Below are positions 1-40,894 of a DNA stretch of 40,894 nucleotides, one piece after another (the stretch's first letter is position 1; each line of letters begins with the position of its first letter). Location of the stretch: positions 1 through 40,894 of the forward strand of contig JACYME010000169.1 in NCBI GenBank assembly GCA_015272155.1, in the 5' to 3' direction. The position numbers and the translations under genes were made by a program. The DNA is from Leptolyngbyaceae cyanobacterium T60_A2020_046 (GTDB taxonomy: Bacteria; Cyanobacteriota; Cyanobacteriia; Phormidesmidales; Phormidesmidaceae). The notes beneath the pieces were generated by a model. That model did no database searches. It was not told the origin of the DNA and worked only from the letters and a program-made list of their open reading frames with translations.

Positions 1-97
1 CCGGACTGACTTGAAAAAGGGCAGCCGTTTCCTCGACTGAATGCCCTTGCTCTACTCGGGCGACTACTCGCTCACGCAGATCTAAGCTGTAAGCCAT
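1..97 (-). CDS. IS630 family transposase, N-terminal fragment
   Basis: Partial coding sequence that starts with ATG at 97 and is cut by the window edge. The visible 32 residues contain the start of the HTH domain (LRERVV, then EETAALFQVS). The catalytic DDE residues would lie further left and are not seen. The start follows the inverted repeat by only three bases, as is common in IS630 elements. The right window edge carries the C-terminal part of a transposase in the same orientation, probably another copy of the same IS. Confidence 0.85.
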   Translation of the reverse strand, partial: MAYSLDLRERVVARVEQGHSVEETAALFQVSP

Positions 98-130
98 TGT
101 TTCTCATTCTTATCTAGAACTACTATAGTT
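1..130 (-). mobile_element. IS630-family element, 5' end (partial)
   Basis: A transposase gene starts at 97 and runs leftwards off the window. Its first 32 residues begin MAYSLDLRERVV, the usual start of the helix-turn-helix DNA-binding region of IS630/Tc1-like transposases. Positions 101-130 form a terminal inverted repeat that matches the one at 40726-40755 in 26 of 30 bases. Only the N-terminal tenth of the protein is visible, so whether the copy is intact is unknown. The insertion lies about 70 bp beyond the stop codon of cupA. Confidence 0.85.
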
Positions 131-201
131 CGGACAAGACGGCGAGCCAATGCTTCAAAAGCCTCACAGACTAAAGCGATTTTGCCGGAAGGTGATGTCT
201 G

Positions 202-1347
202 TTAGCGATCGCTCAACTGCACCACATGAATTCGCGAGGTCATCAGCCGATCCATCCAGCTGGCTAAGAAGGCTTGGTTGGCAGCTTGCTCATCCGGCAC
301 CGTTGTTTCTGCACTGTGAGGCAGCAGTCCTTGTAAGGCCGCTGAGGTGACACAAAACATTGACTTTTGGAAGCTTTGGGTAATTTGCACGTGCAAATCG
401 TCCTCGCCCCGGAGCCCTTGCCGATAGTAGTCGTGGAGGTAGTCGGGCAAAAAGTGGCGCATATCCTGCATCAACAGGGTGGGCGGAATGCCTACGCCGC
501 CAGTGGGCAGCGGGTCGGCATAGAGCGCCCCGTAGGTAAATCGACTTTGATCGGGGGAAATTTGCTGGGCCTGCGCGTTGTAGGACACGGTTCCCCAAAA
601 AGGTGTGCCGCGAAAGAAAACGGCTTCTACATAGGGAATCGCCGTGTCGGGCAAAAAGGTTAGCCCGAGGGAGTCTGGAATGATGTCAAATTTCTGACCC
701 GAAATGGTGACGCTGTAGGTGATGGGAACGTTGGCTGCTGCCACCAAGCCATCTTTGATGTACTTGACTACAGCAGGGATATCGGGAATCTCGCCATTAT
801 CGTAGCGATCGGACAACGTGAGAAAGATTTCGGCCATCACCGTCCAAAACTGACCCAGACCGCTGTAGTAGGCCGACTGCCGCACCTGCTCTGGCAAAAA
901 CTCTGGGAATAGTCGGTGTAGTGCCCGAAGTGGAAGGTTCGTCTTAATTTTGGCCTGCACCGCTACCTCACACGCGGCCTTAAACTCCGGCGAGTCAAGA
1001 TAGGCGTCAAGACCACCGCCACCGTGCCACAGCATGGTTCTCATGCAGTATTCGGCGTATTCGTAGTTGATGCGATCATGGTTCCAGTGCTTGAGGAGCT
1101 TTGCGAAGGACACTTCGCCGTTGAAGTACTTGAAGAATGGGAACAGCACTAGAAACTGTTCTTCAGCAATATAGATCAGGTTTTTGGAGTAGGCATCGAG
1201 CACCATCCCATAACTCTTCAGGATGCCGACAACCTCCAACAAATTGGTGGGGCTGTGGGGCAGCATGGCTTCGCCGCGCAGCAGTCGATCAATAAAAGAC
1301 TGCAAGGGGTGAACGCTGCTTTGGGGTTTGGGAAGGGTGTTTGTCAT
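202..1347 (-). CDS. cupA: CO2 hydration protein CupA (ChpY) of NDH-1MS
   Basis: A 381-residue protein recognised as the CO2 hydration protein CupA/ChpY. It sits on the NdhD3/NdhF3 arm of the specialised NDH-1MS complex on thylakoids and hydrates CO2 to bicarbonate. Its start ATG overlaps the ndhD3 stop by four bases (ATGA), so the two are probably translationally coupled. The alternative CupB/ChpX partners NdhD4/NdhF4; the gene order ndhF3-ndhD3-cupA assigns this one to CupA. In Synechocystis the small gene cupS follows cupA. Here an IS630 element begins about 70 bp after the stop and no cupS is seen in the window. Confidence 0.93.
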   Translation of the reverse strand: MTNTLPKPQSSVHPLQSFIDRLLRGEAMLPHSPTNLLEVVGILKSYGMVLDAYSKNLIYIAEEQFLVLFPFFKYFNGEVSFAKLLKHWNHDRINYEYAEYCMRTMLWHGGGGLDAYLDSPEFKAACEVAVQAKIKTNLPLRALHRLFPEFLPEQVRQSAYYSGLGQFWTVMAEIFLTLSDRYDNGEIPDIPAVVKYIKDGLVAAANVPITYSVTISGQKFDIIPDSLGLTFLPDTAIPYVEAVFFRGTPFWGTVSYNAQAQQISPDQSRFTYGALYADPLPTGGVGIPPTLLMQDMRHFLPDYLHDYYRQGLRGEDDLHVQITQSFQKSMFCVTSAALQGLLPHSAETTVPDEQAANQAFLASWMDRLMTSRIHVVQLSDR

Positions 1348-2897
1348 AGGGCACAGGGGAACGTCGTAGACGTTTCACACAGCACAGCGGGGGTAGACGC
1401 CTCAGCGAGTTCAACGATGGGCGATCGCAGGGCGACGATTGTGGCTTCACTCCACCGCGAAAGCCACACGGGTTGAAGCCCCAGGGCCACGATCACGATC
1501 GCCAGCACGACAGCCGGCACGCGATCGCTCCAGGACACCCGAGGCAGATTGAGATCAGGCTCGACGGCGTCACTCGGGGGGCGAATTGCCAAGCGACCGA
1601 AGAACGCCCGGTTCACCAACAGCAGGAAATACACCGCTGTCAGGCCAGAGCCGATCATGCACAGCAGCGTTTGTGCGGGGAAGGCCAAAAAGCTACCGCG
1701 AAAGACGACAAACTCTGAAATAAAGCCCACCATGCCCGGAATGCCAGCACTGGCCATGACTCCCAGAATCATCAGTGAGCCAACAATGGGCAACCCCCGC
1801 TCGGGGTTGAGCAAGCCTCGCAGCACCGTCAGGTCGCGGGTTCCAGTTTTGGCGTAAACCACGCCCACCAGCAAGAACAGCAGCCCCGAAATCAGGCCGT
1901 GGCTAACCATCTGCATCACTGTGCCCAGAATACTGAGGGGGGTGTCCGCTGCCGTTGCCAGGAGGACGTAACCCATGTGTCCAATGGAGCTATAGGCGAC
2001 CATTTTTTTCATGTCCCGCTGGGCGATCGCGGCAAAAGACCCGTACAGGACGCTAACCACCGCCCACCCCGCAAGCCACGGCGCAAACTCTGACCATGCT
2101 GCTGGAAAAAGTTGGAGCCCAAACCGCACTAAGCCGTAGGTTCCCAGTTTCAGCAACACCCCCGCCAGCAGAACCGAAATTGGTGTCGAAGCTTCCACGT
2201 GGGCATCGGGCAACCAAGTGTGAAAGGGAAAGAGGGGAATTTTGATCCCAAAGCCGATGAGCAGCGCCACGAGCAAGACTGACTGCTCGACAAGGGTGAG
2301 GGTCTGGGCAAACCCTGGATCGTAGTCAAAAGTGCTGGCTCCACTCAGCCATACCAAGCCCAAAAAGCCTCCCAGAATGAGAATGCCGGAGATGGCGGTA
2401 TAAATCAGAAACTTGGTTGCAGCATAGCCGCGCCGCGCGCCGCCCCAAATCGCAATGAGTAGATAAAGGGGAATCAGCTCCAATTCATAGAAGATGAAAA
2501 ACAGCAGTAGATTTTGAGCCAAAAAGGCTCCGGCCACGGCGCTGCTAATCACCAGCATGAGGGAAAAGTACAGACGCGGACGGCGGATAGTGACGGGGCT
2601 GCTGTAAACCGCGATCGCCCCGAGCAGGCTATTCACAAACAACAGGGGCAGCGACAGCCCATCTAATCCGAGGCGATAGGTTAGCCCGAGGGACTCGATC
2701 CAGGCTAAGGAACTCACGAACTGCATCCCCGGCAGCGTGATGTTGTATTGGGTCGCTAGCCAGCCCACCCAGATGAGCGATATGCCTTGGGCCGCAAGCG
2801 CAATTTTGCGAATGCGATCGGCGGGCCATTCCTGCGGCCAAAGGCTAGTGACGATCGCCCCCGCGAGGGGAATGAGGATTAGAGCGCTCAACATCAT
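1344..2897 (-). CDS. ndhD3: NAD(P)H-quinone oxidoreductase subunit NdhD3
   Basis: A 517-residue polytopic membrane protein of the NuoM/NdhD antiporter-like family. Typical signatures are visible: the LLLFFIFYELELIPLYLLIAIWG segment near residue 130, the conserved PLFPFHTWLPDAHVEAST loop near residue 225, and KLGTYGLVRF shortly after. It forms part of the proton-pumping arm that binds CupA in the low-CO2-inducible NDH-1MS complex. It lies 7 bp after ndhF3 and overlaps cupA by 4 bp, giving a three-gene operon. Two adjacent ATG codons (2897 and 2894) could start it. Confidence 0.94.
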   Translation of the reverse strand: MMLSALILIPLAGAIVTSLWPQEWPADRIRKIALAAQGISLIWVGWLATQYNITLPGMQFVSSLAWIESLGLTYRLGLDGLSLPLLFVNSLLGAIAVYSSPVTIRRPRLYFSLMLVISSAVAGAFLAQNLLLFFIFYELELIPLYLLIAIWGGARRGYAATKFLIYTAISGILILGGFLGLVWLSGASTFDYDPGFAQTLTLVEQSVLLVALLIGFGIKIPLFPFHTWLPDAHVEASTPISVLLAGVLLKLGTYGLVRFGLQLFPAAWSEFAPWLAGWAVVSVLYGSFAAIAQRDMKKMVAYSSIGHMGYVLLATAADTPLSILGTVMQMVSHGLISGLLFLLVGVVYAKTGTRDLTVLRGLLNPERGLPIVGSLMILGVMASAGIPGMVGFISEFVVFRGSFLAFPAQTLLCMIGSGLTAVYFLLLVNRAFFGRLAIRPPSDAVEPDLNLPRVSWSDRVPAVVLAIVIVALGLQPVWLSRWSEATIVALRSPIVELAEASTPAVLCETSTTFPCAL

Positions 2898-2904
2898 CGC
2901 GTTA

Positions 2905-4740
2905 TCACCACATTGTCCACGTCATCAACAGACCCAAGAGGCTTACCCCCACCACAATGGTGAGCAAATACCCCTGCGATCGCCCAGAAATGCTGTATTT
3001 CAAGCTTTCTCCCCCAAGTAGGGAAACCAAACCCACGGTGTTGACCAAGCCATCGACCACGTAGCGATCAAACCAACTGCTTGCCCAGGAAATGCGCTCC
3101 ACAAGCCAGACAACGGTGTAGCGGTACAGCCGCTCGGTATAGAAGTCGTAGGCCAACAGGTCTTGCACAATGCGAACGGGCCGCTGGAGCGATCGCGCCA
3201 GCGTCTTGCTGATCGGAATCAGCGCCCCCAACACCACACCAGCCAGCCCCGATGTCACCAATAGCATAAGGGCTGGAATGTTCACATATTCCCAAGGGGG
3301 AAGCAGATAAAGGCGATTCAGAATCAGCGGCACTAACAGCGTAAAGACCGTTAAAAAGACCATTGGCACGGCCATCGGCCAAGCCACCTCAGGAGCCCGG
3401 CGGGTTTTGGGCTGCGCCGCCCCCAAAAAGATGAGGCGAAATACCCGCATCAGGTTTAGCGCCGTCAAAAAGTTTACGGTCAGGAAGACCACAACCAGGG
3501 CAGGGGAATCTTCCCAGAGAAAGTCGATGCCCAGGTGATAGCCCCAAAAACAGCCCAAGGGCAGTAGCCCCACCATGCCTAAACTGGCGGTGACGTAGGC
3601 GATGGTGGTGGCAGGCATTTTGCTCCACAAACCCCCCATTTCTGTCAGGTCTTGGCTATTGGTGGTCAAAATGACAGAGCCTGCGCTCATAAACAAAAGG
3701 GCTTTGGCGATCGCATGGGTTAGCAAAATCATTAGCGCAACGCCCGGCCACTCGATGCCCACGGCGATAAACACCAGCCCCAGGTAGGCGCTGGTGGAGT
3801 AGGAGAAGGTTCGCTTGATGTCAATCTGGGCGATCGCAACCAGAGAAGCCCCAATCGCAGTAATGGTGCCAATGACAACCAGGGTCGAAAGCGCTACGGG
3901 GGACAGCGCTACAATCGGCTGTAGGCGAATCAGGACGTAGGCTCCGCAGGTTACCACCACAGAATTTCTCAGAATTGAAGCCGGATTTGGCCCTTCCATC
4001 GCCTCATCCAACCAGAGGTGCAACGGAAACTGAGCACACTTTCCCGTGGGGCCAGCAATGAGCGCCAAACCGAGCAAGGTTGCTGCCCAAGGACTCAATT
4101 GAGGATCTTTAACCCACTCGTAAAGGTCGTTAAACTCTAGACTCCCAACCAAAGCCGACAGGGCAACGACCCCCATCAACAGCAGCACGTCTCCGATGCG
4201 CTTGGTCAAGAACGCATCGCGCGCTGCTGTTACCACCAACGGCTGCGCATACCAGAACCCCACCAACAGATAGGTCGAGAGGGTCAGCATTTCCAGCAGT
4301 GAGTAGGCTAGAAACAGGGAGCTACTCATCACCACCCCGCCCATGGCTGCTTCAAAAAAGCCCATGAGTGCAAAGAAGCGAGCCAACGCCCAGTCTTTTT
4401 CGAGGTAGCCCAGGGCAAACAGCTGGGCCAACAGGCTGAGGCCGGTAATCAACTCCAGCGCGCCCAAATTGACGACAGATAGATCGAGGGCCAGGCTCAG
4501 TCGAAGGTCAGCAGCCTGAAACCAAGTCAGGGTTAGCTCTTGGGAACCCGAATTCCAGATGCCCCGAAATACAAGGCTGCCGTGAATAAATGCGATCGCG
4601 GTCATCAAGATATTGATGTAAACCGCTGGACGCGGGCCCGTCCGTCTAACCCACCCCGTAGACCACGGCAGCGTCGCGATCACGCCTGCTAGGCCATAGA
4701 CCGGAATTAGCCAGCTTGTCTCAATCAAGAACTGCGTCAT
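2905..4740 (-). CDS. ndhF3: NAD(P)H-quinone oxidoreductase subunit NdhF3
   Basis: A polytopic protein of about 611 residues in the NuoL/NdhF family, with the conserved AGPTGKCAQFPLHLWLDEAMEGPNPASIL loop near residue 235, typical of NdhF3/F4 in CO2-uptake complexes. It is the distal antiporter-like subunit of NDH-1MS. The ATG at 4740 is preferred over the GTG at 4743; an AGTAGG stretch just upstream can serve as ribosome site. It is the first gene of ndhF3-ndhD3-cupA, which in other cyanobacteria is controlled by the LysR regulator NdhR/CcmR. The promoter lies in the region shared with the divergent carboxysome cluster. Confidence 0.94.
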   Translation of the reverse strand: MTQFLIETSWLIPVYGLAGVIATLPWSTGWVRRTGPRPAVYINILMTAIAFIHGSLVFRGIWNSGSQELTLTWFQAADLRLSLALDLSVVNLGALELITGLSLLAQLFALGYLEKDWALARFFALMGFFEAAMGGVVMSSSLFLAYSLLEMLTLSTYLLVGFWYAQPLVVTAARDAFLTKRIGDVLLLMGVVALSALVGSLEFNDLYEWVKDPQLSPWAATLLGLALIAGPTGKCAQFPLHLWLDEAMEGPNPASILRNSVVVTCGAYVLIRLQPIVALSPVALSTLVVIGTITAIGASLVAIAQIDIKRTFSYSTSAYLGLVFIAVGIEWPGVALMILLTHAIAKALLFMSAGSVILTTNSQDLTEMGGLWSKMPATTIAYVTASLGMVGLLPLGCFWGYHLGIDFLWEDSPALVVVFLTVNFLTALNLMRVFRLIFLGAAQPKTRRAPEVAWPMAVPMVFLTVFTLLVPLILNRLYLLPPWEYVNIPALMLLVTSGLAGVVLGALIPISKTLARSLQRPVRIVQDLLAYDFYTERLYRYTVVWLVERISWASSWFDRYVVDGLVNTVGLVSLLGGESLKYSISGRSQGYLLTIVVGVSLLGLLMTWTMW

Positions 4741-4879
4741 CACCTACTCTGACTCGTTATGAAGGCGGCTTTACACGGCACCAGACTGAAGCATCCCTTC
4801 TTGCAGCGTCAGGACATGCCTGATCGCGCGCTCAGCATCAAAGGCGCTTGCTGACCGAAAGCCTTTGCCTACTGAAAAG

Positions 4880-4904
4880 GTGCTCTGCGAAAAATACAGA
4901 GCAC
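4880..4904 (-). terminator. Hairpin in the ndhF3 leader (terminator or attenuator)
   Basis: GTGCTCTG and CAGAGCAC form a perfect 8-bp stem around a 9-nt loop. On the minus strand the stem is followed by CTTTTC, a weak U tract. It lies about 140 bp upstream of the ndhF3 start. With no gene upstream on that strand, it is either a leader attenuator or an operator-like palindrome. Confidence 0.35.
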
Positions 4905-5192
4905 TTCAGTGGTGCGCCCTCAATTTGGACGATCATATCGGCGATTGCAAGCGCCGCAAAAACTAATCCGACATAATCCGACAATGCATCCAACGGTGAT
5001 GCCAAAGCAAAGCTTTGTCGTGCCATCATCTTACCTGATTCTTCGCCGCACCTCAGGCCCTTCTCCCCGAAAGAATCGAATATCCTCCGCGATCGCCCCT
5101 GACCGATTTCAGCCCCCCGCGATCGCCCTATGCTAAAGCCGAAGAGAGTAAGCACCATCGGCTTTTTGTCGGCCCATGAAGAAATGAATACT

Positions 5193-5230
5193 TTTCTAAT
5201 ATTAGCTTTAATGATATTTAGTATTAGAAA
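5193..5230 (+). promoter_or_regulatory. AT-rich inverted repeat upstream of ccmK2, candidate LysR-type site
   Basis: TTTCTAATA (5193-5201) and TATTAGAAA (5222-5230) are perfect inverted 9-mers. The left arm overlaps a smaller palindrome, CTAATATTAG (5196-5205). The block sits 20-55 bp upstream of the candidate -35 element, where LysR-type activators usually bind. Its identity as a CmpR/NdhR site is inference. Confidence 0.4.
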
Positions 5231-5248
5231 CAATCATTGGGGCTTATA

Positions 5249-5277
5249 TTGCCAAGCTGGTCGTCCCCCCGTATGCT
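5249..5277 (+). promoter_or_regulatory. Candidate sigma70 promoter for the ccm cluster
   Basis: TTGCCA (5249-5254) and TATGCT (5272-5277) are separated by exactly 17 bp and match consensus at 5/6 and 4/6 positions. A GTATGC/GCATAC inverted repeat (5271-5285) overlaps the -10 element. TGCCAAGC (5250-5257) is also complementary to GCTTGGCA (5275-5282), so the core promoter could be occluded by a bound protein. Confidence 0.4.
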
Positions 5278-5451
5278 TGGCATACAACGGAGTTTAAATC
5301 GGACATCCCTGCCAAAAAGCGCCATTCACGGGTGACTCGTGGGCGGTTTTAGAGGAGTTTTAGTGATCTTTAATTTAGGGATCTAAAGGTTTTCTCATCA
5401 TTGCATTAGACAGGGACGGCCTAAGAGCGGATTTAGAGGGAGATAACGACC

Positions 5452-5760
5452 ATGCCCATTGCGGTAGGAATGATTGAGACGAAAGGGTTTCCGGCTGTTG
5501 TCGAAGCAGCTGATGCCATGGTAAAAGCGGCTCGTGTGACCCTGGTTGGCTACGAGAAGATTGGGAGTGGCCGCGTCACCGTGATCGTGCGGGGTGACGT
5601 GTCTGAGGTGCAAGCGTCTGTTGCGGCGGGCATTGAGTCCGCAAAGCGCGTGAATGGTGGCGAGGTGCTTTCGACCCACATCATTGCCCGTCCCCACGAA
5701 AACCTGGAATTTGTCCTGCCGATTCGCTACACCGAGGCGGTTGAACAGTTCCGGACTTAG
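5452..5760 (+). CDS. ccmK2: Carboxysome shell protein CcmK2 (hexameric BMC-H)
   Basis: A 102-residue single BMC-domain protein that assembles as hexamers to form the flat facets of the beta-carboxysome shell. The core is nearly invariant relative to known CcmK2: [20 protein letters not shown] at residues 13-32, the pore loop KIGSGR and the PHENLE stretch. It ends right after EQFRT, as CcmK2 does, whereas the next gene has the longer CcmK1-type tail. A GGGAG ribosome site precedes the ATG. It is the first gene of the cluster, in the same order as the Synechocystis ccmK2-K1-L-M-N cluster. Confidence 0.96.
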
Positions 5761-5916
5761 GGCAGCGGAAAATTGTCCCGCAGGGTTCGCGATCGCGGCC
5801 AATCTTTAATGCAGCTTGTTTCAACGCTGTTTGAGGGATGACCCAGGCGCGACCTTGTGCCGAATTGGCCTGTCAAGATGCTTTGCACTCAGAATTAATA
5901 CTAAGGAGTTAGTCAA

Positions 5917-6255
5917 ATGGCAATTGCCGTTGGAATGATCGAAACCCTGGGCTTCCCCGCTGTGGTTGAAGCGGCGGACGCAATGGTGAAGGCAGCTCGC
6001 GTCACCCTGGTTGGCTACGAGAAGATCGGAAGTGGTCGCGTCACCGTCATCGTGCGGGGCGATGTGTCCGAGGTTCAGGCTTCCGTCGCCGCTGGGGTTG
6101 ACAACGTGAAGCGCGTGAATGGTGGGCAGGTGCTCTCAACTCACATCATTGCCCGCCCCCACGAAAACCTGGAGTTTGTGCTTCCCATTCGCTACACCGA
6201 AGCCGTTGAGCAGTTCCGTGAGAGCGTGAGCGGCATTCGCCCTTACGGTCGCTAG
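5917..6255 (+). CDS. ccmK1: Carboxysome shell protein CcmK1 (hexameric BMC-H)
   Basis: A 112-residue BMC-domain shell protein nearly identical to the preceding CcmK2 through residue 98. It carries a basic C-terminal extension ([11 protein letters not shown]), the feature that separates CcmK1 from CcmK2. It contributes hexamers to the shell facets, with the KIGSGR pore loop present. An AAGGAG ribosome site lies 8 bases before the ATG. The 156-bp gap after ccmK2 shows no clear terminator. Many codons differ synonymously between the two genes, so the protein identity reflects strong selection rather than a recent copy. Confidence 0.96.
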
Positions 6256-6268
6256 GTCGCTGCTATCC

Positions 6269-6571
6269 ATGCTATTGGCTAAGGTTCGCGGAACGGTTGT
6301 GAGTACGTGTAAAGAGCCCAGTCTCAACGGCGTCAAGTTTTTACTGGTGCAGTTGTTGAGTGACTCGGGCGATCCCCTGCCGGATTACGAGGTGGCAGCG
6401 GATGTGGTTGGCGCAGGTATCGGTGAGTGGGTATTGATTGCCCGTGGCAGCGGGGCGCGGCAGCACGAAGGCTATCGCGATCGCCCCGTTGATGCGGCGG
6501 TTGTCGCCATCATCGATACCGTCTCCCTCGATTCCGGGGCTCTTTACAACAAGCGCGACGACTTTAGCTAG
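6269..6571 (+). CDS. ccmL: Carboxysome vertex protein CcmL (BMC-P)
   Basis: A 100-residue EutN/CcmL-family protein that forms pentamers capping the twelve vertices of the carboxysome shell. It shows the family features: LAKVRGTVVST at the start, YEVAADVVGAGIGEWVLIARGSGAR in the centre and the closing IDTV...LYNKRDD. It begins 13 bp after ccmK1, so the two are co-transcribed. The ribosome site is weak, as suits a protein needed in far fewer copies than CcmK. Confidence 0.96.
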   Translation: MLLAKVRGTVVSTCKEPSLNGVKFLLVQLLSDSGDPLPDYEVAADVVGAGIGEWVLIARGSGARQHEGYRDRPVDAAVVAIIDTVSLDSGALYNKRDDFS

Positions 6572-6712
6572 CGGCGAGCAGCTCAGGCCAAGGGTTAGGG
6601 CGGTAAATGGCTGCTGGTGAAAAGCGCGTGGTGACGTGTCTGCACCGCAGACTGAGCGAGCCAAGGCCGAAATTTATCACCGTGAAGTTTTAGGCGGAGG
6701 AATCTAGGATCT

Positions 6713-8704
6713 ATGGCGACCCGCAGTATCGCGGCTCCGCCAACCCTGGGGCCACAAACTTGGGCAAGACCTGCTATTGAGACTTCTGCTGACGTACGTG
6801 CCCTGTCTCAGATGATGGGGAACGTCCGGGTTGGGACTGGGGCAATCATTGCACCCGGAGCGCTGATTCAGGCAGAGGCAGATGCTCTCTTCTCGGTTGG
6901 TGCAGGAAGTCTCATCCAAGGTAGTGCAGTGGTGCAGGGCTCGGCTCATGGTCGAGTGTTGGGCGACGACGACCAGCCCTACTCCATTTGGATTGGGGCA
7001 GAGGTTTGCATTACGCACAAGGTTGTTGTTCAAGGCCCTGCCTACATCGGCGATCGCTGTTTTATCGGCTTTCGCTCCACGATTTTTAATGCTCGTCTTG
7101 GCAAGGGATGCGTCGTCATGATGCATGCCCTTGTTCAGGATGTCGAAATTCCAGCGGGACGATTTGTCCCATCGGGGTCGGTGATTAGTCGCCAAGAGCA
7201 GGCAGATGCCTTGCCCAAGGTTCAGCCTGAGGACTTGGCCTTCGTGCAAGATGTGGTCACTGCTAGCCGGGCCTCAGGTGCCCAATATGGCACCGCATCG
7301 GTCGGGGTTTCCTCCCCAGCGATGTCTGAGTCGCGCGATCGCCCCCCCTCAGTTCCGAGCAGTCACGACAACGGATCACGAACCATGCAACCTCACAAAC
7401 TAACCCCTGATATCGTGCAGCAGGTGCGACAGCTCTTGAGTCAGGGCTATCGAATTGGTACTGAGCACGCTGATAGCCGCCGCTACCGCAGCAACGTGTG
7501 GCAAACCTGCACCCCGGTGCAATCCACCCGTGAGCCAGAGGTGCTCGGGGCATTAGAAGCTTGCCTAGAGGAACATGCGGGTGAGTATGTGCGTATGTTT
7601 GGGATTGACCCCGTCGCCAAGTGCCGGGTCGCAACTACCACCATTCAGCGCCCTGATGGCAAACCCGTCCATGTTCAAAAGACCGCCGTCGCTGCCGCAG
7701 GGACATCGAGCCACAGCCCCGCAACTCCGAGCGATAACGGCAACGACGCAGGACTATCTCAGCATGTTCGTCAACTCCTGAACCAGGGGTGTCGAGTTGG
7801 CATTGAATATGCTGACCCACGCCGCTATCGCAGCAATGTGTGGCAAACCTGCACCCCGGTTAGTTCTACCCGCGAAGCCGATGTGCTGGCCGCTGTGCAA
7901 CAATGCCTCGCTGAACATGCGGGCGACTATGTGCGCATTTTTGGGATTGACGCCAATAAGCACCGCGTTCAAGCCACTACGATTCAGCGTCCTGATGGCA
8001 AGCCCATGAGTGCTGCGGGCGGTGCTGTCGGAAGCGGCCCCGCTGTTCCCGTTCATGCTGGTCACACAGCCCCAGGGGGTGGCCTGACCCCGGAGGTCAT
8101 GGATCAGGTGCGGCAGTTTTTGCGCCAGGGTTACCAAATTGGTACTGAACATGCTGATCAGCGCCGTTATCGCAGTAATGTGTGGCAAACCTGCACCCCA
8201 ATTCAGGCCAAAAGTGAGGGAGAGGTGTTTGCCGCGCTGCACCGTTGTCTGGCAGATCATGCAGGGGAATATGTGCGATTGTTTGGCATTGACCCGGCAG
8301 CAAAGCGACGGTTAGCTCCGGTCACGATTCAGCATCCCAACGGCAGTGCGCCGCAGGTTGCAGCCCCGAGTCGTGCCGCTGCATCCCCTTCATCGCCTTC
8401 ATCGCACAATGGATCGGCTCGGTCCGCAGTCGGAGGATCTGCCTCCCTAGGGAACGATGTGGTGCAGCAGGTGCAGCAGTTGGTTGGCCAAGGCTATCGC
8501 ATCAGCCTAGAACATGCTGATGTGCGTCGCTATCGCAGTGGCGTCTGGCAAACTAGCGGAATGATTGAGGGGCGCGGGTCTTCTGATGTGCTAGCAGCCC
8601 TTGAGGCGGGCTTGCGGGCCCATGCTGGGGAGTATGTGCGGCTTGTCGGGATTGATCCCCAGGCCAAGCGTCGCGTCCTTGAAACGACGATTCAGCGTCC
8701 GTAG
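6713..8704 (+). CDS. ccmM: Carboxysome assembly scaffold CcmM (gamma-CA-like domain plus four SSUL domains)
   Basis: A 663-residue scaffold that gathers Rubisco during carboxysome assembly. Residues about 30-190 form a left-handed beta-helix of the gamma-carbonic anhydrase family. Four Rubisco-small-subunit-like (SSUL) repeats follow at about 230-314, 346-430, 456-545 and 578-663, each with an RRYRS.VWQT motif. The first three SSULs carry a cysteine pair (WQTCTP and a later C); the last has none. The zinc ligands normally His-His-His are Q75, H102 and Q107, and the activating cysteine pair after the helix is absent, so this domain is probably not an active anhydrase. M225, just before SSUL1, could be an internal start giving a short CcmM35-type form, but its ribosome site is weak. 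Confidence 0.96.
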   Translation: MATRSIAAPPTLGPQTWARPAIETSADVRALSQMMGNVRVGTGAIIAPGALIQAEADALFSVGAGSLIQGSAVVQGSAHGRVLGDDDQPYSIWIGAEVCITHKVVVQGPAYIGDRCFIGFRSTIFNARLGKGCVVMMHALVQDVEIPAGRFVPSGSVISRQEQADALPKVQPEDLAFVQDVVTASRASGAQYGTASVGVSSPAMSESRDRPPSVPSSHDNGSRTMQPHKLTPDIVQQVRQLLSQGYRIGTEHADSRRYRSNVWQTCTPVQSTREPEVLGALEACLEEHAGEYVRMFGIDPVAKCRVATTTIQRPDGKPVHVQKTAVAAAGTSSHSPATPSDNGNDAGLSQHVRQLLNQGCRVGIEYADPRRYRSNVWQTCTPVSSTREADVLAAVQQCLAEHAGDYVRIFGIDANKHRVQATTIQRPDGKPMSAAGGAVGSGPAVPVHAGHTAPGGGLTPEVMDQVRQFLRQGYQIGTEHADQRRYRSNVWQTCTPIQAKSEGEVFAALHRCLADHAGEYVRLFGIDPAAKRRLAPVTIQHPNGSAPQVAAPSRAAASPSSPSSHNGSARSAVGGSASLGNDVVQQVQQLVGQGYRISLEHADVRRYRSGVWQTSGMIEGRGSSDVLAALEAGLRAHAGEYVRLVGIDPQAKRRVLETTIQRP

Positions 8705-8709
8705 TTCCC

Positions 8710-9252
8710 GTGAGCAGGCTGATGCCTCGGCACGATTCAACAGTGACATCAGCGGCATTTGAGGTCTGGGGGGATGTGGTCATTGCTCCGAGTGCTGCGA
8801 TCGCGTCTGGAGTCGTGCTAGAGGCCAGCCCTGGAACCCGGCTCATCATTCAGGCAGGGGTGTGCATTGGGGCTGGTGCTGTGGTGCAGTCTCTCTGGGG
8901 CGACCTCGTTTTAGCAGAGGGGGTCAACCTGGGATCTGGCGTGCTGGTGTTAGGGCACGGCACTGTCGGCACGCAGACCTGCGTTGGAGCGGAGAGTACG
9001 GTCATTAACCCCAACCTCGCTGCTGGGGAAATTGTGGCAGCGCGATCGCTCCTTGGGGATCCAAGTTCTCTGCCCAGCCCATCTAGGGAAGGTGGAGCGG
9101 CAGCGGCGGCAGCGGAATCTGATGTGGCAGAATCTGCCGAAGTGACAACCGTTGAGGAAGGGGCGATCGCCCACCACACAGTAATTTATGGCCGTGACCA
9201 AGTCACCCAACTGATTCAAACCCTGTTTCCTCATCGGCGATCCCTGTCCTAA
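8710..9252 (+). CDS. ccmN: Carboxysome assembly protein CcmN
   Basis: A 180-residue adaptor joining the CcmM/Rubisco core to the shell. Residues about 15-115 are hexapeptide (left-handed beta-helix) repeats. An Ala/Glu-rich linker near residues 120-160 leads to a C-terminal encapsulation peptide, VIYGRDQVTQLIQTLFPHR, the amphipathic helix that binds CcmK. The start is either the GTG at 8710 or the ATG at 8722 four codons later; neither has a strong ribosome site. It lies 5 bp after ccmM and is probably coupled to it. Confidence 0.94.
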   Translation: MSRLMPRHDSTVTSAAFEVWGDVVIAPSAAIASGVVLEASPGTRLIIQAGVCIGAGAVVQSLWGDLVLAEGVNLGSGVLVLGHGTVGTQTCVGAESTVINPNLAAGEIVAARSLLGDPSSLPSPSREGGAAAAAAESDVAESAEVTTVEEGAIAHHTVIYGRDQVTQLIQTLFPHRRSLS

Positions 9253-9356
9253 GCTTTGCCTTTCCTGCATTTGGTGACATTTCACCGACTCTTGACCGCC
9301 GATCCAGGCGAAATCCCTACAATAGAAGTCAATCGTTCCCTTAGACGAGGCCCATC

Positions 9357-10199
9357 ATGACGGCCAATCTAGACCTCTCCGCTCGCCAGTCTGCCCATCG
9401 TCCGCCCACACGCTGGGCCAGTAAGCTACAGGGGGCAGCCCTGGGGATGGTCTCTGTGCAAAGCTTTCCGGCAGTTGTGGGGACTGCGGACGCGATGTTG
9501 AAATCGGCAGATGTGACGCTGATTGGCTACGAAAAAACGGGCTCAGGTCAGTGTACTGCGATCGTGCGCGGGGGCGTTGCAGATGTGCGCATGGCCGTTG
9601 AGGCTGGGAAGCAGACTGCTACCCAGTTCGGTCAGTTTATTGCGTCATCGCTCATTCCGCGACCACTCCCGAACCTAGAGGCCGTGCTGCCTATCTGTGC
9701 CCACTTGGATGAGTTGGAGCGGATCGGCCGGGGACGAATGGGCAACCAAGCGATCGGCCTGCTCGAAACGCGTGGATTTCCTGCCATGGTCGGGGCTGCG
9801 GATGCCATGACCAAGGCCGCAGACGTGAAGGTGGTGGCGCATCAGACAATTGGGGATGGCCTGTGTACCGTCATCATTCGCGGCTCCTTGCCGAATGTGG
9901 CGATCGCGGTCGAAGCTGGTATGCACGAGGCCGAGCGCATCGGCGAGCTTCACGCCGTGATGGTGATCCCACGGCCTTTGGACGACCTTGAGCACTCCCT
10001 GCCGATGGCGCAGGAAGAACCGGTCGAGCAGCCGGTGCGCCTGCCACTGAAGCTCGAAGAAAAACAAAAGGAACTGATGCCCGTGGCCGAAGTCGCCGAA
10101 GCCGAAATTGCGAAGGAAATGGCTTTGCCCGAGCCCGATGTTCGTCCAGCAGTGCCTATCAATCTTCCAGAACCCTTGACCGAAGAGTCCTTCGACTAG
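9357..10199 (+). CDS. ccmO: Carboxysome shell protein CcmO (tandem BMC domains)
   Basis: A 280-residue protein with two BMC domains in tandem, about 29-115 and 130-213. It has a 28-residue N-terminal extension and an acidic, proline-containing tail from 214 that looks disordered. Tandem-BMC CcmO forms pseudohexameric trimers at facets or edges and is required for shell closure in Synechococcus elongatus. A GACGAGG ribosome site precedes the ATG by 6 bases. The 104-bp gap after ccmN contains TTGACC and TACAAT, but 20 bp apart, so a separate promoter is only possible. Its 3' end overlaps convergent miaA by 4 bp. Confidence 0.95.
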   Translation: MTANLDLSARQSAHRPPTRWASKLQGAALGMVSVQSFPAVVGTADAMLKSADVTLIGYEKTGSGQCTAIVRGGVADVRMAVEAGKQTATQFGQFIASSLIPRPLPNLEAVLPICAHLDELERIGRGRMGNQAIGLLETRGFPAMVGAADAMTKAADVKVVAHQTIGDGLCTVIIRGSLPNVAIAVEAGMHEAERIGELHAVMVIPRPLDDLEHSLPMAQEEPVEQPVRLPLKLEEKQKELMPVAEVAEAEIAKEMALPEPDVRPAVPINLPEPLTEESFD

Positions 10200-11218
10200 C
10201 TTTGGGCGGAGAGCGGACGGGTTTGCCGATGGATCGCTGCCAAGAATTCTGCGATCGCGTGCCAAACCTGATCAAGCAAATCCGGCGCAGTGCAGTCAAA
10301 CCAGCAAATGTCGCGCTTGCGAAACCAAGTGCATTGGCGTTTGGCAAACTGGCGCGTATGGGTGATGATGCGCGATCTCGCCACGTCAAGACTGCAATCG
10401 CCCTGGAGATACTCCAAAATTTCTCCGTAGCCCAGCGTCTTTAGCACCGGCAAGTCTTTACCATAGCGATCGCATAGCCCTTCCACCTCGGCCACAAGCC
10501 CCTGAGCTAGCATGGCCTCCGTGCGCCGCGCGATGCGGTGCTCTAAGGTGGCGGCGTCACATGCTAGCCCCAGATAAAGAATGGGATAATCGGGGGGATG
10601 CTGACCTTGCTGGGCCGACAGGGGCTGCCCCGTCACATAGGCCACCTCCAAAGCGCGCAGCGTTCGCACCACATCATTAGGATGAATTCGAGTGGCGGCC
10701 ACGTGATCGATTTGCTGCAACATGGCATAACATTGGGCTTGTCCAAGGTGGGCAAGCTGCGATCGCAACTCAGCCTGAGGAGCTACCGGGGGAATTTTTA
10801 GCCCCTGCACCACGGCATCAATATAGAGGCCCGTTCCTCCGACTAATAAAGGAATGCTCTGTGTCGTTTGGTGTAGGTCGTGAATCAGCCCTTGAGCGGC
10901 ATGCTGATACTCCGCAACGGTGTAAGTCTGTCGCGGATCACAGATGTCGATCAGCGCGTGGGGCACCCGCGATCGCTCCGACAGAGTTGGCTTAGCCGTA
11001 CCGATATCTAGCTCTCGATAAACGAGTCGGGAATCGGCGCTGAGAATGATGCCTCCAAGACGCCGGGCGATCGCCAAAGACAGTCCCGTTTTTCCCGTTG
11101 CCGTTGCCCCGCCAAGCACAATCAAGGCTGGTACACTTGAACTGAATCCCAAAAGGGACTGAGAGTGCGTCAAAAAATGTAGGGATTCAGGGGTCTCCAT
11201 CCCCTTCTCAGACATCAT
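10196..11218 (-). CDS. miaA: tRNA dimethylallyltransferase MiaA
   Basis: A 340-residue enzyme that transfers a dimethylallyl group to N6 of A37 in tRNAs reading codons that start with U. The P-loop GATATGKT is at residues 37-44, followed by SADSRLVYRELDIGTAKP and LLVGGTGLYIDAVVQG, all typical of MiaA. The N-terminus is about 30 residues longer than the P-loop needs, so ATG codons at 11215 or near 11200 could be the real start. It is divergent from gyrB, with a 109-bp shared promoter region, and converges on ccmO with a 4-bp overlap. Confidence 0.95.
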   Translation of the reverse strand: MMSEKGMETPESLHFLTHSQSLLGFSSSVPALIVLGGATATGKTGLSLAIARRLGGIILSADSRLVYRELDIGTAKPTLSERSRVPHALIDICDPRQTYTVAEYQHAAQGLIHDLHQTTQSIPLLVGGTGLYIDAVVQGLKIPPVAPQAELRSQLAHLGQAQCYAMLQQIDHVAATRIHPNDVVRTLRALEVAYVTGQPLSAQQGQHPPDYPILYLGLACDAATLEHRIARRTEAMLAQGLVAEVEGLCDRYGKDLPVLKTLGYGEILEYLQGDCSLDVARSRIITHTRQFAKRQCTWFRKRDICWFDCTAPDLLDQVWHAIAEFLAAIHRQTRPLSAQS

Positions 11219-11253
11219 CAGAATGCCGCCTAGAATCTCTCGGGACAGGTTTG

Positions 11254-11262
11254 TGCTAAAAT
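11254..11262 (+). promoter_or_regulatory. Candidate extended -10 promoter of gyrB
   Basis: TGCTAAAAT is an extended -10 element (TGn followed by TAAAAT) about 65 bp upstream of the gyrB start. No good -35 is present, which extended -10 promoters tolerate. Confidence 0.35.
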
Positions 11263-11321
11263 TTTAAGGCGTTTTGGCCTAAAAACTTTAAGCGGGCGTT
11301 GAAGCGCCATTTCAGGAGTAG

Positions 11322-14452
<3,131 letters not shown>

Positions 14453-14519
14453 CCTTCAATCTCTTGCCGCGATCGCAAACTTTCAGGATTGTACGGGCTG
14501 GGCCAACCTCGCGGCCATG

Positions 14520-14554
14520 AAAAATCGGCCAGACCGAGAAACCGATCTGACCGA
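14520..14554 (-). terminator. Rho-independent terminator of the PEP-CTERM gene
   Basis: On the minus strand TCGGTCAGATCG pairs with CGGTCTGGCCGA around a 6-nt loop; the two G.U pairs form only in the minus-strand RNA. A run of five U follows. It lies about 45 bp after the stop at 14601, and the strand asymmetry of the wobble pairs supports the orientation. Confidence 0.75.
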
Positions 14555-14600
14555 GTTCGCGTTAGATGCCGGAGCAATTCGGCTGATTTAGCCAAGTTGA

Positions 14601-15488
14601 CTAAGCAATGCGGGTGCGACGCTGAGACATCACCAAGCCGGCCACCGCTGCAAGACCCAAAATCATCGTAGGTTCTGGCACATCCTCAGAATCAGGCGGG
14701 ATTTCCACGGGACGCAGGGTGCTCGCGATCGCCATCCCATCGTTCAGACACTCTGCAAACACGTGGGCGATGTAGTCACCATCGGGCAGTAGATTGCGGT
14801 CGAAGCTAAAGCCAAAGGTATATTTCCCCTTTGTGCCAAAGGGGCTAAAGTCGAGCCCGAGATCGGCCAAATCCGTTGCCCCGAGTAAGTTAATACCGCC
14901 CAAGAAATCGCCCGTTTTAATCAGCGTGCTGGCTTTCCAGTTGGTGTTCACGCCGGACTGGAAGTAAGCATCTGTGTTGGACAGGTCAGCCATTGTGGGG
15001 TCAATGGTGTTATTGTTGAGGGTATGTTGATTGAGGTGTCCATAGCCCAGGTTATACTGCGCAGTGTTTTGCCCCGTCACGTTGCCATAGAGCCCGAGTT
15101 GCCCAACGCCAGAGTCGTTGCCCTCAGCAAATTTCACGGCAAAGAGGCTGCCGTTGGCATCGTCCAACCCGAACCCGGTGAAGTTGAAGAACAGATCACC
15201 ATAGGTCATGCTGCCATTCAGTGCGTTTCTATGGGCAAACCCGGTCAAGGCCAAGTTTGAGTTGATGCCAACAAACACCTTATCAGCGGTAGACTTCACC
15301 GCAATACCGTAAAACTCAAACCTGCTCTGTTCCCCAACAACCCCAAAGTCAGTCCCGTCGGTGAACGAATCAATGGCGTAATTCCAGTCGCCAACCAAGG
15401 TGCCTGCTTGGCTTGGCAGTGCCCCTGCACCGAGGGCCAATAAGGTCAAACTTGTGGTGAGTAACGAGGTTTTAACTAAACCTTTCAT
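14601..15488 (-). CDS. PEP-CTERM domain surface/exported protein
   Basis: A 295-residue exported protein. It starts with a signal peptide (MKGLVKTSLLTTSLTLLALGAGALPSQAG, cleavage near residue 28). It ends with a PEP-CTERM sorting signal: VPEP near residue 272, a hydrophobic segment (MILGLAAVAGLVM) and a basic SQRRTR tail, the target of exosortase. The body is rich in Gly, Asn, Asp and aromatic residues, typical of beta-rich surface proteins. It is probably cell-surface or extracellular; the ligand is unknown. An AGGAG ribosome site lies 8 bases before the ATG. No exosortase gene is in the window. Confidence 0.85.
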   Translation of the reverse strand: MKGLVKTSLLTTSLTLLALGAGALPSQAGTLVGDWNYAIDSFTDGTDFGVVGEQSRFEFYGIAVKSTADKVFVGINSNLALTGFAHRNALNGSMTYGDLFFNFTGFGLDDANGSLFAVKFAEGNDSGVGQLGLYGNVTGQNTAQYNLGYGHLNQHTLNNNTIDPTMADLSNTDAYFQSGVNTNWKASTLIKTGDFLGGINLLGATDLADLGLDFSPFGTKGKYTFGFSFDRNLLPDGDYIAHVFAECLNDGMAIASTLRPVEIPPDSEDVPEPTMILGLAAVAGLVMSQRRTRIA

Positions 15489-15989
15489 TGGACAGACTCC
15501 TTTTGCTGAGTTTCTTCACTGATGTTTCCGTGGGAGGTTCTGAATCGCGACCCCGTTCCGTCGCCTCGTTCACAGCCGCTGTCGCGCTAATTGCCTCAAC
15601 CACATCACCCTGTTGGGTCTAAAATTACTCAACCACCTACTGAAGCGCAAACTGAGATATATGGGGTGTATGGAAAGATTGCATCTATCTGGGGTTGTCG
15701 TTTTTTGTATAAAGCGGGACGTTTATCTCGGGAAATACAGATAACATTATTACCCTGGCTCAATTGGTTGTTGTCGGCGAAGGTGTGCAGCGATTTTTTT
15801 AGATGAAAAATAATAGAGAGGGAATCTTTGCTTGGAAAAACTGCCGGATTTCTAGGGCAAGCTCAGAAAAGGTTATGCTCCAGATTCCTATTTTCCTGAA
15901 GTTTTCCTCAGAGCTTTCACGGAAAGATGGATAGGACATACTGCCCCATCTGCTGGCAAAACATCCCATAATTATCTGGCCGTAAGAAA
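15489..15989. other. AT-rich intergenic stretch
   Basis: About 500 bp without a supported gene, noticeably richer in A and T than its neighbours and free of HIP1 octamers. Short open frames on both strands (around 15591-15806 and 15799-16008) show no family features. It should contain the promoter of the PEP-CTERM gene near 15500-15560. Confidence 0.5.
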
Positions 15990-17582
15990 TTAACAGCGAA
16001 GGAGCCAAACTGTTTCAGGCATTAATTCTGGTAAGGGTTCGCTAGGACAGGCGTAGGCGTTGCGAAATTCTTCTGATGGTTGAAAGAGCAGCTTCGTTGT
16101 GGCTTGCTCGACAAGGGGTGGGGTTTCTGAAAGTGGTGTGAGCTGAAAGAGGGTGGTGTCTGGGAGGCGGTGGGCGAGGGAAATGAAGTCGCCCACGGTG
16201 GTGCCTCGATTTTGGCCCATGAGGACAACCGGAGGGGGTTGGGTCGCGATCGCGCTTGCGATCTGCGCATTTTGGTAGCTCACCCCCTTATTCCACCATG
16301 AGGGCGAGGTGGCGCTGAGGGAAGCTGAGATGAGCCCAGAACAGAGCAGAACGGTAAGCCCCACCACAACTTGGCGCGGGCGGTGGCGAGCGCGATCGCT
16401 CAGCCAGCCAGCCATGAGCACGACGATTCCCAACAATGTGGGAAAAAAGTAACGGGTGTGGCTAGAGATTTGGGTGCTGCGTACAATGTCGCCACCCATG
16501 AGGACGGCGGCAGGAATCACCACCAAGCTAATGGGCAAGAGTCCCACACGATAGGGCTGCGATCGCGCCATCTGCACCATTGCTACGCCAATGAGTCCCA
16601 CCAGAATGGCAGGCACCAAGTAGGTATAGAGATGGCTTAAGGGGAGGTTCATATCCACAAATACCGAGGCAAAATGAAGACCCCAGAGCTTGATACGCAC
16701 CCCCCAAGGGGGAACGGCATAGATCCAGTCGGTGACGGTTTTGAGGCGACCCATGCGGGTGATGATGACCAGCATCCACGGTACAAAGAGAAGACTGCTG
16801 CCCGCGATCGCCAGTCCCAAAGAAAGCCACCGACGCTTGGGCAGCGCGATCGCCCCATAAACCGCGTGGGCCATCAAGGTCAGCCCCGCCAGCACCGAGG
16901 TATACAGCCCCAGGGCCAGAGCCACGCTATAGAACAACCATGCCCGTGGGGTGGGCTGACGCACTGCCCGCACCAACAGCCAGCTTGCGAGGAGCGTCAG
17001 CAGTCCCCACAAACTATATTCCCGAGCCTCTTGGGCATAGAGAATTTGTACGGGAGACAGCGCCAACAGGGCAACTCCAATGAGGGCCGCGCGCCGAGAC
17101 TGATATAGCGCGCGGCACAGAAGCGCCATGATCGGCACCGCCGCAATGCTGAATAGGGCTGACAGGCTGCGAAAAGCAGCGATCGACGTGCCCCATCCTT
17201 TTACCCAAATCCACAGCAGCAGGTAATAGAGGGGCGGATGTTCGGGATGGTCGAGGAGCGATCGCCATGTATCCCCAAAGGTGGCATCAGGCGCAAATTG
17301 CTGAAATTTCAAAAGTTCAGCCCCAGTGATGGGTTCTCCCGTCATCACCGCAGCCTGAACCGCAGCGCCAATGTGTCCTGTCACCCGAAGCAGGGTATAA
17401 ACCTCGTCGTGCCACAGCACCTTATCGTCGAGTCTAAAAAGGCGAAAGGCGATGCCCAAGGAAAAACAAAGGGCGATCGCCAGCCAGAGTATTGAAGATT
17501 CGCGAGGGGACGCGAGTTTAGAAAGAGTAGCCAATTTTGCCAAAGTTGGTAATGAGCGCAACGTTCGTATGCTCAAGAGCAT
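15990..17582 (-). CDS. GT39/ArnT-like membrane glycosyltransferase
   Basis: A 530-residue GT-C fold membrane glycosyltransferase related to family 39 enzymes that use polyprenyl-phosphate sugars. It has about ten hydrophobic segments. The first periplasmic loop carries the acidic motif WHDEVYTLLR near residue 58, followed by HPEHPPLYYLLLWIW, both typical of this superfamily. The C-terminal 90 residues are a soluble domain. The start overlaps the upstream 419-aa gene by 65 bp; several in-frame TTG codons follow, so the real start may be later. The substrate cannot be read from sequence. Confidence 0.85.
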   Translation of the reverse strand: MLLSIRTLRSLPTLAKLATLSKLASPRESSILWLAIALCFSLGIAFRLFRLDDKVLWHDEVYTLLRVTGHIGAAVQAAVMTGEPITGAELLKFQQFAPDATFGDTWRSLLDHPEHPPLYYLLLWIWVKGWGTSIAAFRSLSALFSIAAVPIMALLCRALYQSRRAALIGVALLALSPVQILYAQEAREYSLWGLLTLLASWLLVRAVRQPTPRAWLFYSVALALGLYTSVLAGLTLMAHAVYGAIALPKRRWLSLGLAIAGSSLLFVPWMLVIITRMGRLKTVTDWIYAVPPWGVRIKLWGLHFASVFVDMNLPLSHLYTYLVPAILVGLIGVAMVQMARSQPYRVGLLPISLVVIPAAVLMGGDIVRSTQISSHTRYFFPTLLGIVVLMAGWLSDRARHRPRQVVVGLTVLLCSGLISASLSATSPSWWNKGVSYQNAQIASAIATQPPPVVLMGQNRGTTVGDFISLAHRLPDTTLFQLTPLSETPPLVEQATTKLLFQPSEEFRNAYACPSEPLPELMPETVWLLRC

Positions 17583-18777
17583 CGATCAGCCACGGCACTT
17601 CAGCGCACTTGGCCTGTTCGTGATGGTTAAACAAAACCGCCATCCGATTTTCAAGCCAAGGCTTCACCGCAGCACAAAATAGCACCACCCGCAATAGCAT
17701 ACCAACAGTGAGGGGATATCCGACTTCGTGAATCAGTCGCCAAAAATAGCGAAACGTGGGTTGTTGCCGACCCTTCACGACCAAAAAGTTCAACACCTTT
17801 TGGCAGAGCGTTAACACCATAGAGTCGGTAATGCGCTGCCCATCTAAATCCTGCATGGTTTCTCGCAAGTATTGCCGGAGCTCTTTGCCAAAGGTCGTAT
17901 TGACATAGGCTGGAGCCATGTCCACCAACGGAGCGAGCAAATATTCCAAAAACTCTTCTTTGAATTCTCGAAACGACCGGGCTGTTTTGCTGTAAGTGCG
18001 GAACATTTCTGCCAAATCGCGATGGCTCCGATTGCCTTCGACCTTGCCGGTGTAATAGGCCAGCGCTTCTGTCAATGCTTCGGCACTGAGCAGGGTTGGG
18101 TTTGGCAGGGGGCGATCGCGTTCTGCCGGGGTGCGTTGGCGATCGCGATATCGCGCCAGCTTGATCCCCAACTGAGTTTCAGCCTTCTGGCGAAGTTGCA
18201 GCACGTTTTCCTTTTGGGATTGATCGCTGTCTTTCGTCAGTAAGCTGTTGTCATACAAGAAAGGATAACGCCGTAACTGACGTGCCAAGGGCTGAGCTGC
18301 GTAGTCATCCGAGGCGTCGGCAGTGGCCTCATCAACAATGTGGGCAAACCGACGCAACGCGATGTATTGCTCAGTCTCGACAAACTGGCCAACCAAATGA
18401 CGAATGCGATGGGTCGCATATTCCGTCGTGGCCGTTTGGGGCACGGATTCAAACAGCCGCACTAGTTCGGGGATTGCCCAGTGATCACGCGGCTGGGTAT
18501 ACCAGGGGTTGATGAGCGTATAGCTGCATCGGTTTAGGGTGTACTTGAACTCCCGGTTTGCCTCGGGGCGCTGGGTCAACTCCACCAGCACGTCCCAGAC
18601 GTTGGTGTCGGTGTAACCCTCTGCTTCGATAAAGAGTTGGCGAAACCGCTCCAGCACAACATCCGCAGATTCTTGCTGGCGACAATTCTGCCAATGTTGA
18701 TAAAGCTGGTTTTCCAACTCAGCCGTTGATGCCTGATTATGACTCGACCAAGACTCGTAGGAATCCATCGTGCTCAT
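17518..18777 (-). CDS. Conserved protein of unknown function, paralogue A
   Basis: A 419-residue mostly helical protein with no signal peptide and no enzyme motif I recognise. It is clearly related to the protein at 25107-26390 along its whole length. Shared blocks include RF..LFIE..GY.D, LNRC...L.N.W...P, ETEQ...LRR.A..ID, RYP.LY, NPTLLS, LNFLVV, VKP.LE.R...LFNH and WLI..LE..NVAL. The C-terminal block contains hydrophobic stretches but no obvious long membrane anchor. The gene overlaps the downstream glycosyltransferase by 65 bp, so the two are probably co-expressed. A 24-bp tandem repeat lies about 115 bp upstream. Confidence 0.85.
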   Translation of the reverse strand: MSTMDSYESWSSHNQASTAELENQLYQHWQNCRQQESADVVLERFRQLFIEAEGYTDTNVWDVLVELTQRPEANREFKYTLNRCSYTLINPWYTQPRDHWAIPELVRLFESVPQTATTEYATHRIRHLVGQFVETEQYIALRRFAHIVDEATADASDDYAAQPLARQLRRYPFLYDNSLLTKDSDQSQKENVLQLRQKAETQLGIKLARYRDRQRTPAERDRPLPNPTLLSAEALTEALAYYTGKVEGNRSHRDLAEMFRTYSKTARSFREFKEEFLEYLLAPLVDMAPAYVNTTFGKELRQYLRETMQDLDGQRITDSMVLTLCQKVLNFLVVKGRQQPTFRYFWRLIHEVGYPLTVGMLLRVVLFCAAVKPWLENRMAVLFNHHEQAKCAEVPWLIDALEHTNVALITNFGKIGYSF

Positions 18778-18892
18778 TAGGGTAGATGACGTAAATCAGC
18801 CCGATCGCACCTGCACCCGACTCAACTATCAGAAAATCGCGATCGCGGAGTTCGCTGGCAGACTGCTTACCAACACCGGGCTGTCTCGATAG

Positions 18893-18940
18893 ACAGCGCT
18901 AGACGTGCTAAATGCTACAGCGTTAGACGTGCTAAATGCT
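18893..18940 (+). repeat. 24-bp tandem repeat, two copies
   Basis: Units at 18893-18916 and 18917-18940 differ at one base (C/T at the seventh position); each ends in GTGCTAAATGCT. They lie upstream of paralogue A, where they could be operators or simply a replication-slippage product. Confidence 0.8.
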
Positions 18941-19531
18941 AAAGATATCTAGCGATCAAGATAGGGCCGATATCGTCATTTTTGACGACCGACACCATCG
19001 GGTGACACACGAAACATTAAAGCAAAGCAATTTTTATCCAATCATATCCAGAAAAGTCGGAAAGCACATCGGTTCAAGCTTATCGTTTTGTGATTTTACG
19101 GAGACAATTGTGACCCAGGCGCACTAGCAAATCGCGATCGCGGCTATCCGCAGGTCACCAAACCAGGCTCCGATGCCCAGTATCGATACCCCCATCGCAG
19201 TATTGTTTGCCGATGGAATGCGCCAAATCACCCCAAGGAGTGTCGCACTCGCTGCATTGAGCTTCTCAACCCCCCATCCTCGATGTCCTGAGTCCCTGTT
19301 TGCGGAGATGGCGATCGCCAATCCCCGCAAAAAAATTGTTGAATCGGTGAAATTGGCTTCAGCCTTTGTCACAAATGTCACAAATTTCGATATTCCAGAC
19401 CAATTACCCCAGATCTCGTGGGAACCTCCAAAGGTAGCCTCACAGCTCTTGACTGTTGAGGGTGACAACACAGTTCAACAAAAATGATTTAGAAAAAAGG
19501 GTTCGGAGAGCAGTCGGTCTCTGAACCACCA

Positions 19532-19569
19532 CAGTATTTTGAAGCTTCGCCAGTATTTTGAAGCTTCGC
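19532..19569 (+). repeat. 19-bp perfect tandem repeat, two copies
   Basis: CAGTATTTTGAAGCTTCGC occurs at 19532-19550 and again at 19551-19569 without a mismatch. Each unit contains the palindrome GAAGCTTC. No gene flanks it closely, so the meaning is unclear. Confidence 0.85.
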
Positions 19570-19785
19570 CCCCGTGCTACCGCAGCCTAGGAAATCCCTG
19601 GTTCAAGCGCCGCGCCCACACAAAGCCATGCGATCGCGGCATCAATCCCCTTGCGCACCCAATCATCTTGGGGTGTTTTGAGTTTCAATGCCTCTTCTAA
19701 GAGATAGTCGAAGATAGTCGAAATTTTAGTTGACGACTCTAATTGACAACTCCACGTTAATGCCAAAAGAGGAATCTGTCGCTAA

Positions 19786-19832
19786 TTAAAAAAGGTGCTT
19801 CTCCACGATGAGAGTCGGGAAAGAAAGCACCT
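19786..19832 (-). terminator. Rho-independent terminator of psaI
   Basis: On the minus strand AGGTGCTT (from 19832) pairs with AAGCACCT (19800-19793) across a 24-nt loop and is followed by a T run. It lies about 50 bp after the psaI stop, in the correct orientation. Confidence 0.65.
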
Positions 19833-19879
19833 GATTACGGTTTTGATTTAGAACAGTTCGGGTTTAGCCGCAAACCTGC

Positions 19880-19984
19880 CTAGGCCTCTCCCTGGATATA
19901 GAGAAACAGGAAAGCCATTGCAGCGGCAGGAAAGACAAGGCCGACAAGGGGCACCATGACTGAAGGAAGAAACGAAGCTGCCAT
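19880..19984 (-). CDS. psaI: Photosystem I reaction centre subunit VIII (PsaI)
   Basis: A 34-residue single-pass thylakoid membrane protein. It begins [15 protein letters not shown], and its end FLYIQGEA closely resembles the FLYIEGEA end I recall for PsaI of thermophilic cyanobacteria. PsaI sits beside PsaL and PsaM and helps stabilise PSI trimers. An AGGA ribosome site lies 7-8 bases before the ATG, and a terminator follows. In many cyanobacteria psaI follows psaL; no psaL is seen here, so the gene stands alone. The long 5' spacer has an AATCAA/TTGATT inverted repeat (20046-20061) that may be regulatory. Confidence 0.85.
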
Positions 19985-20218
19985 ATCAGGTTCCTAACTC
20001 ATGATTCAACACAGTTCAAGAGGTTGACTCGCCTGCGATACAGACAATCAACTTCTTGATTAGGGTACTGTGAATCGGCGAGTTGTGCTGCGGTTGTAAA
20101 CTTCCTTTGCTGCATTTCTTAATGTTTTAAGCGATCGCGTCCGCTGGTATGCGTGCCATCGCCAGAGTCATAGATCCAGGGAGGGCTATCCTGCCGGATG
20201 CTGTTCGTTTGAATCCTG

Positions 20219-22345
20219 CTACATCCCGTTTTCCTCAAGTTCAGGGAGGTTGGCGGGGCGAATCTGTCGTGTTTGGGTCGCCTTGTAGCTTTCGCGTTGG
20301 GTTGCCAAATCGATCGCGATCGCCTCAAAGGTTGCCTCTAAGCACCCCAGTGGCACTTGGAGTTGTAGGATTGCAACCTGCTGCTGATTGTCTGTCGGCG
20401 TCCAAGTCATTAGCCAGCGGGGTTGTTCAATTAAATTGCGACTTTGGACATCCGTCATCCAGAACTTGACTGCTAGCCGCCGTTCCAATCGAGGCAATTG
20501 AACCCGCAGGGTCAGGGGATCACCCGCTACCAAACTGCCGTCGGGGAGGTCGAAGATGGGTACGGGCAGTTCTGGTAAAGCTTCTAGGGTTGCCTCTGCC
20601 TCTGGGAAGGTCGGTGCCGCAACGGCTTCCTGCTCTGCTCCCCCCGTGTCGTTGGTCTCAGCGATGGGGGTATCGTAGACCACAACTTCGTGGCTGTTGG
20701 GCATGGAGGGTGGTACTGATGGTGGATCGACGATTGGGATGGCAGACACCTCTACGCCAGCGGCGGCCATTTCTGCTCGCAAACTTTCGGTAATGGCTTG
20801 TCCTTCCTGGGCCAGGGCGCTCAGGCGTGACCAAAAGCGATCGTGCAACTTGAGAGCCTGAAATGCTTCACCGCCAGGCACTTCAGATACCCCTGTTTCT
20901 GCCGCGCCCAATCCTGGCCCGAGCTCACTGAAGGTCGGGATCTCCGAGCTTTCGGGGGCGGGGATCTGGGCAAGGGGTGGCAAGGAAAGCGATCGCCCAC
21001 TATCGGCAATTGGGGGCGCGGCTGCATCCCCATCTGCCTCGTCAGAGGAGGGCGTGGAAGGCGTGGAGGCTTGCCCAAGGGGGGGTAACTGAATAGACTT
21101 GGCCCCCTCGGTAGAAACTGTGGGGCGCGATCGCCCGCTGCGATTGGGTAAGTTTGGCAAGTCAATCACACGCCGCTCTGAGGTCTCTGGCGTATGAATT
21201 TGAGGCGGCAGCGTGAATCCCGTTGCGGGCAAGTAAATCAGCTTGAATGGTACTTCCCGAGGGATCGGAGCCTCCAGCGCCTTACCCGCTTTACCGGCCT
21301 CGGGAATGGCGTCAGTGGGCTCTTCAAAGTCTGCCTTATCGGCGGCTGTTTCGCCTTGATTGGCAACCGTTTCTAACAGGGCATCCAGATTTAGGGTGAT
21401 GGTGAACCCTTGAATCGCTAATACCTGGGGCACAGTCGCCGCTGTCCACAGGCTCATTTCGCCCACTACAAGCCGGGTTTCACAGGTTTCGGGCAAGGTG
21501 ATCGGTAGCTCAAAGCGGGTTGGCAAGGGGGAAAGGGCGATCGCGCGCCCGCCCTTGAGTAAGACCGTACCCTGCTCAGGGTCGCGCAACTGTACCCAAA
21601 TTTGACCCGTGGCGAGGTCTGGTGAAAGCTCTGTGGAATCTGGGATCGCAAGCACCTCTCCCCGCACTGTAACCGTATGGCCCTGCTGTGCGACCAGTGC
21701 CTGCTGCTGGAGCAACAGCCGTAGGGGAAGCTGGCTCAGCTCGTCTGGTTCTAGGGCGGGGGGCTCCACCCCAAGCTGTAGGCGAAGTTTGCTGGCGGGC
21801 GAATCAGACCGAACTTGTTCGGGTTCTAGGGTGGGAGCAGGTTCAGAAGACGAAATGACCGCAGCCGCAGAGGCTGAGCGCAGGGGTTCGGCAGCTTCAG
21901 CTTCAGCAGTACCAGCGGCAGCGGACTCCGCTGCTCGCTCCGACGATATCTCGACGGCAGGCTCCCAGGGCTCATCCCATTCATCTAGGGTTGCCTCACT
22001 CGGCACCACCCGCAGTTGAACGCTGTATTGCCACGGGCGAGGATCTTCATCGTTGCCGGTCATTCCCGCACATTGCACGGCCCAATCTCCAGCGGTCAGG
22101 TGGGTGAAGGGCATCACCACCATCAATCCCTCTGGGTTTGTCTCGCCTTGGCGCTTCAAGATCTGGCGCTTGGGCGGCATTTGGTCGGCCAGCAGGCGCG
22201 ACAGGCGAATGTGAACGGTGGCCCCCCGGTAGCTGGTGTGAGCCATGATGCGATATCGCCCTTCAAGAATTTCGACGTGGGCTGTCTCTAACGGCAGCCA
22301 GTCGCGATCGCCCTCTCGTTGCAGGAGAAACTCCCAATACGCCAT
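20219..22345 (-). CDS. Large conserved cyanobacterial protein of unknown function, mostly disordered
   Basis: A protein of about 708 residues. The ATG at 22345 is preferred over the one at 22366 because the family-like start MAYWEFLLQREGDRDWLPLE follows it and an AGGG lies upstream. The first 115 residues look folded (WEFLLQREGD, ILEGRYRI..HTSYRGATVHIRL, GDWAVQCAG). The middle (about 130-560) is rich in Pro, Ser, Ala and Glu with low-complexity blocks. The last 100 residues look folded again (VQLPRLERRLAVKFWMTDVQSRNLIE, TWTPTDNQQQVAILQLQVPLG), resembling an Ig-like module. There is no signal peptide or membrane segment. The function is not known to me. Confidence 0.8.
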   Translation of the reverse strand: MAYWEFLLQREGDRDWLPLETAHVEILEGRYRIMAHTSYRGATVHIRLSRLLADQMPPKRQILKRQGETNPEGLMVVMPFTHLTAGDWAVQCAGMTGNDEDPRPWQYSVQLRVVPSEATLDEWDEPWEPAVEISSERAAESAAAGTAEAEAAEPLRSASAAAVISSSEPAPTLEPEQVRSDSPASKLRLQLGVEPPALEPDELSQLPLRLLLQQQALVAQQGHTVTVRGEVLAIPDSTELSPDLATGQIWVQLRDPEQGTVLLKGGRAIALSPLPTRFELPITLPETCETRLVVGEMSLWTAATVPQVLAIQGFTITLNLDALLETVANQGETAADKADFEEPTDAIPEAGKAGKALEAPIPREVPFKLIYLPATGFTLPPQIHTPETSERRVIDLPNLPNRSGRSRPTVSTEGAKSIQLPPLGQASTPSTPSSDEADGDAAAPPIADSGRSLSLPPLAQIPAPESSEIPTFSELGPGLGAAETGVSEVPGGEAFQALKLHDRFWSRLSALAQEGQAITESLRAEMAAAGVEVSAIPIVDPPSVPPSMPNSHEVVVYDTPIAETNDTGGAEQEAVAAPTFPEAEATLEALPELPVPIFDLPDGSLVAGDPLTLRVQLPRLERRLAVKFWMTDVQSRNLIEQPRWLMTWTPTDNQQQVAILQLQVPLGCLEATFEAIAIDLATQRESYKATQTRQIRPANLPELEENGM

Positions 22346-22519
22346 AGCCAGCCCTGCCCATTGCAAGTCGGAGGTCTAAGCAGTATAGCGGTCATGCTAA
22401 CGAGATCCCCAAATTCCAGCAAATCTTTTCGACGTAAATTTTCAACCGCATTGTCAAGAGTTGTCCTGTCCTTTTCCCAATCTCGACAGTTGAGAATTGG
22501 GGCAAACTTTGAATGGCTC

Positions 22520-22783
22520 CTAGCGGGTGTGGAATGGCGCATCGTAGCAGCGCGTGACCTTAAATTCCAACTGAGTCATTTGATTAGCCCACGTTAATTT
22601 TTCAATCACAACATCGGCATGGGCCAGCCAGTTTTCATCTACCAAGCTGAGGGGCACGTCTAGCGGAAAAAGGCGGTATCCCGTTTTATGGGCACTGTGG
22701 TGACTGCTGACTTCGAGCTGAGGCGGATAGCCTTGATCAGGGGTGAGTTTCAAGATGGTGTTGACTTCGCAAGGCATTCCCAT
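22520..22783 (-). CDS. DUF2584 family protein
   Basis: An 87-residue protein starting MGMPCEVNTILKL, recognised as the small cyanobacterial DUF2584 family. It has no signal peptide or membrane segment. The function is unknown. It lies 65 bp after murF on the same strand and may be read from the murF transcript. The region after its stop up to the large disordered protein (22346-22519) holds no gene. Confidence 0.75.
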   Translation of the reverse strand: MGMPCEVNTILKLTPDQGYPPQLEVSSHHSAHKTGYRLFPLDVPLSLVDENWLAHADVVIEKLTWANQMTQLEFKVTRCYDAPFHTR

Positions 22784-22848
22784 AGAGGTTTGCTTCCTGA
22801 TTGGAGAGGGTTCCCAAAGGCATTGAGTCGGCTCTATCTTCTGACGGG

Positions 22849-24222
22849 TTATTGGGCTCGATCCTCGATCTGCTCGGCAAGGTTATTGACAACACGATCT
22901 AGGGCGACGGCTCGTGAGGCTTTGAAGAGGATGCGATCGCCCGGTTCAACCAGCGTGACCAGTCGCGCAATCAACGACTCAGCATCGGTAAACTGCTCAC
23001 TGGGCAGGGGTGCTGCGCCCTCTGCAAGGGCTGCCGCTTCCTCAGGATCCGCCAAGATCAGCATTTGATCTAGCTTCAGCGCGCGGGCAGTTTCACCCAC
23101 CTGACGATGGAGGGGAATTGATTGCTCCCCCAGTTCTTTCATGGTGCCAAGCACCGCGATTCGTCGAGTTCCGGGAATTGTCTTAAGTAAGTTCAGCGCC
23201 GCTGTCATGGACTCAACCCCCGCGTTATAGGTTTCGTCAAGCAGCAGGATGTCGTTGGGGAGGGAGATCTGGCGCGATCGCCCCGGCGGCATATTCACCG
23301 TCAGTCCTGCTTTGAGCCTTTGCCAATCGAGCTCAAAGGCTTGCATCACCGCGATCGCAGCCAGCAAATTGTATGCGTTGTGTCGTCCGGGCAGGGGCAA
23401 TGGCAACGCTACCCCATCTACCAGTAGTGTTTTGTCGTCAAGGAGCGTACCTTGCAGGTCGCCCGCCTCTAGCCCAAAACAAATCTGCTTCCCAGCCCAA
23501 ACGGTGCGGGCAGTTGCCATTAATCGAGCATTATCGGCATTGAGTACTGCGATGCCATCTGCCCTCAGTTCGGCAAGCAACTCACATTTCGCATTCGCGA
23601 TCGCCTGTTCAGACCCCAGCCGCCCAATGTGCGCCGTTCCGACATTGGTAATCACTGCCACGTTTGGATCCGTTATCCGCGCTAAGGTCGCAATCTCGCC
23701 GGTGGCTCTCATGCCCATTTCAATCACGCCGTAGTGGTGGGTTGCATTAAGCTCCAATAGCGTTTTGGGCACCCCAATTTCGTTGTTGTAATTGGCCTGG
23801 GTTTTGTGGACAGAACCTTGGGTGGTCAGTGCTGCGGCAACAATTTCTTTCGTCGTGGTTTTGCCTACGGAGCCGGTAATGGCCACGAGGGGTGTGGCGA
23901 GATGATGTCGCCACCATGTTGCGATCGCTTGGTAGGCGGCTAAAGTATCTGTTACCCGAATCAACGGCAATGCCGCATCGACTCCCTGACAGTCGGCATT
24001 CACAACCGCCGCGATCGCCCCTTGCCGTGCCGCCTGGGCTAAAAATTGATGCCCATCAAAGCGATCGCCCCGCAACGCCACAAATAAATTGCCGGGCTCC
24101 ATTGCCCGGGTGTCTGTCGTCACTCCAGATACCCATTCGTGCTGACCTGCACGCGCAACCTCGCCAGGGAATTGGGATTCAAGTGCTTGATAAACGTCAG
24201 CAAGGGAAGCAGCAAAGGCCAT
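22849..24222 (-). CDS. murF: UDP-N-acetylmuramoyl-tripeptide--D-alanyl-D-alanine ligase MurF
   Basis: A 457-residue cytoplasmic ligase that adds D-Ala-D-Ala to the UDP-MurNAc-tripeptide, the last cytoplasmic step of the peptidoglycan stem. It has the Mur-ligase ATP loop ITGSVGKTTTKE (P-loop at 117-124), TQANYNNEIGVP, GRHNAYNLLAAIAV and LLDETYNAG, all diagnostic of MurF. An unusual set of overlapping inverted repeats lies 40-90 bp upstream. Confidence 0.96.
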   Translation of the reverse strand: MAFAASLADVYQALESQFPGEVARAGQHEWVSGVTTDTRAMEPGNLFVALRGDRFDGHQFLAQAARQGAIAAVVNADCQGVDAALPLIRVTDTLAAYQAIATWWRHHLATPLVAITGSVGKTTTKEIVAAALTTQGSVHKTQANYNNEIGVPKTLLELNATHHYGVIEMGMRATGEIATLARITDPNVAVITNVGTAHIGRLGSEQAIANAKCELLAELRADGIAVLNADNARLMATARTVWAGKQICFGLEAGDLQGTLLDDKTLLVDGVALPLPLPGRHNAYNLLAAIAVMQAFELDWQRLKAGLTVNMPPGRSRQISLPNDILLLDETYNAGVESMTAALNLLKTIPGTRRIAVLGTMKELGEQSIPLHRQVGETARALKLDQMLILADPEEAAALAEGAAPLPSEQFTDAESLIARLVTLVEPGDRILFKASRAVALDRVVNNLAEQIEDRAQ

Positions 24223-24264
24223 CGATATTCTTCATCTTCGTATAGGAGGGATATCAGGTATTAT

Positions 24265-24308
24265 CCCCAATGATGGGGCATTGACTGCATGGCAAATGCC
24301 CGTCAATG
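24265..24308 (-). repeat. Overlapping inverted repeats upstream of murF
   Basis: Three stems compete: CCCC/GGGG (24265-24268 with 24275-24278), GGGCATT/AATGCCC (24276-24282 with 24295-24301) and CATTGAC/GTCAATG (24279-24285 with 24302-24308). The second and third share bases and are mutually exclusive, as in attenuators. There is no strong U tract. Confidence 0.5.
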
Positions 24309-25009
24309 ATGCGAAACTCGACCTTTCACCACACGACCTAAGCGATCTTGATCGTTAGTGCTGCATAACGCCACCCAGATTTTTCTGATCGTTGAGTGAA
24401 CTTTTTTGTAAGCGGTATCGTCTATGGGCTGGGATCACTTACCCCGAATGGCTTTGGCTTCTGGGCAACAAGTCCTTAACCAGGTAGATTTTGACAGAAG
24501 GTTACGGCCCAAGGTTCAAGGGGGCAGAGATCAGGGAGCAGGAATGCAGTTAAAGGCAAGCTGAAACCGTGAAACCTATTGCTGATCTCATTCCAGGTGG
24601 TGGAATATGAGGCGCTGTAAAAGCTTCCTCGGTTTCGATTCGGCAATTTGTGCTGAGCATCTAACCGGGTCTGCCATGATTTGGATAATCCTGTTTTCCA
24701 CCTCTGGCAAGCACTGGATAAAACTTTACGATTCGACAAATCTCGTAAGGACACTGAGACCTTGAGAATCCTGAAACCCCCTGTTCTCAATACTTGCATT
24801 CCTGGCATTCCGGAGAACGCCTTGGCTTTATTGAAGGTTTACTTCAAATCCCCCTCACCTTCATCAATTCTTCATACTGAGAGGGTGAATTCTATGGCAG
24901 CTCGGCGCTTTCACCCATTAGTCTGGAGTGGGGCATGGGCACAGTTTGGTGTAAAAACTGACGATCTCACGGCCATGTTCCACGTAGATTAGGAGTAGCC
25001 TTACTGACC

Positions 25010-25029
25010 CCCTACGGACGTCCGTAGGG
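25010..25029. promoter_or_regulatory. 20-bp perfect palindrome upstream of paralogue B
   Basis: CCCTACGGAC is followed directly by its reverse complement, with no spacer. The centre lies about 87 bp upstream of the GTG start at 25107. A perfect even palindrome of this length suggests a dimeric regulator site or a hairpin in the leader. No T run follows, so a terminator is unlikely. Confidence 0.5.
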
Positions 25030-25106
25030 TTGTGAGATCCAAAGTCAGGTGATGCACTGACGTTACTGTCGCGATATCCCGCCTTGAACAAGAGGCAATA
25101 AGAACC

Positions 25107-26390
25107 GTGAGCACGTGGACGGCGTACCACAATCGATCGATTAGTCCGCAGGAGCAGACCCTCTACAATCATCTGCTCCAGTTTGCGGAGTATGAATCTC
25201 CGGCAGAGCTGATTGATCGGTTCCAGGCGCTTTTTATCGAAGGAGTAGGCTACATCGACAGGGAAATCGTCGGTGCGCTGGACGAAATTGTTGCGTCTAA
25301 GCATGTTGAGGATTATTTCCGCTACATTCTCAATCGCTGTTGCCATATCTTGGTCAACCGTTGGCAGTCTCGCCCGCAGTATCAGGCTGCGATTCCAGCA
25401 CTGATTGAGTGCTTGGAGCAGGGGCCGCGGCGTCCCGTTAGTGAACTATCGCGATCGCGGCAGGTGCGCAAACTGCGCAATATGGTGGCCGCCTTCCGCG
25501 AAACCGAGCAGTTTCTCACCCTGCGTCGCCTCGCGCGCGTAATTGACACCAAAGACGTCGGCAACTTTGCGGGCAATCGTCCCCTAGGAACCCTGATTCG
25601 GCGCTACCCCTACCTCTACGAGCACTGTCTCGTGAGTGAAGACAGCACCCAAGAACACCAAAATGCCGTCAGGCGGATTCAAGCGGAGGCACAGCACCAG
25701 TTTGAAGTGAACCTGTCTCAATACGTGACCTATCGGGTGCGTCGAGCTCGGTTACAGCACCAAGTCGGCGCTGCAAATGCTCGCGATCGCCTGCGCCCTA
25801 TTGAAAACCCAACCCTCCTGAGCGATCGCGACCTTGTTTTATCCCTCAATCAGTTCTCAAAGCAGACGGATAGCGGTATCGCCTACCGCAATTCCGCCCA
25901 GCGCTTTGTGACACAGCATCATCAAGATACCTTTGGTCACTTCAAAGCAGATTTGTATGACTATTTGACCGCATCTATTGCGCCAGGCTATGGCGGGCGA
26001 AAGTTCAATACCCTCTTATCAGATCAGCTATCGGGAATTTTGTCCAATAACGACGCTCAACCCTTGAGCGATTTCCTGCTCGTGCGAACGTGTAGCCAGC
26101 TCCTTAACTTTTTAGTTGTTGATTCGCCCCGTAATCCACAGCACTTTGTCTTTTTGGATTTAGTAAATAACCTCGGGCCGTTGTTGACAACAGGGCTGTT
26201 GCTCAAGATCCTTCTCATTTGTCGGAAGGTAAAGCCCTATCTAGAGCGTCGCTTCTCGATCTTGTTTAATCACTATGAAAGCACTGCCCGAGATGTTGTC
26301 TCATGGCTTATTCAAATTTTAGAGAACATGAATGTAGCCTTGAGTCTGACATTTGGTAGCGTTGATGTTTCCCATATGCTAGCGGTATAG
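25107..26390 (+). CDS. Conserved protein of unknown function, paralogue B
   Basis: A 427-residue helical protein starting with GTG; an AGAGG lies 11 bases upstream, slightly far. It has the same block pattern as the protein at 17518-18777: RF.ALFIEG.GYID, ILNRCCHILVNRW, FRETEQFLTLRRLARVID, RRYPYLYE, ENPTLLS, LLNFLVV, GLLLKILLICRKVKPYLERRFSILFNHYE and ILENMNVALSLTFG. Overall identity is moderate, so the duplication is old. It stands alone on its strand, with spacers of about 0.9 and 1.0 kb around it. No enzymatic motif, signal peptide or clear membrane anchor is visible. Confidence 0.85.
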   Translation: MSTWTAYHNRSISPQEQTLYNHLLQFAEYESPAELIDRFQALFIEGVGYIDREIVGALDEIVASKHVEDYFRYILNRCCHILVNRWQSRPQYQAAIPALIECLEQGPRRPVSELSRSRQVRKLRNMVAAFRETEQFLTLRRLARVIDTKDVGNFAGNRPLGTLIRRYPYLYEHCLVSEDSTQEHQNAVRRIQAEAQHQFEVNLSQYVTYRVRRARLQHQVGAANARDRLRPIENPTLLSDRDLVLSLNQFSKQTDSGIAYRNSAQRFVTQHHQDTFGHFKADLYDYLTASIAPGYGGRKFNTLLSDQLSGILSNNDAQPLSDFLLVRTCSQLLNFLVVDSPRNPQHFVFLDLVNNLGPLLTTGLLLKILLICRKVKPYLERRFSILFNHYESTARDVVSWLIQILENMNVALSLTFGSVDVSHMLAV

Positions 26391-26656
26391 TCAGCTCCAG
26401 ATCCTATTCCGTTTGGACGCCAAGGTGCGATCGGGGATTTGCGAAGTTTCCCATCAGGAAAAAGCCGCAGAAGTCTGATTCAGCAAGGTTTTCAGTGAGA
26501 AAGCTTGCATGCCTCAGCCATACAAGACTGTTCCTGAAAATGCTACTTCTGTTCCTTGAGTCTTCTGCTTTCTTTTTGCTGTGGAAAAGGGATGGAAAAT
26601 CGGAAGAAGGACTCCTGAAGTTGTAACCCCAATTCTGTGCTTCGTCGCGATACTTA

Positions 26657-26697
26657 GCCCTCACTCCAACCCCTCTCCCAACATTGGAAAAGGGGCT
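26657..26697 (+). repeat. Partial copy of a dispersed CCCTCAC...CCCTCTCCC repeat
   Basis: The arm GCCCTCACTCCAACCCCTCT resembles the left arm of the full inverted repeat at 32512-32599 and is followed by a short complementary AGGGG. This type of repeat is dispersed in many cyanobacterial genomes. Confidence 0.5.
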
Positions 26698-26940
26698 TTG
26701 AAGAAACAGATTTTGTAGCCTTGCTTCAGAGAATTGGTATAGTCTGTGCTTTGCCCTAGCCCAACCCTATTCTGGATTACCTGCGATCGCGTTTAATCTC
26801 TGGCAACATTTGCAGTGTTTGAGGCCGGAGGCATGGCTCAGGTGACCTACATTGGCAATAGTGAGTCAAACATCTACGAGCCTTGGCTATAGATTCCGCA
26901 GACGAACCGCCATCTGCTCGTGAGGGCCTGTGGTGACCGC

Positions 26941-27079
26941 CTGATTGACTGACAAAACTTTTGAAACCCTGATTCTGCTGTAGTTGGGTTAGCGTCAGCG
27001 TACCCCAAGGAAATCTTCTGGTGTTGGGTTTCACTACGTTCTACCCAACCTACGCGAGAAACTTTTGTCAGCCAGTCAG
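26941..27079. mobile_element. MITE-like insertion with 22-bp terminal inverted repeats
   Basis: A 139-bp element. Its ends (from 26941 inward and from 27079 inward) are inverted repeats of about 22 bp with four mismatches, sharing the core CTGACAAAA. Two internal hairpins have TTGGG.../...CCCAA arms. A perfect 17-bp direct repeat, GGGCCTGTGGTGACCGC, flanks it at 26924-26940 and 27080-27096. It has no coding capacity. The internal TTGGGTTTC...CTACCCAACC motif resembles dispersed repeats common in cyanobacteria. Confidence 0.65.
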
Positions 27080-27415
27080 GGGCCTGTGGTGACCGCTTGC
27101 TCAGCCCCTGCTCGGCTTCGGCTCCACTGCCCTTTAGCCCCAGGGAAGTTCCCGATCGCGAGGGGCTGCTTTTTGGGGACGACAGTATTGAGAGTCTGCC
27201 AGCCCAAACCCGAATCGCGACTCAAACGGGCGGGCATCGCGCTGATCGTGGTTAGAACCGGGAGCGCGATCGCGGCAGCATCCCCCTCCTCAATCCTAGG
27301 ACGAATAGATTAAAATCGTAGTAAACCTTCGGGTCCATGTAGTTCTATCTATAACAATGGGTGAGCTACATCGGGGTTGAAGCTCCCTTTGTTGACCATC
27401 CCAGGAGGTGTCTTG

Positions 27416-27631
27416 ATGTTGGGCCTTGCATTAATCGGGTTTGCCGCAGTTTTGATTGCTCTGAGCCTGCAACTCCGTGAAGAAGTGCTTGTCCTTGCAG
27501 CGGGGTTGGCCGGGGTGGTGACCCTCGCCTGGGGATTTGCCTTGAGCCCTACCCCGGCCCAGCTATTGCTAATGCTGCTGGGGCTGGGAGTTGCGATCGC
27601 GACGACACGACGGGGCATTCAACCCGATTAG
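27416..27631 (+). CDS. Small two-helix membrane protein, unknown function
   Basis: A 71-residue protein with three closely spaced hydrophobic stretches (about 2-18, 21-36 and 42-60) and a short basic tail TTRRGIQPD. The ATG at 27416 is chosen because AGGAGG sits 7 bases upstream; a TTG start at 27377 lies before that site and is unlikely. It is probably an integral membrane protein. I do not recognise the family. rpmB follows 200 bp later. Confidence 0.6.
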   Translation: MLGLALIGFAAVLIALSLQLREEVLVLAAGLAGVVTLAWGFALSPTPAQLLLMLLGLGVAIATTRRGIQPD

Positions 27632-27762
27632 TGCGGTTAGCGCAGCGGGCCAGCCGCAGGCAGGCATTGGGTAAGTTGCTGCCAATCCTCGAAAAGTCAG
27701 CACCATCAAACGGTCAAGCCATCAAACGCAGAAAAACTCGACACATCGTCCCATCCTGGGAC

Positions 27763-27793
27763 TTGACTGAAACCGGGCATCGTCGCCTAGAAT
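27763..27793 (+). promoter_or_regulatory. Candidate promoter of rpmB
   Basis: TTGACT (27763-27768) and TAGAAT (27788-27793) are separated by 19 bp, slightly long. They lie 40 bp upstream of the rpmB start and face it. Confidence 0.35.
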
Positions 27794-27832
27794 TGTAATT
27801 TATGTCTATTCATACGCATCCCGGAGAACGTC

Positions 27833-28069
27833 ATGGCCCGTAAGTGCGATATCACTGGCAAGCAGGCCAACAATGCCTTTGCTATCTCTCACTCCCACCG
27901 CCGCACCAAGCGTCTGCAAGAGGCGAACCTGCAAACCAAGCGGGTGTGGTGGCCCCAAGGCAAGCGCTTTGTAAAGCTACGGCTTTCAACCAAAGCGATT
28001 AAAACCCTAGAGAAGCGCGGCATTGAAGCAATGGCTCGTGAAGCTGGGATCAACCTCGCAAAGTACTAA
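27833..28069 (+). CDS. rpmB: 50S ribosomal protein L28
   Basis: A 78-residue basic protein of the large ribosomal subunit. It begins [10 protein letters not shown] and carries the family features [42 protein letters not shown] ribosome site precedes the ATG. It has its own candidate promoter and is followed closely by the ACT-domain gene. Confidence 0.96.
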
Positions 28070-28123
28070 GAACCGGTTGGGCCGCTGGGGGTTGTGATGC
28101 TCCTTTTGGCAAATGAGGTTGCC

Positions 28124-28573
28124 ATGACAGGCAAAGGCGATCGCGAAGCCAATTCCCAGCAGGTCTTGCCACCGGGAGAAACCCGTCTCAGTCATCTGCT
28201 GGTAGGGCTGTCACCCGAGTTAGATTCCGAAGTTTACGTCTTTGCCCAGGTTTTGCCCCATCAGCTTGCACAGCTTGTGCTCAGCCCCCTCGGTCAGTTC
28301 CAAGAGGCTGAGGGGGTTACTGTTGTGCTGACGCAGGCTGAAGCTGAGGCAGCGCAGTTGCCCCATGCTTATCCCTGTCGCCACATTACGCTGACGGTGC
28401 AGTCTAATCTGGCGGCGGTCGGGTTGTTGGCGACGGTGACCCAAGCGCTGGCGGCAGCGGGCATCAGCGTGAATGCGATGTCTGCCTATGCCCATGATCA
28501 TTTGTTTGTGCCCTGCGATCGCGCGGACGCTGCGATCGCGGTTTTGACAGCACTTTCAGAGGCTGCGAGGTAA
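28124..28573 (+). CDS. ACT domain-containing protein
   Basis: A protein of about 149 residues. The C-terminal half is an ACT-type small-molecule-binding fold, with the signature ITLTVQSNLAAVGLLATVTQALAAAGISVNAMSAYAHDHLFVP. The N-terminal half resembles the tandem ACT-like domain of the DUF2241 group. Such proteins often bind amino acids; no catalytic domain is attached. The ATG at 28124 has GAGG five bases upstream; GTG at 28094 or ATG at 28097 would add 9-10 residues. It follows rpmB by 54 bp and may share its transcript. Confidence 0.75.
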   Translation: MTGKGDREANSQQVLPPGETRLSHLLVGLSPELDSEVYVFAQVLPHQLAQLVLSPLGQFQEAEGVTVVLTQAEAEAAQLPHAYPCRHITLTVQSNLAAVGLLATVTQALAAAGISVNAMSAYAHDHLFVPCDRADAAIAVLTALSEAAR

Positions 28574-28629
28574 GCTCAGAAGCCCGGCTTCTCCTCGGCA
28601 ATGCGCCCAATCTTGGGATCAGCCCTGAC

Positions 28630-28644
28630 AGAAACCAGGTTTCT
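28630..28644. repeat. Core of a dispersed hairpin repeat
   Basis: AGAAACC-A-GGTTTCT is a 7-bp inverted repeat. The same core, with C in the centre, occurs at 30662-30676 inside a larger hairpin element. Confidence 0.5.
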
Positions 28645-28681
28645 CGCCCTATCGCCATCGATTACATCGATTATCAGTACC

Positions 28682-30304
28682 CTAGGGTGTTTGAATCAGT
28701 TGCCAGTTGCGGACTGTCCCAATCACGACTGCATTCTCCGGGATTTGTCGGGCGCGGTTGGGCGCAACCCAGGCGTAGGTTTGCGGCGGGAGGTCGCTGA
28801 CCCGAGGCACCGTTTCGCCCAAGTTTGGCGTGTAGAAGGTAAGCAGCACGGCCTCTTTGCTGGCGGTGTCTGGTCGAGGAATCACGAAGGCGATCGCTTC
28901 TCGCTGCAAAATCGCGTCGAAGGGATCGCCCCGCAGGGCCAGCTTGACATCGGCGGAATAGTTGCCCCAGAGCCCAGTGAGCCCTAACGCCGCAATTGCC
29001 AGCCACGGCCCTACCAGCCAGCTAAACTGCCACAGGCCAGGGCGTTTGCTCCAATTGGTGCGATCGCGCCAACTCACCCCAAAGGGCAGCAGCCAGCCTA
29101 GCCCCAATCCCAACCCAACCCAGCCATAGGCTCGATAGGGTGCCACCCCCAAAGCCCCCGGCACCACCAGCACCAAAAGCCCGGCCCCGATCAACACCAC
29201 TCCCAGCGCTGCAAAGAGCCGCTCAAGCCCTTGGGGCCAACGACGACGAGACGCCCAGCGACTGTCATAAAAGTGCGCCAACTGTTGTAGACACAGCGCT
29301 GCCCACAGCGCGAGAAAGGGGTAAATTTGCAGCGGGTAGTACCAAGTACGAGTATCAAACACCGTCAGTTCACCCCAAAACAAGAGGGGATAGGCGAGCC
29401 ACAGGAGGCTGTACTGATAATGTTGGCGCTGTTGCCAGCCAATGATGCCCCCCGCGATCGCAAACAATGGCCACGGAAAGCCATTGACCGGAATATTCCA
29501 CAGATAAAAGAGCGGTGTGGTGTTGTAAAAGTCCGCTCCAGAGAGGTAAATCAGTTTGCCAAACAACTGCTGGAGCGGCAGCCAGCCATATTGATGAACG
29601 CTCAGTCCCAGCCAAACCATCGGCGGCAACGCCCCCAACACCAGCCCGCCATAGAGCCCAGGATTGGAGAGATGGCGATGTCGGGGATGGTCTAGCACAA
29701 GGTAAGGCAACAGCGCCACAATGGGCAACACAATCATGAAGCTTTTGATCAAGAAGCCGAACCCCACGGTGGCCCCGGCTAACAGCCCCCAGAGAAGGCG
29801 CTGGCGCGATCGCGCAGCAGGCACTGCCTCGGCCTGTAGCAACGCCCAAATGCCCAACAACTCCACACAGACCAGGGGAATATCCTGAATTGCAAAGCGG
29901 CTCGCCTGCACCCAGATGGGGGTCACCGCCAGAATCGCCGCGCCCCACCAGCCCACGCGATCGCCAAAACAAGCACGGCCAATTTGATAGGTCAGCCACA
30001 CAGACACCAAGCTGCAAAGTAGGCTGGGCAAACGAGCCACCCCCTCGCTGACGCCAAACACGGTATAGCCTGCGGCAATCAGCCACTGGAGCCCGATCGC
30101 GCGATCGTACAGCGGCCCACCCCACCACGGCACCGTGATCCAGTCCCCGGTTTCGAGGATCCACCGGGCCTGCTGGGCATAGTAGCCTTCATCATGGGGC
30201 AGCAAGCTCTGCTCTGGACTGCGCATCAGCAAAAGCGATCCAGCCCAGACCAAGAGCACGAGAGCCGAGCCTTTGAAGGGCATTGGTAAAGACTTAACCA
30301 CCAT
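28682..30304 (-). CDS. GT39/ArnT-like membrane glycosyltransferase
   Basis: A 540-residue polytopic GT-C glycosyltransferase. The first loop carries LLPHDEGYYAQQARWILETGDW (acidic motif HDEGYY near residue 37) and WWGGPLYDRAIGLQWLIA, typical of ArnT-like enzymes that use polyprenyl-phosphate sugars. About eleven hydrophobic segments follow, then a soluble C-terminal part. An AGGA ribosome site lies 6 bases before the ATG. It differs strongly from the other GT39-like protein at 15990-17582. The glycan it makes cannot be read from sequence. Confidence 0.87.
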   Translation of the reverse strand: MVVKSLPMPFKGSALVLLVWAGSLLLMRSPEQSLLPHDEGYYAQQARWILETGDWITVPWWGGPLYDRAIGLQWLIAAGYTVFGVSEGVARLPSLLCSLVSVWLTYQIGRACFGDRVGWWGAAILAVTPIWVQASRFAIQDIPLVCVELLGIWALLQAEAVPAARSRQRLLWGLLAGATVGFGFLIKSFMIVLPIVALLPYLVLDHPRHRHLSNPGLYGGLVLGALPPMVWLGLSVHQYGWLPLQQLFGKLIYLSGADFYNTTPLFYLWNIPVNGFPWPLFAIAGGIIGWQQRQHYQYSLLWLAYPLLFWGELTVFDTRTWYYPLQIYPFLALWAALCLQQLAHFYDSRWASRRRWPQGLERLFAALGVVLIGAGLLVLVVPGALGVAPYRAYGWVGLGLGLGWLLPFGVSWRDRTNWSKRPGLWQFSWLVGPWLAIAALGLTGLWGNYSADVKLALRGDPFDAILQREAIAFVIPRPDTASKEAVLLTFYTPNLGETVPRVSDLPPQTYAWVAPNRARQIPENAVVIGTVRNWQLIQTP

Positions 30305-30385
30305 GCATTCCTAACCCTTGCAAGATAAAGCGATCGCCGCCAAGGCGGATCATGACAACAACATCGCACGCCTGACACCGCGTAA

Positions 30386-30715
30386 CTGACACCTGGGCAG
30401 AACAAGCTCCCACAACAGGTCTCGACAAACATCACCGAGCCCCTGCCCCGTGCGAAACGCATCAATGGGGCTCGCAACCTAATCGGTCATGGTGATGCGA
30501 TCGCACACCAGCAACAGCACACCCTACAGGCGATCAGTCCCATGCTTGTCATCGGAAATGACTTACGGGCTTATCTTGCCTCAGGTCTGGAAGATATGGG
30601 AGATCGTAAAGCTGTGCAGGCATTTGGCTCAAATCCCTACTACATCCTAGAACGTCGGTACAGAAACCCGGTTTCTTCCGAGGCTAATTCACGCAATGGG
30701 GCGAATTGCCGATGA
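30386..30715 (+). pseudogene. Decayed open frame of unknown origin, ended by a hairpin repeat
   Basis: A 109-codon open frame with no good start codon (first ATG at 30542). The stretch RAKRINGARNLIGHGDAI...MLVIGNDLRAYLASGLEDMG looks protein-like. The frame is cut by the repeat element that begins at 30655, so the last 20 codons are repeat sequence. Beyond the element, near 30760-30830, a short frame KEIDTALY(stop)ELYWRV may be another remnant. I do not recognise the parent gene. Confidence 0.3.
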
Positions 30716-30745
30716 GAAAGCGGGGTTCTCGCCATTCTGTACCGA
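30655..30745. mobile_element. Small hairpin (MITE-like) repeat
   Basis: TCGGTACAGAA (30655-30665) and TTCTGTACCGA (30735-30745) are perfect 11-bp terminal inverted repeats. Inner sequences (AACCCGGTTTCT and its partner) extend the pairing imperfectly. The 91-bp unit has no coding capacity. Its AGAAACC-n-GGTTTCT core recurs at 28630-28644. Confidence 0.6.
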
Positions 30746-30859
30746 TGCTCAACCATCGTCGCGCGCAAAGAGATTGACACCGCCCTCTACTAAGAGCTGT
30801 ATTGGCGGGTGCAGTAATCTCGTCTGGGCAAGCGGTTCAACATTAATTGATAACGCGCC

Positions 30860-31720
30860 CTAAGGGTCGGGCTCAATGCAGTGGATGAGGTTGGGTTGAA
30901 AAAACTGGCGAAAATCCTCATCGCGATCGCTGAGCCCAACCCACTGCACCCCCTGGCGCTGAAACCACGGCACCAGATCCGCACAGGCAGGGCGCTCTGT
31001 AGCATAGTGTCCGGCATCGACCAACACCAGCCCGCGATCGCGCGCCTCCTGAAACTGATGAAACTTGCAGTCTGAGGTTAAGTAAACCTGAGCCCCGGTC
31101 TCCACTACATCATCGATAAAGCTTGCCCCTGAGCCACCCAAAACTGCCACCCGTTTGACGGATTGCTCCAGATCCGCTTCGGGAGAATAGATCAAATCGG
31201 GAGGAGTCAGCGCCGCCTGGGCACGCACCAAAAAATCTCGTAGCGTCAGCGGTGAGGGCAGCTTTCCCACCCGCCCATAGCCGATCGCCGCAGACTGGGT
31301 TGCCACCACAGGTTCAGTATCCTGCAACTCCAGGCGCTGGGCCAACACATCCGCCGTGCCCTGAGCAACCTGATCAAAATTGGTATGGGCGGTGTAAACC
31401 CCAATGCCGTGCTGGAAGCTGAGGCGCACCAGTTCGCCCACCCCGCGCCCACCCCGCACCGACTTCAGGGGATGGAAGATGAGCGGATGGTGGGCAAAAA
31501 TAAGGTTCACGGGCACCCCAGACTGGCGCAGCGCGATCGCCTCCTGCATCACCGCCAGGGTCGGCGTTAGACACACCAACACCCCAGCAGGCTCGGCCAT
31601 CACACCGGGCTCAACTTGCCAGCCACAGTTGTCCCACTTTTCTTGCCAGTGGGGGGGAGCCCACGACTCAAAGGCTTCAATGACTGTCGCAATCGTCACG
31701 ATCGCCGACGCTCCACTCAA
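30860..31720 (-). CDS. Nif3-like dinuclear metal centre protein (DUF34)
   Basis: A 286-residue protein of the Nif3/YqfO/YbgI family. The metal-binding HHP motif occurs in FAHHPLIFHPLKSV near residue 75, an H in VYTAHTNFD, and the C-terminal DAGHYATERPAC. Family proteins form toroidal hexamers with a dinuclear metal site; a GTP cyclohydrolase I type 2 role is often annotated but not established. No inserted PII-like domain is present. It stands alone on its strand. Confidence 0.9.
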   Translation of the reverse strand: MSGASAIVTIATVIEAFESWAPPHWQEKWDNCGWQVEPGVMAEPAGVLVCLTPTLAVMQEAIALRQSGVPVNLIFAHHPLIFHPLKSVRGGRGVGELVRLSFQHGIGVYTAHTNFDQVAQGTADVLAQRLELQDTEPVVATQSAAIGYGRVGKLPSPLTLRDFLVRAQAALTPPDLIYSPEADLEQSVKRVAVLGGSGASFIDDVVETGAQVYLTSDCKFHQFQEARDRGLVLVDAGHYATERPACADLVPWFQRQGVQWVGLSDRDEDFRQFFQPNLIHCIEPDP

Positions 31721-31933
31721 CGCGCCAATAGCTTATCAACTCTGGAGCAACGCCCGCTCGCCCCAAACAACCGCATCCTTCAATCGGCGGATGGATCCTG
31801 GTAAATTTTGCCAGTCTTCGGCATGGCACCCCCGTTTTTTGCGTCAAAGGTTTTAACACCAAGGCTACCCCCTTGACACGCCTAAAAGGGCAGGGATGAC
31901 TAAAACGAGTGTTCGATATAAATCCTGTCACCC

Positions 31934-32464
31934 ATGCCCAAACTCGTTGACCCAGTGCAATATCGCAAGGAGCTTCTGTGGAAAGCCTTTGACGTGCTGG
32001 CAGAAACCAGTTGCGCCAAGGTCACCACCTGGCAACTGGCCAAGGCAATGGGGATCTCGACCGGGGCGATGTATCACTACTTTCCGAGCAAACAAGCGCT
32101 GTTTGAACAGTTGGTGGAGGAAATGGGGCAGTAAGACATCCGTGCCCTCCAGGCCCAGGTTGCCGGAGCCGAAACCCTGAGCGATCGCCTTGTCCGCCTA
32201 GGGCAATTTTTGATCGATCATGAAGCCTACTTTGTGAAGCAGACCGCCATCTTGACAGACTTTTGCATGCACACCGATCGCGAGACGGTATCGAGCAATG
32301 TCATCCTACAGCGGGTGGACGATCGCTATCGTCAGGCAATCGCCGACGCCTTGGGCATCCGCGATCCGCAGGTCACCCAGTTCATCTGGATGCTGGTGAA
32401 TGGAGTTTTGGTCGAATACATGGGCGGTCATGCCTCCAGGAACTTTGCTGAGAGTGTTCCATAG
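31934..32464 (+). pseudogene. TetR/AcrR-family regulator interrupted by an in-frame stop
   Basis: The first 66 codons encode a clear TetR DNA-binding domain (FDVLAETSCAKVTTWQLAKAMGISTGAMYHYFPSKQALFEQLVEE). A TAA at 32132-32134 then ends it. The same frame continues without a shift to a TAG at 32462-32464 with a plausible ligand-binding domain (LVRLGQFLIDHEAYFVKQTAILTDFCMHTDRETVSSN...FIWMLVNGVLVEYMGG). A single base change, for example CAA to TAA, explains it. Total length would be about 177 codons. The likely targets, if any remain, are unknown. Confidence 0.8.
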
Positions 32465-32495
32465 AAATAACTATCCATTAGAAATAACTCTCCAT
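32462..32495 (+). repeat. 17-bp tandem repeat at the end of the TetR frame
   Basis: Units 32462-32478 and 32479-32495 (TAGAAATAACTATCCAT and TAGAAATAACTCTCCAT) differ at one base. The first unit begins exactly with the TAG stop codon. Confidence 0.75.
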
Positions 32496-32511
32496 TTGTC
32501 ATGGCCCTTTG

Positions 32512-32599
32512 CCCTCACCCCTGCCCCTCTCCCTGAAGGAGAGGGGTTCTGAATCCGGCTCCCCTTTTCCCTGAGGGAGAAGGGGTTGGGGGATGAGGG
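32512..32599. repeat. Dispersed GC-rich inverted repeat
   Basis: CCCTCACCCCTGCCCCTCTCCC pairs imperfectly with the closing GGGAGAAGGGGTTGGGGGAT...GAGGG, and inner CTCTCCCT/AGGAGAGG hairpins are present. This is a well-known dispersed repeat style in cyanobacteria; a partial copy lies at 26657-26697. Confidence 0.65.
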
Positions 32600-32885
32600 T
32601 CTAGTTTGGATGCTGAATGAGTTGGCGTACTCTGAGCAAGTCCGCCTGCTGACCCAAATGCTGACGCCTATTTTGAAAAATTCCCCCTCTGACGCGCTGT
32701 TTTTTGGTGCCCTGACGGATAACGAGCATTCGGTTTGGATTCCCTACTCCTTTTTTGGAGGATTTCCCCATGACGAGTGCTCAAACTAACGCTTCCATGT
32801 CCGTTACTCCAGCCCATCATTCTGGCCCACCATTCTGTAGGATGAGCACAGCAAATCTGTCCTGCTGTCACGGTTTTCTGCGTCT
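32600..32885 (+). other. Spacer with a short unsupported open frame
   Basis: Between the repeat and the ABC permease, a frame from ATG 32610 to 32789 reads MLNELAYSEQVRLLTQMLTP and on to GALTDNEHSVWIPYSFFGG. It looks protein-like but matches no family I know. A GGAGG before an ATG at 32770 opens another short frame that runs into the permease start. Both may be remnants. Confidence 0.3.
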
Positions 32886-33830
32886 ATGCGCCGCTTTACT
32901 CTTCGCCTCTCCCTGCGCTTGGAATCTCCCCCCAAAGGAGTTCCAGCCGTGCCCTGGCGAATCTTGACCCCCTATCTGTTCTTGGCTCCGGCGATGGTTG
33001 TTTTGGGGTTAACGGTGTTTTGGCCAGCGCTCCAAGCGCTGTACTTGAGTTTTACAAGCTATGGCTTTGACGTGACTCAACCTCCGGTTTGGATTGGGCT
33101 AGGCAACTTTCAGACGTTGCTGCGCGATCGCACCTTTTGGCTCACCGTCAAAAATACGCTGCTGTACCTCATCGGCGTTGTCCCCATTCTCGCGATCGCC
33201 CCCCTCCTGCTCGCGATTTTGGTCAACCGCAGACTGCGCGGCATTCGTTGGTTTCGGGTGGCCTACTACACCCCCGTTGTGATCTCAATGGTGGTGGCAG
33301 GCATTGCCTGGCGCTGGCTCTATGCCGAAAACGGCTTGCTCAACCAGGTTTTAGTCGGCTCGGGCTGGCTCGACCGCGGTATTCCCTGGCTGACGAGCCC
33401 CGCCCTAGCCTTACCTAGCGTCATGCTCGTCACGATTTGGAAGGGGCTAGGCTATTACATGGTGATTTATCTCGCAGGGCTACAAACCATTCCTCGCGAT
33501 CTCTACGAAGCTGCCGCGATCGACGGCTCCGACGGCTGGCGCAAGCACTGGGATATCACCTTTCCACTTATGCGACCCTACGTGTTTTTGGTCACCGTGA
33601 TCTCCGCAATTTCTGCCACCAAAGTCTTTGAAGAGATCTACATCATGACTCAGGGTGGCCCGCTCAATAGCTCAAAAACCATTGTGTATTACGTCTACGA
33701 GCAAGCATTTCAACAGCTTGAGATGAGCTACGCCTGCACGGTGGGGTTGGCGCTGTTCCTCGTAATTCTGGGTTTGTCGCTTGTGCGGTTACTGCTCGAT
33801 CGCACCCAAGAGCCCATCCAATACCCCTAG
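32886..33830 (+). CDS. Sugar-type ABC transporter permease (MalF/UgpA family), orphan
   Basis: A 314-residue inner-membrane permease with six main hydrophobic segments. The cytoplasmic EAA loop reads EAAAIDGSDGWRKHWDITFPLMRP near residues 218-241, the docking site for the ATPase. TQGGPLNSSKTIVYYVYEQAF is typical of carbohydrate-uptake permeases. Neither the partner permease (MalG type), the binding protein nor the ATPase is adjacent, so it must assemble with products encoded elsewhere. The start is uncertain: a GTG at about codon 21 would remove a basic N-terminal stretch. Confidence 0.88.
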   Translation: MRRFTLRLSLRLESPPKGVPAVPWRILTPYLFLAPAMVVLGLTVFWPALQALYLSFTSYGFDVTQPPVWIGLGNFQTLLRDRTFWLTVKNTLLYLIGVVPILAIAPLLLAILVNRRLRGIRWFRVAYYTPVVISMVVAGIAWRWLYAENGLLNQVLVGSGWLDRGIPWLTSPALALPSVMLVTIWKGLGYYMVIYLAGLQTIPRDLYEAAAIDGSDGWRKHWDITFPLMRPYVFLVTVISAISATKVFEEIYIMTQGGPLNSSKTIVYYVYEQAFQQLEMSYACTVGLALFLVILGLSLVRLLLDRTQEPIQYP

Positions 33831-34121
33831 GGCTGGTCATCGGCATTGCCGATCGCTTGGGCTCATTTGCCTGGGACGCGGCGCATTTTGGCCCAGCGCT
33901 GGAGCAAATTGGCCACCCGTCTTGCCTGCATCAAAGGGGCAACGGCCACTGGCCCAGGGCGATGAAATCTGCCAGGGGTCATAGGCTGATGTCACGCCAC
34001 AATGGGAGAATAAAACCGAGATCGTTGCCCCGTCTTCATGGGTTCTGAGTGGGGCTCAGTTGGGGTGAGCAAGGTGCAACGATCGTGATCGCGCTGCATA
34101 TGGAGGTTAAGGAGACAGCCC

Positions 34122-34682
34122 ATGAGACACGTTTTGATGACCCTTTGCCTAACGGCACTGCTTTGGCTGGGAGTGACTCAATCCAGTTGGGCCGCAATTC
34201 AAGAAGATATAGATCTGCTGTTAGAAACCCACGACTGCCCAGTATGCATTCTCAATGAAGCAGACCTCCACGGAGAAGACTTTAGCGGCGCAAACCTGAA
34301 AATCGCGACGCTGACCAAGGCCAACCTGTCGGCGACGAATTTGTCGGGGGCAAACTTGATGCTGTCTTACCTGGAAGAAGCCAACCTGAGTGGCGCAAAT
34401 CTGGCCGGGGCACAGCTCAACGGAGCCCAACTCCCCGGCGCAAAACTCATCGGGGCGGATCTCACGGGTGCAGAAATGACCCAGGCCAATCTGCTGGATG
34501 CGGATTTGTCGAATGCGAACCTACAGGATGCGGTGATGCTGGCGGTGACCCTGGGCACGGCCAACCTCAAGGGCGCAAATCTGAAGGGCGCAAATTTGCG
34601 CGGCGTCAACCGCAGCGAGGCGCTGTTTTGCAATACGGTCATGCCCGATGGCGACATTGAAAATCGCGACTGTGAGGGATAA
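34122..34682 (+). CDS. Secreted or lumenal pentapeptide-repeat protein
   Basis: A 186-residue protein. A signal peptide (MRHVLMTLCLTALLWLGVTQSSWA, cleavage near residue 24) precedes a short domain with a CPVC motif near residues 39-42. About 20 tandem A(D/N)LxX pentapeptides follow (ANLSGANLAGAQLNGAQL...), which fold as a right-handed square beta-helix. The tail contains two more cysteines (LFCNTVMPDGD...DC). The export signal points to the periplasm or thylakoid lumen. A GGAG-type ribosome site precedes the ATG. Function unknown. Confidence 0.88.
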   Translation: MRHVLMTLCLTALLWLGVTQSSWAAIQEDIDLLLETHDCPVCILNEADLHGEDFSGANLKIATLTKANLSATNLSGANLMLSYLEEANLSGANLAGAQLNGAQLPGAKLIGADLTGAEMTQANLLDADLSNANLQDAVMLAVTLGTANLKGANLKGANLRGVNRSEALFCNTVMPDGDIENRDCEG

Positions 34683-34772
34683 AGGGGCCGGGCTCCCCTA
34701 GGTGATTGGGGATGTCTGGCAAGCCTAGCCGATGGTTGGCGGCGGCTGGTGTATGCGCATACCCTAAACTCA

Positions 34773-34808
34773 GGAACCCCCTGGCGCTGTCCATAACGCC
34801 AGGGGGTT
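34773..34808. terminator. Strong hairpin between convergent genes (bidirectional terminator)
   Basis: GAACCCCCTGGCG (34773-34785) and CGCCAGGGGGTTC (34796-34808) form a perfect 13-bp stem with a 10-nt loop. It lies between the ends of the pentapeptide gene (+) and arsC (-). The U tract is poor on both sides, but position and stability fit a shared terminator. Confidence 0.65.
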
Positions 34809-34855
34809 CGCCGTTTATACCATTCGCCCAGGGCCGATGAAAACGACCAGAAGCG

Positions 34856-35266
34856 CTATACCGAGGCGGTTTCGGCTTTTAGGATTTCTAGCAGCGCCGC
34901 AACCCGTGTCTTAATTTCGTCGCGCACCCGAGGAAAAATTTCCGGTTGCTCGGCGGGGTCGTCAAGCTGCCAATCGTCGAAGTAGCCGCGGGTGAGCCAC
35001 TCGGGCGGCAGGCTGACGCCACAGCCACAGAGGGAAATTACGGCGTCGAAATCGTCCGGGCGAAATTCGCTCAAGGCGTTGGAGGTTTGATCGCGGATGT
35101 CGATGCCAATGTCGGCCATCGCCGCGATCGCCTCGGGGTGTACCTGGCTCGCCTCTAGGCCAGAACTGGTGACGGCGATTTGTCCGGCTCCGAGGGTTTT
35201 GGCAAATCCCTCTGCCATCTGCGATCGCGCCGAGTTTTTCTTACAGACAAACATGACTCGTTTCAT
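34856..35266 (-). CDS. arsC: Arsenate reductase ArsC (LMW phosphatase fold)
   Basis: A 136-residue enzyme that reduces arsenate to arsenite. Start chosen at 35266 because AGGAG lies 7 bases upstream; a frame from 35293 would add nine residues. The phosphate-binding loop CKKNSAR starts at C8, and C80 and C82 (SLCGCG) are present. The Synechocystis enzyme is reported to need Cys8, Cys80 and Cys82 and to use glutaredoxin; here these are the only three cysteines kept, with Ala13 and Ser35 at other usual Cys positions. It follows acr3 by 82 bp on the same strand, giving an acr3-arsC operon. Confidence 0.92.
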   Translation of the reverse strand: MKRVMFVCKKNSARSQMAEGFAKTLGAGQIAVTSSGLEASQVHPEAIAAMADIGIDIRDQTSNALSEFRPDDFDAVISLCGCGVSLPPEWLTRGYFDDWQLDDPAEQPEIFPRVRDEIKTRVAALLEILKAETASV

Positions 35267-35348
35267 GGCATTTCTCCTGTCATTGGTTGTCAATCAAGTG
35301 GTGAGCTAATGAGCGTTTTTCAAGCTGGGTTCTCAAAATTTCCTTGAG

Positions 35349-36494
35349 TTATCCCAGCGGACGCGCACACCGAGGATCCGTCAGCGTGGCTTTTTCGGGC
35401 TCGCGGGGGAACCAAAAGGCTGTGCGTTTGCACACCTCAACCAGCGCCAACATGACGGGCACCTCAATCAAGACGCCGACCACTGTGGCCAGGGCTGCAC
35501 CAGAGTTGAGGCCAAAGAGGGTGACCGCCGTCGCGATCGCCACCTCAAAGTGATTGCTCGCCCCAACTAACGCTGCCGGAGCCGCATCTTCGTAGACCAT
35601 GCCCAGCTTTTGAGCCGCCACATAGGTAATCAAAAAGATCAAATTGGTCTGCAAAAATAGCGGCACAGCAATGAGCAAAATGTGGAACGGATTTTGCACA
35701 ATCAGTTCACCCTTGAAGGCAAACAACAGCACCAACGTAATCAGCAATGCCGCCACAGAAACGGGACTCAGATACTTCAAAAATACATCGTTGAACCAGG
35801 CCCGGCCCTTGTGGCGTAAAATCCACGTTCGCGACACAGAACCCGCGAGCAACGGCAGCCCCACATAGATCAATACCGACAACACAATCGTCTGCCACGG
35901 CACGGTCAGATTATTTGCGGCAAGCAGCAAGCGCCCCAGCGGTGCATAGAGAAACAACATCGCCAGGGAGTTGATTGCTACCATCACCAGGGTGTGACCC
36001 TGATTACCAAAGGAGAGGTAGCCCCACATCAAAACCATTGCCGTACAGGGGGCAATGCCTAACAAAATTGTCCCCGCAATGTAGGAGTCTGCAAGGGGGA
36101 TTTCCATGCCGCGAATCAGTTCTGTGCCCTGAAGCCACGGCGCAAAAATTCCCCCTAGAAAAAACTGGGCAATCACCACCATGGTGAAGGGTTTGATCAA
36201 CCAATTGACCACGAGGGTCAACAGCACGGGGCGCGGCGTTTGGGCGGCGCGCTTGGCTTGACTAAAGTCGATTTTCACCATGATGGGATACATCATGAAA
36301 AAGAGACAGATGGCAATGGGCACAGAGACTTGATACACGCTCATGCGATCGAGGGCGGTCGCGACGCCGGGAAACACGCGCCCAAGCCCAATGCCAAACA
36401 CAATACACAGCGCCACCCACACCGTGAGGTAGCGCTCAAAGAAACTGAGTCGTCCCCCTGCTTGAACCGCTGGAGAATTGGATTGAGTAGTCAT
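35349..36494 (-). CDS. acr3: Arsenite efflux transporter Acr3
   Basis: An inner-membrane arsenite efflux carrier of about 381 residues with roughly ten membrane segments. The conserved cysteine motif [15 protein letters not shown] is present in the middle, and [23 protein letters not shown] and [14 protein letters not shown] are typical of Acr3. The start at 36494 (MTTQSN) is chosen over a longer frame to 36695, whose extra 67 residues run through the operator and look non-coding. It exports the arsenite made by the downstream ArsC. An ArsR-type operator lies 74 bp upstream of the start. Confidence 0.93.
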
Positions 36495-36971
36495 AACAAC
36501 TCTAAATGACACACTGTCTTGGAGGTCTAGCGGGACGCGATCGCCGCGCCCGAGACGCCCTAAGTGTATCAAACTTGATTGATGACTGGGGCAAAGCGCG
36601 GCCTTGGCAGCCTTTCTAGAACCCCTGAAATGAAGCTGTTTAAGTAAAATTTGAAAGGTGTTTCGGGATTTTCCTTGCCTTGCCGACATTCCCACGAACA
36701 GTCCTATGCTTATTCAATAAAAATTGATGTGTTTAAGGTTTGGCGAAATCTTTCCCGCCATGCGCTGGGCACCGCTGACTGCAAATCGCGGCTTCCAAGG
36801 TTTATCCGATCGGGCGATCGCAGCGGGAAAACCACCCAACCCCCCGCCGCGCGATCGATCATCCCAATGGGGGCAGGATGAATTTTGATCGTTGAATTCC
36901 GCTTGACGGCACAATAGGGCAGTAGGGAAAGACGATCAGCCTGCGAGACAGGAACGGCGAAAGGGGGCGGC
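36495..36971. other. Divergent spacer between acr3 and tldD
   Basis: A 477-bp region holding the acr3 promoter and operator (36568-36583) on the left and the tldD promoter region on the right. It is AT-rich around 36640-36740. No gene is supported in it. Confidence 0.5.
36568..36583 (-). promoter_or_regulatory. ArsR-type operator upstream of acr3
   Basis: The sequence ATCAA-N6-TTGAT matches the motif I recall being reported for Synechocystis ArsR. On the minus strand a TACACT -10-like hexamer (36562-36567) adjoins it, so a bound repressor would block transcription of acr3-arsC. Confidence 0.6.
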
Positions 36972-38375
36972 ATGTTGCAGCAATTTAATCAATATCGCGA
37001 CCAGATTTGTGAGTTGGTGACGCGCTATCGCGATCGCGTGGATTATCTCGCCGTGCGCTTAGAAGAGTCAGAGGGGACAGACATTCTGCTGCGGGGCGAT
37101 CGCGTCGAAGCCCTGAGCGAGGGCATCTCCCTCGGCGGGCAGGTGCGGGCCTGCCATCGCGGCGGCTGGGGCTTTGCCAGCTTCAACGAACTCGAAACCC
37201 TGATCGAACACCTTGAGGCCGCGATCGCAGCGGCCCATCTCGTCGGCGACGACGAAACCCTGCTGGCCCCCGTGGTGCCTGTGCAAGAAACCTACGCCCT
37301 GCCCCTCACCGGGCGAAATCCCCGCGAGGTTCCCCTGCGGCATAAAAAAGATCTCTGCACCCGCTACGCCGACATTTTGCGCAGCGTCGATGACCGCATT
37401 GCCACCACCTCCGTGCGCTACAACGACGCCACCCAGCACATTCTGCTCGTCACCTCCGAAGGGGCCATCATCGACCAAAGCTGGGCTGATATGGAACTGC
37501 GCGTCGCCGCCACCGCCCGCAATGGCGAAACCGTCCAAACCGGGCGCGAAACCACGGGCTCTCGCAAAGCCTTCGACGATTTGGAAAATCTGGACTCCCA
37601 GGTGCGCAGCGCGGCAGAGCGAGCCGTTGCAGCGCTGGATCTGCCCCCGGTGAAGGGCAACACCTACGAAGTGGTGATTGACCCCATCTTGACGGGGCTG
37701 TTTGTCCATGAAGCCTTTGGGCACCTGTCTGAAGCGGATATGGCCTACGAAAATCCTGACCTGCTCGAAGTCATGACCCTGGGCCGACGGTTTGGCCCCA
37801 AAACCCTGCAAATCTTTGACGGAGCTGCCCCCGCCGGACACCGGGGCAGCTACAAATATGACGATGAGGGCACCCCCGCCACCACGACCCAGCTCATTCA
37901 AGATGGCACGTTGGTGGGGCGGCTGCACTCACGGGAGACGGCGGGCAAGCTGGACGAAGCGCCCACGGGCAACGCCCGCTGCCTGAGCTATCACTATCCG
38001 CCGCTGGTGCGCATGACCAATACGTGGATCGAGCGCGGCGATACCCCCGTGCAAGATCTATTTTCTGGCATTCAAGAGGGAGTCTATGCCCGCAACTGGC
38101 TCGGCGGCATGACCAATGGCGAGATGTTCACCTTTACCGCTGGCGAGGCGTGGATGATTCGCAATGGGGAACTGGCGGAGCCCGTGCGCGATGTGACGCT
38201 GTCGGGCAATGTGTTTCGCACCCTAGCGGACATTGAGGCGATCGGCGATGACTTTTATTGGGATGAGTCGGGGGGCTGTGGCAAGGGCGGCCAGAGCGGG
38301 TTGCCCGTGGCCTGTGGTGGCCCGAGCCTGCGCATTCGCAATGTGGTGGTGGGCGGCGAGGCGGATGTCGAGTGA
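36972..38375 (+). CDS. tldD: TldD/PmbA family metalloprotease TldD
   Basis: A 467-residue zinc metalloprotease of the TldD/PmbA family. The HExxxH motif lies in FVHEAFGHLSEAD with H246, E247 and H251, and the C-terminal region has SGNVFRTLADIEAIGDD and GGCGKGGQSGLPVACGGPSLRI, with a conserved cysteine. In E. coli TldD acts with TldE to process and degrade peptides such as microcin precursors and CcdA. No tldE homologue is adjacent here. A GGGGG-rich ribosome site precedes the ATG. Its stop overlaps the next start (TGATG). Confidence 0.93.
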   Translation: MLQQFNQYRDQICELVTRYRDRVDYLAVRLEESEGTDILLRGDRVEALSEGISLGGQVRACHRGGWGFASFNELETLIEHLEAAIAAAHLVGDDETLLAPVVPVQETYALPLTGRNPREVPLRHKKDLCTRYADILRSVDDRIATTSVRYNDATQHILLVTSEGAIIDQSWADMELRVAATARNGETVQTGRETTGSRKAFDDLENLDSQVRSAAERAVAALDLPPVKGNTYEVVIDPILTGLFVHEAFGHLSEADMAYENPDLLEVMTLGRRFGPKTLQIFDGAAPAGHRGSYKYDDEGTPATTTQLIQDGTLVGRLHSRETAGKLDEAPTGNARCLSYHYPPLVRMTNTWIERGDTPVQDLFSGIQEGVYARNWLGGMTNGEMFTFTAGEAWMIRNGELAEPVRDVTLSGNVFRTLADIEAIGDDFYWDESGGCGKGGQSGLPVACGGPSLRIRNVVVGGEADVE

Positions 38376-39145
38376 TGCGGCTGTCTCAGGGACACTTGAC
38401 GCTGCTGGATGAGTGTCCACGGCGGTTTCAGCACACGGTTTTGGATGGGCTGACGGTGCCTGCCGCGCCAGAATTGTTGGCGGGGCAGCAGTGGGGCGAT
38501 CGCTTTCACTTATTCATGCAGCAGCGCGAGATGGGCTTGCCTGTGGCGGATCTGGTGGCCAACGATCGCGAACTTCAGGAGAGTTGGGAGGCGCTCCGGG
38601 CGATCGCGCCCGATCTGTTTGTCTGTGATGAAATCTTTCGCCAAAGCGAACACGAGCGATCGCGGGTGGTCAATGGCTACTGGTTTACCGTGGTCTATGA
38701 CCTGCTGCGGCTGTGGGGCGATCGCGGCGAAATTGTGGATTGGAAAACCTACCTACGCCCTAAACCCGCTGCTGCGCTCCAGCGGGATTGGCAAACCCGC
38801 CTGTATCTCTACATGCTGGTCGAAACCACCGATCTGACGCCCGCGCAGGTGACCATGACCTACTGGTTTGTGCGCACCCGCGATCGCCAGACCCAGCACA
38901 TTGCACCGCAATGCGTCCACATTGCCTACACCGCCGATCGCCATGCCCAGACCCACCACGATGTGCTGCGCCTCACCACCCAACTGAGCCAATGGCAAGC
39001 CCAAGGGAATCCCCTGCCCCAGGTGCCAATGGGCAGCGATCGCTGCCACCGCTGTCCCTTTGCAATCCGCTGTCAGCGCGGCAGCGCCCCAGAACCGACC
39101 CTCATGCTTCCGGCCCTAGACGACATTGCCGAAATTCCCCTGTGA
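38375..39145 (+). CDS. PD-(D/E)XK nuclease family protein, Cas4/RecB-like
   Basis: A 256-residue protein of the RecB/Cas4-type nuclease superfamily. The catalytic core reads GEIVDWKTY (Asp and Lys of the D-(D/E)xK signature near residue 123), followed by QTRLYLYMLVE. C14 (DECPRRF) and the C-terminal CHRCPFAIRC could together hold a 4Fe-4S cluster, as in Cas4 and AddB. It starts on the ATG that overlaps the tldD stop. There is no CRISPR array or other cas gene here, so a CRISPR role is not supported; a DNA-repair role is plausible. Confidence 0.8.
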   Translation: MRLSQGHLTLLDECPRRFQHTVLDGLTVPAAPELLAGQQWGDRFHLFMQQREMGLPVADLVANDRELQESWEALRAIAPDLFVCDEIFRQSEHERSRVVNGYWFTVVYDLLRLWGDRGEIVDWKTYLRPKPAAALQRDWQTRLYLYMLVETTDLTPAQVTMTYWFVRTRDRQTQHIAPQCVHIAYTADRHAQTHHDVLRLTTQLSQWQAQGNPLPQVPMGSDRCHRCPFAIRCQRGSAPEPTLMLPALDDIAEIPL

Positions 39146-39153
39146 GGGCTTCG

Positions 39154-40650
39154 ATGACGGCTGATTTTTTCCCAGAAGAGAGGGCTGAAATGCCCCCCAA
39201 AATGCCCTTTGTCGCAGCACTCGCGGCGGCGGCAGCGCGGGATCATGCCCCGTTCTACGCACCCGGACACAAGCGCGGCCAGGGCAGCCTTGCCCATTGG
39301 CGAGATTTGGTTGGCCCGGGGGCGCTGCGCCTTGACCTGCCCGAACTCCCCGAGTTAGATAACCTGTTTGCGCCAACGGGGCCACTGCTGGCGGCGCAGC
39401 GCTTGGCGGCCCAAGCCTTTGGGGCTGAGGAAACCTACTTTTTGGCGAATGGCACCACCTGCGGCCTAGAGGCGGCGATTTTGGCGACCTGTGGCCCCGG
39501 CGATCGCGTCCTCATCCCGCGCAATGCCCATCGGTCCATTCTGTCGGCGCTGGTGCTCTCCGGGGCACAGCCGATTTACCTCGCCCCCCTGGATGACCCC
39601 GTCTGGGATTTGGCCTATGGGCTTGCACCAAAACAGGTCGCCACGGCGCTGGCGCAGTGGGACAGGGTGCGGGCGGTGGTGGTGGTGTCGCCGACGTATC
39701 AGGGCGTTTGTGCAGATGTGGCGGCTATCGTCGCGATCGCCCACGCCCAACAGATTCCCGTGATTGTGGATGAGGCCCACGGCCCCCACTTTGGCGTGCA
39801 TCCCGACCTGCCACCCAGCGCGATCGCGGCGGGGGCAGACATCGTGGTGCAATCGACTCACAAAGTGCTGTCGGCCCTGAGTCAGGCGTCGATGCTGCAC
39901 TGCCAGGGCGATCTCGTCGATCGCGATCGCCTCCGCCAAGCCCTGCAACTGACCCAATCCACCAGCCCCAATGCGCTGCTGTTGGCCTCCTTAGATGCCG
40001 CGCGATACCAGTATGTGACGGAGGGGCGCGATCGCTGGGCTGAGGTCATGGCCCTGGCTCACACGGTGCGATCGCGGCTTGGGGCGCTGTCTCCGTGGGC
40101 AGTGCTCACGCCCGCCGCCGTCCAGGCCGCAGGGGCACCCAGCCTGGATCTCACCCGCCTAACGGTGGACGTGTCGGCCCTGGGGATCACAGGCTTCACC
40201 GCCGATGAGTATCTCAACGAGGTCTGGGGTGTCACCGCAGAACTGCCGACCCTGCGACAGCTCACCTTCATTTTGAGTGTGGGGAATACTGCGGCGGACG
40301 GCGATCGCTTGGTGCATGCCTTTCAACAGCTCATCGCCGCCGCTCCCACGCTGGACGCTGCGCCCCCAGTGCCGCGATCGCCTGCCCCCATCGCCCCCAT
40401 TCGCGAACCGCCCTGCTCCCCTCGGGATGCCTTTTTCGCCATGCCGCGATCGCGAGATTGGGCAGCGGCGATTGGCCACATCAGCGCCGACAGCCTGTGT
40501 CCTTATCCGCCGGGCATTCCGGTGATTTTGCCGGGGGAAGTGATCACCAAAGCCGCGATCGCCTACCTCCAAGCCATTCAGCACGCCGGGGGCACCATTA
40601 CGGGCAGTGCTGATCCCCAGGGGCAGACGGTTCGGGTGGTGGAGCTGTGA
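39154..40650 (+). CDS. Orn/Lys/Arg decarboxylase family PLP enzyme
   Basis: A 498-residue fold-type I PLP enzyme of the group I Orn/Lys/Arg decarboxylase family. The N-terminus has FYAPGHKRGQG and LDLPELPELDNLFAPTGPL, the central domain DEAHGPHFG, and the PLP lysine is K237 in STHKVLSALSQAS. The C-terminal domain contains PYPPGIPVILPGE. The length fits the short form lacking the N-terminal wing domain. The substrate (lysine, arginine or ornithine) cannot be told. Start at 39154 is supported by GAGGG just upstream; a frame from 38788 runs through the nuclease gene and is not real. It follows the nuclease by 8 bp. Confidence 0.9.
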   Translation: MTADFFPEERAEMPPKMPFVAALAAAAARDHAPFYAPGHKRGQGSLAHWRDLVGPGALRLDLPELPELDNLFAPTGPLLAAQRLAAQAFGAEETYFLANGTTCGLEAAILATCGPGDRVLIPRNAHRSILSALVLSGAQPIYLAPLDDPVWDLAYGLAPKQVATALAQWDRVRAVVVVSPTYQGVCADVAAIVAIAHAQQIPVIVDEAHGPHFGVHPDLPPSAIAAGADIVVQSTHKVLSALSQASMLHCQGDLVDRDRLRQALQLTQSTSPNALLLASLDAARYQYVTEGRDRWAEVMALAHTVRSRLGALSPWAVLTPAAVQAAGAPSLDLTRLTVDVSALGITGFTADEYLNEVWGVTAELPTLRQLTFILSVGNTAADGDRLVHAFQQLIAAAPTLDAAPPVPRSPAPIAPIREPPCSPRDAFFAMPRSRDWAAAIGHISADSLCPYPPGIPVILPGEVITKAAIAYLQAIQHAGGTITGSADPQGQTVRVVEL

Positions 40651-40725
40651 GAGGCGTGGGGGCATTTCAACCTGCGGCGCGCGTCACCTGAAATCCGAGC
40701 GATCGCAGCTAAGAAGCTGTTTCTA

Positions 40726-40894
40726 AACTATAGTGATTCTACTTAAGAATGAGAATCAGACTTGCTTTAGGTACATCGATAGTTAGCAACGACTTCATCC
40801 AGCGTGGTGCCGTCAGGAGCATAGGCCAAAATCTTCTTCAAAGCCGCAAAGTCATGCTCACTCTTATTGAAATCCGGCGAGTAGGGAGGCAGGA
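40726..40894 (-). mobile_element. IS630-family element, 3' end (partial)
   Basis: The terminal inverted repeat at 40726-40755 (beginning AACTATAGT) matches the left-edge repeat in 26 of 30 bases. It is followed, reading inward, by the end of a transposase gene. The base pair just outside is TA, as expected for an IS630 target. Confidence 0.85.
40767..40894 (-). CDS. IS630 family transposase, C-terminal fragment
   Basis: The last 42 residues of a transposase entering from the right edge, starting LPPYSPDFNKSEHDFAALKK. The YSPDFN..E motif contains the final glutamate of the DDE catalytic triad, typical of IS630/Tc1. In many IS630 proteins this reads NPIE; here it is NKSE. The stop is at 40767-40769. 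It is in the same orientation as the N-terminal fragment at the left edge. Confidence 0.85.
   Translation of the reverse strand, partial: LPPYSPDFNKSEHDFAALKKILAYAPDGTTLDEVVANYRCT

Follow-up and report, generated by a model that had tools for sequence, protein, structure and literature searches.

A CcmM from a Leptolyngbyaceae cyanobacterium whose gamma-CA-type domain has lost two zinc ligands and is probably a docking hub for CcaA

In cyanobacteria possessing the anhydrase CcaA, the gamma-carbonic anhydrase (gamma-CA) type domain of CcmM has been described as mostly inactive and structural (PMC13249358, PMC9120777, PMC5472144). Synechocystis PCC 6803 is reported to have a CcmM with a non-functional gamma-CA and to use CcaA as its carboxysomal anhydrase (PMC5472144, PMC13249358), and Thermosynechococcus elongatus is described as having a Cys194-Cys200 switch and no CcaA (PMC13249358). 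For Synechococcus elongatus PCC 7942, the CcmM domain is said to have lost its motifs for CA activity, and CcaA is reported to dock onto it by a C-terminal peptide, the last 17 residues of CcaA (GWLAPEQQQRIYRGNAS), with F123, N124, R126, D141, E143, Q159 and D163 as the docking residues on the CcmM side (PMC8580825). The same source gives R164 as required for the head-to-head pairing of trimers and describes an internal start in ccmM that gives a short form of the protein (PMC8580825).

The window analysed here, a stretch of 40,894 nucleotides from Leptolyngbyaceae cyanobacterium T60_A2020_046 (contig JACYME010000169.1), encodes a CcmM within a carboxysome locus in the order ccmK-ccmK-ccmL, ccmM, ccmN-ccmO, the gene thus being encoded together with ccmK, ccmL and ccmN (Table 1). 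The assignment is based on a score of 690 bits against NCBIfam NF053794 (cut-off 550) and on four PF00101 stretches, and the product has the fusion of a gamma-CA-type N-terminal domain to SSUL modules that defines the CcmM family.

Table 1. Features of the carboxysome locus, with positions counted from the first nucleotide of the window.
Feature	Positions	Strand	Basis or remark
ccmK-type shell protein (BMC domain)	5452..5760	+	PF00936
Second ccmK-type shell protein (BMC domain)	5917..6255	+	PF00936
ccmL pentamer shell protein	6269..6571	+	PF03319
CcmM ORF	6713..8704	+	ATG start, 663 aa; gamma-CA-type N-terminal domain and four SSUL modules
gamma-CA-type domain of CcmM	6713..7285	+	phmmer to 3kwc, E 7e-61; active-site positions kept 2/9
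Codon 75, CAG (Gln); zinc ligand His75 lost	6935..6937	+	Alignment to 3kwc and codon reading
Codon 102, CAC (His); zinc ligand retained	7016..7018	+	Alignment to 3kwc and codon reading
Codon 107, CAA (Gln); zinc ligand His107 lost	7031..7033	+	Alignment to 3kwc and codon reading
Residues 190-205, equivalent of the T. elongatus Cys194/Cys200 stretch; without Cys	7280..7327	+	
In-frame ATG (codon 225) 5' of the first SSUL; candidate internal start of a short CcmM form	7385..7387	+	
SSUL module 1 (residues 226-316)	7388..7660	+	PF00101; boundaries by eye
SSUL module 2 (residues 351-441)	7763..8035	+	PF00101; boundaries by eye
SSUL module 3 (residues 460-550)	8090..8362	+	PF00101; boundaries by eye
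SSUL module 4 (residues 572-663)	8426..8701	+	PF00101; boundaries by eye
ccmN adaptor	8710..9252	+	NF053793, 114 bits (cut-off 100)
ccmO-type tandem BMC protein	9357..10199	+	Two PF00936 stretches

Residues 1-194 of the window CcmM aligned without gaps and at a constant offset to the T. elongatus CcmM structure (PDB 3kwc), so that the window numbering equals the Thermosynechococcus numbering. An initial annotation of this DNA had claimed that two of the three zinc histidines are lost and that the activating C-terminal cysteine pair is absent, and both statements were borne out by the alignment and the codons. Instead of the three histidine ligands of an active gamma-CA, the domain has Q75, H102 and Q107, corresponding to the substitutions H75Q and H107Q with H102 kept. 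The redox cysteine pair that follows the domain in active enzymes is likewise missing, as no cysteine was found in the Cys194/Cys200 region; within residues 1-225 cysteines occur at positions 99, 116 and 133 only, and there are none between 133 and 266. The changes extend beyond the ligands to the residues that surround the metal in active gamma-CAs (R53, D55, E56, N67, Q69 and D70), of which five are replaced (R53Q, D55E, E56A, N67L and D70G). Seven of the nine scored active-site positions (53, 55, 56, 67, 69, 70, 75, 102 and 107; labelled from the T. elongatus sequence and from general knowledge of Cam) are therefore changed, and Q69 and H102 alone are retained. It is very unlikely that the ligand loss stems from chance or sequencing error, because it is accompanied by the five further changes, lies in an open frame of 663 codons and has counterparts at the same positions in other full-length CcmMs of the family. 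An AlphaFold model of the domain (30 aligned loci) was poor, with a mean pLDDT of 67 and a TM-score of 0.33 to its best PDB match, again 3kwc, and was set aside as evidence.

A scaffold without catalysis would need a separate carboxysomal anhydrase, and the initial annotation had predicted one such as CcaA, encoded outside the window. The search for ccaA confirmed this: no copy is present in the window, and the genome assembly (4.2 Mb, 250 contigs, estimated 99.86% complete) has one CcaA-type beta-CA gene, on contig C17, whose product is the single beta-CA above the Pfam cut-off; here and throughout, CcaA was called by similarity, not by function. The reading (G000:C17:4971-5732) comprises 254 aa with the motifs CSDSR and GHTHCGA, and its C-terminus, LSRQQSERIYRGSAAR, contains SERIYRG. 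A separate CcaA with a C-terminal docking peptide of the 7942 type is thus found in this genome, lacking the Trp that precedes the docking peptide in the 7942 protein. The corresponding reading at L301:4968-5732 begins with TTG inside an open frame of 279 codons, and this start is a candidate. Other CA-like genes in the genome encode a 202-aa hexapeptide protein and an alpha-CA. The frame of the latter (L303:2541-3377, on the 4.4-kb contig C249) is joined at its start to the initial portion of a gene for ATP-synthase subunit c, and a full-length c-subunit gene is found on C78; the contig is a likely misjoin, or otherwise an odd fusion, and the alpha-CA was left unused.

The docking pocket for the CcaA peptide is conserved in the window CcmM, where all seven docking residues known from 7942 are kept (F125, N126, R128, D143, E145, Q161 and D165). 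The pair R164-D172, a contact for the head-to-head trimers of 7942 that may not be general, reads A166 and D174 in the window, and the Ala at 166 means that not every scaffold contact is retained. Codon 166 (Ala) is located at positions 7208-7210 of the window; in the survey described below, R166 is kept in 48 of 50 CcmMs from genomes without CcaA, in 55 of 100 with CcaA and an HHH triad, and in 13 of 51 that have lost the triad. With all seven scored docking residues kept, the domain looks like a pseudo-enzyme maintained as a docking hub. The earlier proposal that it serves only as a scaffold is supported at the sequence level by the replacement of two ligands and five further active-site residues and by the absence of the activating cysteines, set beside the complete docking face, and we estimate a probability of about 0.87 that the domain is catalytically dead and works as a docking hub, with CcaA as the anhydrase.

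The state of the CcmM site was surveyed in 63 genomes of the GTDB family of the window and 195 of its class, with a full-length CcmM present in 209 genomes. Twenty-six of the 195 class genomes had no CcmM match and were unscored, many of those listed being small genomes of one family (f2) and presumably, judged by their size, alpha-cyanobacteria. The counts leave out six genomes with a short or fragmentary beta-CA match ("mid") and four of ambiguous CcaA status (G021, G056, G063 and G072, with G063 included there though 97% complete); rows with gaps were dropped for single features, and 23 genomes that were not among the matches listed in the CcaA search were counted as being without CcaA. An intact CcmM site is associated with the absence of CcaA across these genomes. 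The cysteine pair was found in all 50 full-length CcmMs from genomes without CcaA versus 42 of 149 from genomes with it, the six catalytic positions were intact in 49/49 versus 44/147, and the triad was intact in 49/50 versus 100/148. Outside the family of the window, the corresponding values were 50/50 versus 35/92 for the cysteine pair and 49/49 versus 41/91 for the catalytic positions, and the difference in the triad was not significant (49/50 versus 82/91; p 0.10).

At least one ligand was lost in 52 full-length CcmMs. The most frequent triad states among them were YHQ (14), YYQ (9), HHQ and EHH (5 each), QHH (4) and HHN (3), followed by QHQ, HHY, NHQ and EHR (2 each) and by RHY, QPQ, QCY and GHY (1 each). 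The cysteine pair was retained in only two of the 52 (G026 and G088), which suggests that the cysteine switch is lost before the ligands. When the aligned positions of this set were compared with the reference letters, active-site positions matched in 178 of 467 cells (38%) and docking positions in 331 of 363 (91%), with a value of 79% (2289 of 2906) for a set of 56 further positions showing little variation in genomes without CcaA. Two exceptions combine an altered triad with the lack of a CcaA match, namely G088 (L233; HHY; 8% contaminated) and G063 (L080; YHQ; 97% complete), each perhaps reflecting an assembly gap. G041, which is without a full-length CcmM, has an SSUL stretch at a contig start and was set aside as a likely assembly gap. 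The g13 genomes of the family (L110, L120, L121, L122, L123, L125 and L126) have Glu at position 75 and a wholly altered active site; their CcmMs reach about 900 aa, and in four of these seven genomes the CcmM has five SSUL modules.

Phylogeny weakens the association between CcaA and the state of the site, the surveyed genomes not being independent. In a tree of 227 rows, from which seven were left out (a duplicate of the window row and six partial domains), a sign test of CcaA against cysteine loss had only two starred independent pairs that differ in CcaA; the direction is as predicted but not significant, and with only two supported pairs no significance is claimed. Fourteen pairs differ in CcaA when unsupported branches are allowed. 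A second tree, built from 68 full-length domains after removal of the trait columns, required at least four changes of triad state in or around the family of the window. The window row was nearest by path to L004 and L070 (support 87/59, long end branch), both of which have an intact HHH triad and cysteine pair although CcaA is present. As its nearest sampled relatives are intact, the loss in the window looks separate and is probably, though not certainly, an event of its own.

Several other explanations of the altered site were weighed. The possibility raised by the initial annotation that other histidines occupy the zinc positions was not supported. His79 and His138 are the only further histidines in the domain (His218 is located in the linker, outside it), His138 is an invariant alignment column, and His79 was rejected as a replacement ligand because L004, the closest sampled relative, has it alongside an intact His75. 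More broadly, a rebuilt site could be envisaged in which a metal is held by His102 and either Gln75/Gln107 or the additional His79, yielding a weak or altered anhydrase; His102 is indeed retained, and Gln might in principle ligate weakly. We nevertheless consider such a site quite improbable, as His79 is shared with a relative that keeps His75, and five of the surrounding catalytic residues are also altered. Furthermore, other full-length CcmMs have Gln, Tyr, Asn, Glu, Arg or Gly at position 75 and Gln, Tyr, Asn or Arg at position 107, and this spread of letters, combined with the altered surroundings of the metal, is in line with decay rather than with one new site.

The retention of the whole domain length in the open frame of 663 codons, and the general knowledge that pseudo-enzymes can retain binding pockets, would also agree with a pseudo-site that has taken on a new ligand-binding role, e.g. 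sensing bicarbonate or another carboxysome metabolite. A shared ligand predicts a new conserved pattern, however, and none was seen among the many triad states, while the pocket is kept in a share of the triad-lost cells (38%) that falls under the value for other hardly varying positions (79%); this role is very improbable. Scarcely credible is the idea that this copy is in decay or was damaged in assembly, with an active CcmM encoded at another place in the genome. The assembly is a draft in 250 contigs, but its estimated completeness is 99.86%, the gene has an open frame and four SSULs and is flanked by ccmL and ccmN, and the only other CcmM-like match in the genome is the 202-aa hexapeptide protein, with 30% identity.

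Twenty-two genomes carry short CcmM paralogues consisting of a gamma-CA domain and one SSUL, 24 copies in all, of which 16 belong to the family of the window and 8 lie elsewhere; all 24 have the HHH triad and the cysteine pair. A full-length partner was found in 21 of these genomes and had lost at least one scored feature in 20 of them and the triad in nine. The 50 genomes without CcaA yielded no short CcmM, and neither did the genome of the window when it was searched for CcmM-like proteins. Satellites with a single SSLD have been reported for Leptolyngbya, Acaryochloris, Microcoleus and Rubidibacter, the last being described as having a satellite without CcaA (PMC5853843), which speaks against a strict link between the two. 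In 14 short-ccmM contexts (L287-L300), the neighbouring genes were of the types HisI (11), COG0523/CobW GTPase (7), CysRS (6), GTP cyclohydrolase I (5) and ThrRS (4), each type having been checked with Pfam on one representative. Over these contexts, of which the one around the short ccmM at L287:7876-8811 is an example, Zur-like boxes accompany the HisI, COG0523, FolE, CysRS and ThrRS genes near the satellite. The 15-bp Zur box used for scanning was TGATAATNATTATCA, known from work on Anabaena, and up to two mismatches were allowed within 1.5 kb upstream. Among the 21 short genes for which 1300 or more bases of upstream DNA were available, 17 were preceded by a Zur-like box, versus 5 of 103 full-length ccmM genes and 0.1 expected in shuffles; over all short-ccmM loci the count was 18 of 24. 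Zur regulons have been reported to hold genes of the kinds HisI, CysRS, ThrRS and COG0523 and a gamma-class Cam (PMC2770081).

Judged from these sequence contexts, the satellite CcmM appears to be a carboxysome-directed reserve anhydrase for times of zinc starvation. A wider division of labour, to which we give even odds, would be that in the presence of CcaA the main CcmM can become a pure docking hub and gamma-CA catalysis persists in a Zur-induced satellite, perhaps with another metal, when zinc is too scarce for CcaA. The organism of the window would then have kept neither an active main CcmM nor a satellite and would rely on zinc-fed CcaA alone. A zinc link of the satellite CcmM was not found in the literature searched, and such a division of labour seems unreported; a similar idea has been put forward for Zur-regulated Cam in proteobacteria (PMC2770081).

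If the window CcmM is a docking hub, its gamma-CA fold would no longer form a three-histidine metal site and would have lost activity. The domain, presumably a trimer, would collect CcaA via the C-terminal peptide of the latter and RuBisCO via the four SSUL modules into the carboxysome, and CcaA, encoded on another contig, would provide the carboxysomal CO2. Catalysis by CcmM may then be under little or no selection, and in the lineages examined the survey suggests a path of loss that probably led from the redox cysteine pair to the residues around the metal and then to the ligands, with the docking face spared. At the level of sequence, the window CcmM is a clear example of an enzymatic domain that has become a docking scaffold, and the enzyme that replaces it is encoded, docking signal included, by the same genome. 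The pattern of site decay helps to tell from sequence which cyanobacterial carboxysomes depend on CcaA, and the intact site of the satellites linked to zinc starvation suggests that zinc supply shapes carboxysomal CO2 production.

Compared to the described systems, the active CcmM of T. elongatus (PDB 3kwc) has the same domain as the window protein but with His75, His102 and His107 in place of Gln, His and Gln. The single-SSUL satellites share with the window CcmM a paralogous gamma-CA domain joined to SSUL and differ in having the triad and the cysteine pair intact, one SSUL and zinc-response neighbours. Plant mitochondrial complex I contains gamma-CA-like subunits, gamma-CA folds without some of the zinc ligands that have a structural role; these belong to another organelle and complex, and related chains were among the weaker matches of the phmmer search. 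The CcmM of Synechocystis PCC 6803 resembles that of the window by its published description. The gamma-CA-like domain of S. elongatus PCC 7942 (gammaCAL; PDB 7o4z, 7o54 and 7d6c) is likewise part of a CcmM scaffold paired with a separate CcaA, yet it has all three histidines and R164, whereas the window CcmM has lost two of the histidines and the equivalent of R164. As the 7942 domain is described as lacking the activity motifs despite its three histidines, loss of the triad is not required for loss of activity. A release of CcmM from catalysis by CcaA has already been proposed in the literature, and the window CcmM is a new and extreme member of this known pattern.
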